Assembly (NCBI GenBank): GCA_003670575.1
Contig: QWRD01000001.1
Coordinates: forward strand, 62,001-126,000
DNA: 64,000 bases
Source of the DNA: Chloroflexota bacterium
Lineage (GTDB): Bacteria; Chloroflexota; Dehalococcoidia; UBA2979
Reading direction: 5' to 3'
Positions 1 to 64,000 of the stretch are shown here, one piece after another. The notes beneath the pieces are model-generated. The model was given only the letters and a program-made list of their open reading frames with translations. It was not told the DNA's origin and ran no database searches. The first letter of the stretch is position 1; every line of letters starts with the position of its first letter. Position numbers and translations under genes: made by a program.

Positions 1-2
1 TC

Positions 3-335
3 CCCGAGGGGTACGAGGAGGTGGAGGTGACGGAGGATCAGACTCGCGGTCGTGCCAACGCCTTCGCGCTGCGCGTGGAGGGCACGTCGATGATCGACGC
101 GCTGATCAACGATGGAGACCTGGTGATCCTGGAGCCGACAAACTCCTGCGATGACGGCGACATGGTGGCCGTCTGGCTCAAGGCCGAGAACGAGACCACG
201 CTCAAGAAGTTTTTCCACGAGGGCAGCCGCATCCGGCTCCAGCCGATGAATTCCACGATGCAGCCGTTCTATACCTCCCCCGACAACGTGGAGGTGCAGG
301 GCAAGGTCCTCTCCTCCATCCGCTCCGCCTGGTAG
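3..335 (+). CDS. lexA: LexA-type repressor, C-terminal part (5' truncated by window)
   Basis: The reading frame is open to the left edge, so only the C-terminal self-cleaving peptidase domain (S24/LexA family) is visible. The VEGTSMIDALINDGD segment carries the nucleophilic Ser in the family G-x-S-M context, followed by the typical I-x-D-G-D. The ETTLKKF segment supplies the general-base Lys. In LexA, RecA-stimulated cleavage of the linker between the N-terminal DNA-binding domain and this domain derepresses SOS genes. The DNA-binding half and the cleavage site lie outside the window, so a UmuD-like or phage-repressor identity cannot be formally excluded. A GTG at 21 is probably internal. The gene ends 230 bp before the convergent holA stop codon. 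Confidence 0.85.
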   Translation, partial: PEGYEEVEVTEDQTRGRANAFALRVEGTSMIDALINDGDLVILEPTNSCDDGDMVAVWLKAENETTLKKFFHEGSRIRLQPMNSTMQPFYTSPDNVEVQGKVLSSIRSAW

Positions 336-394
336 GCGGCGCGCCAGCGCGCCTCGTTGGGCTGCCGCCGCTTCCCTGCTCTCTCTGCTCCTTC

Positions 395-436
395 TGACCC
401 CCTCCCCCCCATGCGGGGGAGGGTTGGGGTGGGGGG
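395..436. repeat. Dispersed GC-rich hairpin repeat, copy 1
   Basis: A C-rich run, a short spacer (ATG), a GGGGGAGGG run and then GGTTGGGGTGGGGG. The arms CCCTCCCCC and GGGGGAGGG can pair. It sits between the convergent lexA and holA genes. Closely similar sequences occur at 9537-9566, 42012-42051 and 43219-43267, and a looser one at 38811-38842, always outside genes. The element may act as a bidirectional terminator or be an intergenic REP-like repeat. The rest of 336-565 shows no gene. Confidence 0.6.
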
Positions 437-565
437 TTCTTGTCCCCGGCTCGCCGTCCCGTCACGCAGCCTGAGTTTCGCTCGGCATCGACGTGCGTTC
501 GCACCACCTCGCACACGCGACGATGCGACCACGCGCGGCAGCCGACCAAAGCGTGCTGGCACGCA

Positions 566-1618
566 CTACTGGGTGGCGGCGCGCCGAGGTGCGAGCTCGC
601 CGAGGCGGCAGAGCAGCAGTTCCAGCGCGAGTGCGTCTTCCAGCTTCCCGGTCTTTACGGCGTGGTCGGCGTATTCCGCCTCGCGCAGTCCGCGTTCGGC
701 GGCAGCACGGCCCAGGCTACCGGCCTGCCGCACCAACTTTGTCAGTGGGAATGAGCTCGTGACCCCGGTCGCCTGACCGATCGCGGGTTGCGGCGCTCGC
801 TGCTCCAGCAGTTCTGCCGCGCGCACGAGGTTTCGCAACTGTCGCGCGATCATGACGAGGATCACCGGGGGCTGGTCGCTGCCGTCCTCCAGCATTTGGC
901 GAAGCAGGCGCAGCGCAACGGCGGTGCGACCCTCGACGGCCGCATCCACGAGGTCGAACATGCCGGCCTGCCGGGCGGCTGTGGTGAGTGCGCGCACATC
1001 GTTGACGGTCACGGGACGACCGTTCGCGTACTGGCCGAGCTTCTCCACCTCGGAGGCGATTGACCACAGGTTGGCGCCGATCAGCTCGGCCAACGCCTCG
1101 GCGGCGTCGCGTTCGATCGGGATGCCGCGGGTGGCGGCGCGCTCCATCACCCAGCGCACCACCTCGTTGCCGTTGGAGCCTCGCGTGCTGAGCTCGCGGA
1201 ACTCGCGCAGCTCCGCGCCCGCCACCGCGCGCAACGCGCGCAGCAGTGGCGAGCGATCGAGGGTGGTGCGGTCGTCGCGGTCCGATCCGCGCTCCAGCAG
1301 CAGCAGGTGGTTGGTCGGTGGCATCAGCGGCAGGAAGTCGAGCAGCGGCTGCCAGTGGTCGAGCACGCCCTTTCGCGAGCCGAGCGTGGTGACCAGTCCT
1401 TCCACGATGACCAGCCGCGCGTTGGCGAGGAAGGGCATGGCGGAGAGGTGCTGGATCACCTCGCCGGTGGTGAGTCCGCGCGGCGGGAGCGTGGTGGTGT
1501 TGGTGCTGAGCATGCCGTCGGTATCGAGCGTGGCGCGGAGTTGGAGCACCGCCTCGTGCAGCCGGAAGTCGTCCGAGTCGGTGTACACCGCCAGCGAGCC
1601 CGTGTAGAGGTGCAGCAT
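566..1618 (-). CDS. holA: DNA polymerase III delta subunit
   Basis: This 350-residue protein has the length and layout of HolA, the clamp-loader subunit that opens the beta sliding clamp. The N-terminal third is AAA+-like without a canonical P-loop. It contains the family's LSAMPFLANARLVIVEG stretch at about residues 58-74. The C-terminal third is helical and matches the delta collar domain, with RQLRNLVRAAELL as in other HolA proteins. ATG start at 1618. The small membrane-protein gene upstream on the same strand ends 16 nt away, so the two may be co-transcribed. Identification rests on recognised sequence features and is fairly secure. Confidence 0.88.
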   Translation of the reverse strand: MLHLYTGSLAVYTDSDDFRLHEAVLQLRATLDTDGMLSTNTTTLPPRGLTTGEVIQHLSAMPFLANARLVIVEGLVTTLGSRKGVLDHWQPLLDFLPLMPPTNHLLLLERGSDRDDRTTLDRSPLLRALRAVAGAELREFRELSTRGSNGNEVVRWVMERAATRGIPIERDAAEALAELIGANLWSIASEVEKLGQYANGRPVTVNDVRALTTAARQAGMFDLVDAAVEGRTAVALRLLRQMLEDGSDQPPVILVMIARQLRNLVRAAELLEQRAPQPAIGQATGVTSSFPLTKLVRQAGSLGRAAAERGLREAEYADHAVKTGKLEDALALELLLCRLGELAPRRAATQ

Positions 1619-1634
1619 CAGTCGGCGTTCCGCA

Positions 1635-1937
1635 TCAATCGAGGTCCAATCGCCACCCGAAGTACGTGGTGATGGTGGTCACCAGGAAGATCGGGACCCC
1701 CGGCCAGCGCAGCGTCTCCAGGAACGGCGCGAGACCCGGTTCTGGTGCCGCTGCGCCGTCGTACCCGGCCCACAACACCGCGAGGGCGATCCCGGGGATG
1801 GGGAGCCACCAGGTGAGCCATGGCTGGCCATCGTCCAGCATGGCGGAGCGCAGTTGGCCATCGCTCGCGTGGCGGCGGCCGAGCGGCTCGTCGTCGTCCT
1901 CGTCCTGCTCGTCAAACTCGTCCGCAGCCACGCCCAC
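1635..1937 (-). CDS. Small acidic-N-terminus membrane protein, function unknown
   Basis: I do not recognise a family. The protein has a very acidic N-terminal stretch (DEFDEQDEDDDE) followed by two hydrophobic segments, roughly PWLTWWLPIPGIALAVLW and VPIFLVTTITTYFGW, suggesting a two-helix membrane protein with a charged cytoplasmic tail. The start is uncertain. The frame is open to an ATG at 2009, but residues encoded upstream of the GTG at 1937 look like random high-GC translation, so I place the start at the GTG pair 1937/1931. The gene lies 16 nt upstream of holA and 181 nt downstream of the cofE stop codon. Confidence 0.5.
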   Translation of the reverse strand: MGVAADEFDEQDEDDDEPLGRRHASDGQLRSAMLDDGQPWLTWWLPIPGIALAVLWAGYDGAAAPEPGLAPFLETLRWPGVPIFLVTTITTYFGWRLDLD

Positions 1938-2118
1938 CCCCGTATTCCATCGTAGGGGTCGAGGTGGCGCGGTGCTACGCCGGATGGCCGACGAACGCGC
2001 AGATATCATCCAATCGCATCACATTGTGCGAGTGTGTCCACGCAGCGTTCGACTCGGCGTGTGCGAGGAGCGTCTGGGCGTTGCTGTCCGGGGCCGCGGG
2101 CACCGCGCGAGGCTGCCG

Positions 2119-2892
2119 CTACGGAAACAGGTCGCGCTCGAACGGGCGGACCAGTTCGCGCGCGCTGCCCTCGCCGCGCTCGTAGTCGAGCCCACGCATG
2201 ATCGCGGCCGGGACGCCGGCGAGCTTCTCCATCACCAGGCCGGAGGCGGCGGCCACCTCGTCGGCGACGGCGGGCATCGTGACGCGCAGTTCGCGGCCGT
2301 CGAGGTCGTGCATCCCCGCGTAGGAGCGCAGTGCACGCATGCCCGCGAGGCCGATCGCCACGTTGGTCTGGCCCTCCCGCCACGCGCGCCCGAACGTGTC
2401 CGTCATCACCACCGCCACGTCGATGCCCAGGCGCGTGCGCACGCCCTCGCGCAGCCGGATACACGAGGCGTCCGGGTCGAGCGGCAGCAGCGAGATCAGG
2501 TTCGCGCCGCCGGTGTTCGAGAGGTCCACGCCGGCGTTGGCGCAGATGAACCCGTGATGCGTCTCCGTGATCAACACCCCGCGCGCCTGACGTACGATGC
2601 GCTTCGATTCCTGCAGTACGGCCTCGATCTGGCGCGGGTCGTGCCCGACTTGTGCGCCCCATTGCACCGCGAACGGGCTCGGCTGGAACGTGTCCAGTGG
2701 GACGACGCGCCCCTCCGCCTTGGAGACGATGCGCTGCGTCACGATCAGAATGTCGCCGTCCAGCAGTGGCGTGTGCTGGCCCTCGGCTGCATCGACGATC
2801 AGCGCTGCGAGGTCGTCACCGTTCTGCACCTGTGGGATGCCGGTGATGCCGAAGAGTCGTAGTTCTGGTGCGTACGGGTGGGGCGTCGTCAT
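2119..2892 (-). CDS. cofE: Coenzyme F420-0:L-glutamate ligase
   Basis: This 257-residue protein matches CofE/FbiB-N, which adds glutamate residues to F420-0 using GTP. Recognisable pieces are the N-terminal FGITGIPQVQNGDDLAALI, the GDILIVTQRIVSKAEGR block typical of the family, and VMTDTFGRAWREGQTNVAIG, in which the Thr-Asp-Thr-Phe-Gly core is near-invariant. Length equals that of stand-alone CofE; the nitroreductase-like C-terminal domain of mycobacterial FbiB is absent. The ATG at 2892 overlaps the npdG stop by 4 nt (ATGA), so the two are translationally coupled. Together they indicate that the cell makes and uses deazaflavin F420. Confidence 0.93.
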   Translation of the reverse strand: MTTPHPYAPELRLFGITGIPQVQNGDDLAALIVDAAEGQHTPLLDGDILIVTQRIVSKAEGRVVPLDTFQPSPFAVQWGAQVGHDPRQIEAVLQESKRIVRQARGVLITETHHGFICANAGVDLSNTGGANLISLLPLDPDASCIRLREGVRTRLGIDVAVVMTDTFGRAWREGQTNVAIGLAGMRALRSYAGMHDLDGRELRVTMPAVADEVAAASGLVMEKLAGVPAAIMRGLDYERGEGSARELVRPFERDLFP

Positions 2893-3608
2893 GCCGTTCC
2901 TCCGCCGCCCACGATCCCGGCCTCGGGCAGACCTTCGATGCGGACGCCGCTGCGGGTCTTGTAGCGGCCGTTGATTCCGATCAGCAGCACCGTCAGCCCC
3001 TCCAGATAGCGCGCGAAGCGCAGCGGTCCGGCATTTACGGCGCGCAGCGAGGCGATCTCCGTCACCAATGCGCTGACCACTGCCGTCGCCTCCGCGTGGT
3101 CGCTGGCGACCAGCACGTCCTCGTGGAGCACTCGTGACGGGTCGAGCAGCGCCTCGGCCGCGATGTTGTGGAACGCAGCGACCACGCGCGCGCCGGGCAG
3201 CAGTGCCGCCGCCTGCTCTGCCGCCGAGCCCTCGGGCACCTCGACGGGGCGTGGGCCGCGCTCGAAGCGCACCGGCACCACGGCGTCGACTACGATCATT
3301 CCGGCGAGCGCGGGCGCGAGCGACTCCAACGTGGCGCGGTGCGCCTCGAAGGGGACGGTGAGCACCACCAGGCCGTCGAGGCCGACCGCGTCCACTGCCT
3401 CGGCATTGGACGCGCCGGAGACGGTACCTCGAGGCTGGTCGGTGGGAGCAGCGCCGGTCACCACCGCCATCACGTCGGCGGCGGCCGCGGCGGCGCGTTC
3501 GCGGTCGCGGCTGCCGAGCACCACCGCGTGTCCGGCGAGCGCGAAGCGGGTTGCGAGTCCGCGTCCCTCGGGGCCCGTGCCCCCCACGATGGCGATGCGA
3601 TGCGTCAC
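2889..3608 (-). CDS. npdG: NADPH-dependent F420 reductase
   Basis: A 239-residue Rossmann-fold protein starting at GTG 3608. The N-terminus RIAIVGGTGPEGRGLATRFA carries the TG-x-EG dinucleotide-binding motif characteristic of F420:NADP oxidoreductase (Fno/NpdG) rather than the more common GxGxxG. LGSRDRERA after strand beta-2 provides the Ser-Arg that binds the NADP phosphate in this family. The enzyme transfers hydride between NADPH and F420. The gene is upstream of and coupled to cofE, and it is divergent from an ABC importer starting at 3765, so 3609-3764 must hold promoters for both directions. Confidence 0.92.
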   Translation of the reverse strand: MTHRIAIVGGTGPEGRGLATRFALAGHAVVLGSRDRERAAAAAADVMAVVTGAAPTDQPRGTVSGASNAEAVDAVGLDGLVVLTVPFEAHRATLESLAPALAGMIVVDAVVPVRFERGPRPVEVPEGSAAEQAAALLPGARVVAAFHNIAAEALLDPSRVLHEDVLVASDHAEATAVVSALVTEIASLRAVNAGPLRFARYLEGLTVLLIGINGRYKTRSGVRIEGLPEAGIVGGGGTA

Positions 3609-3714
3609 GACGGCTCCCTGGCTGGGCTCATTCGTGCTGGCTCATCCGTACAATGGGCTGCGAGGCCGCCAGCGTACGGGCGGATGGCCGGGGGCGGCAA
3701 GCCCGCGCACCACA

Positions 3715-3732
3715 CAGCCGCGTCGCCTCACG
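3715..3732 (+). repeat. 18-nt exact repeat, copy 1
   Basis: The 18-mer CAGCCGCGTCGCCTCACG occurs here, 32 nt before the ABC ATPase start codon, and again at 22345-22362, 52 nt before the csrA start. Both copies lie in 5' regions of plus-strand genes and both are followed by an AGCAATG sequence. Whether this is a shared regulatory site or chance is unknown. Confidence 0.35.
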
Positions 3733-3764
3733 CTGGACTGCGGAGTAGCAATGTCGACACCTCG

Positions 3765-4589
3765 ATGCCCGTGACCACTGCCCCCGCGCTCGTCGTGCGT
3801 GGGCTCGTGCATCGGTATGAGGGCGAGGCAGGCGGGCTGCTGGCGCTGGACGGCGCGGAGTTGCGACTCGCGGCGGGCGAGTTCGTCTCAATTGTCGGGC
3901 CGAGCGGTTGTGGGAAGTCGACGCTGCTGCGGGCCGGGGCCGGACTGATCGCGACATCTCCCGGCACGGTGGAGGTGTTGGGCGGCACCGCCTCGCAGGC
4001 GTGCGCGGCTCATGTGCTTGGCCTGGTGTCGCAGGATCCCGGGCTGCTGCCGTGGCGGACCGTCGAGGCCAACGTCGCGCTGCCGCTGGAACTCACCGGT
4101 GGGCCCCCGCGCGGTACGTTGGGCGGAATCGCCGAGGCAGCGCGCGCGCTGGTGCAGCGCGTCGGACTGGAGCGATTCGCCGCGGCCTATCCGCACCAGC
4201 TGTCCGGCGGCATGCGGCAACGCGTCGCGCTGGCTCGTGCGTTGGTACACCGGCCGCGGCTGCTGCTCATGGACGAGCCGTTCGGCGCCCTCGATGAGCT
4301 GTCGCGCGAGGAGCTGTGTCTCGAGTTGCTGTCGCTCTGGGAGCAGCAGCGTGCTTCCGTGCTCTTCGTGACGCACTCGATCCGGGAGGCGGTGCTGCTG
4401 TCGGATCGCGTGCTGGTAATGAGCGCCTCGCCGGGTCACATGGTGGACGAGGTGCCGATCGACCTGCCTCGGCCGCGCACGCTTGCAGCGCAGGAAGCCC
4501 CGTCGTTTGCCGCGTACGTGCACCGCATCCGGGCAGCGTTGGGCGCGCCGAGTACATCGACGGCGCACTCGACCGGCGATCCGGCATGA
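3765..4589 (+). CDS. ABC importer ATPase (SsuB/TauB/ThiZ type)
   Basis: 274-residue nucleotide-binding subunit. Walker A GPSGCGKSTLL at about residues 45-55, Q-loop in LVSQDPGLLPW, signature LSGGMRQRVALARAL, Walker B LLLMDEPFGALD and the switch His in VLFVTHS are all intact. The QDPGLLPWRTV and SGGMRQRVALARA wording is typical of the nitrate/sulfonate/taurine/pyrimidine subfamily. The frame is open far upstream, but similarity begins at the ATG at 3765. The stop overlaps the permease ATG by 4 nt. It energises uptake with the permease and lipoprotein that follow. The substrate is discussed under the binding protein. Confidence 0.85.
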   Translation: MPVTTAPALVVRGLVHRYEGEAGGLLALDGAELRLAAGEFVSIVGPSGCGKSTLLRAGAGLIATSPGTVEVLGGTASQACAAHVLGLVSQDPGLLPWRTVEANVALPLELTGGPPRGTLGGIAEAARALVQRVGLERFAAAYPHQLSGGMRQRVALARALVHRPRLLLMDEPFGALDELSREELCLELLSLWEQQRASVLFVTHSIREAVLLSDRVLVMSASPGHMVDEVPIDLPRPRTLAAQEAPSFAAYVHRIRAALGAPSTSTAHSTGDPA

Positions 4590-5362
4590 GCAGTCGCGCC
4601 GCACGATGGGTGCGAGTCGGGCTGCCGCCAGTGCTGGCGGCGTTCATCGCGATCGTCGCGTGGGAGGCGTGGGTTGCCGTGCGCGAGGTGCCCGCGTACC
4701 TGGTGCCTGCGCCCAGCGCCATCGTGCGGGCGTTCACCGCCGACCCTGCGCGTTACGCGCTGGCTGCCCGCACCTCGATGGTCGAGGCGCTGGGCGGGCT
4801 GCTGCTCGGCTCGGGGGCCGCGTTCGTGCTGGCGGTGGCGATGGCACACTCCCGGCCGCTGGAGCGCGCGCTCTACCCGCTGGCGCTGCTGGTGAAGGTG
4901 ACGCCGGTGGTGGCGGTTGCGCCGCTGTTCATCATCTGGTTTGGCTTCGGCACACTGCCAAAGATGTTGGTGGCGGCGCTGATCACGTTCTTCCCGATGC
5001 TGGTGAACGCGGTGACCGGCCTGCGCTCCGTCGACCCGGCCGCGCACGATTTCATGCGAACGCTGCACGCGACTCCGTTGCAGGTGTTCCGTATGCTGCG
5101 GTTGCCCGCCTCGTTGCCGTACGTGTTCGCCGCACTGCGCATCAGTGTCCCGCTGTGCATCATCGGTGCGGTCGTGGCGGAGTGGATGGCTGGCGACGGC
5201 GGGATCGGGCAAGTGATCTTGATCGCGAACGGCGACCTCGACACCGCAGCACTGTTCGCGGCGGTGGTTGTGCTGGCATCGATGGCGATTGGCCTCACTG
5301 CACTGCTCGCGCTCTTGGAACGTCGGCTGCTGTTCTGGCATGAGTCGTCCGAGCGCGTGTAG
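4586..5362 (+). CDS. ABC importer permease (SsuC/TauC/ThiX type)
   Basis: 258-residue inner-membrane permease with about six predicted helices, beginning with a signal-anchor-like VLAAFIAIVAWEAWV. The conserved cytoplasmic EAA loop for contacting the ATPase is visible as DFMRTLHATPLQVFRMLRLP. The ATG at 4586 forms an ATGA overlap with the ATPase gene, which fixes the start; the frame itself is open further upstream. Family members import sulfonates, taurine, nitrate or pyrimidine/riboflavin-type compounds. It forms an operon with the ATPase and the binding lipoprotein 27 nt downstream. Confidence 0.85.
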   Translation: MSSRAARWVRVGLPPVLAAFIAIVAWEAWVAVREVPAYLVPAPSAIVRAFTADPARYALAARTSMVEALGGLLLGSGAAFVLAVAMAHSRPLERALYPLALLVKVTPVVAVAPLFIIWFGFGTLPKMLVAALITFFPMLVNAVTGLRSVDPAAHDFMRTLHATPLQVFRMLRLPASLPYVFAALRISVPLCIIGAVVAEWMAGDGGIGQVILIANGDLDTAALFAAVVVLASMAIGLTALLALLERRLLFWHESSERV

Positions 5363-5389
5363 CATCGACGGCGGAGTCGGGGAGTGAGC

Positions 5390-6436
5390 ATGCGACGTTT
5401 GCTATCGCTGGTGTGCATCGTCGCGGCATTGCTTGCCGCAGCGTGTGGCAGCGCGCCGGCGCGCGAAGCGGCCTCGCCCAGCTCGACAGCGAGCGGTGCG
5501 ACGCCGACGCCGCGGCCCGTGCAGAAGCTTGTATTCATGGCGGGGTTCCGACCGCAGGCGAACCTGCCTTTTGTCGCTGCCTACCTCGCGGCAGCAAACG
5601 GGTACTTCGCCGAGGAAGGCTTGGACGTCGACATTCGCCACGCGTCCGGGCAGGACGAGCATCTGAAGTTGCTGCTGGCGAAGGAAGTCGCATTCACTAC
5701 CGCGAGCGGCCCGCAGGTGCTACGGCGTCGTGAGGATGGGCTGCCGGTGCGGGCGGTTGCGCTCTTCGGGCAGCGCGGTGACCAGGGATTCGTGGTGCGT
5801 GCAGACGCTGGCATCCAGACGCCGGCAGACCTGCGAGGTCGCACTGTCGGGTTCAAGGCCGGCATCGTCACCGCTGAGTTCCACGCGCTGCTCGCAACTG
5901 CGGGACTGACCGTCAACGACGTGCGGCTACAGGCGGTCGGCTTCGACCCGCGTATCTTCATCGAGCGCGGTGTCGAGGTGTTCCCGGTCTTCCTCGGGAA
6001 CGAGCCGTTCGCGATCCGCAAGGCAGGAGTCGCGATCCGCACGCTTGACCCGGCAGAGCTCGGCGTGCCGACCCTCGGGCTGACCTACTTGGCGCACGCG
6101 GATACGGTGGCCGCCGATCCGGATATGGTTCGACGTTTCCTACGCGCCACACTGCGCGCCACGCAGTACGCGGCCGATCACGTCGACGAGGCGGTGACCG
6201 CGACGCTGAAGTACGCACCGGGGGCGGATCCCGCTCAACAGCGCGCGTTGTTAGAGACGGATCTCGCGGCGGCTCGTCGCGCGGACGGCATCGGGCGATC
6301 GTCGCAGCAGCAGTGGGATGCACTGGAAGCGACGCTGTTGAAGTTTGGCGTGCTCAAGACGGCGGGCAGCGCGTCGACCGCGTTCACCGCGACCATCGTC
6401 GATTCGCTGTACGACGCGCAGGGGCGGTTGCGGTAG
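5390..6436 (+). CDS. ABC importer substrate-binding lipoprotein, NMT1/THI5-like (RibY/ThiY-like)
   Basis: 348 residues. The N-terminus MRRLLSLVCIVAALLAAACG is a lipoprotein signal with lipobox Cys19, followed by a Ser/Thr/Pro linker. The mature part starts KLVFMAGFRPQANLPFVAAY and contains NGYFAEEGLDVDIRH, as in THI5/NMT1-type periplasmic binding proteins. The ATG at 5390 is preferred over GTG 5384 because a GGGGAG ribosome site lies 6 nt before it. The GFRPQANLPF wording resembles the RibY riboflavin-binding proteins described in Chloroflexi, and divergence from F420 genes fits a flavin precursor. A thiamine-pyrimidine precursor is the main alternative. I saw no FMN or TPP riboswitch upstream. 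Confidence 0.75.
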   Translation: MRRLLSLVCIVAALLAAACGSAPAREAASPSSTASGATPTPRPVQKLVFMAGFRPQANLPFVAAYLAAANGYFAEEGLDVDIRHASGQDEHLKLLLAKEVAFTTASGPQVLRRREDGLPVRAVALFGQRGDQGFVVRADAGIQTPADLRGRTVGFKAGIVTAEFHALLATAGLTVNDVRLQAVGFDPRIFIERGVEVFPVFLGNEPFAIRKAGVAIRTLDPAELGVPTLGLTYLAHADTVAADPDMVRRFLRATLRATQYAADHVDEAVTATLKYAPGADPAQQRALLETDLAAARRADGIGRSSQQQWDALEATLLKFGVLKTAGSASTAFTATIVDSLYDAQGRLR

Positions 6437-6457
6437 GCGGTGCCGGCGAGGCGGTGG

Positions 6458-8089
6458 TTACCGCACCTCGACGCGCCCGCTGCCGGCCAACGTGTCGTCG
6501 AAGTAGATCTGGAATTCCCAGTTGCCCGCGCCCACGCCTCCCGGATCGGCGACGCCGACCCACCAGTTGCCCTGCGCGCCACCCAGCCACGGTTGCGGGC
6601 CGGTCTGCTGCACCGTCCGGCCGTCACGCAGCGCGATCCAGCGGACGGTTCGGGCGGTTGCCGCACCTCGATAGTTGAAGAACGCGAGGAGTTGGCGCGC
6701 GGTGGGCGTCGGTCGGTCTCCGGGTTGCTGATCCGACGTCGCGCTGGACGCGAATCGGAATCCGTCCAGCGCAGGCTTCGAGGCGGATGCGGCCGGCTCT
6801 GGCACGCCGACGTAGACCGTGGAGCTGGCGCGGACCGTGCCGGCTGCCCATACCTCTATGGTCCAACGCCCGTTTGGGATGCCCTTCGCGTTGGGGCTGC
6901 TCATCTTGTCCGAGACCATCGCCAGGGGGCCCTGATTCCAGGAGTACGACGACGACAGCGCATCCTGCAGTACGCCGTTCAGGTACCAGAGCTCCTGCAC
7001 CAATGCGCCCGCCGGGACGGCTTGCGCCGCGAACTCGTAGTGCAACTCCGCGATGTCCGCGCGGAACGCCGTCTTGTAGTCGAAGAGGTCGCGGAAACCC
7101 GGGCGTTCCAGCGCGTTCTCGGCGAACACCGGCCGGCCGATCACTGCGGCGTCGCGAGCCGCGGAGCCGGGCGCCGTTCCGGAGATCGAGGGCGTGCGTT
7201 GCAGGACGGCGACGAACTGCGCGGCAGCACCGGCCGCTTTGGCTTGCGCGATCTGCTCCACGGCACGGGTAACCGGGCGCACGAGCGAGACCGGTGCACC
7301 CGGGTCCAGCGCCAATTGTGTGCCGAAGCCCACCAGCTGCCCGGACTGGTCGAACACCGGTGCACCCAGCGCCGCTGATGTCGCCCGCGCGTCAGTCTTG
7401 AGCCATGCGCGTGCCTCGGTGCCCTCCGCGGCGAAGCCGGCCACCGAGGCGCTGGTCACCTGCAGCGGCTGCGACCGATCCGACGACGGCTGGACCAGCA
7501 TGCGGATGCGGTCGCCTCGGCGCAGGGTTGTTGAGTCCGCGAGCACGGCCTCCTGCGGTTCGCCCGGTGGTTGTGTGGCGCCCTCGCGCAGTCCGGTCAG
7601 GCGGAGCACGGCGACATCGGCCTGCGGATTCGCGGCAACGATGGTGGCGAGGAACTCGGGCCGCCCGGACGGACCGGCGGCGGGTCCGGCGATGAGCCGG
7701 GTGTAGGCCGCTGTCGCGTCCGCCTTCGTTGGCTGCACCAATAGCCAGCTGGTGAGCACCAGCTGCTGTTGGCGGTCGATCAACACGCCCTGCCCGGCGC
7801 GCACGATGTTGGCGTTCGGCCCCTCGCCATCCGCCGCCTGCACCGCGTAGACCGAGCGTGCGAGGTCTGTCTCCGAGATCGCCTGACGCGTGCCTGCGCC
7901 CGCCGAGCCGGCGAGCCGCAACGTCCCCGGGGCCAACAATGGCGGTGCAGCGATCGGGCTGGGCGTCACGCTTACGCGGGCGGCGCCCCCGGCGGCATGG
8001 CCCGGGATCAATTCAGCCGCTCGGGCACAGCCTCCCGCGGCGATAGTTATCCACACCAATGTTGCGAGGAGGTAGTAGCGCCCGGGCAT
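6458..8089 (-). CDS. Catalytically dead trypsin-fold (HtrA-like) lipoprotein
   Basis: 543 residues. MPGRYYLLATLVWITIAAGGC is a lipoprotein signal with lipobox Cys21, which fixes the start at ATG 8089 rather than the in-frame codon at 8149. Residues about 75-280 follow the HtrA chymotrypsin fold, but catalytic positions are gone. Where HtrA has LTNYHVV this has LTSWLLV (His to Leu116), and where it has NPGNSGGPLF this has TSAALGAPVF (Ser to Leu241). Asp158 in ADVAVLRL is kept. No PDZ domain follows. Instead there are two similar beta-rich segments (about 345-435 and 460-543), each with aromatic-rich strands ending in a G-x-W-x-I/F core. It is divergent from the intact HtrA gene at 8333, so a sensor or regulator of surface proteolysis is possible. 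Confidence 0.7.
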   Translation of the reverse strand: MPGRYYLLATLVWITIAAGGCARAAELIPGHAAGGAARVSVTPSPIAAPPLLAPGTLRLAGSAGAGTRQAISETDLARSVYAVQAADGEGPNANIVRAGQGVLIDRQQQLVLTSWLLVQPTKADATAAYTRLIAGPAAGPSGRPEFLATIVAANPQADVAVLRLTGLREGATQPPGEPQEAVLADSTTLRRGDRIRMLVQPSSDRSQPLQVTSASVAGFAAEGTEARAWLKTDARATSAALGAPVFDQSGQLVGFGTQLALDPGAPVSLVRPVTRAVEQIAQAKAAGAAAQFVAVLQRTPSISGTAPGSAARDAAVIGRPVFAENALERPGFRDLFDYKTAFRADIAELHYEFAAQAVPAGALVQELWYLNGVLQDALSSSYSWNQGPLAMVSDKMSSPNAKGIPNGRWTIEVWAAGTVRASSTVYVGVPEPAASASKPALDGFRFASSATSDQQPGDRPTPTARQLLAFFNYRGAATARTVRWIALRDGRTVQQTGPQPWLGGAQGNWWVGVADPGGVGAGNWEFQIYFDDTLAGSGRVEVR

Positions 8090-8236
8090 GGTGCGGCAGG
8101 GTACGCGCCTCCCCCGCCGCTGGCTACCCACGGGCGGCGTCGGTGGCACTCGAGCGTGATGCCCGCAGCACGTCGGCGGGCGGCAGGCTGCTGGGGCGCG
8201 GCTCGCCCGGACGTGCCGATTCGGGGTATGCCCGGC

Positions 8237-8264
8237 TGGACGGCGTTCGCACGCGTCTTACACT
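8237..8264 (+). promoter_or_regulatory. Candidate promoter for htrA
   Basis: TGGACG (8237-8242), 16-nt spacer, TACACT (8259-8264), 68 nt before the htrA start. A moderate sigma-70-like match in the 243-bp divergent intergenic region. Prediction by eye only. Confidence 0.35.
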
Positions 8265-8332
8265 TGTGCAACCGGCTGTTGATGCCCGCGCGCGAGAATA
8301 GCTGTGGGCGGTGGAGCACCCGGGAGGTGGCA

Positions 8333-9505
8333 ATGTCTGAACGACATTCGATGAGCGGCTGGATTCGCGCTGGCATCGCGGGCGTGCTTGTGGTTGGGGC
8401 GATGATCGGCGGTGCGCTGATGGCGGCAACGCTGACCGGTAGGTCTGTGGCCTCCGATGCCGCGGTTGGCTTGGCAGCGTCTCGAGGCACCATCCCGGTC
8501 TCCGGCGTCGCGCCCCGGCTGAACACGACGCTCGACGGTCTGCCTGACCTCGTCGATCGTGTTCGCGGCTCGGTCGTGACCATCAACGTCACCACCGGCG
8601 CGTCGCCTGGCGTGCGAGCTGGGCAAGGCCTCGGCACCGGCATCGTCTTGGATCGCCAGGGCGACATCCTGACGAACTATCACGTGGTGGATGGCGCCGA
8701 TCAGATCACGGTGAAGTTCTCCGACGGCACGCTGACGCGCGCACGGGTGATCGGATCGGATCCGGGCAACGACATGGCCGTGATTCGCGTCAATCTGCCG
8801 GAAAGCGCCCTGTCGCCCGCGGCATTCGGGAACTCCGATCAGGTGCGCCTCGGCGAGCCGGTATTCGCCATCGGGAACCCGTTCTCGCTGGAGTTCACGG
8901 TGACCACGGGAGTGGTGAGTGGGCTGAACCGTCAGTCCGGAGGACAGATCACCGGCCGCCCGATCCGGTCCGTGATTCAGACCGATGCCGTGGTGAACCC
9001 CGGCAACTCCGGCGGTCCGCTCTTCAACGCGAACGGCGAGGTGATCGGCATCAACTCCTCGATCGAGAACCCCACGGGGCAGGCGGTCTGGGTCGGCGTG
9101 GGCTTCGCAATCTCCTCGAACACCGCGCTGCGGTTCATCCCCGACATGATCGGCGGCCGCCCGATTACGCACCCACAGCTGGGCGTCTCTGGTGTCACGC
9201 TGAACGAGTTGAACGCGCGGGAGGCCGGCATCAGCTCAACCAAGGGTGTGTACCTCACGAGCATTTCGCGCAGCAGCGCCGCCGAGAAGGCCGGACTGCG
9301 TGCTGGCGCGACCGGCTCCAACACCGCCTTGGGCGGCGGCGGCGACGTCATTACCGCCGTCAACGGTCGCGAGGTGACATCTGCTGACCAGTTCTCGCGA
9401 ATCATCGATGGGTACAACGTCGGCGACACCGTGAAGCTCACGGTGATTCGCTCGGATCGCACGATCGACGTGAGCGCAACGCTGCAGGAGTGGACCGGGC
9501 GTTAA
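8333..9505 (+). CDS. HtrA/DegP-family serine protease with PDZ domain
   Basis: 390-residue envelope protease. Residues about 11-36 form an N-terminal membrane anchor. The trypsin-like domain has the complete triad: His117 in LTNYHVVDGA, Asp147 in GNDMAVIRV and Ser226 in NPGNSGGPLFN. A single C-terminal PDZ domain (about 290-385) includes GVYLTSISRSSAAEKAGLRAG and GDVITAVNGREV. The ATG at 8333 is preceded by GGGAGGTGG. The family degrades or refolds damaged extracytoplasmic proteins. Its divergent neighbour is a pseudoprotease of the same fold, suggesting a duplicated and diverged pair under shared control. Confidence 0.93.
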   Translation: MSERHSMSGWIRAGIAGVLVVGAMIGGALMAATLTGRSVASDAAVGLAASRGTIPVSGVAPRLNTTLDGLPDLVDRVRGSVVTINVTTGASPGVRAGQGLGTGIVLDRQGDILTNYHVVDGADQITVKFSDGTLTRARVIGSDPGNDMAVIRVNLPESALSPAAFGNSDQVRLGEPVFAIGNPFSLEFTVTTGVVSGLNRQSGGQITGRPIRSVIQTDAVVNPGNSGGPLFNANGEVIGINSSIENPTGQAVWVGVGFAISSNTALRFIPDMIGGRPITHPQLGVSGVTLNELNAREAGISSTKGVYLTSISRSSAAEKAGLRAGATGSNTALGGGGDVITAVNGREVTSADQFSRIIDGYNVGDTVKLTVIRSDRTIDVSATLQEWTGR

Positions 9506-9536
9506 CGCCCACGAGTGCCGCAGCGTCCGGTTGGAA

Positions 9537-9566
9537 ACCCCCTCCCCCGTTCAGGGGGAGGGGGCT
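9537..9566. repeat. Dispersed GC-rich hairpin repeat, copy 2
   Basis: CCCCCTCCCCC, a five-base loop GTTCA and GGGGGAGGGGG form an almost perfect 11-bp hairpin. It lies between the convergent htrA and cobU genes and is followed on the plus strand by CTAAAAAGG. It probably contributes to termination and is related to the copies at 395 and 42012. Confidence 0.6.
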
Positions 9567-9609
9567 AAAAAGGTTGGAGACAGATATCGGATCGGGTCCG
9601 CTGCTCCCG

Positions 9610-10188
9610 TCACTGGGATTGCGGGAGGGGTGAGGGTTCGTTGGGCAGCTCCAGTGGGCGGCCTGAGACCAGCAACCACGCGCGCGCGGCTCCCGCTGCG
9701 ACGCGCTGGTTCACCCGGCCGAGGAGGTCGCGATACGCTCGCCCGAGCGCGGTCTCCGGCACGAGGCTGCTGCCCACCTCGTTGGTGACGAAGATCGTCG
9801 GCGGCTCGCGGTCAGCCGCGGCCTGCAGCAGCGCCGAGACCTCGACATCGAGCGCATGCTCCAGCGTCGAGAGTGTCTCGGGTGTCGGATATGTGTCGAC
9901 CGTGTCGAGCAATCGGTTGGATACCCAGAGCGACAGGCAGTCTAGTAGCACGCAGGCCGCCGGGTCGGCCGCCCGCAGCGCGCGCAACGGGTCGCGAGGC
10001 GCCTCGACCGTCGCCCAGTCGGCGGGGCGGCTGCCTCGATGTCGCGCGATGCGCGCCACCATCTCGTCGTCGAGCGCCTCGAGGGTCGCGATGTAGAGCA
10101 CCGCGCGCCCGCTCTGCGCGGCCAGCCGCTCCGCGAAGCCGCTCTTGCCGCTGCGCGCTCCGCCGGTCACGAACCACGCGTCACCCAT
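9610..10188 (-). CDS. cobU: Adenosylcobinamide kinase / adenosylcobinamide-phosphate guanylyltransferase
   Basis: 192 residues, full length for CobU/CobP, which phosphorylates adenosylcobinamide and then attaches GMP to give AdoCbi-GDP. The P-loop FVTGGARSGKSGFAE is at residues about 6-20, and LLDCLSLWVSN and FVTNEVGSSLVPE are the CobU-specific blocks. ATG at 10188; the frame is open upstream but similarity begins here. The gene overlaps the end of cobQ by 8 nt and is the last gene of the cobalamin operon. Confidence 0.92.
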   Translation of the reverse strand: MGDAWFVTGGARSGKSGFAERLAAQSGRAVLYIATLEALDDEMVARIARHRGSRPADWATVEAPRDPLRALRAADPAACVLLDCLSLWVSNRLLDTVDTYPTPETLSTLEHALDVEVSALLQAAADREPPTIFVTNEVGSSLVPETALGRAYRDLLGRVNQRVAAGAARAWLLVSGRPLELPNEPSPLPQSQ

Positions 10189-11695
10189 TGCGTGCCTCCC
10201 CTTGCGGCGCGCGCACAAGCGCGACGATGCGCTCCACGTCGAGGTGGGAGCGCACGTGTTGGGCCAGCCGGTCGAACTCTCGCTCGCGGTCGAACGTATC
10301 GCTAGCCGTCGGCTCCCAGCCAAGCGCGCCGAGCAGCGCGTGGCGGAATGCCTGGTTGTGGAACAGGCCGTGCAGGTAGCAACCGGCGACTGTGCCATCT
10401 GGCGTGACGGCGCCGTCCTCGTGGCCGTCGAGCTGCAGCAGTGGGCTCAGACTCACGTCGCCGCGTGTGTCCCCCATGTGGATTTCGTAGCCGTCGACGG
10501 TGCTGCCGGAGGCCGCCGCCCACGCCCCCGCACTCGCCGTGACCACGCCCGAGGCGCGGCGGGTGACCTTCTCCGCAGCGAAGGTGGTGGTGAGTGGGAG
10601 CAGCCCCAGCCCCGCCACCTCGGTGCCGGGAGGTGCCTCCACGCCGAGCGGGTCGAGGAGGCGCTCGCCCAGCATCTGATAGCCGCCGCAGATGCCGAGC
10701 AGCATCGTGCCTGCGCGATGACACGCCAGCACGGCGTCGGCGAGCCCGGATGCACGGATCGCTTCCAGATCGGCGACGGTCGCTTTCGTCCCCGGGAGAA
10801 TGATCAGCGTCGGGCTACCGAGGTCTTCCGGCCGCGTGACGTACCTCAGTCGGACGCCGGCTTCCGCCGCGAGCGGGTCGAAGTCATCGAAGTTGGCGAT
10901 GCGGGGCAAGCGCACGACGGCGATATCGACGGTCGCCGGATCATCCGAGGCGGCGGCTGCCTCCGCGCGCTCCAGCACGACCGCGTCCTCCTGTGCGATG
11001 CGCAGATCGTCGAGCCACGGCACGACGCCGAGCACTGGGACGCCAGTGCGCGCCTCAAGGTCCTCGATCGCGGGGGCCAGCAGCGACGGGTCGCCGCGGA
11101 AGCGGTTGATCACGAAGCCGCGGACGTGCGCGCGTTCCTCGGGCGTGAGCAGTTCCATCGTGCCGACGAGGTGCGCGAACACTCCGCCACGGTCGATGTC
11201 ACCCACCAGCAGGACGGTTGCGCCGGTGTGCAGCGCGACGCGCATGTTCACAATGTCGCCCGCGCGCAGGTTCGTTTCCGCGGGGCTGCCGGCGCCCTCG
11301 GCGATCACGAGCTCGTACTCGGCACGCAGCGATGCGAGAGCGCGCTCGACGGCGGGCCAGAGTTCGGCCTTCTTCGTCAGGAAGTCGGCGGAGCGCAGCA
11401 GTCCGGCCGGGCGGCCATCGACGATGACCTGCGAGGTCCGGTCGCCCTGCGGCTTGAGCAGCACGGGGTTCATCGCGACGGTGGGTGCCAGTCCGGCGGC
11501 GGCGGCCTGCTCTGACTGCGCCCGCCCGATCTCCCCACCGTCTGCGGTGACATCGGCGTTGTTGGACATGTTCTGTGCCTTGAATGGCACGACGTGCCAG
11601 CCATCCTGCCGAAAGATGCGACAGAGCGCCGTGACCAGCACCGACTTGCCGACCGAGGACGCAGTGCCCAGCACCATCAACACCGGAGCGGTCAC
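10181..11695 (-). CDS. cobQ: Cobyric acid synthase (glutamine-hydrolysing)
   Basis: 504 residues. The N-terminal DRAP/MinD-like ATPase half has LGTASSVGKSVLVTALCR and VPFKAQNMSNNA. The C-terminal half is a triad glutamine amidotransferase with Cys in LLGICGGYQMLG and His in CYLHGLFHN. It amidates four carboxylates of adenosylcobyrinate a,c-diamide. GTG 11695 overlaps the cobD stop as GTGA, which fixes the start although the frame stays open to 11803. Confidence 0.94.
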   Translation of the reverse strand: MTAPVLMVLGTASSVGKSVLVTALCRIFRQDGWHVVPFKAQNMSNNADVTADGGEIGRAQSEQAAAAGLAPTVAMNPVLLKPQGDRTSQVIVDGRPAGLLRSADFLTKKAELWPAVERALASLRAEYELVIAEGAGSPAETNLRAGDIVNMRVALHTGATVLLVGDIDRGGVFAHLVGTMELLTPEERAHVRGFVINRFRGDPSLLAPAIEDLEARTGVPVLGVVPWLDDLRIAQEDAVVLERAEAAAASDDPATVDIAVVRLPRIANFDDFDPLAAEAGVRLRYVTRPEDLGSPTLIILPGTKATVADLEAIRASGLADAVLACHRAGTMLLGICGGYQMLGERLLDPLGVEAPPGTEVAGLGLLPLTTTFAAEKVTRRASGVVTASAGAWAAASGSTVDGYEIHMGDTRGDVSLSPLLQLDGHEDGAVTPDGTVAGCYLHGLFHNQAFRHALLGALGWEPTASDTFDREREFDRLAQHVRSHLDVERIVALVRAPQGEARNG

Positions 11696-12729
11696 GCGCG
11701 CGACTCCTGCAGCGCAGCCGGGAACGCGCGCAACAGCCGCAGCGCCGCCACCTCCACCGGCACCGCGATGCGGACCCACTCCGGCAGCCCGAACGAGGTG
11801 CAATCGCGCACCATGAAGTCGCGTCGGAGGAGCGCAAGGCGGAACGCCGGTGCGTTGACGACATGCACGAGCAGGAAGTTCGCGCGCCCCTCCGTGACCT
11901 GGACGCCCGACTCACGCAGCCGGTCGGCCAGCAGCCGCCGCACGCTCGACACTTCGCGGGCGGCGTAGCGTTGTGGTTCCTCCACCGCCAGCATCGCGTG
12001 GCCCGCAGCCAGCGCCGTTGCGCCGACGGACCAGGCGGGTTGCAGCCTCGCCAGTTTCGCGATCAGCGGTGCCGGTCCGGCGACATAACCGATGCGCACG
12101 CCGGGTGCTGCGTGCAGTTTCGTCATGGAGTGCACGACAAGCACTGGCGCACCGGCGCGTACGAGATCATCCGCGTCCCATGCACCATCTACGAACACGT
12201 CGTACGCGACGTCGAGGACGAGCGTGCCGAGGCGCGAGGCGATCCGCTCGACGGCCGCCCGATCGAGGTAGGCGCCTGTCGGGTTGTTCGGGTTGCAGAG
12301 GATGCCGAGCGGTGCCGCCTCAATGTCGGTGCGCACCTCGAATGTCGGGGCCTCGCTGCGGTACTCGACGGCGTGCGCGCCCACCGCATCGACGGCCGAG
12401 GCGTACTCGCCGAACGTCGGCGGCCACAGCGCACACGACTCGCCGGCTGCGAGCAACGCCCGCGTCGCCAGATGCAGCGCGGCCGTTGCACCCGGCGTGA
12501 CGAGCACCTGCGATGGTTCCAGGCGGGAGCGCGCGGCGATCTCGTCACGCAGCGTGTGAGCGTCGGCCTCCGGGTAGTGGCGGATGTCGGCCTCACGCGC
12601 AGCCAGCAGCACGTGTGGATGCGGCCCGTGCGGGTGCAGGTTTGCCGACAGGTCGAGCACATCGATCGGGTCGATGCCCAGCGCGGCCAACTCGGCGGGC
12701 TGGATGCCTCCGTGCGTGACTTCGTTCAT
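11692..12729 (-). CDS. cobD: PLP-dependent L-threonine-O-3-phosphate decarboxylase
   Basis: 345-residue fold-type I aminotransferase-like enzyme (CobD of Salmonella, CobC of Pseudomonas) making the (R)-1-amino-2-propanol phosphate arm of cobalamin. The opening THGGIQPAELAALG with DLSANLHPHGP is diagnostic of CobC/CobD rather than HisC. ILCNPNNPTGAYL and the PLP lysine in VVHSMTKLHAAPGVRIGY are present. The genomic position between cbiB and cobQ supports the cobalamin role. The start follows the cbiB stop by 20 nt. Confidence 0.9.
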   Translation of the reverse strand: MNEVTHGGIQPAELAALGIDPIDVLDLSANLHPHGPHPHVLLAAREADIRHYPEADAHTLRDEIAARSRLEPSQVLVTPGATAALHLATRALLAAGESCALWPPTFGEYASAVDAVGAHAVEYRSEAPTFEVRTDIEAAPLGILCNPNNPTGAYLDRAAVERIASRLGTLVLDVAYDVFVDGAWDADDLVRAGAPVLVVHSMTKLHAAPGVRIGYVAGPAPLIAKLARLQPAWSVGATALAAGHAMLAVEEPQRYAAREVSSVRRLLADRLRESGVQVTEGRANFLLVHVVNAPAFRLALLRRDFMVRDCTSFGLPEWVRIAVPVEVAALRLLRAFPAALQESRA

Positions 12730-12749
12730 CAGTGATCACCCATTCGGCT

Positions 12750-13712
12750 TCATCGATCCGCCGGTGTTGCCGGCCCCGTTGTTGTGCACTTCGTGGCGAG
12801 TAACGCCCCGAACAGTCCAGCCGCCACCAGCCTCGCCGCGACCCGCGCGAGTTGAATTGCGCGCGCGATATCCGCCGCGTCCGGCGCGCGCAGCGTTGCG
12901 CCCAATGTGTAGGCGTCATGCTTCGTGAGCGAAACGCCCAGCGCGCCCGCCATTGCGGCCATCGGATGTCCGGCGTTGGGGCTCTCCGTGAGGCGTGCGT
13001 CCGCGCGCCAGGTAGCGAGGGCGCTCGACGCGCTGGCGCCGGAGCCGGGCAGCGCCGCGGCGGTCACAATCGCCAGCGCGGTCAGTCGCGCGGGGAGCAG
13101 ATTCAGCGCGTCGTCGAGGCGCGCGACCCCTCGACCCAGCGCCTCGAACTCCGGCGAGTGGTAGCCCCAGAGCGCGTCCATTGTGTTTGCCGTCCGATAC
13201 ACAACGGCGCCGGGCAGGCCAGCGAGTGCGTACCATAGCCACGGCGCGATCACCCCGTCTGACAGGTTCTCCGCAACCGACTCGATGGTTGCGCCGGCGA
13301 CCTCCGACGGCGTGAGGGACGAGGTGTCGCGGCTCACGAGGTGTCGGCTGAGCAACGCGCGCGCCTCCTCGACGGCATCGCGCGCGAGTGCGTCGTGCAC
13401 CTCGGTCGCGCGATCGAGCAAGGTGCGTAGCGCGCATGTCGAGTCCAGCAGCGCAACCTCGATCGCGACGCCTGCGAGCGGGTGCAGCGCGCGCGCGCGA
13501 TTGCGCAGTGCGACTGCGCCAGCGGCAGCGACCAGCGGCAGCATGGTGGCGACGCCGAGGCCGTACCGTCCGCGCGCCACCTCGCCGCCCGGTGCGCACG
13601 CACGAAGTAACGCGGCAGCGCGACCAATGAGGCCCACCGGGTGTACGGCGGTCGGTGGGTCGCCGAGCGCCGCGTCGGCAGTCACACCGAGTGCGAACGT
13701 GAGGGCGCGCAT
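12750..13712 (-). CDS. cbiB: Adenosylcobinamide-phosphate synthase
   Basis: 320-residue polytopic membrane protein attaching the aminopropanol phosphate to adenosylcobyric acid. GDPPTAVHPVGLIGRAA near the N-terminus, VAENLSDGVIAPWLWYALAG and VYRTANTMDALWGY in the middle and the SPNAGHPMAAMAGAL segment are family hallmarks. The ATG at 13712 overlaps the cobS stop (ATGA). Named CobD in the Pseudomonas scheme; I use cbiB to avoid confusion with the decarboxylase. Confidence 0.92.
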   Translation of the reverse strand: MRALTFALGVTADAALGDPPTAVHPVGLIGRAAALLRACAPGGEVARGRYGLGVATMLPLVAAAGAVALRNRARALHPLAGVAIEVALLDSTCALRTLLDRATEVHDALARDAVEEARALLSRHLVSRDTSSLTPSEVAGATIESVAENLSDGVIAPWLWYALAGLPGAVVYRTANTMDALWGYHSPEFEALGRGVARLDDALNLLPARLTALAIVTAAALPGSGASASSALATWRADARLTESPNAGHPMAAMAGALGVSLTKHDAYTLGATLRAPDAADIARAIQLARVAARLVAAGLFGALLATKCTTTGPATPADR

Positions 13713-14485
13713 CACGCGAAGAACATCGGCAACAGCCAGCCGCGTCCGCCGGCGATCACCAGCGCGATCAGCACCGCCGCCTGCGCGACCTCGATGCTGG
13801 CGCCAAAGGTGTCGCCGGTGACGCCGTCTAGCATCCGCGAGGTGGCGCCCGCGATCGCCAGTGCGGACACTGCGGCGATGAGCGGCAGTGCGAGCCCCGC
13901 GACGCCAAACAGCGCGACTGCGATCACCACCATCAACGCCGTGGAGAACGGCGCGGCGAACGGCCAGACGCCCTGCTGCAGTGCATGCCCGATGCCGCGA
14001 GGTCGCGCGGGGCGGAACAGCATCGCTACTGGTGTGGCCGACCAACGTGCGAGCGATGGCGCGATCAGGAGTCCGGAGGCCCGCAGCGATGGCTCCAGCG
14101 AGACCAACGCGGACCACTGCACCAGGAGCACCAGCGCCAGTGCCATCACACCGGCTGGCCCGATGTTCCCCTCGCTCATCACGCCAAGGCGCGTGGCGCG
14201 GTCACCCTGCACCGCCAATCCATCGGCGGTGTCGGCCAGGCCGTCCAGGTGCAGACCGCCAGTGAGGAGCGCCAGTGCGGCCAGCAGCAGCGCTGCGGTC
14301 GGCATCGGCGGGAGCAGGGGGGCAAGGATGCGATCGAGCAGTAGCAGCACGCCACCGATCAGCAGTCCGACGACCGGGAACCAGCCGAGCGCCGCGCCGA
14401 AGTCGCGATCCTCCCATCGCTGCACGCGTCGGAGACGCAGCGGTGTGAGGAACTCGATCGCGATGAGCAGGGCCGAGGGTGACAC
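13712..14485 (-). CDS. cobS: Adenosylcobinamide-GDP ribazoletransferase (cobalamin synthase)
   Basis: 257-residue polytopic membrane enzyme joining AdoCbi-GDP and alpha-ribazole. The GGLHLDGLADTADGL motif with its Asp pair binds Mg2+ as in CobS. The N-terminal ALLIAIEFLTPLRLRRV fits the IQFLTRLPV-type start of the family. GTG start at 14485. Translationally coupled to cbiB downstream. Confidence 0.93.
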   Translation of the reverse strand: MSPSALLIAIEFLTPLRLRRVQRWEDRDFGAALGWFPVVGLLIGGVLLLLDRILAPLLPPMPTAALLLAALALLTGGLHLDGLADTADGLAVQGDRATRLGVMSEGNIGPAGVMALALVLLVQWSALVSLEPSLRASGLLIAPSLARWSATPVAMLFRPARPRGIGHALQQGVWPFAAPFSTALMVVIAVALFGVAGLALPLIAAVSALAIAGATSRMLDGVTGDTFGASIEVAQAAVLIALVIAGGRGWLLPMFFA

Positions 14486-14558
14486 GCCGCCTCCGCATGT
14501 AACGAACCACGCCGCATCGACGCTGGTGTGGCGCGTCGACCCGGCTCTGATGAAGCCT

Positions 14559-14600
14559 CGATGGACCTCGATGGACCTCGATGAAGTCTCGATGAAGTGC
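14559..14600. repeat. Short tandem repeats between cobT and cobS
   Basis: Successive CTCGATGGAC, CTCGATGGAC, CTCGATGAAG and TCTCGATGAAG units of 10-11 nt in the 126-bp cobT-cobS gap. The gap is unusually wide for an otherwise overlapping operon. No function is apparent. Confidence 0.45.
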
Positions 14601-14611
14601 AGTATCGCCCG

Positions 14612-15733
14612 CTATGCCTCCGGTGGCACCACGCCCGCGGCATCGGTCACCCCGGCATCCTCGAAGGTCGCCATCTCGTCCAGCAGGCGGCAGGCGGCGA
14701 CGCAGAGCGTCATCGCCAGCGCCGCGCCGGTGCCCTCGCCGAGGCGCAGGCCGAGGTCGAGCAGCGGCTCCAGTTGCAGGTGTGCCAGTGCTGCGGCGTG
14801 CCCCGGCTCCACCGAGCGATGCCCGGCGATCAGATATTCGCCCGCCCCCGGCGCGATGCGCGTTGCGACGAGGGCTGCCGAGGTGGAGATCAACCCGTCG
14901 AGCACGGCGGGGACGCGCGCCGCCGCCGCTGCCAGGTAGACGCCCGCCAACACACCGATCTCGAATCCACCGATGGCTGCAAGCAGTTGCACACCATCGA
15001 CCTGCTGCGGTTGGTGCAGCGCCAGCGCCTCCTCGATCGCGGCGACCTTCGCCTCGAAGCGGGCGTCGTCGATGCCGGTGCCGCGGCCGGTGACGGCGCG
15101 CGCGGTGTGTCCGGTGACGGCCGCGATGATTGCCGCTGCGGCGGTGGAGTTGCTGATGCCCATCTCGCCGCACGCGACGATGTCGACGCCCTCGTCGGCG
15201 CGCTCCGCCGTGAACAGCGCGATCCCTGCCGCGAGCGCGCGCTCGGCGTCGACGGTGCTCATGGCAGGCGCACGCGTGAAGTCTGCCGTGCCTGGCGCGA
15301 TGCGCAATCGCAGGAGGTCGGGATGCTGCGGCGTCTCGCCGGCGACACCAGCGTCGACGACGCGAACGCGCGCGCCGGCGTGCGAGGCGAGCACATTGAT
15401 CGCTGCGCCACCTTCAAGGAAGTTGGCCACCATCTGCGCGGTGACCTCGGACGGGTACGCAGAGACACCGCGCGCAGCGACGCCGTGGTCACCGGCGGCG
15501 ACGATCACCAGCCGCCGATCGAGGTGCGGGCGCGGCTGGCCGGTCATCGCGGCGATACGTTCCGCCACCGCTTCCAGCCGACCAATCGAGCCGGGCGGCT
15601 TGGTGAGTTGCGCCTGCCGCGCCGCCGCCTGCGCGCCCGCCTCCAGGTCATGTGGCTGGATTGCTGCGACGGTGCGTGCGATCACGGTTGCGTCGTCGTC
15701 GGACAATTCGGTCGGCGTGGTGTGTGTCGTCAT
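14612..15733 (-). CDS. cobT: Nicotinate-nucleotide:dimethylbenzimidazole phosphoribosyltransferase
   Basis: 373 residues, matching CobT, which makes alpha-ribazole phosphate from DMB and NaMN. TKPPGSIGRLEAVAERIA, VIVAAGDHGVAARGVSAYP, ACGEMGISNSTAAAAI and GRGTGIDD are conserved blocks, and the catalytic Glu lies in LRLGEGTGAALAM near the C-terminus. ATG at 15733 shares one nucleotide with the cobA stop (TAATG). It allows a DMB-type lower ligand to be installed. No DMB synthesis gene is seen in the window. Confidence 0.94.
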   Translation of the reverse strand: MTTHTTPTELSDDDATVIARTVAAIQPHDLEAGAQAAARQAQLTKPPGSIGRLEAVAERIAAMTGQPRPHLDRRLVIVAAGDHGVAARGVSAYPSEVTAQMVANFLEGGAAINVLASHAGARVRVVDAGVAGETPQHPDLLRLRIAPGTADFTRAPAMSTVDAERALAAGIALFTAERADEGVDIVACGEMGISNSTAAAAIIAAVTGHTARAVTGRGTGIDDARFEAKVAAIEEALALHQPQQVDGVQLLAAIGGFEIGVLAGVYLAAAAARVPAVLDGLISTSAALVATRIAPGAGEYLIAGHRSVEPGHAAALAHLQLEPLLDLGLRLGEGTGAALAMTLCVAACRLLDEMATFEDAGVTDAAGVVPPEA

Positions 15734-16407
15734 TAGAAGTCGATTCCCGGCTGCGCCTTGATGCCGCTCTTGTATGGGTGCTTGATCTCGGTCATCTCCG
15801 TGACGAGGTCTGCGAACTCGACGAGGGCCGGATCGGCGTTACGCCCCGTCATGATGATGTGCACGTTCTCCGGCCGCGCGCGCAATACGTCGATCACGTC
15901 CTGCACGGGGAGCCAGCCGTAGGTGATCGGGTACGTGATCTCGTCCAGTACCACGATGTCGTAGCGTGCGGACTCGATCTTCTCGCGTGCGAGCGCCCAG
16001 CATTCGCGTGCCAGCGCCTTGTCATGCTCGATGTCCTTTGAGAGCCACGTGAAGCCGTCGCCCAGCGGGATCATCTCGATGCCCATCGCCGCGGCGGCGC
16101 GCGTCTCGCCGTAGTGCGAGGTCTTCGACTTGATGAACTGCAGCATGCAGATCTTCCAGCCTCGACCCCACGCGCGCATCGTGACGCCGAGCGCGGAACT
16201 CGTTTTGCCCTTGCCGTTCCCGGTGTAGAGCAGTACCAGCGGGTGGCGCTTGCGAAACAAGCCCTGCCACTGCGCGGGCGGCTGCGCGATGTCCTCCTGA
16301 TGGCGCGCGGTTGCGCGCTGTCGAGGTGCATCGACCGGTTGGTCATCCGGAGCCTCGTCCAGCACATCGTCCTCGTCGAGCAGTGGGTCGGTCGGTTCAG
16401 TGGTCAC
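15733..16407 (-). CDS. cobA: Corrinoid adenosyltransferase (CobA/BtuR/CobO type)
   Basis: 224 residues. LLYTGNGKGKTSSALG is the inverted-order P-loop unique to this family, and MLQFIKSKTSHYGE and VLDEITYPITYGWL are conserved. It transfers the adenosyl group of ATP to cob(I)alamin or cob(I)yrinate. About 45 extra acidic residues precede the domain. GTG 16407 is chosen because it overlaps the end of btuD; the frame continues to 16449. Confidence 0.92.
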   Translation of the reverse strand: MTTEPTDPLLDEDDVLDEAPDDQPVDAPRQRATARHQEDIAQPPAQWQGLFRKRHPLVLLYTGNGKGKTSSALGVTMRAWGRGWKICMLQFIKSKTSHYGETRAAAAMGIEMIPLGDGFTWLSKDIEHDKALARECWALAREKIESARYDIVVLDEITYPITYGWLPVQDVIDVLRARPENVHIIMTGRNADPALVEFADLVTEMTEIKHPYKSGIKAQPGIDF

Positions 16408-17215
16408 GGGTCGCCTCCAGTCTGGCGGGCACCACGATCGGTGCGCCATGTACGGGGTGGTGGATCACATCGACGTGCGCGCCATAGACGCGGTGCACGA
16501 TGTCGGCGGTAATGACCTCGGCGGGTGTGCCGACCGCGACGATGCGGCCCTCGTGGAGTAGCACTACGCGGTCGCAGTATGCCGCCGCGAGCGTCAGGTC
16601 GTGCACCGCGACCAGCACGCCGACGCCTTCCGCTGCGAGTTGCCGCAGCAGTTCGAACGTCTCGCCTTGCGCCTGCACGTCGAGGTTCGCGGTCGGCTCG
16701 TCAAGCAGCAGGAGCGCAGGTTCCTGCGCCAGCGCCCGCGCAATGAATGCGCGGCGTCGTTGCCCGCCGGAGAGCGTGCCGAGCGCGCGCTCCGCGAGCA
16801 TCGCGCAGCCGGCACGTCGCATCGCCTGCCGCGCGATGGCGTAGTCACGTGTGGATTCGCGCGCGAGCAGTCCGAGGTGCGGTGTGCGTCCCAGCAGCAC
16901 GAGTTCCTCGACGCGCAGTTCGGGTGGCGCCTCTGGCAGTTGCTGCACCACTGCGACCATCTGCGCCAGCCGTCGGCGACCGAGAGCGGCGAGTGTCGCA
17001 CCGTGCACTTGCACATGGCCCGCAGCGCTGGGCGCCACGCCGCTGATCGCGCGCAGCAGCGTGGTCTTCCCGACGCCGTTCGGCCCCAGCAGACCGGCAA
17101 CCTCGCCCGCTGCGACTGTGAGGCCGACGCCGCGCAGTACGGGCGCACCGCCGAGGTTCACGCGCAGATCGGACACTGTAAGCAGCGACGTTGTCGGCGA
17201 CGATGCGGTCCTCAT
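16397..17215 (-). CDS. btuD: Cobalamin ABC importer ATPase
   Basis: 272 residues with Walker A GLLGPNGVGKTTLLRA, signature LSGGQRRRAFIARAL, Walker B LLLLDEPTANLD and switch His in VLVAVHDLTLAA. It is of the FecE/BtuD class that pairs with FecCD-type permeases. Operon position directly after btuC and under a cobalamin riboswitch gives the substrate. The 3' end overlaps the cobA start by 11 nt. Confidence 0.9.
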   Translation of the reverse strand: MRTASSPTTSLLTVSDLRVNLGGAPVLRGVGLTVAAGEVAGLLGPNGVGKTTLLRAISGVAPSAAGHVQVHGATLAALGRRRLAQMVAVVQQLPEAPPELRVEELVLLGRTPHLGLLARESTRDYAIARQAMRRAGCAMLAERALGTLSGGQRRRAFIARALAQEPALLLLDEPTANLDVQAQGETFELLRQLAAEGVGVLVAVHDLTLAAAYCDRVVLLHEGRIVAVGTPAEVITADIVHRVYGAHVDVIHHPVHGAPIVVPARLEATRDH

Positions 17216-17218
17216 CGT

Positions 17219-18325
17219 TCACCCCCCCAGCCGACGTGCACGCATCAGGGTGAGGAAGAACGGTGCGCCGACGATCGCGGTCACGACGCCGACCGGCACC
17301 TCCTGCGGCTGCAGGGCGGTGCGCGCGATGATGTCGGCGGCAATCAGGAACGATGCGCCCAGCAGCGCGGCGAGCGGGAGCAGGCGTCGATAGTCGGTGC
17401 CGATGAGCATGCGCGCGACGTGCGGCACGATCAGTCCCACGAAGCCGATCACGCCTGCCATCGCCACGGCAGCGGCTGCAATGAGCGAGGCCGCCGCGAG
17501 TAGCACGAACTTGGTGCGTAACACATCGATGCCGAGTTGGGCCGCTTGCTCCTCGTCCAGTTGCAGCACGTTCAGCAACCGTGCGTGCATCGCGATCACC
17601 GCGCCGCCGAGTGCGATGTAGGGCAGGGCGACCCACAGCCGTGGCCACGTCGCGCTGTTGAAGGAGCCGAACAGGAACGCGAAGATCGGGATCGCGCGCT
17701 CCCCGCCGGTGAGCAGGATGAACGACGTGACGGCACCCGCCGCGGAGGAGATCGCGACGCCTGCGAGGATGAGCCTCGTGTTGGAGACGGTGTCCCCGAT
17801 GCGCGCGGCCGCGTACGCCAGGGTTACGGCTAGGCACGCACCTGCGAATGCGAGCGGTGGCACCAGGCCGAATCCGTATGTGTCCACCCCGAGCGGCGCC
17901 ATGATCGCGATCGAGGCACCGAGCGCCGCGCCCGACGCGATCCCGAGCAAAAAAGAGTCGGCCAGCGGGTTGCGGAAGACTCCCTGGTAGGTTGTGCCGG
18001 CGTAGGCCAGCGCAGCGCCTGCGACTCCCGCAGTGAGCACGCGCGGCAGGCGCACCTCCATCACGATGCGTTGCCACGCCTCGCTTGTGCCGGTGGTGTC
18101 GAGGTCGATCGCGAGCAGTGGCAACCGGTGCAGGATGATCGCGATCACGGCGCGCGCTGGGATCGCGGCGGCCCCCACCATCACCGCGAGCGTGATTACC
18201 GCCACGAGCAGGATCGCTGCGAGGCCGATCGCACCGAACGTGCGCGCGCCCCCGCGCAATCGTTGGGCGCGAATCACGCTCTGCTCCGTGAGCACTGCCG
18301 GGACGACTGCCGGGATGTCGCTCAT
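17219..18325 (-). CDS. btuC: Cobalamin ABC importer permease (FecCD family)
   Basis: 368 residues, roughly ten membrane helices. Conserved segments are EVRLPRVLTAGVAGAALAYA, TTYQGVFRNPLADSFLLG and IGFVGLIVPHVARMLIGTDYR, the last containing the ATPase-coupling region of BtuC/FhuB-type permeases. The ATG at 18325 overlaps the cobB stop (ATGA), choosing it over an upstream frame extension to 18697. It works with BtuD and the BtuF-like lipoprotein. Confidence 0.91.
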   Translation of the reverse strand: MSDIPAVVPAVLTEQSVIRAQRLRGGARTFGAIGLAAILLVAVITLAVMVGAAAIPARAVIAIILHRLPLLAIDLDTTGTSEAWQRIVMEVRLPRVLTAGVAGAALAYAGTTYQGVFRNPLADSFLLGIASGAALGASIAIMAPLGVDTYGFGLVPPLAFAGACLAVTLAYAAARIGDTVSNTRLILAGVAISSAAGAVTSFILLTGGERAIPIFAFLFGSFNSATWPRLWVALPYIALGGAVIAMHARLLNVLQLDEEQAAQLGIDVLRTKFVLLAAASLIAAAAVAMAGVIGFVGLIVPHVARMLIGTDYRRLLPLAALLGASFLIAADIIARTALQPQEVPVGVVTAIVGAPFFLTLMRARRLGG

Positions 18326-19707
18326 GTGCGCGCGTCCCCCTCGGCGGTTGCCACGAAGTTCGGCGCAAGATCGGCGCGCGCGGCGAGGTGGGCGTGGACG
18401 TAGCTCGCGGTCACCGAGCCAACGCGGAACCCATCCGGCCTGCCTGCCTGATCCAGCACGCGGTATGCAGCCGTGTCGGCGCTGGCGGCCGTCTCGAGTG
18501 CGGACCAGTGGAACTCGTGGCCGCGCATGCGTTCGCCGGCCGGGAGCAGCGGCGTGCCGCACGACTCCACTTCGCGGTACCCGAGGGTGAGTCGACTGCC
18601 TCGCATGATGGATTCGGCGGGCACCAGCCCGGCCATTGCGTGACGCGCGCCCTCGAAGTCCGTGACCCCACTGCCGAGGTACATCAGCCCGCCGCACTCA
18701 CCATAGATTGGCACGCCGCCCGCAGCGGCCGCCCGCAGCGCCGCGAGCATCCGGGCATTTGATGCGAGTTTCGCCGCGAATAGCTCCGGGAAGCCGCCGC
18801 CGATGTACACCGCGCCGCAGTCGGTCGGCAGTTCGTGATCCGTGAGCGGACTGAACGGGACGAGTTCCGCTCCCCACGCGCGCAGTAGATCGAGCGAGTC
18901 CTCGTAGTAGAAGTGGAACGCTGCGTCGCGCGCGATCGCGATGCGGGCACGGGGTCGCACAATCGGCTGCGCAGGGAACAGGCCGCTGTCGGCTGCCGGC
19001 GTGACAGGCGCAGCGCACGCGAGCAGTGCATCCAGGTCGAGGTGCTCCGTCACCAACGCGGTGATGCCCTGGAACAGCGCGTCCGCCTCGGCTGCACCGG
19101 AGTCGGGCACCAGCCCAAGGTGGCGCTCCGGCACTGCGAGTTCCGGCGCGCGAGGCAGGGCCCCGAAGACCGGCAAGCCCGTGGCGGCAGTGATCGGCCC
19201 GGCGCACAGTTCCGCGTGCCGAGTTCCGGCGACGCGGTTGAGGATCACCCCCGCGATGCGCAGGTCAGGCTGGTAGCGCTGGAAGCCCAGCACCAGCGCT
19301 GCCGCCGATTGCGCCATCGCGCGCGCATCCACCACCAGCACCACCGGCAGCCCGAGCAACCGCGCCAGGTGCGCAGCCGATCCTGCCGCGCCACCGTCGT
19401 CGGTCTCCTCGTCGGCGCGGCCATCGAAGAGGCCCATGACGCCCTCCACCACCGCGACGTCGGCGTCGGCGCTCGCACGAGCGAACAGATCGCGCACCGC
19501 GGGCGCGGGCAGCATCCAGCTGTCGAGGTTGCGACAGGCGCGTCCGGCTGCCCGACTGAGGTAGGTCGGGTCGATGTAGTCGGGGCCCGTCTTGAACGGC
19601 TGCACGCGCAGCCCGCGAGCGCTCAGTGCGCCGGTAATCCCGGTCGCGACCGTCGTCTTGCCGACGCCAGACGCAGTGCCAGCGATCAGGAAGCCCCGCG
19701 CGGTCAT
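18322..19707 (-). CDS. cobB: Cobyrinic acid a,c-diamide synthase
   Basis: 461 residues with an N-terminal GTASGVGKTTVATGITGAL ATPase motif, VQPFKTGPDYIDPTYLS (substrate region of CobB/CbiA), and a C-terminal glutamine amidotransferase with Cys in IYGECGGLMYLG and His in SYVHAHLAA. It amidates the a and c side chains of cobyrinate. Its presence with cobQ shows that the salvage route can begin as early as cobyrinic acid. ATG 19707 overlaps the btuF stop. Confidence 0.93.
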   Translation of the reverse strand: MTARGFLIAGTASGVGKTTVATGITGALSARGLRVQPFKTGPDYIDPTYLSRAAGRACRNLDSWMLPAPAVRDLFARASADADVAVVEGVMGLFDGRADEETDDGGAAGSAAHLARLLGLPVVLVVDARAMAQSAAALVLGFQRYQPDLRIAGVILNRVAGTRHAELCAGPITAATGLPVFGALPRAPELAVPERHLGLVPDSGAAEADALFQGITALVTEHLDLDALLACAAPVTPAADSGLFPAQPIVRPRARIAIARDAAFHFYYEDSLDLLRAWGAELVPFSPLTDHELPTDCGAVYIGGGFPELFAAKLASNARMLAALRAAAAGGVPIYGECGGLMYLGSGVTDFEGARHAMAGLVPAESIMRGSRLTLGYREVESCGTPLLPAGERMRGHEFHWSALETAASADTAAYRVLDQAGRPDGFRVGSVTASYVHAHLAARADLAPNFVATAEGDART

Positions 19708-20738
19708 CGTGCCGCCGCCGGGAAGCGATCTGGGTAGAGCGCGCGCGCCAGCAGCTCGAAGCCATCGACAATGCGGGGGCCGGGGCGGTTGGTGAGATCC
19801 GGATCGACCGGGATCACGCGGTGCGCTCGGACGGCCGCGACGCCTCCCCAGCCCGGTCGTGCCGCCACCAACTCCGCCGTCTGCTGCGCGGACGCCGCGT
19901 CGGAGAGCAGCACCACCTCCGGGTCGGCTGCCAGCACTGCCTCGGTGGAGAGCTGCGGGAACGGCGAGGTCGTGCCCTGCGCGATGTTGCGCGCACGCAG
20001 CAACACGAGCATGGAGCCGATGAACGTCTCCGGACCTGCCGTATAGAGGTCCGGGCTCAACTCATAGAACGTACGCGGCCCGGCCACCGTGGCGCCGGCA
20101 AGCGCAGCGGTCACCGCCTCGATGCGGCGAGCCATCGATGTGGTCAGTGCCCGTGCTTCGGCATCGCGCCCGGTGAGCGCGCCCAGCAGCTCGATGCCGC
20201 GCAACGTCGCGTCGAGTGATGCGGGCTCGTCGAGATACAGCACGTCCAGCCGCAGCGCCCGGAACTGCGGCACCTGTGGCTTCTGCCGCGTCACCATGAT
20301 CACGAGGTCGGGCCGGAACCCGAGCACGCTCTCCGGGCTCGGCGAGGAGTACTCCAACTTCGGCAGGCTCGCGGTGGCGGTGGGGAAGTCGGAGAAACGA
20401 TCGACTGCGACCACCCGGTCGCCTGCGCCGATCGCGAATAGCACCTCGGTGATCGCGGGCGACAGCGAGACGATGCGGGTCGGTGGACCTGCGAGGGTGA
20501 CACGTACACCGTCGGAGCCTACGCCCGAGCGCGCGACGCCAACGGCGGCGGCGGCGGCGGCGGCGGTGGCCGTGGGAAGTGGTGACGTGGAGTCAGCGGT
20601 CGGCCGCAGCGAGGTGGCGCATGCTCCCAGTAGCATTGCGAGCAGCGCCCACGCATAGATGGAGATATATGGTGGCGCGCACACCTCGGCAGAGCGCAGG
20701 ACGACGCGAGCAACCGGGAAGCGGCGGGACAAGCGCAT
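19704..20738 (-). CDS. btuF: Cobalamin-binding lipoprotein (BtuF-like)
   Basis: 344 residues. A basic N-region and hydrophobic stretch end in MLLGAC (Cys40), a lipobox, followed by an Ala/Thr/Pro linker. The binding domain begins TRIVSLSPAITEVLFAIGAGD and has ATASLPKLEYSSPSPESVL, as in BtuF/FepB-type class III binding proteins. ATG 20738 has GGAGG 5 nt upstream, and that site is inside a hairpin below the riboswitch. First gene of the eleven-gene operon. Confidence 0.88.
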   Translation of the reverse strand: MRLSRRFPVARVVLRSAEVCAPPYISIYAWALLAMLLGACATSLRPTADSTSPLPTATAAAAAAAVGVARSGVGSDGVRVTLAGPPTRIVSLSPAITEVLFAIGAGDRVVAVDRFSDFPTATASLPKLEYSSPSPESVLGFRPDLVIMVTRQKPQVPQFRALRLDVLYLDEPASLDATLRGIELLGALTGRDAEARALTTSMARRIEAVTAALAGATVAGPRTFYELSPDLYTAGPETFIGSMLVLLRARNIAQGTTSPFPQLSTEAVLAADPEVVLLSDAASAQQTAELVAARPGWGGVAAVRAHRVIPVDPDLTNRPGPRIVDGFELLARALYPDRFPAAAR

Positions 20739-20767
20739 AAACGCCTCCGCGCTGGCCAAGGGCGGAG
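20739..20767 (-). promoter_or_regulatory. btuF ribosome-site-sequestering hairpin
   Basis: In the minus-strand transcript CTCCGC (20762-20767) can pair with GCGGAG (20745-20750), an 11-nt loop between. The 3' arm contains the GGAG of the btuF ribosome site, which lies 5 nt before ATG 20738. This is the arrangement expected of a translation-controlling expression platform for the riboswitch just upstream. Pairing was found by eye. Confidence 0.55.
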
Positions 20768-20834
20768 ACGGCGGCCACCGCGGCGACGTGGACGCGTCAC
20801 CACCTGCCGTCGCGCCGTCCTCGCGGGCGCTGAC

Positions 20835-20945
20835 ATACGGCGCAGGCCGGTGCTCTGGCTTGCCTCGACAGCCGTCAGGCCCTCGAGGCTTACAGTTGCG
20901 GGACAGCGCCGGATCCACCCCGGCTTCCCCGGTCTCTGCGCGAGA
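20835..20945 (-). promoter_or_regulatory. Cobalamin riboswitch aptamer
   Basis: Read on the minus strand, the region holds the conserved order of the adenosylcobalamin aptamer: GGGGAAGCCGG-GGTGGAT-CCGGCGCTG, then TCCCGCAACTGTAAGCC, and further on the B12 box AAGCCAGAGCACCGGCCTGC (20842-20861). About 100 nt separate it from btuF. Cobalamin binding would reduce expression of the transport and salvage operon. Confidence 0.93.
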
Positions 20946-20953
20946 CTGTAGTG

Positions 20954-20959
20954 AGGATA
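20954..20959 (-). promoter_or_regulatory. Candidate -10 element for the cobalamin operon
   Basis: TATCCT with an upstream TG (TGTTATCCT) on the minus strand, about 10 nt before the riboswitch. No convincing -35 was found at the usual distance in the GC-rich sequence before it. It could be an extended -10 promoter. Confidence 0.3.
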
Positions 20960-21044
20960 ACAGGGCGGCCGCGCGGGGGCCCATTCCGACGGTGCCGTAA
21001 GGGAATTGTGGTCAGAATGCAGGGTGTGGTAGTGGGGTGCAGGG

Positions 21045-21072
21045 TTGACACGCCAAGTCGGCTGAGTATGCT
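21045..21072 (+). promoter_or_regulatory. Promoter for riboswitch/zinc-ribbon transcript
   Basis: Consensus TTGACA (21045-21050), a 16-nt spacer and TATGCT (21067-21072). Transcription would begin near 21079, about 35 nt before the c-di-AMP aptamer. This is the best sigma-70-type promoter match seen in the window. Confidence 0.65.
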
Positions 21073-21112
21073 CTTGTTGTCACAAGCACGAATGCATTGT
21101 ATACGTGATTGT

Positions 21113-21244
21113 GGCCTGCCAAATCTCCACAATACTGTGGAGACCGGGGGAACCAATTCTTGGGGTGAACTCTCTACGGGGAGAGCGGGCTTTCCTGATC
21201 TGCCCGAATCCGACAGCTAACCCCGGCGGCAGATTGAACAGGCC
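21113..21244 (+). promoter_or_regulatory. ydaO/yuaA-class (c-di-AMP) riboswitch
   Basis: Conserved pieces occur in the right order: ACCGGGGGAACC (21143-21154), TTGGGGTGAAC (21160-21170), a variable hairpin arm, then TGCCCGAATCCGACAGCTAA (21201-21220) and CCCCGGCGGCAG. The closing stem P1 is visible: GGCCTGCCAAATCT (21113-21126) pairs with AGATTGAACAGGCC (21231-21244) in two helical blocks. This family binds cyclic di-AMP and usually turns genes off. The gene 45 nt downstream is a zinc-ribbon protein, not one of the common K+ transporter or cell-wall hydrolase targets. Confidence 0.9.
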
Positions 21245-21289
21245 CGAACCGGAGGGCATCCGGCAGACCCACCTCATAAGGGGAACGCC

Positions 21290-21502
21290 GTGAACAACAG
21301 CACACCACCGAAGCAGTGCCCGCGCTGCAATGGCCTCATGATCATTGAGGACGACTGGTACGGGAAGTTCGGCACCTGCATCGCGTGCGGTCACGTACAC
21401 GAGACTCAGGTCGCGGATCCGAAAGAGATCCTCGAGGAAGAGCGACTTGCCGCCGGCAAGCAGCGTCGTCGCCAGCCGTCCCACGGCAAGCTTCGCCTCT
21501 AG
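21290..21502 (+). CDS. Small zinc-ribbon protein under c-di-AMP riboswitch
   Basis: 70 residues, GTG start at 21290 with AAGGGGA 5 nt upstream. Two CxxC knuckles, CPRC (about residues 10-13) and CIAC (about 30-33), surround a hydrophobic MIIEDDWYGKFGT strand region. This is a rubredoxin/zinc-ribbon-like Zn site typical of small nucleic-acid-binding or regulatory proteins. The C-terminal third is charged and basic (AAGKQRRRQPSHGKLRL), consistent with RNA or DNA contact. I recognise no named family. It is the only gene between the riboswitch and a 9-bp hairpin at 21519-21543, so the riboswitch seems dedicated to it. Confidence 0.75.
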   Translation: MNNSTPPKQCPRCNGLMIIEDDWYGKFGTCIACGHVHETQVADPKEILEEERLAAGKQRRRQPSHGKLRL

Positions 21503-21518
21503 TCGCACGTAGGTGGTG

Positions 21519-21543
21519 CAGGCGGATTCTTGTGATCCGCCTG
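21519..21543 (+). terminator. Hairpin after zinc-ribbon gene
   Basis: Perfect 9-bp stem CAGGCGGAT/ATCCGCCTG with 7-nt loop, 17 nt after the stop codon. It lacks a U-tract, so it is either a weak intrinsic terminator or a 3'-stabilising stem. Confidence 0.45.
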
Positions 21544-21677
21544 TCCAACCCGCTTCGATCCCCCTCGGATGCGTACACTGGCTGCGGTGCCGGTACGTCC
21601 CATCGCCCGCGCGAGGTGTTTATCCCGCTGCCACTGATGACCGTATGCGGGCAGCGCCGCTGCCCCGAGGGGATACC

Positions 21678-21977
21678 ATGCCGTACGTCCGGTTCTCATT
21701 GATGCGTCCCATGCACGGGCAAGACGCGCACGCACGCGAGTTGATTGACAGTCTGGTTGTGTACTACCAGCAGCAGCCCGGCTTCATGTCCGGCTATCGA
21801 CTGGAGCCTGCGGACAGCGCTGGGTTCATCGGGCGGATGGGCGTCTGGGCCACCGAGGCGGACGCGAACGCCGCCGCGCAGCAAGAGCACGATCTGGCGC
21901 TGCGCTCCCGCCTGAACTTCATTGTCTCGGATCACCACGAGTACTCGTTTGAGGGCGTGGCACCGGTTCCTGTCTAG
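21678..21977 (+). CDS. ABM-like dimeric alpha/beta-barrel protein
   Basis: 99 residues from ATG 21678, with GAGGGG just upstream. The layout of an opening strand (YVRFSLMRP), a helix (HARELIDSLVVYYQQQPGFMSGYRL), a strand with GFIGRMGVWATEADANAAA, and a closing helix matches antibiotic-biosynthesis-monooxygenase-like (ABM, DUF4286/EthD-like) barrels. Such proteins range from monooxygenases to heme-degrading and regulatory proteins. No substrate can be assigned. Gene stands alone, 175 bp after the zinc-ribbon gene. Confidence 0.6.
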   Translation: MPYVRFSLMRPMHGQDAHARELIDSLVVYYQQQPGFMSGYRLEPADSAGFIGRMGVWATEADANAAAQQEHDLALRSRLNFIVSDHHEYSFEGVAPVPV

Positions 21978-22000
21978 CCGCACCTCTGGATGCTGCGGGT

Positions 22001-22165
22001 CACCCTTAAGGGGTGTACCCGGGTGAGTCCCGATCCTGCGTGCCAAACGTGCCTGACAGTGGGCTGTCATCGCCCGAATAATCACCTTTCTTAGGGTTCT
22101 CAACCTCAAACGTAGGGGAAACGCCGATAGGGATGCTGATCCTGCGCCCGTAGCATCGCCCTCGG
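22001..22165 (+). other. Structured intergenic region upstream of csrA
   Basis: The 217-bp gap after the ABM gene holds a CACCC-TTAAG-GGGTG hairpin (22001-22015) and a longer stem (22124-22165) in which CCGA pairs with TCGG and GATGCT with AGCATC around a 14-nt loop. I do not recognise a known riboswitch. It may be the 5' leader of the small-peptide/csrA transcript. Confidence 0.35.
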
Positions 22166-22194
22166 ACTCAACTGAGAGCGGTGAGGTGACTGCG

Positions 22195-22335
22195 ATGGAT
22201 GAATTGAGATTGGTGAGCGGGACAACCGCCGAGGATCCGCGTGGCGAGGCACCGGCCGACGTGCTGGCCTCGGCCGACGCCGACGCCGATGCCGACGCGG
22301 ACGCCACCACGGCATCGCGCGCGCAGGCGGCGTAG
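22195..22335 (+). CDS. Small Asp-Ala-repeat peptide upstream of csrA
   Basis: 46-residue frame, ATG 22195 with GAGGTGA 6 nt before it. It begins MDELRLVSGTTAEDPRG and has a tail with an (AD)n run of five alternations. The good ribosome site and acidic start argue for translation. The repetitive GCCGAC codons and lack of recognised homologs argue caution. It ends 79 nt before csrA. Confidence 0.35.
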   Translation: MDELRLVSGTTAEDPRGEAPADVLASADADADADADATTASRAQAA

Positions 22336-22344
22336 CCCGCCAGG

Positions 22345-22362
22345 CAGCCGCGTCGCCTCACG
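22345..22362 (+). repeat. 18-nt exact repeat, copy 2
   Basis: Same 18-mer as at 3715-3732, lying between the small peptide gene and csrA. Confidence 0.35.
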
Positions 22363-22414
22363 GCGTGCCGCGGCTGATCACGTGCAGCAATGCACGGAGG
22401 GCAGGGAGGCCCAG

Positions 22415-22693
22415 TTGCTGATCCTGACGCGCAAGATTGAGCAAGGCATCGTCATTGACGGCCGCATCATCGTGCGAGTGTTGGCGGTGGATGGCGAGCG
22501 AGTGAAGATCGGGATCGAGTCGCCCTTGACCGTTGGTGTGCTGCGCGAGGAGCTCGTGCAGCAGGTTGCCGGCGCGAACCGTGAGGCGGCGCAGAACGGG
22601 CAGGGTGAGCAGCTCGCGCGGCGGCTGCGCTCGCTCGATGCGCCCGTCGCACGCCCCAACCGCGGAACAGACGGGACGCCGCGCGCGGGCTGA
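22415..22693 (+). CDS. csrA: Carbon storage regulator CsrA
   Basis: 92 residues starting at TTG 22415. The start is set by the canonical M-L-I-L-T-R-K opening and a GGAGG 5 nt upstream. Beta strands QGIVIDGRIIVRVLAV and VKIGIESP and the RNA-binding segment GVLREEL with its conserved Arg follow the family. CsrA dimers bind GGA motifs in mRNA leaders and block ribosomes. The C-terminal tail of about 35 residues exceeds the usual 60-70 total and is charged. In many Gram-positive-like lineages csrA sits beside flagellar genes with fliW; neither is seen here. Confidence 0.9.
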   Translation: MLILTRKIEQGIVIDGRIIVRVLAVDGERVKIGIESPLTVGVLREELVQQVAGANREAAQNGQGEQLARRLRSLDAPVARPNRGTDGTPRAG

Positions 22694-22956
22694 TTGGCCG
22701 CGACGTCCCGTGCTGGGCGCCTCGTGGGGCGCACCGGCTGCCCACTCCCAAGGTCACACATTGTTTACACTTGATTTGCGGGCGGCCAATCACTGACCGG
22801 CATCATGGATGCCGGTGGGAACGGTCGGCCTTGCAGTTGCGAGAAACAGTGGTGGGAGCGGTTGCGAGCGACTGCACGGCCGGCCGGCCCCCCTTCGAGT
22901 CCGTCCGGACTCTCGCACCGGTGCCACCCTGCGCACCAGAGTTCTGAGTACACATC

Positions 22957-23658
22957 GTGAGTCCCAAGATACTGATCGCAGACGATGAACCGAACATCAT
23001 CAAGCTGCTGCGCCTCTACCTCCGCAACGAGGGGTACGACGTGGTTGCGGCGGCGGATGGTCGTCAGGCGCTGGAGCGCTTTGGGCAGGAGACTCCGGAT
23101 CTGGTGCTGCTTGACCTGATGATGCCGCAGCTCAGCGGCCTGGAGGTCTGCACTGAAATCCGCAAGCGCTCCGATGTCCCGGTCATCATGCTCACGGCGC
23201 GATCGGAGGACATCGACAAGATCATCGGCCTCGAGATCGGCGCCGACGACTACATCACCAAGCCGTTCAACCCTCGTGAAGTGATCGCGCGCGTGAAAGC
23301 TGCGCTGCGACGCCGTAGCTGGGATCGCAGCGTCGATGGCGAACCGGATGTCACGCCCGTGACCGTGGGCAACGTCACGCTGAATCCCGCGGGCCGTGAC
23401 CTCGTCGTCGACGGGGAGCCGGTGCGCCTCCGCCAGCGCGAGTTCGACCTGCTGGAAGCGTTCCTGCGCCGCCCGAACGTCGTGCTGGACCGCGAGCGGT
23501 TGCTCCGGCTGGTGTGGGGTCAGGAGTACGGGGGCGACACGCGGACCATTGATGTGCACGTTGCCTGGCTGCGCGACAAGCTCCGTCGGGCGGATGCCCG
23601 CATCGAAACGGTCTGGGGCGTGGGGTACAAGCTCGTCCCGGCCACTGCCGATGCGTAG
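22957..23658 (+). CDS. OmpR/PhoB-family response regulator
   Basis: 233 residues, GTG start. The receiver domain has the acidic pair in LIADDEP, phosphoacceptor Asp53 in LLDLMMPQ and the conserved Lys in YITKPFNP. The C-terminal winged helix (about 130-230) shows LRQREFDLLEAFLR and RTIDVHVAWLRDKLR, the OmpR-type recognition helix. Paired with the histidine kinase, whose ATG lies inside the last codons of this gene. The 263-bp region upstream has a TTACACTT resembling the one in the htrA promoter, without a clear -35. Confidence 0.93.
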   Translation: MSPKILIADDEPNIIKLLRLYLRNEGYDVVAAADGRQALERFGQETPDLVLLDLMMPQLSGLEVCTEIRKRSDVPVIMLTARSEDIDKIIGLEIGADDYITKPFNPREVIARVKAALRRRSWDRSVDGEPDVTPVTVGNVTLNPAGRDLVVDGEPVRLRQREFDLLEAFLRRPNVVLDRERLLRLVWGQEYGGDTRTIDVHVAWLRDKLRRADARIETVWGVGYKLVPATADA

Positions 23659-25171
23659 TCTGCGCGCGAGGTTGCTCGCCAGCTTCGCGTTGGTGATCGC
23701 GCTCTGCCTCGTCGGTGGCGGCTTCGTCTCCATCTGGCTCTTGCGCGACCAGCAGGCCGCTTCCGCGCAGGAGCGCATCGGTCGGCTGCTGGAGCCCATC
23801 TCCAACCGCTTGCGCCAGGGGCAGGTGCTGGGCTGGACGCCCGAGCGCATTGCCGATGACCTGGCCACGTTCGCGCGCTACTTCGACGTGCGCATCCTGC
23901 TGGTCGATAGCGACCATCGCGTCTCGCTCGATACCGATATCCGACACCCCATGGTGGGCGAGATCGTGAAAGAGGTAGAGGAACTGCCGGTCGATTCCGG
24001 TCCCGCGTACCACTCCACCCGCGCGCGTATGGGTGGCGAGGACCTGTATTTCTTCCGCTCCACCGTTCGACGACCGCCGCCCGGGGCACCCGCTCGCGCC
24101 ATCTCGGCCGGCGAGCAGACGCTGATCGTGGCCGTTCCGGCTGCCGATGTCACAGCAGCATGGGCGCGGCTGTTGCCTCGACTGCTGGTTGCTGGCGGTG
24201 CGGCGGCGCTGGTTGCGACCATCGTGGCGGCTATGCTCGCGCGTCGCATCACGCAGCCGATCCTGCAGATGACGAACGCGTCAGAGGCGATGGCGCTCGG
24301 CGACTACAGCCAGCGCATCGATGTTCTGGGCGACGATGAGGTCGGGATGCTGGGCCGTGCGTTCAACCAGATGGCGCAACAGGTGGACCGCAATACACGC
24401 GCCACGCGTCAACTCATCGCCGATGTCTCGCATGACCTGAAGACGCCGCTGACTTCGATCCAGGGGTTCTCGCAGGCGATGCTCGATGGCGTGCTGCACG
24501 ACGAGGACGAACGTGTGCGCGCGGTCGAGGTCGTACATGAAGAGGCCGAGCGCATGCGCGGGCTGATCGAGGATCTGCTGTACCTCTCCCAGATCGAGGC
24601 CGGTCAACTCCCGATCGCGCTGGAGACGATGAACGTCGATGACCTGGTGGCCGCCGCCGCGCGCCGCTTCCACTATCAGGCGGAGACTGCCGAGGTGGAG
24701 ATTCGCATGGCGCTGGACGGGGCCCCGGTGCGCGCCGATGAGCGTCGCCTGGAGCAGGTGCTCGCCAACCTCATGGACAACGCGATCCGCTACGCGCCCG
24801 CTGGCAGCGAGGTGCTCTTGCGCACCGTGCGCATCCCCGGCGCAGTCTTGATCGAGGTGCACAACGGCGGGACGCCGATCCCCGCGGAAGACCTGCCGCA
24901 TGTGTTCGACCGTTTTTATCAAGTCGATCGCTCACGTACGCGTGATGGGCATTCCGGCCTGGGTCTCGCCATCGTGCGTGAGCTTGTGCAGGCGCACGGT
25001 GGAACCGTCGCCGTGCAATCCGAGCAAGGGGGGGGGACCGTCTTCACCGTCCGCCTGCCGATCGTGCCCGCGCCTCCGACTCCCGCGAGCGGCCGCGGCG
25101 GCAATTGGCGGACACGGCCGTCCGCGCCAGACGATGTAGCACAAGGAGCACAGGGTGATGCTCAGGCCTAG
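23651..25171 (+). CDS. Sensor histidine kinase
   Basis: 506 residues. Helix 1 at about 10-31, an extracytoplasmic sensor region of about 140 residues, helix 2 at about 177-197, HAMP (198-250), then the H-box LIADVSHDLKTPLTS with His261, N-box LEQVLANLMDNAIRYAP, G1 box FYQVDRSRTRDGHSGLGLAI and G2 box GGGTVFTVRLP. ATG 23651 overlaps the response regulator stop, so the pair are coupled. Signal unknown. The C-terminus runs into the PDZ-protein gene, making a three-gene operon probably sensing envelope conditions. Confidence 0.92.
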   Translation: MRSLRARLLASFALVIALCLVGGGFVSIWLLRDQQAASAQERIGRLLEPISNRLRQGQVLGWTPERIADDLATFARYFDVRILLVDSDHRVSLDTDIRHPMVGEIVKEVEELPVDSGPAYHSTRARMGGEDLYFFRSTVRRPPPGAPARAISAGEQTLIVAVPAADVTAAWARLLPRLLVAGGAAALVATIVAAMLARRITQPILQMTNASEAMALGDYSQRIDVLGDDEVGMLGRAFNQMAQQVDRNTRATRQLIADVSHDLKTPLTSIQGFSQAMLDGVLHDEDERVRAVEVVHEEAERMRGLIEDLLYLSQIEAGQLPIALETMNVDDLVAAAARRFHYQAETAEVEIRMALDGAPVRADERRLEQVLANLMDNAIRYAPAGSEVLLRTVRIPGAVLIEVHNGGTPIPAEDLPHVFDRFYQVDRSRTRDGHSGLGLAIVRELVQAHGGTVAVQSEQGGGTVFTVRLPIVPAPPTPASGRGGNWRTRPSAPDDVAQGAQGDAQA

Positions 25172-25847
25172 ATTCGTTCCTTATTTGGTCGGCTTGGCCG
25201 CGATCCTCGTGTCGATAGCGGCGCTGCTGACGATTGCCCACGAGGTACGAGACTGGCGTGGCGATCATCGCGGCCGGGATGACCAGCGCCACGGTGATCG
25301 ATGGCAGCGGCCAGATGACCGCCGTGGGAGCAATCGCGACGGCCGCGACGGGCGTCAAGGACCAGGCGCGCGGGGTGGCGAGGGTTCCGACTACTTCGGG
25401 CAGCCGGGAATGCCCGGTGGCCCACCACAGGGCCCACCCAGGGCCCACCACAGGGCCCCACCCAGGGCCCACCACAGGGCCCCACCACAGGGCCCACCAC
25501 AGGGTGCTCCAGGGTTGCCCCCCGGTGCTCCGTACCTCGGAGTGAACGTGGAGCCAGCCGAGGGCGGCGCAGCAGTGCGGGCGGTCGCGCCGAACTCTCC
25601 GGCCGCGGCGGCAGGTGTGCGCGATGGCGACCTGATCGTCAGGGCGGCGGGTAAGGACGTACGCGACATCGAGGCGCTGCGCGGGGCGCTCGCGGTCCCC
25701 AAGCCCGGCGAGCGGTACGAACTGGTGGTGAAGCGCGACGGCACCGATCAGACGTTGACGGTCCAGGCAGCCACCGTGCCGCAGCCGCCGCGCGAGTTCC
25801 GGCCGGGAGATCCCGCTCCGGCCGCTCCGGCTCCGACGCGCTCATAG
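25158..25847 (+). CDS. Membrane-anchored PDZ protein with Gly/Pro-rich repeat linker
   Basis: 229 residues from ATG 25158 (GTG 25155 is an alternative; AAGGAG precedes both). An N-terminal anchor (VPYLVGLAAILVSIAALLTIA), a very basic Asp/Arg/Gly linker, a repeat of Gln-Gly-Pro-Pro and Arg-Ala-His-His units (about 90-118) and a PDZ domain at about 125-207: APYLGVNVEP, AVAPNSPAAAAGVRDGDLI. No protease domain is attached. The start overlaps the kinase gene by 14 nt, so the PDZ domain may present peptides or ligands to the sensor. Confidence 0.75.
   Translation: MLRPRFVPYLVGLAAILVSIAALLTIAHEVRDWRGDHRGRDDQRHGDRWQRPDDRRGSNRDGRDGRQGPGARGGEGSDYFGQPGMPGGPPQGPPRAHHRAPPRAHHRAPPQGPPQGAPGLPPGAPYLGVNVEPAEGGAAVRAVAPNSPAAAAGVRDGDLIVRAAGKDVRDIEALRGALAVPKPGERYELVVKRDGTDQTLTVQAATVPQPPREFRPGDPAPAAPAPTRS
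25428..25499 (+). repeat. Six-unit 11-13-nt tandem repeat inside the PDZ gene
   Basis: Units based on CAGGGCCCACCA start at 25428, 25439, 25451, 25463, 25475 and 25488, with lengths 11, 12, 12, 12, 13 and 12. The short first unit shifts the frame and the long fifth unit restores it. The protein therefore reads QGPP, then RAHHRAPP repeats, then QGPP again. Slipped-strand changes here would alter linker length or frame. Confidence 0.8.
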
Positions 25848-25923
25848 CAGTTGTGGCCCGACGCGCCCCTGCATGCGGCATGCGTTGCCGTCTGCAGAGT
25901 GCGCGTCGATTCGCCGCTGACCG

Positions 25924-27564
25924 CTAGCCCTCGCGATAGTGCGCGACCCAGAACTCGTACGAGTCCTGCAGCGCGAGCCACGACGCCTCGACGACATCGG
26001 TCGACGCGCCTACGGTGCGCCAGATGTGCACACCGTCGGTGGACTCCACCAACACACGCACCGCGGCGTTCGCGCCACCGCCCGGATTGATGATGCGCAC
26101 CTTGTAGTCGCGTAGCGCGACGTGCTCCAGGCCGGGGTAGGACTCCAGCAATGCACGACGTACTGCCGCATCCAGCGCCGACACCGGGCCATTGCCGTCG
26201 GCCGCCGTCTGCGTCAGCCGCTCGCCGACACGCACTTTCACCATCGCCTCGGCCAGCATCTCGCTGTCGGAGGCGGACGGCGCGTCGGAGGGATGCCGCC
26301 GGCGCTCTACCACCAGGAAATCCTCGAGGCCAAACGGCGGCACATAGCCGCCCAACGATCGGCGCACCAGCAGTTCGAAGGATGCCTCGGCGGACTCGTA
26401 CTGGAAGCCGCGTGACTCCTGCTCCTTCACACGTTCGAGGACGGTGCGCGCCTGCGCGTCGGTCAGTTCGATGTCGAAGCCCTGCTCGCGCAGCTTCATC
26501 ATCACGTTGCGTCGGCCTGCCAACTCCGAGACCAGCACACGCTCGATGTTGCCGACCGCCAGCGGGTCGACGTGCGTGTACGAGCCTGCGGACTTCGTGA
26601 TCGCGGCCACGTGCAGTCCGGCCTTGTGCGCAAACGCGCTCTGCCCGACGTACGGCTGCTGCGAGTTGGGCGCGAGGTTGGCGAGCTCGCCGGCGAAGTG
26701 GGAGACCTCGGTCAGCCGCGCAAGCTGCGCGTCCGTCACCACGTCGATGCCCAGCTTCAGCTTCAAGTTCGCGATCACCGAGACGATGTTGGCGTTACCG
26801 CAGCGCTCGCCCCAGCCATTCACGCAGGCCTGCACCTGTGACGCTCCGGCCTGCACTGCCAACAGCGTATTCGCGACCGCGAGTTCGGCATCGTTGTGCG
26901 TGTGGATGCCGACCGCGCAGGGCACCGCTTCGACCGCCGCTCGCACGCCCGCGATGATTGCGTCCGGCATGGAGCCGCCGTTGGTGTCGCACAGTGTCAC
27001 GGTGCCCGCACCCGCGCCGGCTGCGGCGCGCAACGTGGCCAGCGCATAGGCCGGGTTCTCCGCGTAGCCATCGAAGAAGTGCTCGGCGTCGAACACCACC
27101 TCGCGGCCGTGCTCCGCGAGGAAGCGGACGGAGTCCGCGATCATCGCGAGGTTCTCCTCCTCGGTGGTGCCAAGCACGTCTCGAACCTGCACCGCCGACG
27201 ACTTGCCGACCAGCGTCACCACCGGCGTCTCTGCGTTGTACACCGCGAGGATCGCCTCGTCAGTCGCAGCGTCGCCGCCGACGCGGCGGGTGGAGCCGAA
27301 TGCGGAGAGCCGAGCGTGCGCGAGCTTCAGCGACTTCGCGCGCTGGAAGAACTCCGCGTCGCTCGCGTTGGAGCCGGGGTACCCACCCTCGATGTAGTGC
27401 ACGCCGATCTCGTCGAGCTTCTGGACCAGCAGGATGCGGTCGTCCACGGAGAGGCTGAGCCCCTCCATGCCGAGGCCGTCACGCAGCGTGGTGTCGTAGA
27501 GGCGGATGGGGCGGCCGGCGGGAGTGGCGGAGGCGTCCGGAGATGCAGTAGTGGGAGTGGTCAT
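25924..27564 (-). CDS. cimA: (R)-citramalate synthase
   Basis: 546 residues, ATG 27564. DRE-TIM metallolyase domain: RLYDTTLRDGLGMEGLSLS, HYIEGGYPGSNASDAEFF (the GGYPG-type substrate region of CimA rather than GFP of LeuA), GIHTHNDAELAVANTL metal-binding HxH, and a C-terminal allosteric LeuA dimer domain at about 420-546. It condenses pyruvate and acetyl-CoA to citramalate, which LeuCD and LeuB convert to 2-oxobutyrate for isoleucine. It is the last gene of the branched-chain block, with its own promoter and leader. Confidence 0.9.
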   Translation of the reverse strand: MTTPTTASPDASATPAGRPIRLYDTTLRDGLGMEGLSLSVDDRILLVQKLDEIGVHYIEGGYPGSNASDAEFFQRAKSLKLAHARLSAFGSTRRVGGDAATDEAILAVYNAETPVVTLVGKSSAVQVRDVLGTTEEENLAMIADSVRFLAEHGREVVFDAEHFFDGYAENPAYALATLRAAAGAGAGTVTLCDTNGGSMPDAIIAGVRAAVEAVPCAVGIHTHNDAELAVANTLLAVQAGASQVQACVNGWGERCGNANIVSVIANLKLKLGIDVVTDAQLARLTEVSHFAGELANLAPNSQQPYVGQSAFAHKAGLHVAAITKSAGSYTHVDPLAVGNIERVLVSELAGRRNVMMKLREQGFDIELTDAQARTVLERVKEQESRGFQYESAEASFELLVRRSLGGYVPPFGLEDFLVVERRRHPSDAPSASDSEMLAEAMVKVRVGERLTQTAADGNGPVSALDAAVRRALLESYPGLEHVALRDYKVRIINPGGGANAAVRVLVESTDGVHIWRTVGASTDVVEASWLALQDSYEFWVAHYREG

Positions 27565-27607
27565 TACGTTCCTCGTTCCGGTCTGGCGGCGAAGGCCGCG
27601 CATTGCT

Positions 27608-27635
27608 AAAACCCCCGCCGGGGCCGAGGACTCGG
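27608..27635 (-). terminator. Attenuator-type hairpins and U-run before cimA
   Basis: In the minus-strand transcript CCGA-GTCC-TCGG is followed directly by CCCC-GGC-GGGG and GUUUU (27608-27611). The U-run is 44 nt upstream of cimA and 17 nt downstream of the leader peptide stop codon. The stem is short but GC-only, consistent with a leader terminator. Confidence 0.55.
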
Positions 27636-27651
27636 ACCGGAGGAGGTGGGG

Positions 27652-27741
27652 TCAGCAGCGCGTGATAATCGACGTCGCCGGCGCGAGTGGCCGGGCGACG
27701 TGTACCGCCTTCTGTGTGTGATCGGATGTCATCGTAGTCAC
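27652..27741 (-). CDS. Leader peptide of cimA
   Basis: 29 codons from GTG 27741 (26 from ATG 27732), ending ATSIITRC-stop. Two consecutive Ile codons (ATT ATC) precede the stop by four codons and a hairpin/U-run follows 17 nt later. Isoleucine is the end product of the CimA route, so ribosome stalling at Ile codons is a plausible control. The GTG lies 7 nt after the -10 element, at the expected transcription start, so the peptide would be translated from a leaderless RNA. Confidence 0.55.
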   Translation of the reverse strand: MTTMTSDHTQKAVHVARPLAPATSIITRC

Positions 27742-27747
27742 CCATCG

Positions 27748-27777
27748 ATTGTAGTCGGCGGCGAGGTGGGCTCGCAA
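27748..27777 (-). promoter_or_regulatory. Promoter of cimA leader
   Basis: On the minus strand TTGCGA (27772-27777), 18-nt spacer, TACAAT (27748-27753). The same hexamer pair occurs 17 nt apart upstream of coaE at 58612-58640, which supports it as a native promoter form. Confidence 0.6.
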
Positions 27778-27784
27778 TTGGGCG

Positions 27785-27827
27785 ACTGTTCGATGAATCG
27801 ACCAATTTGGTCGATTCATCGAACAGT
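27785..27827. repeat. 43-bp near-perfect palindrome upstream of cimA promoter
   Basis: Two 21-nt arms with one central base (27806). The arm begins ACTGTTCGATGAATCG. Arms are exact reverse complements. AT content is much higher than the surroundings. It ends 8 bp upstream of the cimA -35 and about 80 bp after the leuB stop. It could be a dimer or tetramer operator, a leuB transcript terminator without U-run, or a cruciform-forming element. Confidence 0.9.
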
Positions 27828-27906
27828 ACACCGTTCTGGAGCGGTGACGGCCGAGGCGGGGCGGGAACCCGCACGCCACGCCGAGATCCTGATGTTCGAG
27901 GTGCCC

Positions 27907-28998
27907 CTAGCCCAGCCGGGACAGCACTGCCTCCGCCATCTCGCGGGTGGAGAGCGCCTGCTCGCCGGGGCGGACAATGTCCGCGGTGCGGGCGCCGGCG
28001 TTGATGGCCTCGGTGACTGCGGTTTCGAGCGCGACGGCCTCAGCCTCGAGGCCCAGCGAGTGGCGCAGCAGCAGCGCCGCGCAGCGCAGCATGCCGATCG
28101 GGTTCGCGAGGCCCTTGCCAGCGATGTCCGGCGCGGAGCCGTGGATCGGCTCGTACATGCCGAGGCCCGTGCCGTCTGGTCGCATCGCACCCAGCGAGGC
28201 CGAGGGCGCCATGCCCAACGAGCCCGATAGCATGGACGCCTCGTCGGTGAGAATGTCGCCGAACAGGTTCTCGGTGATGATCACGTCGAAGTTGGACGGG
28301 CGGCGGATCAGGTGCATGGACATCGCGTCGACCAGCACGTTCTCGAACTCCACGTCCGGGTACTCCGGGCGCACCTCGGCCACCACCTCGCGCCAGAGAC
28401 GCGAGGTCTCCAGCACGTTCGCCTTGTCCACGCTGGTGAGCTTGTTGCGGCGCGCGCGCGCCAGTTGGAACCCGAGGTGCGCCATGCGCGCCACCTCGTC
28501 CTCCGTGTAGAACATGGTGTCCACGGCAGCGCGGCGGCCTTCAACCGTGCGGCGCTCCTGCGGCTTGCCGAAGTAGATGCCACCGGTGAGCTCGCGGATG
28601 ATCAGCACGTCGACGCCGTCCAGCACCTCGGCCTTGATGGTCGAGTTCTCGACGAGCGCGGCGTCCACCTTCGCGGGGCGCAGGTTCGCCCAAAGCCCGA
28701 GGGCCTGGCGGATGCCGAGGATCGCCTGCTCCGGCCGCACGGCCGCGCGGGGGTTGTCCCACTTCGGCCCGCCGACCGCGCCCCACAGCACCGCGTCCGA
28801 CGCCAGTGCGGCGTCGATGGTCTCCTGGCGGAGCGCGATGCCGTACGTGTCGATGGCGATGCCACCGACCAGATCCTCGGTGAACTCGAAGGTGTGGCCG
28901 AACTTGCGGCCGATGGCCTCGAGGGCGCGCACGCCCTCTGCGGTGACCTCGGGTCCAATGCCATCGCCCGGCAGCGAGAGAATGCGGTAGTTGCCCAT
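27907..28998 (-). CDS. leuB: 3-isopropylmalate dehydrogenase
   Basis: 363 residues, ATG 28998. [31 protein letters not shown], the substrate-binding [15 protein letters not shown] and the NAD region [23 protein letters not shown] are all present. It oxidatively decarboxylates 3-isopropylmalate for leucine and, with a citramalate-derived substrate, methylmalate for isoleucine. The DUF2269-like membrane gene lies 26 nt upstream. A short hairpin CACCG/CGGTG at 27829-27846 follows the gene. Confidence 0.94.
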
Positions 28999-29024
28999 GA
29001 GAACGTCGCCTTTCGAGTTCGCGC

Positions 29025-29501
29025 TTACGCGCCCGGCTTGAACACCATCAGGTAGAGGAACAGCAGGAGTGAGATTTCCAGATAGCGGACCACCAAGCGG
29101 ATCTTGGTGGCGGCAATGGCATCCGCCACCGCCTCGCTCTCGCGCTTGCCCGCGGCCAGCTCGCTCACGGCCAGTGCGCGCGCCGCGCTGAGCGCCGGCC
29201 CCATCACGGCGGCGGAGAGCGCCACCGAGATGAACCAGAGTGTGTACGAGGTGGACAGCCACTGCGCGCCGAAGTTGAGCCCCAGTGTCATCGCCAGCAT
29301 GGAGCCGGTGATAATCGCGACCAGCGCGCCGGGGAGCGTGATCATGGAGGTGCGACCGGCCAGGCGGAGCAGCAACTCCAGTTGCACCGCGTCCTTCGTC
29401 CGCCGCATCGCCGCGTAGAGCAGCGAGAGCGCAATCGTCCCGCCGACGATCATGAACGCGCCGCTGATGTGCAGGAACAGCTCAATCTTCTCTGCCGTCA
29501 A
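29025..29501 (-). CDS. DUF2269-like four-helix membrane protein
   Basis: 158 residues with four hydrophobic segments: about 5-27, 50-75, 85-110 and 133-155. The opening [27 protein letters not shown] has the early-helix His typical of DUF2269-like proteins. The function of the family is unknown. The gene is inside the leucine block between leuD and leuB. A terminator-like hairpin lies between leuD and this gene, so it may begin a separate unit. Confidence 0.6.
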
Positions 29502-29626
29502 CGATGCGCCCTCCTCGATGCCTGCCGCGAGGCACCCGCACGGGCGCCTCGCGGCAGTCTACGGGTCGCGCGGGCGGCGCACCACCCGTGACGAGGCAGG
29601 ACACGCACGGCGCGGGTCGGTCGAGG

Positions 29627-29660
29627 CAACAAAGAGGGCTCCACCAGCGGGAGCCCCCTT
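29627..29660 (-). terminator. Intrinsic terminator after leuD
   Basis: Minus-strand GGGCTCC, 7-nt loop, GGAGCCC, then TCTTTGTTG. The stem occupies 29636-29656. It is about 50 nt after the leuD stop codon and separates leuACD from the DUF2269-leuB unit. The remaining intergenic sequence to 29706 shows no gene. Confidence 0.7.
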
Positions 29661-29706
29661 CGTTACCTGACGTGTGGCATCTGGCACCATCGGAGCGCCA
29701 TGCCGA

Positions 29707-30306
29707 CTAGAACGCCGCGGTGCTCGGCAGCAGCTGGGAGCGCTTGCCCTCGTAGGTCTCGATCTCGTCGTCGTACTGCATCGTCAGCCCGATGTCATCG
29801 AGGCCGTTGAGCAGGCAGTTCTTGGTGAACGCGTCAATCTCGAAGTGACGCTGCCACTCGGTGCCCAGCACCGAGACGGTCTGCGAGGCGAGGTCGACCG
29901 AGAGCTTGCCGCCGGGCAGTTCCTCTGCGCGCCCCATGAGGAAGTTCACGTCCTCCTGCGGCAGCTGGATCGTCAGCAGCCCGATCTTCGCGCAGTTGTT
30001 GCGGAAGATGTCCGCGTACGACGGCGCGATGATCGCGCGGATGCCCATGTCCTCCAGCCCCCACGGAGCGTGCTCGCGGGAGGAGCCGCAGCCGAAGTTC
30101 TGCTGCGCAATGAGGATAGGAGCGCCTGCGTAGGCAGGGTTGTTGGTGACGAAATCCGGATCCTTTTTCCAGTCGAAGAAGGTGTACGGCCCGAATCCGG
30201 AGCGCTCGATGCGCTTCAGGAATTGCTTCGGCATGATCTGGTCGGTGTCCACGTCCGCGCGGTTCAGCGGGATCGCGTTGCCGATGACCTCGGTGACTGC
30301 CTGCAT
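29707..30306 (-). CDS. leuD: 3-isopropylmalate dehydratase small subunit
   Basis: 199 residues, ATG 30306, two nt after the leuC stop codon. PLNRADVDTDQIMPKQFLKRI, FGCGSSREHAPWGLEDMGIRAIIAPSYADIF (swivel-domain hallmark) and NFLMGRAEELPGGKLSVDL follow the LeuD family. With LeuC it isomerises 2- to 3-isopropylmalate and can act on citramalate. Confidence 0.95.
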   Translation of the reverse strand: MQAVTEVIGNAIPLNRADVDTDQIMPKQFLKRIERSGFGPYTFFDWKKDPDFVTNNPAYAGAPILIAQQNFGCGSSREHAPWGLEDMGIRAIIAPSYADIFRNNCAKIGLLTIQLPQEDVNFLMGRAEELPGGKLSVDLASQTVSVLGTEWQRHFEIDAFTKNCLLNGLDDIGLTMQYDDEIETYEGKRSQLLPSTAAF

Positions 30307-30308
30307 GG

Positions 30309-31724
30309 TTAGTTGCCCTTTCCAACGAGCTCGCGGACATCGACGAAGTGACCGGCGATCGCGGCGGCTGCCGCCATCTCCGGGCTGACGAGGTGGGTAC
30401 GGCCGCCCGCGCCCTGTCGACCCTCGAAGTTGCGGTTGGAGGTGGAGGCGCAGCGCTCGCCCGGCAGCAGGATGTCCGGGTTCATGCCCAGGCACATGGA
30501 GCAACCCGCGTCGCGCCACTCGAACCCGGCGTCGACGAATATCTTGTCGAGGCCTTCTTCCTCCGCCTGGCGCTTCACCAGCCCGGAGCCCGGCACCACC
30601 ATCGCGCTCACCGTGGAGGCGACCTTCTTGCCCAGCACAATCTTCGAGGCTGCACGCAGGTCCTCGATGCGGGCGTTGGTGCAGGAGCCGAGGAACACCC
30701 GGTCGATGTTGATCTGCTGGATTGGCGTGCCGGCCTTCAGGTCCATGTAGACCAGCGCGCGCTCGGCCGTTTCCTTGGCGGAATCCGACACGGCGTTCTC
30801 CGGGTTCGGAACCATGCTGCTGATCGGCACGCTTTGCGCCGGGGTAGTGCCCCAGGTGACGTGCGGCTCAATCGCGGAACCGTCCAGCACGATCTCGGTG
30901 TCGAACTTCGCGCCGGGGTCGGTCGGCAGCTTGCGCCACGCCTCCACGGCGGTATCCCAGTCGGCGCCCTTCGGTGCCTGCGGGCGGCCCTTCATGTACT
31001 CGAAGGTTGTCTCGTCGGGTGCCACCATGCCGGCGCGCGCGCCTGCCTCGATCGACATGTTGCAGACCGTCATCCGGCCTTCCATCGAGAGCGCGCGAAT
31101 CACATCGCCGCGGTACTCGATGACGTGACCGATGGCACCGTCGACGCCGATCTTGGCGATGATCGCCAGGATCACGTCCTTCGCTGTCACGCCGACGCCC
31201 AGCGTGCCGGTGACTTCCACCGACATCGTCTTGGGGCGCGACTGGAGGATCGACTGCGTGGCGAGCACGTGCTCCACCTCCGAGGTGCCGATCCCGAACG
31301 CCAGCGCGCCGAACGCACCGTGCGTGGAGGTGTGCGAGTCACCGCAGACGATGGTCATGCCTGGCTGGGTGATCCCCTGCTCAGGGCCGATCACGTGCAC
31401 GATCCCCTGACGGGGGTCGAACATATCGAACAGCGGGATGCCGAACTCCTTGCAGTTGTCGCGCAGCGTGTCGATCTGCTGCGAGGAGAGCGGATCCGGG
31501 TTCGGCTGGTCGCGGTTCAGCGTCGGGATGTTGTGGTCGACGGTCGACATCGTCAGGTCGGGTCGACGCACCTTGCGGCCCGCGAGGCGCAACGACTCGA
31601 AGGCCTGCGCCGACGTCACCTCGTGCACGAGATGCATGTCGATGTACAGCAGGTCCGGCTGATCCGGAGCGGTGCGCACCAGGTGCTGCTCCCAGATCTT
31701 CTCTGACAGCGTTTGTGGACTCAT
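30309..31724 (-). CDS. leuC: 3-isopropylmalate dehydratase large subunit
   Basis: 471 residues, ATG 31724. Aconitase-superfamily protein with the three 4Fe-4S cysteines visible in FLGSCTNAR and [30 protein letters not shown] and [19 protein letters not shown] are active-site segments. It lies 42 nt after leuA and is tightly linked to leuD. Confidence 0.95.
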
Positions 31725-31766
31725 GTTCCCCCCTCGATGTTCGCCTGAATGCCGATCTTGCACCGC

Positions 31767-33311
<1,545 letters not shown>

Positions 33312-33329
33312 GATGCCGACTCCCTCGTG

Positions 33330-33548
33330 CTACCGAACCCTGATGACTGTGCCGGCGGTGCGCCCTCCCATCCGCCGAGTGGCGGAGGAGGGCGGTGCGA
33401 GGGCGAGGGTCAGCAGGGCGAGGGCCCCGAGGTGCGGCGTGACGCGCAGCGGGCGCCCGGATGGGGCGCCCGCAAGCGTGTGCCAACCATTGCCGTACTC
33501 ACGTACGGTGCGCTCAGGACGCGCGCTGGTGGACACCTCGATGGTCAC
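33330..33548 (-). other. Possible leuA leader with Leu-rich frame and hairpins
   Basis: The 252-bp ilvC-leuA gap holds a minus-strand frame with a HLGALALLTLALAPP segment (seven Leu within 13 residues). A 9-bp hairpin precedes it (33450-33472, CGGGCGCCC arms), and a CCGCC/GGCGG hairpin (33374-33387) follows. The arrangement recalls a leu attenuator, but the frame is long, lacks a clear start and no U-run is present. Confidence 0.3.
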
Positions 33549-33563
33549 GTCGGTACCTCGTGC

Positions 33564-34565
33564 CTACTTCTTGTTCGTGTTCAGCCAGGACATCATGGCG
33601 CGGACTTCCTTGCCAACCTGCTCCACAGGGTGCGCGGCGTTCTCACGTCGCAACGCCAGGAACTGCGGGCGTCCCGCCTGGTTCTCCAAGATCCACTCGC
33701 GCGCGAAGGAACCCTGCTGGATCTCCTTCAGGATGGTGCGCATCGTCTCCTTCGTCTCGGAGGTGATGATGCGCGGGCCGCGCGTGTAGTCGCCGTACTC
33801 GGCCGTGTCGCTGATCGAGTAGCGCATGTACTCCATGCCGCCCTCGTACAGCAGGTCCACGATGAGCTTCAGCTCGTGGAACGTCTCGAAGTACGCCGAC
33901 TCCGGCTGGTAGCCAGCCTCGATCAGCGTCTCGTACGCCGCCTTGATCAGCGAGGTGATGCCACCGCAGAGGATGACCTGCTCACCAAAGAGGTCGGTCT
34001 CGGTCTCCTCGCGGAACGTCGTCTCCAGGATGCCGGAGCGGCCGGCGCCAATCGCGCGGCCGTACGCCAGCGCAGTCTGCAGCGCCGTCTCGCTGGCGTC
34101 CTGGTGGACAGCGACCAGCGCTGGCACCCCGCCGCCCTCCGTGAACACGCGGCGCACGAGGTGGCCGGGGCCCTTGGGGGCGATCATCGATACGTCGACG
34201 TCCGCCGGCGCGACAATCTGGTCGAAGTGGATGTTGAAGCCGTGGGCGAACATCAGCGTCTTGCCGGCCTCCAGGTACGGCTCCACGTGATCCTCGTACA
34301 CCTTGCGGGTCACCTGGTCGGGCACCAGCATCATGATCACGTCGGCGCTCTTGGCCACGTCATCCACGGTGCCGACCGCGATACCGGCGTCGACGACAGC
34401 CGACCACGACTTGGAGCCGGGGTACAGGCCGACCATCACGTCGATACCGGAGTCGTGCAGGTTCATCGCGTGCGCGTGCCCCTGTGAGCCGAACCCGATG
34501 ATCCCGACCTTCTTCCCTTTCAGGATGTCGAGGTCTGCGTCCTTGTCGTAGAAGATCTTCGCCAC
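33564..34565 (-). CDS. ilvC: Ketol-acid reductoisomerase
   Basis: 333 residues, GTG 34565, class I short form. [20 protein letters not shown] is the NADPH motif, and [20 protein letters not shown] and [19 protein letters not shown] contain the Mg2+ ligands. It isomerises and reduces acetolactate and acetohydroxybutyrate. It follows ilvN by 79 nt. The next pathway enzyme, IlvD, is not in the window. Confidence 0.96.
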
Positions 34566-34644
34566 CGCTGTGTGCCCCCTCGGCTGTGTGCGCGCTCGTG
34601 CGTCTCGGTCGTTTGTTGTTGCTGCTGCCCGCTACTGGTTCGTA

Positions 34645-35220
34645 CTAGTCGCTGACGTACGGCAGCTCACCCTCGGGCAGCCGGCCGGACTCCGTGTGGA
34701 AGCGCTGCACCGCCTCCGGCTCCTCCTCGTGCACGGCGGTGGTTTCCGGGCCGCGCAGCATGGCGACCCGCCCCGTTCGCACCAGTTCGAGGATACCGAA
34801 CGGCCGCAGGTTCTCGATGAACGCGGTCATCGTCGCCTGCTCCGCCGCGATCTCAACTATCACGTGTTCCGGGGACACGTCCACCACATGCGCCCGGAAG
34901 ATGCCCACCACGTCCATCAACTCGTGCCGTCGCGCGGTGGCGCACTGGACTTTCACCAGCGCCAGTTCGCGAGAGACGGCCTCCGCCTTCGTCACATCGG
35001 CGACCCGGATCACGTCGATCAACTTGTAGAGCTGACGCTCCACCTGATCCACGATGCCTTCCGCGCCGTCCACCACGATGGTCATGCGGGAGATGCCCGC
35101 CTCCTCCGTGGTGCCGACCGCGAGCGAGTCGATATTGAACCCGCGCCGCCGGAACAGTGAGGCCACCCGGTTCAGCACCCCGGGGCGGTCTTCAACCAGC
35201 GCGACCACCGTGTGCTTCAT
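34645..35220 (-). CDS. ilvN: Acetolactate synthase regulatory subunit
   Basis: 191 residues. N-terminal ACT domain KHTVVALVEDRPGVLNRVA and FRRRGFNIDSLAVGTTE, second ALS small-subunit domain from about residue 80. It confers valine feedback on IlvB. The ATG at 35220 overlaps the ilvB stop (ATGA), fixing the start although the frame is open to 35616. The C-terminus is about 20 residues longer than average. Confidence 0.94.
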   Translation of the reverse strand: MKHTVVALVEDRPGVLNRVASLFRRRGFNIDSLAVGTTEEAGISRMTIVVDGAEGIVDQVERQLYKLIDVIRVADVTKAEAVSRELALVKVQCATARRHELMDVVGIFRAHVVDVSPEHVIVEIAAEQATMTAFIENLRPFGILELVRTGRVAMLRGPETTAVHEEEPEAVQRFHTESGRLPEGELPYVSD

Positions 35221-36914
35221 CGTGCGACCTCCTGCTGGTCTCGTGGTGCCTCGACGGTTTCCAGCAGTGAGGCGCCTGCGGGCACCATCGGCCAGACGTT
35301 GCCCTCTGCTTCCACCTGGAAGTCGAGCAGCACCGGGCCGGGGTGGGCGTTCGCCTCGCGGATCGCCGCCTCCACCTGATCCTTGTCGGTCACTCGGATG
35401 CCGAGGATTCCGTACGCGTCCGCCAGCTTCATGAAGTCCGGCTGGGACATGGCCACGGACACGTAGTTGTCCTTGTAGAACAGCTCCTGCCACTGGCGAA
35501 CCATGCCCAGGTAGCCGTTGTTCATGATCGCCAGCTTCACCGGCAGATGCTCGTCCACCAGCGTGGCCAGCTCCTGCATGGTCATCTGGAACCCGCCATC
35601 GCCGCAGATTGACCACACGGTGGCGTCAGGCCGGCCGACCTGTGCGCCCATCGCCGCTGGCACCTCGAAGCCCATGGTGCCCAGGCCGCCGGAGGTGATG
35701 AGCTGGTGCGGGTGGGTGAACTTCATGTGCTGGGCGGCCCACATCTGGTGTTGGCCGACTCCGGTGACGATCACCACGTCGTCGCTGTTCAGCGCGGAGA
35801 TGCGGTCGCAGACGTACTGCACGCTGAGCTCCGGGCCCGACGGCACCGCCATCGAGTGCGCGTGCTCGCTGCGCAGGTCATCGATCCAGCGCACCCACTC
35901 CACGTGCGTGTTCTGGCGCACCGCTGGGATCAGCGCCTCCAGCGCGCGCTTCGCGTCGCCGAGGATCGGCGCGACGGTGTTGATGTTCTTGCCGTGCTCG
36001 GCTGCATCGATGTCGATGTGGACGATGCTGGCGGTTGGGTTGAAGTCGGCGAAGCGCCCCAGTGCGCGGTCGTCCATGCGGTTCCCGATGCCGATGATCA
36101 CATCCGCCGTCGAGGCTGCGTGATTCGCCTCGTAGGAGCCGTGCATGCCCAGCATGCCGTAGGACAGCGCGTGGTCGCCGCGGATGCTGCCCAGGCCGAG
36201 CAGCGTGTTCAGCACCGGGGTGCCGGTCTTCTCCGCGAACTGGCGCAACTCATCGCTCGCGTTGGCGAGGATCACGCCGTGCCCCGCGATGATGATCGGT
36301 CGCTCCGCCGCATCGATCAGCGCGGCCGCGCGCGCGATGTGCGCCGGGTCGATGCGCGGGCTTGCGACATAACCACGGATCGAGATCTGCTCGGGCCACT
36401 CGAACTCCGCCTCGTCGGTGAAGACGTCCTTCGGGATGTCGATGTGCACCGGCCCCGGTCGCCCGGTCTGTGCGATGTACGCGGCCTCGGCGAACGTGTA
36501 CGCAAGATCCTGCGCCCGCATCACCAGGTAGTTGTGCTTCACGATCGGGGTGGTGATGCCGGTGATGTCGGCCTCCTGGAAGCCGTCCTTGCCCAGCAGG
36601 TTGCGCCCCACGTTGCCCGTGATGAACAGCGTGGGCACCGAGTCCATCATCGCGTTGGTGATCGCGGTGACCAGGTTCGTCGCGCCCGGGCCTGAGGTGG
36701 CCAGCGCGCAGCCGAGGCGTCCCGTCGCGCGGGCGTAGGCGTCCGCGGCGTGTCCGCCGGCCTGCTCGTGCCGCACTAGGATGTGGCGCACCTCCGGATG
36801 CGAGGGGAAGCGGTCATACAGCGGCAATACCACCCCGCCGGGGTAGCCGAAGACGACATCGATGCCGATCTTCTTCAGGCTTTCCAGGACGATGTCCGCA
36901 CCGCTCATCTTCAT
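35217..36914 (-). CDS. ilvB: Acetolactate synthase catalytic subunit
   Basis: 565 residues, ThDP enzyme. VFGYPGGVVLPLYDRF, HEQAGGHAADAYARATG with the catalytic Glu, GLGTMGFEVPAAMGAQVG, and GDGGFQMTMQELATLV with NNGYLGMVRQWQ (ThDP-binding GDG-NN motif). ATG 36914 is preceded by GAGGAG. First gene of the ilv block, behind a leader-peptide region at 36990-37137. Confidence 0.96.
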   Translation of the reverse strand: MKMSGADIVLESLKKIGIDVVFGYPGGVVLPLYDRFPSHPEVRHILVRHEQAGGHAADAYARATGRLGCALATSGPGATNLVTAITNAMMDSVPTLFITGNVGRNLLGKDGFQEADITGITTPIVKHNYLVMRAQDLAYTFAEAAYIAQTGRPGPVHIDIPKDVFTDEAEFEWPEQISIRGYVASPRIDPAHIARAAALIDAAERPIIIAGHGVILANASDELRQFAEKTGTPVLNTLLGLGSIRGDHALSYGMLGMHGSYEANHAASTADVIIGIGNRMDDRALGRFADFNPTASIVHIDIDAAEHGKNINTVAPILGDAKRALEALIPAVRQNTHVEWVRWIDDLRSEHAHSMAVPSGPELSVQYVCDRISALNSDDVVIVTGVGQHQMWAAQHMKFTHPHQLITSGGLGTMGFEVPAAMGAQVGRPDATVWSICGDGGFQMTMQELATLVDEHLPVKLAIMNNGYLGMVRQWQELFYKDNYVSVAMSQPDFMKLADAYGILGIRVTDKDQVEAAIREANAHPGPVLLDFQVEAEGNVWPMVPAGASLLETVEAPRDQQEVAR

Positions 36915-36990
36915 CGCTGGGCTCCTCGCGTCACTGCTACTTGCTGGGTGGTCCCTGGGTTGGTGGTGTCACTTGGTCATGACAAGCGAA

Positions 36991-37051
36991 CGACCCGCGT
37001 TGGCGGGTCGGGGTTTTGAGGCGACGACCGCGCATACGCGCAGACGCCGCC
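36991..37051 (-). terminator. Attenuator-type hairpins in ilvB leader
   Basis: Two minus-strand hairpins follow the leader peptide: GGCGGCG/CGTCGCC (37045-37051 with 37020-37026) and CGACCCG/CGGGTCG (36991-37010). The second lacks a U-run in the ilvB direction but has GGGGTTTTG on the opposite strand. Mutually exclusive pairings were not worked out. Confidence 0.4.
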
Positions 37052-37137
37052 TACGTAAGTACGAGTACGAGCAGGTTGATGCCGCGCGCCAGAGGCGCCG
37101 CAGCTGGGATCAGGCCGGGGGTGTAGTTCAAGGCCAT
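37051..37137 (-). CDS. Leader peptide of ilvBN
   Basis: 28 residues from ATG 37137, ending GINLLVLVLT-stop: four Leu and two Val codons in the last seven sense codons, the classic signature of branched-chain attenuation peptides. The ATG lies about 10 nt after a -10 element, so the RNA has almost no 5' UTR. Hairpins and ilvB follow. Confidence 0.7.
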   Translation of the reverse strand: MALNYTPGLIPAAAPLARGINLLVLVLT

Positions 37138-37146
37138 CGTCCGAAC

Positions 37147-37176
37147 AGTATTGAGGGCGGGGAGGGGAGGCGTCAA
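37147..37176 (-). promoter_or_regulatory. Promoter of ilvB leader
   Basis: Minus strand TTGACG (37171-37176), 18-nt pyrimidine-rich spacer, AATACT (37147-37152). The -35 overlaps the first bases of the upstream gene's stop region at 37177. Transcription would start near 37140. Confidence 0.5.
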
Positions 37177-38718
37177 CTACGGCTGTGTGCCAGACCTCAC
37201 CACCTCTGTCTCCGGATGCGCCCCCGCCCATGCGAACCAGTAGCCCTGCTGCCACGGCAGCGCCGGCAGCTCCTTGCCGGTTCCCACCTGCACCAGCGCC
37301 TGCTCGCGCATGGCCCAACGCCCGCCGGCATCGTCGATGGCGGCGAAGCCACTGCCGTTGCCCTCGGCACGGACGAAGTGCACTCCGCCGGCTGCGTAGA
37401 CCCCAGCAGCCAGTCCCGGTCCCTCGGAGAGCGCGACTACCCCGGCGCCTGGCGCGCCCGCCGTGACGAGTTGGCGCGTCTGCACCTCCGCGAGTCGGAA
37501 CGCCAGCGGCGGCCCACTTGCCGGCACAACGCCGATCACTGGTTCCTTCTCAGCCAGTCGGGTATCTGCCTGCACCGGGTGCAGCGCGCGGGTCGAGTCG
37601 ACCTCGTCGCGGGTGGCCGCGCCGGCGCTGTAGTCGCGTACGACCCCCGTCGCGATGTCCAGCACCGTCGTGGTGGTGTGGCGGGCCTGCCAGTCGCTCC
37701 ACGTGGTGGTGAACACCGGCAGCGGAGTGAGCGCCGCGCGAGGCGAACCGGGCGAACCGGGTCCGCCGAGCGCCACGCCGCTGAAGCCGTCCCACAGCCT
37801 CGATTCCACCGTGTCGAAGATGAGCGAGCGCGAGTGGAGCGCCAGGCCTGTGGTGCCGAAATCGCGCGGCTTCCCCGCGGCGGTGCTTCCCCCACTCTGG
37901 CCACGCTCGAACGCCACCGCTCCGCCGCAGGGGAGGCAGTGCACCACGACGATCGCGTGGCCGTTCAGCGTGTCGTTCACCACGCCATGCCACGCGATGA
38001 TGCGCTGCGGGTAGGCGCGCGCCTCGGAGCCGATCACTACGCCGTACACCAGATCGGTGGGCGGGAGGTAGCGCTGGGCTCGCGCGTTGACGTTTGCCGG
38101 ATCGTGCAGCGGGCGGTTGGCGTCCGGCTGCACCCCTGTCCAGTGCAGCGCCGCGAGTGTCGAGGTGTCGAGCGTCGCCCCGAACAGTGCCTCGTAGGTT
38201 GGCTTCGTCTCGGGCGTGGCGGTGAGCGCCAGCAGACGAGCCTTCCATCGCGCGTAGCCCGGAGGCCCCTCGGCGTTGGCCTGTCCTTGCCCCAGCAGCC
38301 ACTCACGCCAGCCTCGCGCGTCGGTTGACTGCTCGCCTGTCAGTCGGACCAGGGCGGCATCCAGCGGGCCGCGCCACGACAGGTCAAGGTTGAGCATGTC
38401 GATCAGCGGAGCGACGAGTCGAGGGTCGCCCGAACGCCCCATCTCATCGATCGCCGCCAGCGCGTCCGGCGAGGGCGGGACGCAGGTTCCGGCGCTCGTC
38501 GGGTCGTCGAGCCAGCAGACCGCCCGCCGCAGCAACGCCTCCACGCGGGCATCGGGCAATCGCGCCGCGACGGGGCGCGCCGTCGACGCCGTGGCGACCG
38601 CTGTCGCCGTGCGTCGAGGTGTTGGCGCTGGCACCGCGCCCCCGAAGCAAGCAGCCGTCATCGCCGCGAGCAGGCTCGCCGTGGTGACCAATGCCAGGAG
38701 GAGGAGGCGTGCTCGCAT
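37177..38718 (-). CDS. DUF3179-family lipoprotein
   Basis: 513 residues. Lipoprotein signal MRARLLLLALVTTASLLAAM with lipobox Cys24 (MTAAC), a Thr/Ala/Pro linker, a helical region (about 55-170), then a DUF3179 domain at about 215-500: ARAYPQRIIAWHGVVNDTLN, VVVHCLPCGGAVAFER with a CxxC, and FGTTGLALHSRSLIFD. These blocks match the DUF3179 pattern, in which a Cys-x-x-Cys-Gly follows AYP...WHE..ND. Function of the family is unknown; the CLPC pair and exported location suggest metal or redox chemistry. Confidence 0.8.
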   Translation of the reverse strand: MRARLLLLALVTTASLLAAMTAACFGGAVPAPTPRRTATAVATASTARPVAARLPDARVEALLRRAVCWLDDPTSAGTCVPPSPDALAAIDEMGRSGDPRLVAPLIDMLNLDLSWRGPLDAALVRLTGEQSTDARGWREWLLGQGQANAEGPPGYARWKARLLALTATPETKPTYEALFGATLDTSTLAALHWTGVQPDANRPLHDPANVNARAQRYLPPTDLVYGVVIGSEARAYPQRIIAWHGVVNDTLNGHAIVVVHCLPCGGAVAFERGQSGGSTAAGKPRDFGTTGLALHSRSLIFDTVESRLWDGFSGVALGGPGSPGSPRAALTPLPVFTTTWSDWQARHTTTTVLDIATGVVRDYSAGAATRDEVDSTRALHPVQADTRLAEKEPVIGVVPASGPPLAFRLAEVQTRQLVTAGAPGAGVVALSEGPGLAAGVYAAGGVHFVRAEGNGSGFAAIDDAGGRWAMREQALVQVGTGKELPALPWQQGYWFAWAGAHPETEVVRSGTQP

Positions 38719-38810
38719 GCGTCGAGTTTGCCACGCGCTGCCGTGGGGGGCCTCAACGCCGGGCGAGGGGAGACGGACGAAGAAGCGGAAGGATGGTTGC
38801 GCGTCTCTTG

Positions 38811-38842
38811 CTCCCCTCTCCCCGCGGGGCGGGGCGAGGGTT
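38811..38842. repeat. GC-rich hairpin repeat, divergent copy
   Basis: CTCCCCTCTCCCCGCGGGGCGGGGCGAGGG with pairing arms, in the 145-bp gap upstream of the DUF3179 gene and downstream of the reductase gene. Looser relative of the element at 395 and 42012. Confidence 0.4.
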
Positions 38843-38863
38843 CCTGCCGGGGCGGGAGGGCGC

Positions 38864-40051
38864 CTACCGTGCTCCGTAGCGTCGAGCGGAGACCCGCCGC
38901 GCCAGCCACGCCAGCGGTGGGAGCGTCCGTGCGAGCGGCCCAGTGCGGCGCACGATCCCCTCGTACGTGCGTTCGCCGCGCACGATGCCGGTCATGCCAT
39001 TCCAGACGCGTCGCGAACGCATCGCGAGGAACGTGAACGGCCTCGGCCAGGCGTGGAACACCTCCATCAGCGCGTGCGATGCGACAAGGTCCGGCACCAG
39101 CTCGCGGTCCAGCGCGAACTGGTAGCCACGCAGGTCGTGCGTCGTGCCAGCGAGGTAGTCCGCTGCCGCGGGCGCGATGGCGACTCCGGAGGCAATCGCG
39201 CCGTAGATGCCCTCGCCCGAGAGCGGGTCGACCAGTCCCGCGGCGTCGCCGACCAGCGCCACGCCTCGCGCGGTCAGGCGCGCGCCCGGCCGCAGCATCG
39301 GCAGGTGGTGGCCACGCACCCCGGTCAGCGTCGCGGGGTCCCAGCCGAAGGTGCGCGTGTAGGCGTCGAGGCTCGCGCGCAACTGCGAGCCGGCGACCGC
39401 TTTCCAGCCGCCCACGCCCACGTTGATGTGGTCGCCCTTCGGAAAGAGCCAGCCGTACCCACCCGGCAGCCAGCCGAGATTGATCGCCACCCGCCCGCGC
39501 AGCCAGTCGGGCGGCCCGTCCGGGAACGACAGGTTGCCCTCCAGCGCCACGGCCTGCTCCGCCGCATGCTCGAAGCCGAGCGCGGTGCCGACCACCCCGT
39601 TGGCGCCGTCCGCGCCGATCAGCACGCGCGAGTGGTGCGCGTCGCCGTTGCCGAGGCGCACCTCGAAGGTGCCGTCGGGCCGCTCGACGATCGTGCGCAC
39701 GGCTTGGCCGTCGCGAAACTCGACGCCCGCCTCCTGCGCCCGCTCCACGAGGAACGCGTCGAGGCGGCGGCGCTGCGTCATGAAGGTCAGTGGCCCGCCC
39801 GCATCGCGGATCGTCGAGCCGCCTTGCGGCCCGCTGAGGATCGCGCCGCTCACCACCTGCTCCACCACCGGCGAGATATCGAACGGCAGCAATGCGGCGC
39901 AGCGCACGGTCACGCCGCCGCCGCACGGCTTATCGCGAGGGAACCTCGCGCGATCCAGCAGCAGCACGTCGTGCCCCCGCGCCGCGATCTCCCGCGCCGC
40001 CGTGGAACCGGCGGGCCCCGCGCCCACAACGATGGTGGAGTAGGTGGTCAT
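38864..40051 (-). CDS. Geranylgeranyl-reductase-family FAD oxidoreductase
   Basis: 395 residues. FAD Rossmann motif IVVGAGPAGSTAAREIAARG, DKPCGGGVT with the Cys-Gly-Gly near residue 43, RRRLDAFLVERAQEAG, and a second FAD contact ALVGDAAGLVDPLSGEGIYGA. These are typical of GGR-family enzymes that reduce isoprenoid double bonds of menaquinone, (bacterio)chlorophyll or archaeal lipids. In a heterotroph a menaquinone or carotenoid role is most likely. Start ATG 40051. Confidence 0.8.
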   Translation of the reverse strand: MTTYSTIVVGAGPAGSTAAREIAARGHDVLLLDRARFPRDKPCGGGVTVRCAALLPFDISPVVEQVVSGAILSGPQGGSTIRDAGGPLTFMTQRRRLDAFLVERAQEAGVEFRDGQAVRTIVERPDGTFEVRLGNGDAHHSRVLIGADGANGVVGTALGFEHAAEQAVALEGNLSFPDGPPDWLRGRVAINLGWLPGGYGWLFPKGDHINVGVGGWKAVAGSQLRASLDAYTRTFGWDPATLTGVRGHHLPMLRPGARLTARGVALVGDAAGLVDPLSGEGIYGAIASGVAIAPAAADYLAGTTHDLRGYQFALDRELVPDLVASHALMEVFHAWPRPFTFLAMRSRRVWNGMTGIVRGERTYEGIVRRTGPLARTLPPLAWLARRVSARRYGAR

Positions 40052-40055
40052 GTGG

Positions 40056-40979
40056 CTAATCGGAGAGTGTGAAGTAATCGGTGTCGATCTTCTTCACCTC
40101 GTAGGTGGCGACGGTGGTGACTCCCAGCCCGGAGTCGAACATCAATCGAGCGAGCGTTCGACCGTTGATGAGCGCAACGCGCTTCTGAATCGTCTCGGCA
40201 TAATTCTTTGCGTCCGCTGTGAAGTCCGATGTCGTGATGAAGACGCCCTTTTGAACCCGCTTGCCTTCGAGACTCCCGACGAATCCTTGTATGTCGGGGC
40301 GCCCGACGTTAGCCTGCCAGCGCTTCGCTTGGATATACACGAGGTCGAGACTTAACTTGTCCTCGTAAATGACTCCGTCGACGCCGCCATCTCCGCTGCG
40401 TCCGATACGTTCTCCCGCTTCAACATCGCTCCCGTACCCGAGGCGGAGCAGGAGTCGTACGACCAGATCCTCGAAGAAGGCAGGTGTCATTTCACGAATC
40501 TGGTCTAGCAACGCCGACTCGATCTCCTCTCGGAGGTCGAGGTGCGCACTCTGCATTCGTTCTTCTGCAGTTTCGGATTGTGGCTCGACGGCAGCAGCCG
40601 CGGCTGACGGATCGGTTCCCACCCCAGGTCCCATCCGGCGGCTCGCTAAGAGCCACTCGACGAATTCCGGGTACGCGCGGAGCGTCTCGGCAGTGATCGG
40701 GCTGTTGCCTGCAAGGAGCTCGCGGCCGCGGGCTGTGATTCTCGCACTGCCTCGAGACGTTTGCTCAAGCGCACCGGCACGTAAGAGGTAGTAGCGAGCC
40801 CAATGGCAACGGTTGTGCAGGAGTTCCCGTCCGGATGGGAGTCGTGTGGCGCGATCGGTCTCACTGAGTTTCAGCAGGTCGGCGACCATCCGCGTGACTT
40901 CCGAGGCGGCGTGAGGCGCACCGTCTCGGTGAACCTCCAGTACGGGGCGCATTAGTTCTTGATACGTTGGCAACGTCAC
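40056..40979 (-). CDS. mrr: Mrr-type restriction endonuclease
   Basis: 307 residues. N-terminal winged-helix Mrr_N domain (about 1-90, YQELMRPVLEVHRDG) and C-terminal Mrr-cat domain with FEDLVVRLLLRLGYG, Asp201 in GDGGVDGVI and Gln217-Ala-Lys219 in YIQAKRW, the PD-(D/E)xK catalytic core. The C-terminal segment has GVFITTSDFTADA, standard for the family. Mrr enzymes cut modified DNA. Base composition looks clearly lower in GC than its neighbours, suggesting recent transfer. No methyltransferase is adjacent, consistent with type IV. Confidence 0.88.
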   Translation of the reverse strand: MTLPTYQELMRPVLEVHRDGAPHAASEVTRMVADLLKLSETDRATRLPSGRELLHNRCHWARYYLLRAGALEQTSRGSARITARGRELLAGNSPITAETLRAYPEFVEWLLASRRMGPGVGTDPSAAAAAVEPQSETAEERMQSAHLDLREEIESALLDQIREMTPAFFEDLVVRLLLRLGYGSDVEAGERIGRSGDGGVDGVIYEDKLSLDLVYIQAKRWQANVGRPDIQGFVGSLEGKRVQKGVFITTSDFTADAKNYAETIQKRVALINGRTLARLMFDSGLGVTTVATYEVKKIDTDYFTLSD

Positions 40980-40988
40980 GTCGACCCC

Positions 40989-41888
40989 CTACCCGCGCAG
41001 CGCAATCGCGAGCGCGGCGAACACGCCGACCTGCACCGCGACACCCGCGCCGAGGATGAGGTAGCCCGCCATGCGATCCCAGGCGTGCAGCAGCGTGCCG
41101 AGCGCGAGGTCGATGACGAGCAGCAGGGTGGCGATGCGCGGCGGTTCCAGGAGCGCCTCGCGGCCGGTCACGTTCACCACGGCATCGCTGGTGTTGGGCG
41201 GGAAGCCGAGCGTCAGCGTTGCGGGCAGCGAGTCGTAGCGCAGCGCGATCTGTAGCCAGACCAGCGCCAGCCCCACGATCGCGGCCAGCGCCATCCAGCG
41301 TGCTCGTGGGTCGGCCAGCACGGTGTGCAGCAGATGGCCGGAGCGCTCCACGCGATGCGTCACTTCGGCGGTGGGGCCGAGCTCTTGCCGCTCCTGCACC
41401 TCGCGCGCGAAGCCAGCGGCGTCCTCCATGGTGATCGCGTAGTTGCGATCGCTGGTGATCACGTACAGCACCTGCTCGGCCGTCTGGTGCGTGGAGTAGT
41501 AGAGCACCGGCCCAAGGCGCGGCACCTCGGCGTGGCCCACGTGGTGGCCCCACCAGGAGACGCCTTGCACCTTCGGCACGCCCGCGGCGGAGCCGGGCAC
41601 CAGCCGCTCGATCGCCTGTAGCGGGATGAGTTGGCGGGCAGCGCCCCAAGTGATCACCAGCCCGTTGCGATCTAGCGCGTAGGAGAGCGTGGCTAGCGAG
41701 TAGGTCCAGAAGAGGAACAGCGACGTCAGCAGTGCCGCCACCACGCTCCCCGCGTACGCGAGGAACGCGACCAGGCCGCTTTGAGCCGACAGCGCCGCCG
41801 TGACGAGGAGGAACGCGATCGACGCGGACCAGAGCACCAGTGCAGTGCCCACGATCAGCCCGAGCGCCCGTGGCGGCTGGTAGTACAC
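40989..41888 (-). CDS. Membrane protein with PH-like domain
   Basis: 299 residues, GTG 41888. Two N-terminal helices (about 8-32 and 40-65), a soluble beta-rich section of about 110 residues beginning LATLSYALDRNGLVITWGAA and ending YVITSDRNYAITMED, then two or three C-terminal helices (about 198-213, 245-262, 270-298). The middle resembles bacterial PH domains. Function unknown. Nine nt from mrr, but composition differs. Confidence 0.55.
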   Translation of the reverse strand: MYYQPPRALGLIVGTALVLWSASIAFLLVTAALSAQSGLVAFLAYAGSVVAALLTSLFLFWTYSLATLSYALDRNGLVITWGAARQLIPLQAIERLVPGSAAGVPKVQGVSWWGHHVGHAEVPRLGPVLYYSTHQTAEQVLYVITSDRNYAITMEDAAGFAREVQERQELGPTAEVTHRVERSGHLLHTVLADPRARWMALAAIVGLALVWLQIALRYDSLPATLTLGFPPNTSDAVVNVTGREALLEPPRIATLLLVIDLALGTLLHAWDRMAGYLILGAGVAVQVGVFAALAIALRG

Positions 41889-42011
41889 GGCTCAACCTCG
41901 ATGGGGGCCGGGGGCGCCCGCTGCGTGCAGCCACTGTATCAAGGCGCCCGCGGCTCCTGGCCGCGGGCGGAACGGATCCAGGCGCCCACGGCACTGCGCC
42001 GGGAGCCTGTC

Positions 42012-42051
42012 TGACCCCCTACCCCTGTACGGGGGAGGGTTGGGGTGGGGG
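42012..42051. repeat. Dispersed GC-rich hairpin repeat, copy 3
   Basis: TGACCCCCTACCCC, TGTAC, GGGGGAGGGTTGGGGTGGGGG. Nearly identical to the copy at 395-436 including flanking TGACC. Lies in the ilvE to PH-protein gap (41889-42127), which otherwise shows no gene. Confidence 0.65.
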
Positions 42052-42127
42052 TCTCCGACGCCCGGATCGGAGCGCTCGCAAGATTCGCGAGCTCGGCGTG
42101 CCGGGCGGCGTCGAACTGCCCGGTCGC

Positions 42128-43063
42128 CTACGCCTGTACCGGCGCTCCGGCGAACACCGGGGACAGCCACTGGCGGTACTGCGGCAGCTTGCCGGTGATC
42201 GCATCAAAGTACGCGCGCTGCAACTGCGTGGTGATCGGGCCGGCCTTGCCGTCGCCGACGGGCACCCGATCCACGGAGAGCACCGGCGTGACGTGCGCCG
42301 CCGTACCCGTCATGAAGATCTCGTCCGCGATGTACAGCTCGGTGCGGTCGATCGAGCGCGACACGGACTCGTAGCCCAGATCCTTCGCAACCGTCAGCGC
42401 AGTCTCGAGCGTGATGCCCTCCAGCACGTTGTCGGCCGGCGGCGGGGTGATCAGTTGCCCGCGCCGAATAATGACGATGTTCTCGCCGGAGCCCTCGGAG
42501 ACGTGGCCGTCCTGGTTCAGCAGGATCGCCTCGTCGAAGCCGTTGAGCTGCGCCTCCGTCTTGGCGAGCGAGTTGTTCACGTACAACCCGTTCACCTTCG
42601 CGCGCGCCGGGATCATGTTGTCGTCCACTCGACGCCACGACGAAACCGCGCAGGTGATGCCTGCGTCGGAGTCGAGGTAGTTCCCCAGCGGAATCTCGAA
42701 GAACAGGAAGTCGTCGGTCACGTTGTGCAGCCGCGGACCGATCACGCTCTGTGACTTGTACGCGATCGGTCGGATGTACACATCCTCGCGGTAGTCGCTG
42801 CGGCGTGCGAGGTCGATGACGATGCGCGTCAACTCCTCGTCGGTCGCGGAGATCTCGATGCGCAAGATCTTCGCGTTCTGGCGGAAGCGCTTGATGTGCT
42901 CCTCCAGCCGGAAGATGTACAGCTCGCCCGTGTCTGCGTTCCAGTTGCCGCGCACCCCCTCAAATACGGCCGTGCCGTAGAGGAAGGCATGAGTGGTCAC
43001 CGGGATCTTCGCGTCCTCCAGTGGCACGAAGTTCCCCTGGAAGTAGGCCGTAGGCGTGGGCAT
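42128..43063 (-). CDS. ilvE: Branched-chain amino acid aminotransferase
   Basis: 311 residues, ATG 43063. Fold-type IV PLP enzyme: FLYGTAVFEGVRGNWN, EEHIKRFRQNAKIL, the PLP lysine in RAKVNGLYVNNSLAKTEAQ, and SEGSGENIVIIRRGQL. It performs the last step of Ile, Leu and Val synthesis. Separate from the main ilv/leu block by about 5 kb of accessory genes. Confidence 0.94.
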   Translation of the reverse strand: MPTPTAYFQGNFVPLEDAKIPVTTHAFLYGTAVFEGVRGNWNADTGELYIFRLEEHIKRFRQNAKILRIEISATDEELTRIVIDLARRSDYREDVYIRPIAYKSQSVIGPRLHNVTDDFLFFEIPLGNYLDSDAGITCAVSSWRRVDDNMIPARAKVNGLYVNNSLAKTEAQLNGFDEAILLNQDGHVSEGSGENIVIIRRGQLITPPPADNVLEGITLETALTVAKDLGYESVSRSIDRTELYIADEIFMTGTAAHVTPVLSVDRVPVGDGKAGPITTQLQRAYFDAITGKLPQYRQWLSPVFAGAPVQA

Positions 43064-43218
43064 GCGTTGCTCCTTCAAGCCGGCGGTCGTCAGTTGTTGG
43101 TGCGCTCGCCGGTGCTGAGGAGGATAGGGCGCGCCGCGAACCCGCGGCAACCCTCCGCAACAGCCGTGCCGTGGCCGTGCGGCCCCGGGAGCGTGGGTAA
43201 TCAACGAGATCCCGAACT

Positions 43219-43267
43219 TCTGGCCCCCTCGCCACGTCCGCTGGGAGAGGGTTGGGGTGAGGGCTCC
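43219..43267. repeat. Dispersed hairpin repeat, copy 4 with partial duplicate
   Basis: CTGGCCCCCTCGCC...GCTGGGAGAGGGTTGGGGTGAGGG, followed by a second start of the same unit at 43296-43320 (TTCTGGCCCCCTCGCCTATCGCCGCTGG), which runs into the ankyrin gene's 3' end. It shares the GGGTTGGGGTG core with copies at 395 and 42012. Confidence 0.55.
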
Positions 43268-43309
43268 AAGGTGTGGCGAGGGTTGTGGTGAGGGTTCTGG
43301 CCCCCTCGC

Positions 43310-43999
43310 CTATCGCCGCTGGCGCCCGAGGAACGCTGCCAGCGCGTCGTGCTCGAACTCGTAGGCGAGGTCGCCCGCGGTCTTGCCGTGGTCCGACTCG
43401 ATGGTCGGGTCGGCGCCGGCGGCCACCAGCAGTCGAGCCAGATCCTCGTCGCCGTAGCGCGCGGCCAGGTGGAGCGGTGTGAACCCCAGCGCCTGCTGCG
43501 CGTTCACCGGTGCGCCCCGATCGATCAGCAACTGACAGGTCTCCGGGTGCAACGCGCCGGCGGCGGCATGCAGCGGCGTGGTTTCGTCGTCCGTTTGCGT
43601 GATCCCGGAGACGTTCGCGCCGGCATCCAGCAGCGCCTGCACCGTCTCGGTGCGTCCGAAGAAGGACGCGAGGTGCAGCGCGCTGAAGCCGTCCGCCGTG
43701 TATGCGCGCACGCCCGCCGGATCCTCAGTGCACAACTCGCGGACGCGGTCGGTGACGCCGAGGGCGGCCGCCTCGAAGAGCGTGAGTGCCGGGTCTGCGG
43801 CCAGCAGCGTCGCGATGACCTCGTGTCGGCCGCGATAGATGGCGACCAACAGCGGTGAGGACTCGTGACCGCCGGCAGCGAGCGCCGGGTCGGCGGCTAC
43901 CAGGTCGGCAACCTCGTCCGGGTGGTCGGCCATCACCGCCTGGTGCAGCGCCTGGCGTGGCGTCGCGTCCGGCTCCGGGGAGCGGCTGGGCGTCGTCAT
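43310..43999 (-). CDS. Ankyrin repeat protein
   Basis: 229 residues, about five to six ankyrin units of 31-33 residues. Clear examples are DGFSALHLASFFGRTETVQALLDAGANV and LGFTPLHLAARYGDEDLARLLVAAGAD; quoted here in part: FSALHLASFFGRTE, FTPLHLAARYGDED. No signal peptide, so probably cytosolic protein-protein interaction. The partner is unknown. ATG 43999. Confidence 0.88.
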   Translation of the reverse strand: MTTPSRSPEPDATPRQALHQAVMADHPDEVADLVAADPALAAGGHESSPLLVAIYRGRHEVIATLLAADPALTLFEAAALGVTDRVRELCTEDPAGVRAYTADGFSALHLASFFGRTETVQALLDAGANVSGITQTDDETTPLHAAAGALHPETCQLLIDRGAPVNAQQALGFTPLHLAARYGDEDLARLLVAAGADPTIESDHGKTAGDLAYEFEHDALAAFLGRQRR

Positions 44000-44135
44000 C
44001 GCGCGAGGGGCTCGCGCCGTGGCTGGGCGCGGCGGCAGGTTGCGAGGTGAATCGTGTTGTGCATACCGACCATCGTAGTGCGCGCGCCTCTGATGCGCGC
44101 GCCCGATGCAGCGAGGCTCGCTGCGGGCCGGAGAC

Positions 44136-44906
44136 TCAGGCGGCGGCCGCTGCGGCCCCGGTCATGGCACCGCAGTACCAATCCACCTGCTGGAGGAAGT
44201 GCTCCGGCCCGCCGAGCGCGTCCACGATCTCCGCGTCCTTCGACTCCGGGTCGTGTGTCACTGCCTCCGGCATCGATACGCCGTCGCCGATGCCGAGGCC
44301 CCACGCGACGCGTCGCGCGTTCCACGTCACCCACGCCATCGACCCGGAACCCCCACCATGGTGGTCACCGATCGCCGCCGTGATGTCCTCCGGAATGTTC
44401 CAGCCCAGCGCCACGTCCACGCCCACCTGCAGATGGTCCGCACCGAAGACCGACTGCTCGGCGTCCAGCACGTCAGCGCCTTCGCGCACCGCCTGGATGA
44501 CTCTGGCGTAGTCGGAGGGCCGCTGGTACGCCATCGCGATGCGTCCGATGTCATGCAGCAGCCCAGCGGTGACGTCCGCCAGGAGCGCGGTGGCGACGAT
44601 GTGCCTCCACAGTTCGTCCGTGTCCAGTCCGGCCCGGCGCAGGTTTGCCATGTTCCCCGAGACGACCGCACCCGCGACGATGCGGCGCGCGCGCTCGATG
44701 CCGATGCGTACCAGCGCGCGCTCGGCAGTCTCGATGCGGGTCATCGGTGACGACATCGCGGAGTTCGCGGCGCGCAGGAGGGCGGCGGTCAGGCCGGGAT
44801 CCGTCTCCACCACCTCAGCAAGGTCGTGGAAAGCGAGATCCGACCGGCTCACCATCCCAAGGGCTCGGGTGTGTGTACCCGGTAGCGGCGGTAGTTCGAA
44901 CGGCAT
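44136..44906 (-). CDS. HDOD-domain protein
   Basis: 256 residues. Begins LPPLPGTHTRALGMVSRSD and has LAEVVETDPGLTAALLRAANSA, the HDOD hallmark, then LLADVTAGLLHDIGRIAMAY with an HD pair and DHHGG further on. HDOD proteins are non-canonical HD-fold regulators in signalling and motility. Retention of HD and HH residues leaves open metal-dependent phosphohydrolase activity. Divergent from the SDR-like gene at 45063. Confidence 0.8.
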   Translation of the reverse strand: MPFELPPLPGTHTRALGMVSRSDLAFHDLAEVVETDPGLTAALLRAANSAMSSPMTRIETAERALVRIGIERARRIVAGAVVSGNMANLRRAGLDTDELWRHIVATALLADVTAGLLHDIGRIAMAYQRPSDYARVIQAVREGADVLDAEQSVFGADHLQVGVDVALGWNIPEDITAAIGDHHGGGSGSMAWVTWNARRVAWGLGIGDGVSMPEAVTHDPESKDAEIVDALGGPEHFLQQVDWYCGAMTGAAAAAA

Positions 44907-45062
44907 CAGTCCAGTCCCAACGCAAGGATGGTCGCGTGCTTGCTTTCGGGATCATCGGCGCACGCGGCGCGCTCGGTAGATGCGGAGCGAAGAATCGGGC
45001 GGGCGGCGGCACCGATGTGCGTCCGGTCGTGTGCGGCGCAGGCTTCGGCTAGCATCGAAGGC

Positions 45063-45776
45063 ATGGTGATCGACTCCGGGACCGATGTTGGTGGTGTGCT
45101 TGCGGGGCGGCGAGCGTTGGTGATCGGTGTCGAAACGGTCGCCGGTAGCGCCATAGCACGCGCGCTGGCCGCCGCTGGAGTCAGCCTCGGCCTCGCGACG
45201 ATGCGCGCGGACGAGGCCGTGATGGTCGCCAGACGCCTCCAGCGGGAGGTGCAGGCAGCCGGCGGCGCGGCCACCGTCTACGCCTTTGACGTCATGCTGG
45301 GGCAGAACGTGAAGGTCTCCACGCGGCAGGTGGCCAAGGAGTTGGGCGGCCTCGATCTGCTGGTGAGCGCGGTGGACCGACCCTTGGACGCGCCACTGGA
45401 GCGCACCACCGATTCCGAACTCGCCTCCACCTTCATCGCGAATTGCGGCGCGCACCTCTACGCCGTCCGTGCCGCCCTCGACGAGTTTCGCCGCGCCGAG
45501 GGTGGTCGCGCGCTGCTGATCGTGCGTGACGCGGGCGAGACCGGGCAGCCCGGCGCTGCCGCGTACGCTGCTGCCCACGGCGCCACGCTGGCACTGGTGC
45601 GCTCGCTTGGGGAGGAACTGCGAGGTCGAGGGGTGGGCGTGGACGCGCTCATCGTCGGCGAGCACGACGCACCGGAGGCGATCGGCGCCGCCGCGCTGGC
45701 GCTGCTCGCCGCTCCGCCGACTGCTCCTGTCGGGCGTATCGTGCATGTGAATGAGGTACAGGACGTGACGCTGTGA
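45063..45776 (+). CDS. Degenerate SDR-fold protein 1
   Basis: 237 residues. The overall order follows short-chain dehydrogenases: strand-helix start LAGRRALVIGVETVAGSAIARALAAAG, LDLLVSAVDRPLDAPL in the NNAG position, and PGAAAYAAAHGATLALVRSLGEEL in the YxxxK helix. The Gly-rich loop lacks TGxxxGxG, the catalytic Ser is absent and the Lys is replaced (Tyr168, His172). It is probably not a standard oxidoreductase. ATG lies 7 nt after a TAGCAT, so the RNA may be leaderless. Coupled by GTGA to the next gene. Confidence 0.65.
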   Translation: MVIDSGTDVGGVLAGRRALVIGVETVAGSAIARALAAAGVSLGLATMRADEAVMVARRLQREVQAAGGAATVYAFDVMLGQNVKVSTRQVAKELGGLDLLVSAVDRPLDAPLERTTDSELASTFIANCGAHLYAVRAALDEFRRAEGGRALLIVRDAGETGQPGAAAYAAAHGATLALVRSLGEELRGRGVGVDALIVGEHDAPEAIGAAALALLAAPPTAPVGRIVHVNEVQDVTL

Positions 45777-46414
45777 CTGAACGCTCGCTGCCGGGTCGTC
45801 TCCCGCTGGCAGGCCGCAATGCGCTGGTGGTGGGTGCCGGTGGGCCGTACGCGCGGCTCGCCGCCATCGCGCTGGCGGAGGCTGGGGCGCGCGTGTCGAT
45901 CGCCACGGCCGCCGAGGTGGCCGCGCAGGAGACCGAGGCGAACTCCATCCTCAACGAGTGTTGGACGCTGGGGCGCGATGGGATCGTGCTGCGTCTGGAT
46001 GCCGCCGACCCGGCAGCCGTCGAGGCCGCCCTCGACCGCGTCGATCGCGAGGCGGGGCCGCTCCACCTGCTGGTGCACGCCGCCCCCGCTGGCGAGGAGC
46101 CGGACGGGACACTCGCTGCCGCGACCAGCGCCTTCGTGTGCATCGCCGCCGCTCGACGCCGCATAGCCGGCCGCGCGGACGCACGCGTGCTGTATCTCAT
46201 CGACGCGCAGGGTACCGCCGACGCGGGAGGCGCGGATCGCGAGGCCGCACTCGACTTCGCGGGAGCGCTGAGCGAGCAGACGGATGACGAGGCGGTCGCG
46301 GTGCAGGCGCTGCTGGTCACGCGCGGCACCGCGCCGATGGTCGTGCGCGACGCGCTGCTGACTGCGTCGACGGCGGACATTGCGGCCCCCATCGTGCTGG
46401 TGGGCGCTCCATGA
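45773..46414 (+). CDS. Degenerate SDR-fold protein 2
   Basis: 213 residues, GTG 45773 overlapping the previous stop. LAGRNALVVGAGGPYARLAAIALAEAG resembles an SDR cofactor loop (GAGGPYAR instead of GxxxGIG) and LHLLVHAAPAG occupies the NNAG position. The Ser-Tyr-Lys helix is entirely missing and the protein is about 40 residues shorter than typical. It and its upstream neighbour may form a heterodimer. Coupled by ATGA to the RDD gene. Confidence 0.6.
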   Translation: MTERSLPGRLPLAGRNALVVGAGGPYARLAAIALAEAGARVSIATAAEVAAQETEANSILNECWTLGRDGIVLRLDAADPAAVEAALDRVDREAGPLHLLVHAAPAGEEPDGTLAAATSAFVCIAAARRRIAGRADARVLYLIDAQGTADAGGADREAALDFAGALSEQTDDEAVAVQALLVTRGTAPMVVRDALLTASTADIAAPIVLVGAP

Positions 46415-47058
46415 CGAACGAGGCGGGCGCCAACGAGGCGGGCGCCAACGAGGCTGAACTGTTCGGCCGTGCGCCGCTGGGTCAGCCAGGCCTGAGCTGG
46501 CGGGGCGATGGCGCGCTTGGCGGGCTCGCGCCGCTCCCCGGCGGAACGGCAGGGGGCGCGGCAGGGCGCGCGCTCGGGCCGCTGGGACTCATCACGGCGC
46601 CGCTTTGGTCCCGCATCGTGTCGTTCGGCATCGACCTCGTCGGGCTGTTCGCGGTGTTCATCCTCGTGGTGATCACGATGAACGTGCTGGAGATCATCCC
46701 GCTCCCGGAAGGTGGCGTCGGCGGCGCGGTGGATCCGATGCAACCGCTATCCGCTGAACTTTACGCCGGAGCGTTCTTGGCGCAGGGCGTGTACTACTGG
46801 GTCTGGAGTAGCCTCGGTTGGTCGCCGGGAAAGCGGCTGCTGCGGCTGCGCATCGTGAACGCGCAGGGCGAGGCGCCGGGGCCGCTCCGAGGCCTGGTGC
46901 GTGCGCTGGTATCGCTCGTCAGCCAGATCTGGGCGATCGGCTATCTCATCGCGCTGACCGATCCCGCGCATCGTACGTTTCACGACCGGGTGTCGCGCAC
47001 GTGGGTGGTGCTGGCGGACCAGCCCTCGGACATCGAGCGCGCCGAGGAGCGCCGATAG
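46411..47058 (+). CDS. RDD-family membrane protein
   Basis: 215 residues. N-terminus carries a 15-nt tandem repeat giving NEAGANEAGANEAEL, then a Gly-rich linker. The RDD domain starts APLWSRIVSFGIDLVGLFAVF with Arg-x-x-x-x-x-x-Asp, continues through a second helix WSSLGWSPGKRLLRLRIV and ends with a third helix and DPAHRTFHDRVSRTWVV. Family function unsettled; some members are transporters. Forms an operon with the two SDR-like genes. Confidence 0.8.
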   Translation: MTNEAGANEAGANEAELFGRAPLGQPGLSWRGDGALGGLAPLPGGTAGGAAGRALGPLGLITAPLWSRIVSFGIDLVGLFAVFILVVITMNVLEIIPLPEGGVGGAVDPMQPLSAELYAGAFLAQGVYYWVWSSLGWSPGKRLLRLRIVNAQGEAPGPLRGLVRALVSLVSQIWAIGYLIALTDPAHRTFHDRVSRTWVVLADQPSDIERAEERR

Positions 47059-47092
47059 CGCGAGTCCATCACCGTGCTCGATCAGCGCGTGC

Positions 47093-48073
47093 TTAGGTCC
47101 CCCACGGCAACTGTCGAGGCTGCAGCACCTGCCGCACCTGTCCGTCACCAACCAGGGCGACCAGATCCAGCGCACCGTAAGCGGTCGGGTTCATCCCGCG
47201 CAGGGCGGCGGTCACCCGCTCGTCGTCCAGGTGCGCCAACGCGCCCACCAGCAGCAGCGCCGACAGGTTGCAGTTTCCGCTGAACCGCTGCTCCTCGGCA
47301 CGGCTCACGTGTCGGCGCATCACACGGCGCATAGCGGCTGCGTCACCGCCATCGAAGTCGTGTCCAGCGCCGATCACGGTCAACCCGCTCGGTTGGTCGT
47401 CCGGCAGCCTCGAGACGAGCCAGGTGTCGTGCGCCTCGATGGCGCTGATCTCGGCTACCTCCAGCAGCGCGGCGCGGTCGCGCACCTGTGAGATGAGAAT
47501 CTCGCGTTCCGCCTGCTCCTCCGGGAGCCGATGGATCTCTCGGGAGTCGAGGTGGAACGCGCCACTGATCCCCTCGGACATGAACGTCCACTCGGAGGCC
47601 AGTCCGCCGGAGACGGAAACGTACGCCCCGGCGCCGTCGATCTTCGCCAGCCGCAGCAGCGTGGGCACCCGCAACTCGCGACGCTCGCCGGTGGCGAGAC
47701 CGTGGAGGCCGCGCCGCACCAGGTCGCGAACCTCGGAGATGGCTGGCTCGCTGGATGGCATCGCGACTCCGGGCGGCGCCCACAGTACGTACCCGCCGAG
47801 GTCTCCATCTGCCGCGAGGTCAGCCGAGACCAACGCTTCGAGTCCCGCCGCGGCGTCGTCGCCGCGCTCCCACAGCCGCCCAACTGTCACGCCGACGCGG
47901 TTCGCGCGCTGCGTCAGCGTGGCGTCGAACGGGCCGCGCTCGTCCTCGGTGCCCAGGCGGAACGTGCGGAAGTACCGCTCGCTCATCCACGTGGCCAGCA
48001 TGCCGATGGCTGCGCGCTCGATGCGCGTGCCGGAATCCGCGCCGTCCGTGCCGGTGATGTTCGCCTCCGTCAT
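47093..48073 (-). CDS. Hypothetical protein, coupled to membrane protein
   Basis: 326 residues, ATG 48073. No recognised motif. N-terminal 80 residues are charged, a mid region (about 95-190) is alpha/beta with RELRVPTLLRLAKIDGAGAY, and the C-terminal part has a helix-rich RRVMRRHVSRAEEQRF and NLSALLLVGALAHLDDERV. No signal or membrane segment, so presumably cytosolic. Its start overlaps the stop of the upstream membrane protein gene (ATGA), implying joint function. The frame is open upstream to 48394, but the overlap favours this start. Confidence 0.6.
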   Translation of the reverse strand: MTEANITGTDGADSGTRIERAAIGMLATWMSERYFRTFRLGTEDERGPFDATLTQRANRVGVTVGRLWERGDDAAAGLEALVSADLAADGDLGGYVLWAPPGVAMPSSEPAISEVRDLVRRGLHGLATGERRELRVPTLLRLAKIDGAGAYVSVSGGLASEWTFMSEGISGAFHLDSREIHRLPEEQAEREILISQVRDRAALLEVAEISAIEAHDTWLVSRLPDDQPSGLTVIGAGHDFDGGDAAAMRRVMRRHVSRAEEQRFSGNCNLSALLLVGALAHLDDERVTAALRGMNPTAYGALDLVALVGDGQVRQVLQPRQLPWGT

Positions 48074-48486
48074 GCTGCACCATCGCGACGCCGCTCGGCG
48101 CGCCGATCCAGCATCGGCAGCAGCCCGTTGGCGAGCACCTGCCAGGCGATGGCGGCGTTGACCACGAAGAACAGCAGCACGGACAGCAGTTTCAGCCCGG
48201 TTGCCAACACGCTGCCGTCGGTGCCGGAGTACCGCATCCAGAGAATCGTGGCCACGCAGCCCAGCAGCAGCAGCAGCAATCCCCCCGGTACGTCCCAGTT
48301 GTGCACGAAGCGCGTGAACATGGCGAGCAGGCCGATCGCGACGGCGATATTCGTCGCCATGAAGCCGATGAGCGGCGTGCCGCGATGGCCCCAAACGTCG
48401 TACGTCGCCAGGAACAGCATCGTGAGCAGCGGTGGCGCCAGTACGGCGATCGCGAAGCCCGGCAGATCGGAGCGCTTGAATCGCAT
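48070..48486 (-). CDS. Four-helix membrane protein, unknown
   Basis: 138 residues, ATG 48486. Hydrophobic stretches at about 10-28, 38-60, 67-85 and 93-118 predict four helices with a basic C-terminus RRAERRRDGAA. No family recognised. It is 31 nt downstream of the SDR gene on the same strand and coupled to the hypothetical gene after it. Confidence 0.6.
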   Translation of the reverse strand: MRFKRSDLPGFAIAVLAPPLLTMLFLATYDVWGHRGTPLIGFMATNIAVAIGLLAMFTRFVHNWDVPGGLLLLLLGCVATILWMRYSGTDGSVLATGLKLLSVLLFFVVNAAIAWQVLANGLLPMLDRRAERRRDGAA

Positions 48487-48517
48487 CGAGGTTCTTCCCG
48501 GTTCTGCGGCGCGCGGT

Positions 48518-49288
48518 CTAGATGTTGGAGCGGGATTGCCCGCCGTCGACGTTGACCGCGGCTCCCACGACCCACGAGGCGCGAGGTGAGGCGAGGAAGA
48601 CCACCACGTCGGCGATCTCATCGGCCCGCCCAAAGCGGCCACTGGGGATGTTACGCGCGATGAACTCGTGCGTCGCGTCAGGATCCTCGGCGAGCCGACG
48701 TCCCCACGAGCCGCCCTCGAAGGCGATGGAGCCCGGGGCGACGGTGTTCACGCGGATGCCCTCACGCGCCCAATCCAGCGCGAACGCCTTGGACATCGCG
48801 ATCTGTGCGGACTTCGTGGCGTTGTACTCCGGGCCGCCGCCGCTCTCGCGACCGTAGATGGAGGCGATGTTCACCACCGCCCCGCCGCCGCTGGGGACTG
48901 CCGCCGCGAGGTGTGGCTTCGCGAGCAGCGAAAGGCGGGCGACCGAGCGCACGTTGGCATCGAACGCGCCGAGCCAGCGGGTGTCGAAGTCGTCCGAGCG
49001 GATGCTGCCGCCGGCATTGTTGACGAGTACGTCCACGCCACCGAAGCGCGCGACCGCGGCTTCCACGATCTGCGTGCAGCCGGCCTCGGAGGTCACGTCG
49101 ACGGCAACCGCCTGCGCCTCGGCGCCCAGCGACTCCAGGTGCGTGCGTGCCTCCTCCAGCGGGCCTGCGGTGCGCGCGCAGATGGTGAGTCGCGCACCCT
49201 CGCGCGCGAAGGCCTCTGCGATCGCCCGTCCGATGCCTCGGCTTGCGCCGGTCACGATTACCGAACGCCCGCTCAGTCCCAGATCCAT
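48518..49288 (-). CDS. Short-chain dehydrogenase/reductase
   Basis: 256 residues, a complete classical SDR: VTGASRGIGRAIAEAFAREG cofactor loop, VLVNNAGGSIR, catalytic Ser in IASIYG, YNATKSA catalytic Tyr-Lys, and the C-terminal VVGAAVNVDGGQ of FabG-like enzymes. Likely a 3-oxoacyl- or 3-hydroxyacyl-type reductase; exact substrate unknown. Divergent from the crotonase block starting at 49448. Confidence 0.9.
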   Translation of the reverse strand: MDLGLSGRSVIVTGASRGIGRAIAEAFAREGARLTICARTAGPLEEARTHLESLGAEAQAVAVDVTSEAGCTQIVEAAVARFGGVDVLVNNAGGSIRSDDFDTRWLGAFDANVRSVARLSLLAKPHLAAAVPSGGGAVVNIASIYGRESGGGPEYNATKSAQIAMSKAFALDWAREGIRVNTVAPGSIAFEGGSWGRRLAEDPDATHEFIARNIPSGRFGRADEIADVVVFLASPRASWVVGAAVNVDGGQSRSNI

Positions 49289-49375
49289 GAGCCACCGCCT
49301 TTCGCCGCGGCGATCCTCGCAGTCCGCGCCCGACGCGTCCAGCGCAGGCCCAGCCGCACGGGCGCACGACGATGT

Positions 49376-49405
49376 TTGACGCCCTCCGAGGCCCCCCCGT
49401 ACGAT
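49376..49405 (+). promoter_or_regulatory. Promoter for crotonase/acyl-CoA block
   Basis: TTGACG (49376-49381), 18-nt spacer, TACGAT (49400-49405), about 40 nt before the first crotonase gene. It shares the TTGACG -35 with the ilvB promoter. Confidence 0.55.
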
Positions 49406-49447
49406 CCGCCCCCCGATCGCACTCGATGTTCCCGGTGAATCCTTCGG

Positions 49448-50224
49448 GTGGGGGTGCAGGTGTCATTCGCCACGCTTTCCCTGGGCGGCTCGATTGCGAC
49501 GCTGACGCTCGACGCGCCCGCGGGTGGTGTTGGCCGCGCCGAGATGGACTCGCTGCTCCAGGCCTGTGCGCGTATCGAGGGCGCTCCGGAACGCATCGAC
49601 GCCGTGGTGGTCACATCGACGCGCGACGACTGGGCGACCGGCTGGAGCGTCGAGGCGCTCGCCGAGCGGAGCGAGCCGTCCGGGATGCTGGCGCCGATTG
49701 GGGCCGCGTGCGACGCGCTGGCCGCTTTGCCCCAACCCACCGTCGCTGCGATCGGCGGGAGCGCACTCTCGATCGGCCTGGAATTGGCGCTGGCGTGTGA
49801 TATTCGCGTCGGGTCGACGGCGGCGCGCTTCGGGATGCCGGAGACCGCACGCGGGCTGGTTCCAATGGGTGGCGGCACACAGCGCCTGCCTCGCGCCGTT
49901 GGTCGCGCGCATGGCCTGCTGCTCCTGCTTACCGGCGAAGATATCGACGCGGCCGAGGCGCTGCGCATCGGGCTGGTCTCGCAGTTGGTCGCGCCCGGCG
50001 CGGAACGTGACGCGGCGGCCTCGATCGCGCGTACCATCGGTGCACGCGGGCCCGTGGCCACTCGCTTCGCGAAGGAAGCGGTGCGGCGTGGGGTGGAGCT
50101 GACGCTGCAGGAGGGGCTGCGCGCCGAGCTCGACATGACCGTGATCCTGCAGACCACGGCGGACCGCGCCGAGGGTGTGCGAGCATTCATCGAGCGGCGC
50201 GAGCCGCGGTTCACCGGCCAGTAG
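49448..50224 (+). CDS. Enoyl-CoA hydratase/isomerase-family protein 1
   Basis: 258 residues from GTG 49448 (in-frame GTGs at 49454 and 49460 are alternatives). Crotonase fold: AAIGGSALSIGLELALACDIRVG and FGMPETARGLVPMGGGTQRLPRAVG. The second catalytic Glu is kept in MPE. The first oxyanion loop region, VVVTSTRDDWATGWSV, departs from the usual GxGxxFxAGxD, so activity is uncertain and it may be a divergent isomerase or hydrolase. First gene of a plus-strand run to 58486. Confidence 0.8.
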   Translation: MGVQVSFATLSLGGSIATLTLDAPAGGVGRAEMDSLLQACARIEGAPERIDAVVVTSTRDDWATGWSVEALAERSEPSGMLAPIGAACDALAALPQPTVAAIGGSALSIGLELALACDIRVGSTAARFGMPETARGLVPMGGGTQRLPRAVGRAHGLLLLLTGEDIDAAEALRIGLVSQLVAPGAERDAAASIARTIGARGPVATRFAKEAVRRGVELTLQEGLRAELDMTVILQTTADRAEGVRAFIERREPRFTGQ

Positions 50225-50261
50225 CCGGCGAGCACACGCATCCGAGGGGGGAGGAGCACCG

Positions 50262-50525
50262 ATGAACGTGGTACTCAACGTGGACGAGGTGCAGGCGATC
50301 CTCGCGCGGGTCACCGGCGCCGTGCTGGACAACGTGACGCTCTCTCCGGAGGGGCAGGCCGCAATCCGCGAGTGGCGCATGCACCGCAGCCCCGGCACCG
50401 CCGAGATGGACGACTTCACGCTGGTGCTGAACGAAGCGATCGGAAACCACATCGACGAGCGCACCAACCGGATGCTCCGGCTCAAGGGTGGCTTGTACGT
50501 GACGGAGCGGGGGGTGCGCTCGTGA
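50262..50525 (+). CDS. Small protein of unknown function, paralog A
   Basis: 87 residues, ATG 50262 with a strong GGGGAGGAG. Predicted mostly helical. It shares with the next gene an N-terminal V-x-x-D-E/A-x-QA pattern (VLNVDEVQAIL), a central AAIREWR and a LNEAIGNHI near residue 60. No membrane segment or Cys. It is unrecognised and located between two crotonase genes. Confidence 0.7.
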   Translation: MNVVLNVDEVQAILARVTGAVLDNVTLSPEGQAAIREWRMHRSPGTAEMDDFTLVLNEAIGNHIDERTNRMLRLKGGLYVTERGVRS

Positions 50526-50761
50526 AAGTGCAATTCGACGCCGACGAGCTCCAGGCGATGACACACGTGGTCATCGACCAACTGGCCGAGATCGATGGGT
50601 TGAGCAAGGCCGACAAGGCTGCGCTGAAGCGCTGGCGAGCGGAAGAGGCTCGACCCGCCTCGCCGACGTTCCAGCTACTGTCTGAGCGCCTGAACGAGGA
50701 GATCCAGCGCACCCACGAGTCGTCCGAGGTACGCCGCCTGATGCGGCCGGACTGGGTCTAG
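50522..50761 (+). CDS. Small protein of unknown function, paralog B
   Basis: 79 residues, GTG 50522 overlapping the previous stop (GTGA). Aligns with its neighbour: FDADELQAM, AALKRWR and LNEEIQRTH match VDEVQAI, AAIREWR and LNEAIGNHI at the same spacing. The tight coupling and shared pattern suggest a tandem duplication forming a heteromer. Six nt before the second crotonase gene. Confidence 0.7.
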   Translation: MKVQFDADELQAMTHVVIDQLAEIDGLSKADKAALKRWRAEEARPASPTFQLLSERLNEEIQRTHESSEVRRLMRPDWV

Positions 50762-50767
50762 GTCGAC

Positions 50768-51496
50768 ATGTCCCCCGATGAGCCGCCGGTACTTGCGGAG
50801 CGTGACGGGGACATCGTCTGGCTGACGCTCAACCGACCGGAGCGCCTGAACGCGATCAACCTCGCGATGCGCGACGCGCTCTGGGCGCAGCTCTGCATGC
50901 TGCGGGACGATCCAACGGTGCGCGTGGCGGTGCTCCAGGGCGCGGGGCCCCGAGCGTTCAGCGCGGGTGCCGATATCACCGACTTTGGCACCGCGCCGTC
51001 GTACCTCGCCGCCCGCGAATCCCGGCGCGAACGCGACCTGTGGGGGCTCATGCTGTCGTTGGAGATCCCGCTGATCGCCGCGTTACACGGGTTCGCCTAT
51101 GGCGCCGGCCTGGAGATGTCCATGTGCTGCGACCTGCGCATCGCCGCTGACGACGTATCTCTGGGCCTGCCGGAGGTGAAGCTCGGCTACATCCCGTCGG
51201 CCGGCGGCACGCAGTTGATCTCGCGGCACGTCCCGCTCTCGCTCGCGCTGCGGATGGTGACCACCGGCGATCCGATCGGCGCCGACGAGGCGCTGGCGGC
51301 GGGGTTGGTGCAGCGCGTGGTGCGGCCGGAAGCGCTGACCGCCACTGTCCAGCAGTACGCGGCCTCCCTGGCGCGACACGAGCCGGCCTCGCTCCGCGCG
51401 ACGAAGCGCGCCGCGGTGCAGGGGCTGGAGCTACCACTTGCGGAAGGTCTGGCGCTGGAGCGTCGGCTGAGCGCATCCGTGGCGGGCGCGGCGTGA
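50768..51496 (+). CDS. Enoyl-CoA hydratase/isomerase-family protein 2
   Basis: 242 residues. Complete crotonase features: LTLNRPERLNAINLAM, oxyanion loop GPRAFSAGADITDF, HGFAYGAGLEMSMCCDLRIA with the first Glu, and GLPEVKLGYIPSAGGTQL with the second Glu and the GGT loop. Likely hydrates enoyl-CoA in beta-oxidation. The stop overlaps the next gene by GTGA. Confidence 0.9.
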   Translation: MSPDEPPVLAERDGDIVWLTLNRPERLNAINLAMRDALWAQLCMLRDDPTVRVAVLQGAGPRAFSAGADITDFGTAPSYLAARESRRERDLWGLMLSLEIPLIAALHGFAYGAGLEMSMCCDLRIAADDVSLGLPEVKLGYIPSAGGTQLISRHVPLSLALRMVTTGDPIGADEALAAGLVQRVVRPEALTATVQQYAASLARHEPASLRATKRAAVQGLELPLAEGLALERRLSASVAGAA

Positions 51497-52050
51497 AGAA
51501 CGTGCCTCGTTCCCCCACCGCAGCCCCGCGAAACGGCGTGCCTCGCACGCCGGAGGAACAGGCGGCGATCACGCGCACCAATCGGCGGGTGATTGCCGGG
51601 TTTGCGATCGTGATGCTGATCGGTTTCGCGGGCATCGTGCGCGGCATGTTCTTCGCCGACCCGGCGGTGCTGGTGCGCATCTTCGATGCCGGGCCGGAGG
51701 ATCAGTACGCGATCGGCAAGGTCGTCCCGTTCCCGGAGCAGAACGTCTACCTCATCGGAGTCGACACTGGCGAGATCCGCGCCGTGGATGGAATCATCGA
51801 TGGCAGTCAGTGCACCGTGGAATGGCGTCCGGACGATGAGCGAGGGCGCGCGCGCAACCCTCGGCAGCAGCCGGGCGTACTCGTTGACCCGTGCTCAGAC
51901 GCAGTCTGGGCCGCCAGCGGCGCGGCGCTGTCCGGAACCTCGCGTCCGCTGCGCACGTTCCAGGTAGGTCCGCTCACGGCTGCGGATGGCACCCGCCACG
52001 TCCGCGTGCAACTGCTGGGTGACCGGCACCCGCCTCGCCGAACGCCATGA
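51493..52050 (+). CDS. Membrane-anchored Rieske-fold protein lacking cluster ligands, copy 1
   Basis: 185 residues, GTG 51493. One helix (about 33-53), then a domain of Rieske layout: GEIRAVDG...QCTVEWRPDD...GVLVDPCSDAVW...SGTSRPLRTFQV, matching CTHLGCTVPW and CPCHGS...SGPAPRPL in order. All four 2Fe-2S ligands (2 Cys, 2 His) are replaced, including Asp132 for the second ligand Cys. The two structural disulfide cysteines align with Cys107 and Cys134. Presumably an electron-inactive structural or binding protein. Assignment to the fold is by eye. Confidence 0.6.
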   Translation: MKNVPRSPTAAPRNGVPRTPEEQAAITRTNRRVIAGFAIVMLIGFAGIVRGMFFADPAVLVRIFDAGPEDQYAIGKVVPFPEQNVYLIGVDTGEIRAVDGIIDGSQCTVEWRPDDERGRARNPRQQPGVLVDPCSDAVWAASGAALSGTSRPLRTFQVGPLTAADGTRHVRVQLLGDRHPPRRTP

Positions 52051-52219
52051 CCCGTCCCCGACCGAGCGGCTTAGGGATGGCGTCGTGTACCGACGCTGAC
52101 TATCATGTGCCACGTTTTCCGGGCTGGGATGAGCGACTGCCATCGAAGAACTAGCAGCCGCCGCATCCCGCGACCAGCCAGCGGGCGCATCCGGCACTGG
52201 GCGGGGTGGCCTGCTGGCG

Positions 52220-52621
52220 GTGGGCGTATTCATGCTCGGTGCGCTGCTCGCCGGGGCGGCCACCGTGTGGTGGCTACGCGGCGACGGCGGGGTGAAGCTG
52301 GGCGATATCGCCGGGTACGCTGCGGGCTCTGTGGTGTATCGCAGCACCGACGGGTTCTTCGTCGTCCGCCTGCCGGATGGGCAGGTACTGGCGATCTCCG
52401 ACGTCGATCCGCATAATCCGCCGGGTCGAAGGAGTTGTCTGGTCACCTTTCGTCCGGACCTGAAACAGGACGGTGAGGTGGGGCGCTTCTTCGATGCGTG
52501 CACCGGGTCCGCGTACGGCCTGGAAGGTCGTGGGCAGTCAGGAGACGGCCTCGATCTGCGGCACATTCGGGTGGAGCGGCGAGAGGACGGGGGCCTGACG
52601 GCCTGGCCGGGTGGCTCGTAA
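52220..52621 (+). CDS. Membrane-anchored Rieske-fold protein lacking cluster ligands, copy 2
   Basis: 133 residues from GTG 52220, which begins inside a membrane helix (VGVFMLGALLAGAATVWWL). SCLVTFRPDL and GRFFDACTGSAYGLEGR match the Rieske pattern GCTV-WRPDL and FFCPCHGS-YDLEGR with Cys73 and Cys94 at the disulfide positions; ligands are lost and Asp again replaces the second Cys ligand. About 27 codons upstream are open without a normal start. A one-base change would join them to ATG 52129, so the 5' end may be frameshifted. Confidence 0.55.
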   Translation: MGVFMLGALLAGAATVWWLRGDGGVKLGDIAGYAAGSVVYRSTDGFFVVRLPDGQVLAISDVDPHNPPGRRSCLVTFRPDLKQDGEVGRFFDACTGSAYGLEGRGQSGDGLDLRHIRVERREDGGLTAWPGGS

Positions 52622-52776
52622 GTTGGTTCGGGCTGCAGTGAGTTCCGGGGTGGGGCAACACGGAAGGCTCCACAACGCTTCCCACAGTGATCCGAGCCGC
52701 AGTAGGGTACGCAGCAGCGTTCGAAGATGAAGAGCAGTGGTTCGATGAACAGTGGTCCGAAGAGGGGGGTCCGAGC

Positions 52777-54348
52777 ATGAATACCGCGGAAATCCTGATG
52801 ATCGCAGGCAGCATGATTCCGGATCGGCCTGCCGCCGTTGACCCGGACGACTCCTGCACGTATGCAGAGTTGCAGACACGGGTCAACATGCTGGCGCAGG
52901 CGCTGCAAAGCATCGGCGTGGGCAAGGGCGCGAACGTCGGCATCATGTCCGTGAACTCCACGAAGTTCGTGGAGCTCTACTACGCAGCTGCCTCCCTGGG
53001 CGCCACGTTTGTACCGCTCAACTTCCGCGCGAAGCCGGAAGAGCTGCAGTACATGCTGGATGCCTCCGATGTGAACGTGCTGTTCGTCCAGGAGCGCTAC
53101 TGGCCCATCCTGGAGGAGATTCGCGCGAACCTCCCGAAGATCCAGCACGTCTACACGTTGGACTTCGAGCGCGAAGGACTGATGACCTACGACCAGCTCC
53201 GCGCCACCGGCACGGATGAGATGGTCTTCGCCGAAGTCGACGACAACGACCCGGCGCTGGTCATCTACACCTCCGGCACCACCGCGCTGCCGAAGGGCGT
53301 GGTACTCACGCACAAGACGCTGACCGCCTACGTCGTCAACACGCAGGCCCCCGTCGACCCGTCGGCGGAGCAGGACTGCACGCTGGTTTCCGTGCCGTTC
53401 TTCCACGTCGCTGGTGCCACCACCATGCTCGGCTCCATCTGGGCCGGTCGGAAGCTGGCGATCCTCCCGGCGTTCGACCCGTCTGGTTGGCTGGGTATCG
53501 TTGAGCGCGAGCGGGTCAGCCACGCGTTCGTGGTGCCGACGATGCTCAAGCGCGTCATGGAAGTCGACGACTTCGAGAAGTACGACATCTCCTCGCTCAA
53601 GCTCATCACCTACGGCGCGGCTCCGATGCCGTTCGAGGTGGTGCGCCGCGCGATGGACGTCTTCACCTGTGGGCTGATGAACGCCTACGGCCAGACCGAG
53701 TCGACCTCCACGATGTCCTACCTCGGGCCGGACGACCACCGCCTGGACGGCACGCCGGAGCAGAACGAGAAGAAGATTCTGCGGCTGCGCTCTGTCGGCC
53801 GCACGATGCCGGACATCGACATCGGGATCCTGGCGGCAGACGGCTCGCGGCTGGAGAGCGGCCACGAGGGTGAGATCTGCATCAAGGGCGACCGCATCAT
53901 GCGCGAGTACCAGAAGCGGGAAGCGGAAACCGCCTCCGCCGTCATGGATGGCTGGCTGCACACCGGTGACGTCGGCTACCTCGACGAGGACGGGTACCTC
54001 TTCATCACCGGCCGTATCAAGGACCTGATTATCCGCGGTGGCGAGAACATCTCCCCAGGCGAGATCGAGAACGTCCTTGAGGATCACCCCGGCATCGCCG
54101 AGGCTGCCGTCATCGGCGTCCCGGACGTGGAGTGGGGCGAGGTCGTGAAGGCCATCCTGGTGGCCGCACCCGGTGGCAAGCCCTCAATGGACGAGCTCAC
54201 CACCTACGTGAAGTCGCGCATGGCGTCCTACAAGGCCCCCGCGGCCTACGAGTGGGTGGACGAGCTGCCTCGCAACCACCTGGGCAAGATCCTGAAGACG
54301 GATCTGCGCAAGATGTACGGGGAGCCTGCGGCTTCCACCGGCGCTTAA
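52777..54348 (+). CDS. Acyl-CoA synthetase (AMP-forming)
   Basis: 523 residues, ATG 52777. ANL-superfamily motifs: [18 protein letters not shown] (A3), MNAYGQTES (A5), [22 protein letters not shown] (A7-A8) and the C-terminal lysine in [14 protein letters not shown] (A10). Activates a carboxylic or fatty acid to acyl-CoA. The location upstream of etfDBA supports fatty acid catabolism. The frame continues upstream to 52687 with an acidic sequence; the ATG is preferred for its GAGGGGGG context and similarity start. Confidence 0.92.
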
Positions 54349-54364
54349 GAGGAACGGGGCGCGT

Positions 54365-56599
54365 GTGCGAAGACTGCTACGACGGTTGTGGCCGGAGACT
54401 TCGCACGCGCCCGCCTCACCTGCTTCTATGACCGCTACCGATGATGTGATTGTGCCGGCTCGCGGGAGCCGGCTCATCGGCGCGTGGTGGGGTCCCGCGC
54501 TCGGGGTTTCCGGGCTGGGTCTGGTCACCGCCGTGGAGATGGAACGCACCGGCGCGGGTCGCGAGACGTTCTTCAACATCGGCCAACCGTGGGCCGTCTA
54601 CGTTTTCTTCTCCGCACTGGTCGGTCTGATGATTTACGGCTTCGGCCGACACCTCACGCTCTGGATGATCGGTCGCCCCACGCCCGGGCTGCGCGAGCAG
54701 ATTGCGCACCGCCTCCGTAACGCCGTCCGACTTGGCCTCGCGCAGGAGAAGATCCGGCGCGACCGCTACGCCGGGATCATGCACTGGTGCATTTTCTCGT
54801 CGATCGTCGTGCTCACATTCGTCACAGCGCAGGTCGCCATCGACGACGACCTCTCGCTGCACTTCCTGCGCGGGCCGTACTACCTCTTCTTCTCGTTCTA
54901 CGGCGACCTGTTTGGCCTCGTGGGCCTCGTCGGCGTGGCGATGGCGCTGTACCGACGCTACTTCGACGACTTCCACCGCATCCGCTGGGACGAGCGCGTC
55001 GAGGACCACCTGATCATCTGGGGCCTCGGTCTGGTTCTGAAGACCGGGTTCATCCTGGAGGCACTGCGTATCGCGGCGGACGAGCTGGGGCCGCACCCGG
55101 ACTGGGCGGTCTGGTCGTTCGTCTCCTTCGGCCTCGCGCACCTCATCATGCTGTTCCGGCTCAGCACGGAGCAGTTGCTGGCGGTGCACCAGTGGGCGTG
55201 GTGGACGCACCTGGTGGTCGCGTTCTCCTGGCTGGGCCTCATCGTCTTCACGAAGCTGGATCACATCTTCTTCGCGCCCGTGAACGCGTTCCTGCTGCGC
55301 ACCGACTCGCCCGGTCGCCTGTCGAAGATCGAGAACATCGAAGAGCGCGAGGTGTTCGGGGTCGGGCAGATCCAGGACTTCACGTGGAAGCAGCTGTTTG
55401 AGCTGGACGCCTGCGTGCGCTGTGGGCGCTGCACCGCCGTCTGCCCCGCGAACATCGCAGGACAGCCGCTCTCGCCGATGCAGGTGATCCAGGATCTGAA
55501 AGCACACCTCGCCGATGTTGGTCCGGCGATCCAGCGCGCGGGGAACGCGGGCCATGACGTGCGTGCCGTCTCGCCCCTCGCGATGGTCGGCGACGTGATC
55601 AAGGACGAGGCGTTGTGGGCCTGCCGTAGCTGCGGCGCCTGCATGCAGGAATGCCCGGTACTGATCGAGCACGTGCCGACGATCATCGACATGCGCCGTT
55701 ACCTCGTGATGGACGAGGCACGCATCCCCGCCACCGCGCAGGCGGCGCTGGAGAGCCTGGAATCGCGCGGGCACCCGTGGCGAGGGACCGCGCTCACTCG
55801 CACCACCTGGATGGACGGCCTCGGCGACGTGCCGATCTTCGATGGCTCGCAGGAATACCTGTACTGGGTCGGCTGCTCCGGGTCGCTGGTGGAGCGCAAT
55901 CTGCCGATCACTCAGTCCGTATTCCGGCTGCTGAGGGAGGCCGGCACCTCGTTCGGCGTGCTGGGGCAGGAGGAGACCTGCAACGGCGATCCGGCGCGAC
56001 GTCTGGGCAACGAGTACCTGTACCAGATTCTCGCGCAGCAGCTGATCGAGACGTTCAAGTCGAAGCAGGTGCAGCGCGTGATCACCAACTGCCCGCACTG
56101 CTTCAACACGTTCAAGAATGAGTACCCGCAGTTCGACGGTCAGTTCGAGGTGCTCCATCACACCGAGTTTCTGGCCCGCGCGCTCAAGGAAGGCGCACTC
56201 GTGCCGAAGCACCGCATCGACAGCACCGTCACGTATCACGATTCGTGTTACCTCGGCCGCTTGAATGGCCAGTACGATGCGCCACGCCAGATCCTGGAGT
56301 TCCTGCCCGGTGCCACGGTCACGGAGATGGCGCGTTCCGGCAGCCGGGGGCTGTGCTGTGGCGCTGGTGGTGGCAACATGTGGTTGGAAGAAGTCGGCGA
56401 GCGGCGGTTAAACCACGTGCGCGCCGAGGAGGCAGTCGGCACCGGCGCACAGAGCGTCGTCTCCAACTGCCCGTTCTGCATCCAGATGTTCGAGGACGGC
56501 ATCCCCGCGGTGCAGCCGCAAGAGGAAGGCCGAATGCGCGCCTTCGATGTGGCGGAACTCCTCGATCAGGCGGTGCTCGGCACCGGCAGGACACCGTAG
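54365..56599 (+). CDS. etfD: ETF:quinone-type membrane iron-sulfur oxidoreductase
   Basis: 744 residues from GTG 54365 (ATG 54428 possible). About six membrane helices in residues 35-320 form a NarI-like heme b module with several conserved His (MHWCIF, LAVHQWAWWTHL). Next come two 4Fe-4S motifs, CVRCGRCTAVCP and CRSCGACMQECP, and two CCG-type domains (TCNGDP...NCPHC and LCCGAGGGNMW...NCPFC) binding a noncubane cluster as in HdrB/HdrD. This matches EtfD/EMO, which passes electrons from EtfAB to menaquinone. etfB and etfA follow directly. Confidence 0.88.
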   Translation: MRRLLRRLWPETSHAPASPASMTATDDVIVPARGSRLIGAWWGPALGVSGLGLVTAVEMERTGAGRETFFNIGQPWAVYVFFSALVGLMIYGFGRHLTLWMIGRPTPGLREQIAHRLRNAVRLGLAQEKIRRDRYAGIMHWCIFSSIVVLTFVTAQVAIDDDLSLHFLRGPYYLFFSFYGDLFGLVGLVGVAMALYRRYFDDFHRIRWDERVEDHLIIWGLGLVLKTGFILEALRIAADELGPHPDWAVWSFVSFGLAHLIMLFRLSTEQLLAVHQWAWWTHLVVAFSWLGLIVFTKLDHIFFAPVNAFLLRTDSPGRLSKIENIEEREVFGVGQIQDFTWKQLFELDACVRCGRCTAVCPANIAGQPLSPMQVIQDLKAHLADVGPAIQRAGNAGHDVRAVSPLAMVGDVIKDEALWACRSCGACMQECPVLIEHVPTIIDMRRYLVMDEARIPATAQAALESLESRGHPWRGTALTRTTWMDGLGDVPIFDGSQEYLYWVGCSGSLVERNLPITQSVFRLLREAGTSFGVLGQEETCNGDPARRLGNEYLYQILAQQLIETFKSKQVQRVITNCPHCFNTFKNEYPQFDGQFEVLHHTEFLARALKEGALVPKHRIDSTVTYHDSCYLGRLNGQYDAPRQILEFLPGATVTEMARSGSRGLCCGAGGGNMWLEEVGERRLNHVRAEEAVGTGAQSVVSNCPFCIQMFEDGIPAVQPQEEGRMRAFDVAELLDQAVLGTGRTP

Positions 56600-56660
56600 A
56601 CACGCAATAGAGCCAGCGGCCCGCGTGACGTGCGCAGCCCGCTGACAGGGAGGTTCCGTC

Positions 56661-57464
56661 ATGCACCTTGTCGTGTGCGCGAAGCAGATTCCGGACCCGG
56701 AGACGCCACCCGCAGCGTTCCGCATCGATGCGGGGACGAACGCGGTGGTGCCGGCGGCAGGCATCAAGCCGGTGCTGAGCCCCTTCGATGCGCAGGCCGC
56801 CGAGGCTGCGCTGCGCATTCGCGAGCAGGCCGGTGAGGGCAAGATCACGGTGATCTCGCTCGGACAGGGCAGCGCGCAGGACGCGATCAAGCAGGTGCTG
56901 GCCATGGGCGCGGACGAGGGCGTGCTGCTCAACGACGATGCCTTCGAGCGCGGCGACTCCTACACCACCGCTCACGTGCTGGCCGCTGCCATCCGCAAGT
57001 TGGGCGACGTGGACGCGGTGTTCTGCGGTCGGCAGGCGGCCGACTGGGACATGGGCCAGGTTGGCCTCGGCATCGCCGAGTTGCTCGGCTGGCCGTGCGC
57101 GATCGTCGCGAAGGACGTGCAGCTCGCGGACGGTGCCGTGACCGTGCAGCGCGTGCTCACTGACGGCTTCGAGACCGTCCGCACGCCGCTCCCGGCGGTG
57201 GTGACCGTCTCCAACGAGCTCGGCGACCCGCGCTACCCGAAGCTCCAGCAGATCATGCAGGCCGCGAAGAAGACCGTGACGAACTGGAGCGCGGCTGACC
57301 TTGGCCTCGACGCGTCGAGCGTCGGCGCGGCCGGCTCGCGGCTGCGGCTCGTGGGGCTGGCTCAGCCCGAGGCAGGCGGCGCCGTCGAGATCATCGAAGG
57401 CGACACGCCGGAGGCACAGGCGCAGGCGCTCGTACAGGCGCTGATCGACGCCCGGATCATCTAA
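56661..57464 (+). CDS. etfB: Electron transfer flavoprotein beta subunit
   Basis: 267 residues, ATG 56661 with GGGAGG. HLVVCAKQIPDPETPPAAFRI, SPFDAQAAEAALRIRE, KQVLAMGADEGVLLND and VFCGRQAADWDMGQVGLGIAELLGWP are conserved blocks; the last contains the AMP/FAD region. Accepts electrons from acyl-CoA dehydrogenases with EtfA. No dehydrogenase gene is in the window. Confidence 0.94.
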   Translation: MHLVVCAKQIPDPETPPAAFRIDAGTNAVVPAAGIKPVLSPFDAQAAEAALRIREQAGEGKITVISLGQGSAQDAIKQVLAMGADEGVLLNDDAFERGDSYTTAHVLAAAIRKLGDVDAVFCGRQAADWDMGQVGLGIAELLGWPCAIVAKDVQLADGAVTVQRVLTDGFETVRTPLPAVVTVSNELGDPRYPKLQQIMQAAKKTVTNWSAADLGLDASSVGAAGSRLRLVGLAQPEAGGAVEIIEGDTPEAQAQALVQALIDARII

Positions 57465-57508
57465 CTCGAGAGTATTCGGGCGCCGTCTGGGCGCGAAGGA
57501 GTACCGCG

Positions 57509-58486
57509 ATGGCGCAGAACGTCCTGGTTGTTGGTGAACTGGTCAATGGCGCGCTGGCGGCCACAACTCGTGAGTTGCTTGGGCTCGCTTCGCGGATCGC
57601 AGAGGGTGGATCGGTCGGCGTGGCGCTGCTCGGTGCGAGTGCGTCTGCGGCCGCGCCAGAGGCGTTCAGCTTCGGCGCGGCGCGCGTCTACGCCTCCGAC
57701 GACGCTACCTACGATGTGTTCCGCTCCGACCAGTGGGTCGCGGCCGCCGAGGCTGCGCTGGAGCTGGCACAGCCCGCCACGATCCTGCTCTCGCAGACCA
57801 TGGTTGGGCGCGACCTGGGACCGCGGCTGGCGTTCCGGCGTGCGACCGCTGCGGCGATGGACTGCCTGCGAGTGGAGATGACCGGCGGGGCGCTCCAGGT
57901 GACGCGCCCCTCGTACGGTGGCAATGCGCTCGCCACGTACACGTTCGCCACGAGTCCCGCGGTGGTCACCGTGCGCGCGAAGTCGCAGGAGCAGCCGGTG
58001 GCCGCAACCGGCGCTGCGGGCGAAGTCGTCGCGCTGCCCGCCGCCGGTGCCAGCCGCACCGAGGTGGTGAGCCGCGACGCGGCCGCCGGTGAGGGGCTGC
58101 AGGTCCAGGACGCGGGCATCGTCGTCTCCGGCGGCCGCGGCCTCGGTGCACCAGAGGGCTTTCGCATCGTCGAGGCGCTGGCCGACGCCTTCGGTCGGGA
58201 TCGTGCCGCTGTCGGCTCCTCGCGGGCGGCGTGCGACCTGGGTTGGTACCCGCCCAGCCAGCAGGTTGGGCTCACCGGCAAGGTGGTGTCACCGGACCTG
58301 TACGTCGCGATCGGCATCTCCGGTGCCAGCCAGCACATGGCAGGCTGCAGCGGCGCGAAGAACATCGTCGCGATCAACCGCGACCGGGAGGCGAACATCT
58401 TCCGCGCGGCTCGCTTCGGCATCGTGGGCGACTACAAGATCGTCATCCCGGCGCTGATCGAGGCGCTGAAGGCCGCAAAGCGCTGA
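57509..58486 (+). CDS. etfA: Electron transfer flavoprotein alpha subunit
   Basis: 325 residues, ATG 57509 with GAAGGAG. The C-terminal FAD domain shows VVSGGRGLGAPEGFRIVEALA, GSSRAACDLGWYPPSQQVGLTGK, LYVAIGISGASQHMAGC and IVAINRDREANIFRAARFGIVGD, all standard EtfA. It closes the acs-etfD-etfB-etfA run. A CGCCGC/GCGGCG hairpin at 58502-58517 follows without a U-run. Confidence 0.95.
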   Translation: MAQNVLVVGELVNGALAATTRELLGLASRIAEGGSVGVALLGASASAAAPEAFSFGAARVYASDDATYDVFRSDQWVAAAEAALELAQPATILLSQTMVGRDLGPRLAFRRATAAAMDCLRVEMTGGALQVTRPSYGGNALATYTFATSPAVVTVRAKSQEQPVAATGAAGEVVALPAAGASRTEVVSRDAAAGEGLQVQDAGIVVSGGRGLGAPEGFRIVEALADAFGRDRAAVGSSRAACDLGWYPPSQQVGLTGKVVSPDLYVAIGISGASQHMAGCSGAKNIVAINRDREANIFRAARFGIVGDYKIVIPALIEALKAAKR

Positions 58487-58611
58487 GCGAGCGCGGCCGG
58501 ACGCCGCATGTGCGGCGGCGCTGGGGGCTCCTATGCTCCCAGTTGTCCCGGATCGGCGGGCAGGTTCTGGCGCGGGTGATACGCAGCGCGCATCACTCGC
58601 GGCCCTCCGCC

Positions 58612-58640
58612 TTGCGACCCCACAGGCCCGCGAATACAAT
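58612..58640 (+). promoter_or_regulatory. Promoter of coaE
   Basis: TTGCGA (58612-58617), 17-nt spacer, TACAAT (58635-58640), 40 nt before ATG 58680. Same hexamers as the cimA leader promoter. Confidence 0.6.
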
Positions 58641-58679
58641 CGTGCGACGTTCACTCCCTGAATGGGCCGGGGGCAACTC

Positions 58680-59648
58680 ATGACCGTTATTGGTCTCACT
58701 GGTGGGATCGCGTCCGGTAAGTCGACGGCGGCTGGCTGGCTTCGCGACCTTGGTGCCATCGTTATCGACGCGGACCGGCTCGGCCACCGCGTGTACGAGC
58801 CGGGCAGTTCCGGCTTCGAGGCGGTGGTCAACGGGTTCGGGCACGACCTCGTGGCGCCGGACGGCACGATCAATCGGCAGCTGCTGGGCGGCAAGGTCTT
58901 CGGTGACCCCGCGCAGATGAAGAAGCTGACCGACATCGTCTGGCCGGAGATCCAGCGCCTCGCGGCGCAGGAAATCGCCGACATCAAGCGGCGGGACCCC
59001 AAGGCGCACGTCGTGCTGGAAGCGGCTGTACTGGTGGAAGCCAACTGGTTCGGCTTGGTCGACCAGGTATGGGTGGTTACCGTGGAGCCATCGGTCGCGA
59101 AGGCGCGGCTGATGTCGCGCAACAACCTCACCGACGCCCAGGCGCAGTCTCGCATCGATGCACAGATATCGAACAAGGAGCGTCTGCTCCACGCGTATGC
59201 GAAGTTCGACAACTCGGGCACCCTCGACCAGTTCCGCCAGCGTGTAGAGCGCGAATGGAAGCGGTTCACGAAGGACGACGAGAAGCCGCCGCGCGCAGCT
59301 AAGACGCCCGCCGTGCGTGTCGCCGCCACGACTGCTCGCGCCACTGCCAAGCCTGCTGCGACGAAGGCGACCGCGGCAAAGCCCGCCGCCACGAAGCCCG
59401 CCGCTGTGAAGTCGGCCGCTACGAAGCCGGCCGCGGCGAAGGCCGTTGTCACCAAGTCCACCGCCGCCGCCAAGCCGGCGGCAGCAACCAAGACGATTGC
59501 GGCGCGCTCCACGACCGCTCGCACCGTCGCTGCGAAGCCGGTGGCTGCGGCCAAGGCTGCGCCGACTCGCACGGCTGCCGCGAAGGCTGCCCCCGCAAAG
59601 GCAACTGCCGCGAAAGCGGCTGCGCCGAAGCGGGCGGTGCGCTCGTGA
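58680..59648 (+). CDS. coaE: Dephospho-CoA kinase with histone-H1-like tail
   Basis: 322 residues from ATG 58680 (ATG 58662 in frame is an alternative). The first 200 form Coa[23 protein letters not shown]-loop, [16 protein letters not shown], and [21 protein letters not shown], which catalyses the last step of CoA synthesis. The last 115 residues are almost only Ala, Lys, Pro, Thr and Val in KPAATKPAA-type repeats, as in bacterial histone-H1-like proteins. Such tails are not part of normal CoaE (about 200 residues) and suggest DNA or polyanion binding. The end overlaps the next gene. Confidence 0.88.
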
Positions 59649-60523
59649 CCGGGCAGGGCATGACCGGGCCGGGTCGTGGTTTCCAGCAGATGCAGGTGGA
59701 GGACTTCCGCCTGACCAGCGAGCCGTTCTACCTCCCGATCGCGGACGAGATACAGCTCTTCGAGACCGCGTACGACCAGCACCTCCCGGTGCTGCTGAAG
59801 GGGCCGACCGGCTGCGGCAAGACCCGATTCGTCGAGTACATGTCCTGGCGGCTGCATGGCCACCTGGGCAACAAGTCCGAGGAAGGCGTACCGCTGATCA
59901 CGGTCGCCTGCCACGAAGACCTCACGGCGTCCGACCTGGTGGGGCGCTACCTGCTGGAAGGCGAGGAGACTCGCTGGATCGATGGTCCGATCACCCGCGC
60001 GGTGAAGGTGGGCGCGATTTGCTACCTCGACGAGATCGTCGAGGCGCGCAAGGACACCACCGTGCTCATCCACCCGCTGACGGACTATCGGCGGCTGCTT
60101 CCGATCGACAAGCGTGGCGAGTTGCTGGAGGCCGCCGATGGCTTCCTGCTGGTGCTGTCCTACAACCCGGGCTACCAGTCCGCGCTGAAGGACCTCAAGC
60201 ACTCCACGCGTCAGCGTTTCATCGCTATTGAGTTCCAGTACCCGCCGCGCGAGCAGGAGACCGAGATCATCCGCGCGGAGGCTGGCTGCTCCCTGGAAAT
60301 CGCCGGGGAACTCGCCAAGCTGGCTGAGAAGGTTCGCAACCTGAAGGAACACGGCCTCGCCGAGGGCGTGTCCACTCGACTGCTGGTGTACGCCGGCAAG
60401 CTCATCGCCAACGGCATCTCGCCGCGTCGCGCGTGCCAGTCGGCGGTTGTCTGGGGCCTCACGGACGACGTGGAAGTGCAGCAGTCGATCGAAGAGGTGG
60501 TCACCTCGATCTTCCCGGAGTAG
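59645..60523 (+). CDS. MoxR/CbbQ-type AAA+ ATPase
   Basis: 292 residues from GTG 59645, overlapping the coaE stop (ATG 59660 also possible). Walker [18 protein letters not shown] at about 51-67, [19 protein letters not shown] pore-type region, Walker [15 protein letters not shown] (Asp129-Glu130) and sensor 1 [15 protein letters not shown] resemble CbbQ/NirQ/NorQ/GvpN. These ATPases act with VWA-domain partners to remodel or activate metalloenzymes such as RuBisCO or NO reductase. The partner here is the 1100-residue VWA protein 136 nt downstream. Confidence 0.88.
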
Positions 60524-60659
60524 CCATCGACGGGTAGCGCCGTGCCTGACCGGCGCGGGCTACCAGCCGTGGGTGGTGGTGCTCGAAACGCAGAACGGGC
60601 GGACGTCATCGGCTGACCGATGATCGTCCGCACCGCTCGCAAGAGATGGGCGGGATGAG

Positions 60660-63600
60660 ATGACGCTTGCCCAGGACCTGACGGCACGCTATCAGGCGGG
60701 ACTGCGCGAGCAGTCCGAGCCGCTGGCCGAGGAATTCGCAGCCGCAGCCGAGGCGCTGGAACCGCTGCTCAAGCCGGACGAACTGGAGCGCTGGGCCGAG
60801 ATTGGCGTCGCGCTGTCGACTCGTTCGCTGCGCTCCTGGGAGGCTGCGTCCGAGTTCTTCCGCGCCAGTCCCGCCGTTGCCAAGCTGCTGAGCTACGAGC
60901 GCATGGAGCACTGGGCCACGATTGGTGGCTGGTTGAGCGATAGCTCGCCGACGGTCGCCGCGACCTACCTGCGCGTCACGCCTGAGGTGATCGAGCAGTT
61001 GCCGCCCGATCCGGAGACCGATCCGGGCATCACCGGCGAAGGCATGTTCGACACCATGCCGTCCCGCACGGACGTGGAGCGGTGGGTCCGTGGCGGCGAG
61101 CGGCTGAACCACAGCAACTGGAAGTCCGTTGCACTCGCTGCGCTGTACTTCGAGTACAGCGCGCGCCTGCTGGAGCAGCTCACGCTCGACCATCTGCACG
61201 AGCTGGTGGACATCATCGACCTGCTGTCGGAGCGCTCGTATCAGCTCGCGACCAGCTGCCTCGAGGACTCGCCTGCGCTGTTTGCGACGCTCGAGTACCC
61301 CGATCGACGGCCCTTCCTCGACTTCGCGAAGTCGCTCACCAAGTCGTCGTGGGCGGACACACGGCTGCTGTTTGAGCGCGGCCCGCAACTGCTGAAGCAC
61401 ATTCATGCTGGCGAGCGCGCCGACTTCCTCATGCTCGCCGCGTCCGTGGTGCAGTCGTCGGGACGCCAGGGCTTCCCGCGCTTCATGGAGACCGCCAGCG
61501 CGTTGCGACTGGTGCCGGTCGCCGAACATGGCACGCTGATCGCGTTGGCGAACCGCCTCGCGCGGCGCAGTCCGGCGGCGGCGATGGCATTCCTGCGCTC
61601 CTCGCCGGTGGTGCTGGCGCGGCTGACCGCGGAGCAGATCCCGCAGTGGGTCGAGACCGGCGCCCGCATCCTGTTTGAGGACGAGAACATCGACGGTGCG
61701 GAGGCGTACTTCCGGCTGGAGTCCGTGCGCGCGGAGCAGGTGCTGTCCGGGTTGTCCGCGCGCGTCGAGTTGAGCGACATCGGCGCGCTGCTGCGCATGT
61801 ACGCCAAGGCGCTCACCGGCGCCCCGATCGCCATCCGCTCCACCGAGGACATCGTCGACCGTGGCATCGGCTGGGTGCAGGAGTCGATGGCGACGACCGA
61901 GGGCACCTCGATCTTCCTGCCGCCGTTCGTCGGGTCGTTCCAGGATCAGCGCGAGAACTTCCAGGCGTACAAGGTGTTCACCACGCACCAGACCGGCCGC
62001 ATTGAGTTCGGCGCGTTCGGGTTTGCGTTCGGCCTGGCCGGAGCGCACGCGCCTGCGACGCTCGGCGCCCGCGAGGAAGCGCTGCCGCCGCGAGAGCGGC
62101 CCGCGCTCACCGAGATGGAGCGCTTCTACGACCTGTTCGAGGCGCGCGGCATGATCGCGGCGCTGTTCACGATCGTGGAGGACACCCGCGTCGATGCGAC
62201 CGTCGGCCGCGAGTACGGCGGCATCCGCCCGCATCTCAAGCGCCTGCAATCGTTTGAGGCAGATCGGCGGCCCGACATCCGACAGCTCGGATTGCGTAGC
62301 GCGCTAGCGGAGAACCTGTTGCGTGCTTCGCTCGGTCGGCGCGACCTGATGCGCTGGCCGGCGGAACACAACCAGGTGTTGGTCGATGCCGTGCGCGCGC
62401 TGATGGTGGTGGAGGAGCGCGGGGCGACCGTGCAGGACTCCGCCGAGGTGGCTGCGGCCCTCTACGACATCGCGGCCGCGCTCCCGAACGTGCAGGGCTC
62501 ATACCCGGACGACGCGTGGGAGCAGCCGGACTCCGCGATGTTCGGCGCATCCGGGCAGATGCCCGTCGGCGACGGAGCCGATACCGACACCGATGGTCAG
62601 CGCCCGAATGAGGAGATGGACTTCGAGACGCCGGATCAGCCGGAGTTTCGCGGTGACTTCAAGCCGGAACTGGTGCAGTTGCTGTCCATGCTCAAGATGC
62701 AGACCGGCGCCTCGGGTGGCTCTGGTCAGCAGTTGAGCCGCGAACAGGTGATGGAGCTGCTGCAGAAGTCGACGGAGATCGGGCTGTCCGAGATGGCCGA
62801 GGGGCAGGTTGCCGCGTCCGTCGGTGAGTTCCTCGACAACCTCGAGAAGGAAGCGGCCGCTTCTGCCAAGGCGCAGCAGCAGGACGACGACGGCGAGGGC
62901 GGCGATGGCGGTGGCTCGGACGAGGGCGGCTCCAACGACGTACGCAATGAGATCACCTGGACGCTGTACGACGAATGGGACTTCCGCGCCTCCGACTACC
63001 GCCCGCGCTGGTGTCGCGTCGGCGAGCGACTGGGCGAGGAAGGCACCCTCGACTACTACGAGGAGACGCTGAAGCGGCACCACGGATTGGTGACGGAGAC
63101 GCGTCGCCAGTTCGAGATGATGCGGCCCGAATCGTTCCGCCGTATCAAGCGGCTGGAGGACGGCGAGGAGATCGACCTCGACCGCTCGATCGAGTTCATC
63201 GTGGATCGCCGGGCCGGCGTCGGGCCGCTCGCGCAGGTCTACTGGCGGCGCAACAAGGTGGAGCGCGACGTCTCGGTGACGTTCCTGATGGACATGTCCG
63301 CGTCCACCGACGAGGAGATTGAGAAGCATCGGCCGCAGGAGCGCAACAGCACGGCGGACTACCAGGGCGACCCGCGCAACTACTTCCAGTGGCTCGCCGC
63401 GCGCCGCGCGCAATACTCGCCGGATCCGCCGAAGCGCATCATCGACCTCGAGAAGGAGTCGGTGGTGCTCATCGTCGAGGCGCTGGAAGCGATCGGCGAC
63501 TCGTACGGCATCTACGGCTTCTCCGGGTACGGCCGTGACAACGTGGAGTTCCACGTGATCAAGGACCTGGACGAGCGGTTCGGCGACCGCGTGCGCAAGC

Positions 63601-63962
63601 GCATCGACAAGATTCAGCCGGTGCGCTCCACGCGCATGGGCCCCGCGATTCGTCACACCGTCGCGAAGATGCTCGCGCACGACTCGAAGGTGAAGATCCT
63701 GATCCTCGTCTCCGACGGTCGCCCGCAGGACCACGGCTACGGCCGCGACCGCACCGAGAAGGAGTACGCGGTGCACGACACGCACCAGGCGCTGATCGAG
63801 GCGAAGCGCGCCGGCATCGTGCCGTTCCTGATCACCGTGGACAAAGAGGGCCACGACTACATGAAGCAGCTCTGCTCCGACGTCGGCTACGAAGTCGTTG
63901 ATGACATCGAGCAGTTGCCGCGCCGTCTGACCTCGCTCTACCGCGTGCTCGCGGGCGGCTAA
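60660..63962 (+). CDS. Large VWA-domain protein (CbbO/NorD-like)
   Basis: 1100 residues. N-terminal third (about 30-380) is helical with repeats of roughly 35-40 residues having Trp-containing units such as ERWAEIGVALS, EHWATIGGWLS, ERWVRGGERLN and PQWVETGARIL. The middle has LFTIVEDTRVDATVGREYGG, typical of CbbO/NorD/CobT-type proteins, then a low-complexity Asp/Glu/Gly linker at about 740-760. The C-terminal VWA domain (about 870-1095) keeps the MIDAS D-x-S-x-S (Asp878) and VSDGRPQDHGYG. Works with the upstream MoxR-type ATPase as a chaperone pair. No RuBisCO or nitric oxide reductase gene lies in the window. Confidence 0.85.
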   Translation: MTLAQDLTARYQAGLREQSEPLAEEFAAAAEALEPLLKPDELERWAEIGVALSTRSLRSWEAASEFFRASPAVAKLLSYERMEHWATIGGWLSDSSPTVAATYLRVTPEVIEQLPPDPETDPGITGEGMFDTMPSRTDVERWVRGGERLNHSNWKSVALAALYFEYSARLLEQLTLDHLHELVDIIDLLSERSYQLATSCLEDSPALFATLEYPDRRPFLDFAKSLTKSSWADTRLLFERGPQLLKHIHAGERADFLMLAASVVQSSGRQGFPRFMETASALRLVPVAEHGTLIALANRLARRSPAAAMAFLRSSPVVLARLTAEQIPQWVETGARILFEDENIDGAEAYFRLESVRAEQVLSGLSARVELSDIGALLRMYAKALTGAPIAIRSTEDIVDRGIGWVQESMATTEGTSIFLPPFVGSFQDQRENFQAYKVFTTHQTGRIEFGAFGFAFGLAGAHAPATLGAREEALPPRERPALTEMERFYDLFEARGMIAALFTIVEDTRVDATVGREYGGIRPHLKRLQSFEADRRPDIRQLGLRSALAENLLRASLGRRDLMRWPAEHNQVLVDAVRALMVVEERGATVQDSAEVAAALYDIAAALPNVQGSYPDDAWEQPDSAMFGASGQMPVGDGADTDTDGQRPNEEMDFETPDQPEFRGDFKPELVQLLSMLKMQTGASGGSGQQLSREQVMELLQKSTEIGLSEMAEGQVAASVGEFLDNLEKEAAASAKAQQQDDDGEGGDGGGSDEGGSNDVRNEITWTLYDEWDFRASDYRPRWCRVGERLGEEGTLDYYEETLKRHHGLVTETRRQFEMMRPESFRRIKRLEDGEEIDLDRSIEFIVDRRAGVGPLAQVYWRRNKVERDVSVTFLMDMSASTDEEIEKHRPQERNSTADYQGDPRNYFQWLAARRAQYSPDPPKRIIDLEKESVVLIVEALEAIGDSYGIYGFSGYGRDNVEFHVIKDLDERFGDRVRKRIDKIQPVRSTRMGPAIRHTVAKMLAHDSKVKILILVSDGRPQDHGYGRDRTEKEYAVHDTHQALIEAKRAGIVPFLITVDKEGHDYMKQLCSDVGYEVVDDIEQLPRRLTSLYRVLAGG

Positions 63963-64000
63963 GCGCACCAGTGCGCCCTTGCAGGCGGAGCGCTGCACGA

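Follow-up and report, generated by a model that had tools for sequence, protein, structure and literature searches.

A c-di-AMP riboswitch conserved ahead of the gene for a small zinc-ribbon protein in Dehalococcoidia

In Dehalococcoidia, a c-di-AMP (ydaO/yuaA) riboswitch aptamer stands directly upstream of the gene for a 70-residue zinc-ribbon protein with a near-invariant C-terminal tail, and the pairing of the two is conserved across the class, in dozens of species. The locus described here lies in a 64,000-nt stretch of DNA (the window) from a metagenome-assembled genome (MAG). c-di-AMP is a second messenger known mainly for its part in ion and osmolyte transport. Taken as a whole, the explanation that we consider probable on balance is that of a c-di-AMP-controlled zinc-ribbon effector unit with a docking tail, chromosomal and vertically inherited in Dehalococcoidia, and switched on by its ligand where a terminator exists. 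In this model c-di-AMP would bind the leader RNA and thereby set the expression of the protein, for which a zinc ribbon, a single helix and a basic, flexible tail are predicted. This tail would most likely dock on a single conserved partner by way of a linear motif (candidates are RNA polymerase, the ribosome or its rRNA, or some other highly conserved target), and the protein would act as a stoichiometric effector, giving c-di-AMP a signalling role outside the transport of ions and osmolytes.

The features of the locus are collected in Table 1. The identity of the aptamer as a member of RF00379 is secure: the covariance model gives 81.5 bits, well above its gathering threshold of 38 (over the 64-kb window this corresponds to an E value of 2e-17), the match covers the full length of the model (1-134), and the consensus pairs are all standard. 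The ydaO/yuaA aptamer that the initial annotation had recognized, with its core segments and P1 stem, is thus confirmed, and a sub-threshold score, which would have refuted it, was not obtained. Binding of the ligand itself is inferred. In relatives, the pseudoknot strands are complementary yet consist of other letters (CCUUCC/GGAAGG, CCUUUC/GAAAGG). The promoter, first described as consensus, is more exactly near-consensus, and is the sole promoter-like site on either strand between 20900 and 22000 (shuffled sequences average 0.2). A TTGACA/TATGCT counterpart is found in most leaders of the zinc-ribbon family, and many of them also have GTCACAA beside the promoter and a hairpin ahead of P1, the arms of which differ (covariation was not formally tested). 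The short hairpin that follows the aptamer occupies the site where relatives carry a terminator, and 43 nt separate the end of the aptamer from the GTG start of the zinc-ribbon ORF. The small CxxC/CxxC protein of the initial annotation corresponds to this ORF, with its four cysteines, for which zinc binding is inferred. Its proposed 3' hairpin also exists, as a perfect 9-bp stem; it lacks a U-run and so is not a classical intrinsic terminator, and a scan for intrinsic terminators lists none at 21519-21543. That the unit is monocistronic is plausible and has not been shown, the ABM-like ORF lying further along the same strand.

Table 1. Features of the riboswitch locus, in window coordinates
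Feature	Position	Strand	Basis or remark
Cobalamin riboswitch RF00174	20828-20954	-	34.4 bits; before divergent cobalamin gene cluster
Sigma70-type promoter TTGACA-16-TATGCT	21045-21072	+	10/12 consensus matches
Leader 5'-end hairpin GUCACAA...UUGUGGC, just 5' of aptamer	21079-21115	+	Recurs in relatives
c-di-AMP (ydaO/yuaA) riboswitch aptamer, RF00379	21107-21246	+	Covariance model, 81.5 bits
Aptamer pseudoknot, CCUG 21194-21197 / CAGG 21239-21242	21194-21242	+	Complementarity in sequence
Short hairpin CCGGA-GGGCA-UCCGG 3' of aptamer, without U-run	21249-21263	+	Same hairpin, with changed letters, in family
Shine-Dalgarno-like AAGGGG	21278-21283	+	Sequence
70-aa zinc-ribbon protein, GTG start; C10xxC13, C30xxC33; tail QRRRQPSHGKLRL	21290-21502	+	ORF
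Perfect 9-bp hairpin CAGGCGGAT/ATCCGCCTG after zinc-ribbon gene, no U-run	21519-21543	+	Sequence
ABM-like (dimeric alpha/beta barrel) ORF, possible partner	21678-21974	+	PF03992, E 0.017, below cut-off

The association of aptamer and zinc ribbon is secure, and rests on a comparison of 149 genomes from the same genus, family and class, in which close relatives of the protein were defined by an E value of 1e-18 or better. RF00379 is present in 76 of these genomes and the protein in 64; all 64 have an RF00379 aptamer somewhere, and 56 of them have one immediately before the zinc-ribbon gene. The exceptions, with no recognizable aptamer directly upstream, are the f20 group (5 genomes), G058, G097 and G110, from which it follows that control by the riboswitch is not obligatory. 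Upstream of the intact zinc-ribbon gene of one of these (L066, G058:C57) there is an apparent decayed aptamer core (GGTGAAT..., CCCGAACCCG, GCAGGC), a remnant read by eye only, as cmscan of this leader gives no RF00379 match. Divergent loci in named records agree with the pattern, RF00379 being directly upstream in 35 of 40, including the complete genome of the cultured Tepidiforma flava. Named records with the protein belong to Chloroflexota and are mostly labelled Dehalococcoidia (NCBI files Tepidiforma under a separate class, Tepidiformia), and in a phylum-wide scan the family is confined to Dehalococcoidia in the GTDB sense, with a clear gap in score (at least 115 bits for the family versus at most 43 for generic zinc ribbons).

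The initial annotation had regarded a zinc-ribbon protein as an unusual target for this riboswitch, and had asked whether homologues also lie behind it or the protein is merely a transposon- or phage-borne ribbon without a conserved leader. The counts above answer the first point in the affirmative, and the class-wide pairing strengthens the case for an unusual target. Collections of phages, plasmids and viral contigs yielded no relatives of the protein, and an origin in such mobile elements was rejected; the leader is conserved. In another family of the class, a c-di-AMP riboswitch (L009 1501-1911, G044:C266) precedes a different small zinc-ribbon ORF that lacks the conserved tail. Searches of the literature on ydaO with zinc ribbons and on c-di-AMP with Dehalococcoidia did not find the pairing, nor is it treated in the titles and abstracts of work on c-di-AMP riboswitches in Chloroflexi, as far as these go. 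The survey of Block et al. (2010), reportedly an early account of ydaO gene associations, was not covered, and so prior mention is not excluded; the zinc ribbon is apparently undescribed as a conserved c-di-AMP target.

The direction of control is inferred from the arrangement of aptamer and terminator. Described c-di-AMP riboswitches are OFF switches (PMC9960051, PMC6488665, PMC9337991), and by the rule of PMC9337991 an aptamer apart from its terminator indicates OFF control, and an aptamer overlapping it ON control. By analogy with these examples, c-di-AMP might lower expression of the zinc ribbon, the protein being needed when c-di-AMP is low (e.g., under K+ limitation). We regard this canonical arrangement as quite possible, if short of probable, and the absence from the window leader of any terminator that overlaps the pseudoknot strand is in its favor. 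The terminator-bearing zinc-ribbon leaders of relatives are not: in 20 of 23, the 3' strand of the pseudoknot lies inside the 5' arm of the terminator, so that the separation from which PMC9337991 infers OFF control is not met, whereas among the other c-di-AMP riboswitches of the class the strand is so placed in only 2 of 12 (Fisher p 8e-5; the relatives are not independent, some loci come from near-identical genomes, and no correction was made for phylogeny). In most leaders tested, deletion of the pseudoknot strand costs 8-12 of the approximately 20 kcal/mol of terminator stability. Because the strand is inside the terminator arm, ON control is predicted for the terminator-bearing relatives; the ligand would keep the pseudoknot strand out of the terminator and so turn the gene on. 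The window leader and most of its family have no terminator, with the short conserved hairpin in its place, and without an overlapping terminator the sign of control at the window is unresolved.

Sequestration of the Shine-Dalgarno sequence in the window leader is not convincing (z 0.3), and pairing between the pseudoknot strand and the Shine-Dalgarno region was rejected as a family-wide feature (mean z -0.36). In L038/L040, L049/L057, L087/L088 and L090/L091, the pseudoknot strand is strongly complementary to the Shine-Dalgarno region, as exemplified by ACAGACCU/AGGUCUGU in L088; judged by sequence alone, this complementarity would provide translational ON control in those genera.

The tail comprises the last 13 residues of the protein and is exact in 61 of 66 loci; the other five comprise two that begin LRRR, one with the ending GRLRL and two divergent homologues. 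All tail codons show synonymous variation, so it is the peptide, rather than the RNA, that is under selection. In the AlphaFold model (pLDDT 75), the zinc ribbon is followed by a helix at 44-55, and the tail is unstructured. A tail that is near-invariant and yet unstructured is, we infer, what would be expected of a linear motif that adopts its fold on contact with a conserved partner. No Pfam or NCBIfam family reaches its cut-off for the 70-aa protein, and the matches below threshold are to zinc ribbons only, such as the TFIIB-type ribbon PF08271 (25.1 bits, gathering cut-off 29). Weak fold and profile matches are mostly to the zinc ribbons of TFIIB, RPB9/RPC10 and topoisomerase I, and also to ZifS of Thermus, on which a literature search found no paper. 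These resemblances point mostly to nucleic-acid machinery; all are below curated cut-offs and identify no partner, and phmmer finds nothing in the PDB when queried with the last 24 residues. A presumed likeness of the tail to sigma70 region 4.2 prompted a comparison with the relatives' sigma factors, in which the best local alignments fall elsewhere in those proteins, and mimicry of region 4.2 received no support (with two RpoD proteins, shuffles reach the score of the tail in 6% and 22% of cases). An effector role for the protein between c-di-AMP and transcription or translation, as initially proposed, remains an inference, as do its partner and its effect, there being no experiment on these RNAs or proteins. 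In the fullest version, offered only as a tentative possibility, the small zinc-ribbon protein would be a dedicated effector, turned on by c-di-AMP, and its near-invariant C-terminus would bind RNA polymerase or the ribosome.

A diadenylate cyclase (DAC; PF02457) was sought because its absence from the genome would tell against the riboswitch. None is found in the window's own MAG (1.34 Mb, 67.6% complete), but the enzyme is present in both genomes of the same genus, and in 75 of the 149 relatives. The zinc-ribbon protein co-occurs strongly with it: 58 of the protein-bearing genomes have a DAC and 6 do not, and for protein-less genomes the numbers are 17 and 68 (Fisher p 7e-19, without phylogenetic correction). 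Completeness is below 90% in each of the six genomes that have the protein but no DAC. This distribution bears on the possibility that the protein is a housekeeping zinc ribbon (e.g., an accessory subunit of RNA polymerase or the ribosome) with no dedicated signalling role, its level merely responding to c-di-AMP as a general signal of osmotic state or growth. The very high conservation, the single small gene, and the retention of that gene in the f20 group without a recognizable riboswitch would all fit such a role, but the phylogenetic spread tracks c-di-AMP synthesis, and near-complete genomes of the class that lack DAC also lack the protein, which a housekeeping role does not predict. We consider it unlikely, without discounting it.

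Around the gene, an ORF related to the ABM-like one comes next at 43 of 80 related loci, flagellar FlbD/MotA genes lie within 3 kb downstream at 13-14, and a membrane pyrophosphatase gene precedes at 14. It is improbable that this downstream cluster (ABM-like protein, response regulator, flagellar motor genes) is the true target and the zinc ribbon a leader-proximal passenger, frequent as some of its members are, since the gene adjacent to the aptamer is the zinc ribbon throughout and the downstream genes vary, FlhA is found in just 22 of the 149 genomes, and riboswitch and zinc ribbon persist together in near-complete genomes without flagella. The last two observations also rule out a dependence of the zinc ribbon on flagella. 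In the window, a CsrA-like ORF (about 22410-22693, + strand) is downstream of the ABM-like ORF, and is followed by response-regulator and histidine-kinase-like ORFs. A cobalamin riboswitch beside the c-di-AMP riboswitch is also seen in relatives L034-L037, L039 and L062. The genome has a second c-di-AMP riboswitch (G000:C1:163218-163379, + strand; L002, L099; 49.3 bits) before a glycosyltransferase (PF13632) gene, and a c-di-AMP riboswitch in another family (L017) has a similar target.

If the effector model is true, the unit relays a second-messenger signal from RNA to protein, and its c-di-AMP riboswitch is of the ON type, a gene-activating form predicted within a known riboswitch class. The c-di-AMP regulon of a poorly studied class gains a conserved member that is apparently undescribed, the pairing points to an unknown arm of c-di-AMP signalling, and the protein family with its near-invariant tail is a handle on roles of c-di-AMP other than ion and osmolyte control.

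Among known proteins, the zinc ribbons of TFIIB, RPB9 and RPC10 share with the family the CxxC...CxxC ribbon and a CGYVxE-like second knuckle, from which it differs in being a stand-alone bacterial protein of 70 residues with a class-specific tail. ZifS (TTHA0897), a small zinc-finger protein of Thermus thermophilus (PDB 8yoz), is of similar size and is the best Foldseek match (probability 0.99), but the E value of 0.058 is not significant, the identity is 24%, and profile searches of the PDB miss it. Like other RF00379 riboswitches, that of the window has a full-length aptamer with all core segments and a pseudoknot, directly upstream of one gene; unlike those of known systems, it targets a zinc-ribbon protein with no known function and not a transporter, osmolyte enzyme or wall hydrolase. 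The overlap of pseudoknot strand and terminator in the relatives' leaders is of the ON type and sets them apart from the described OFF layout. In this they resemble the Na+ riboswitch (DUF1646 motif; PMC9337991), a different aptamer with a different ligand, in which aptamer nucleotides likewise form part of the terminator stem and the ligand precludes termination.
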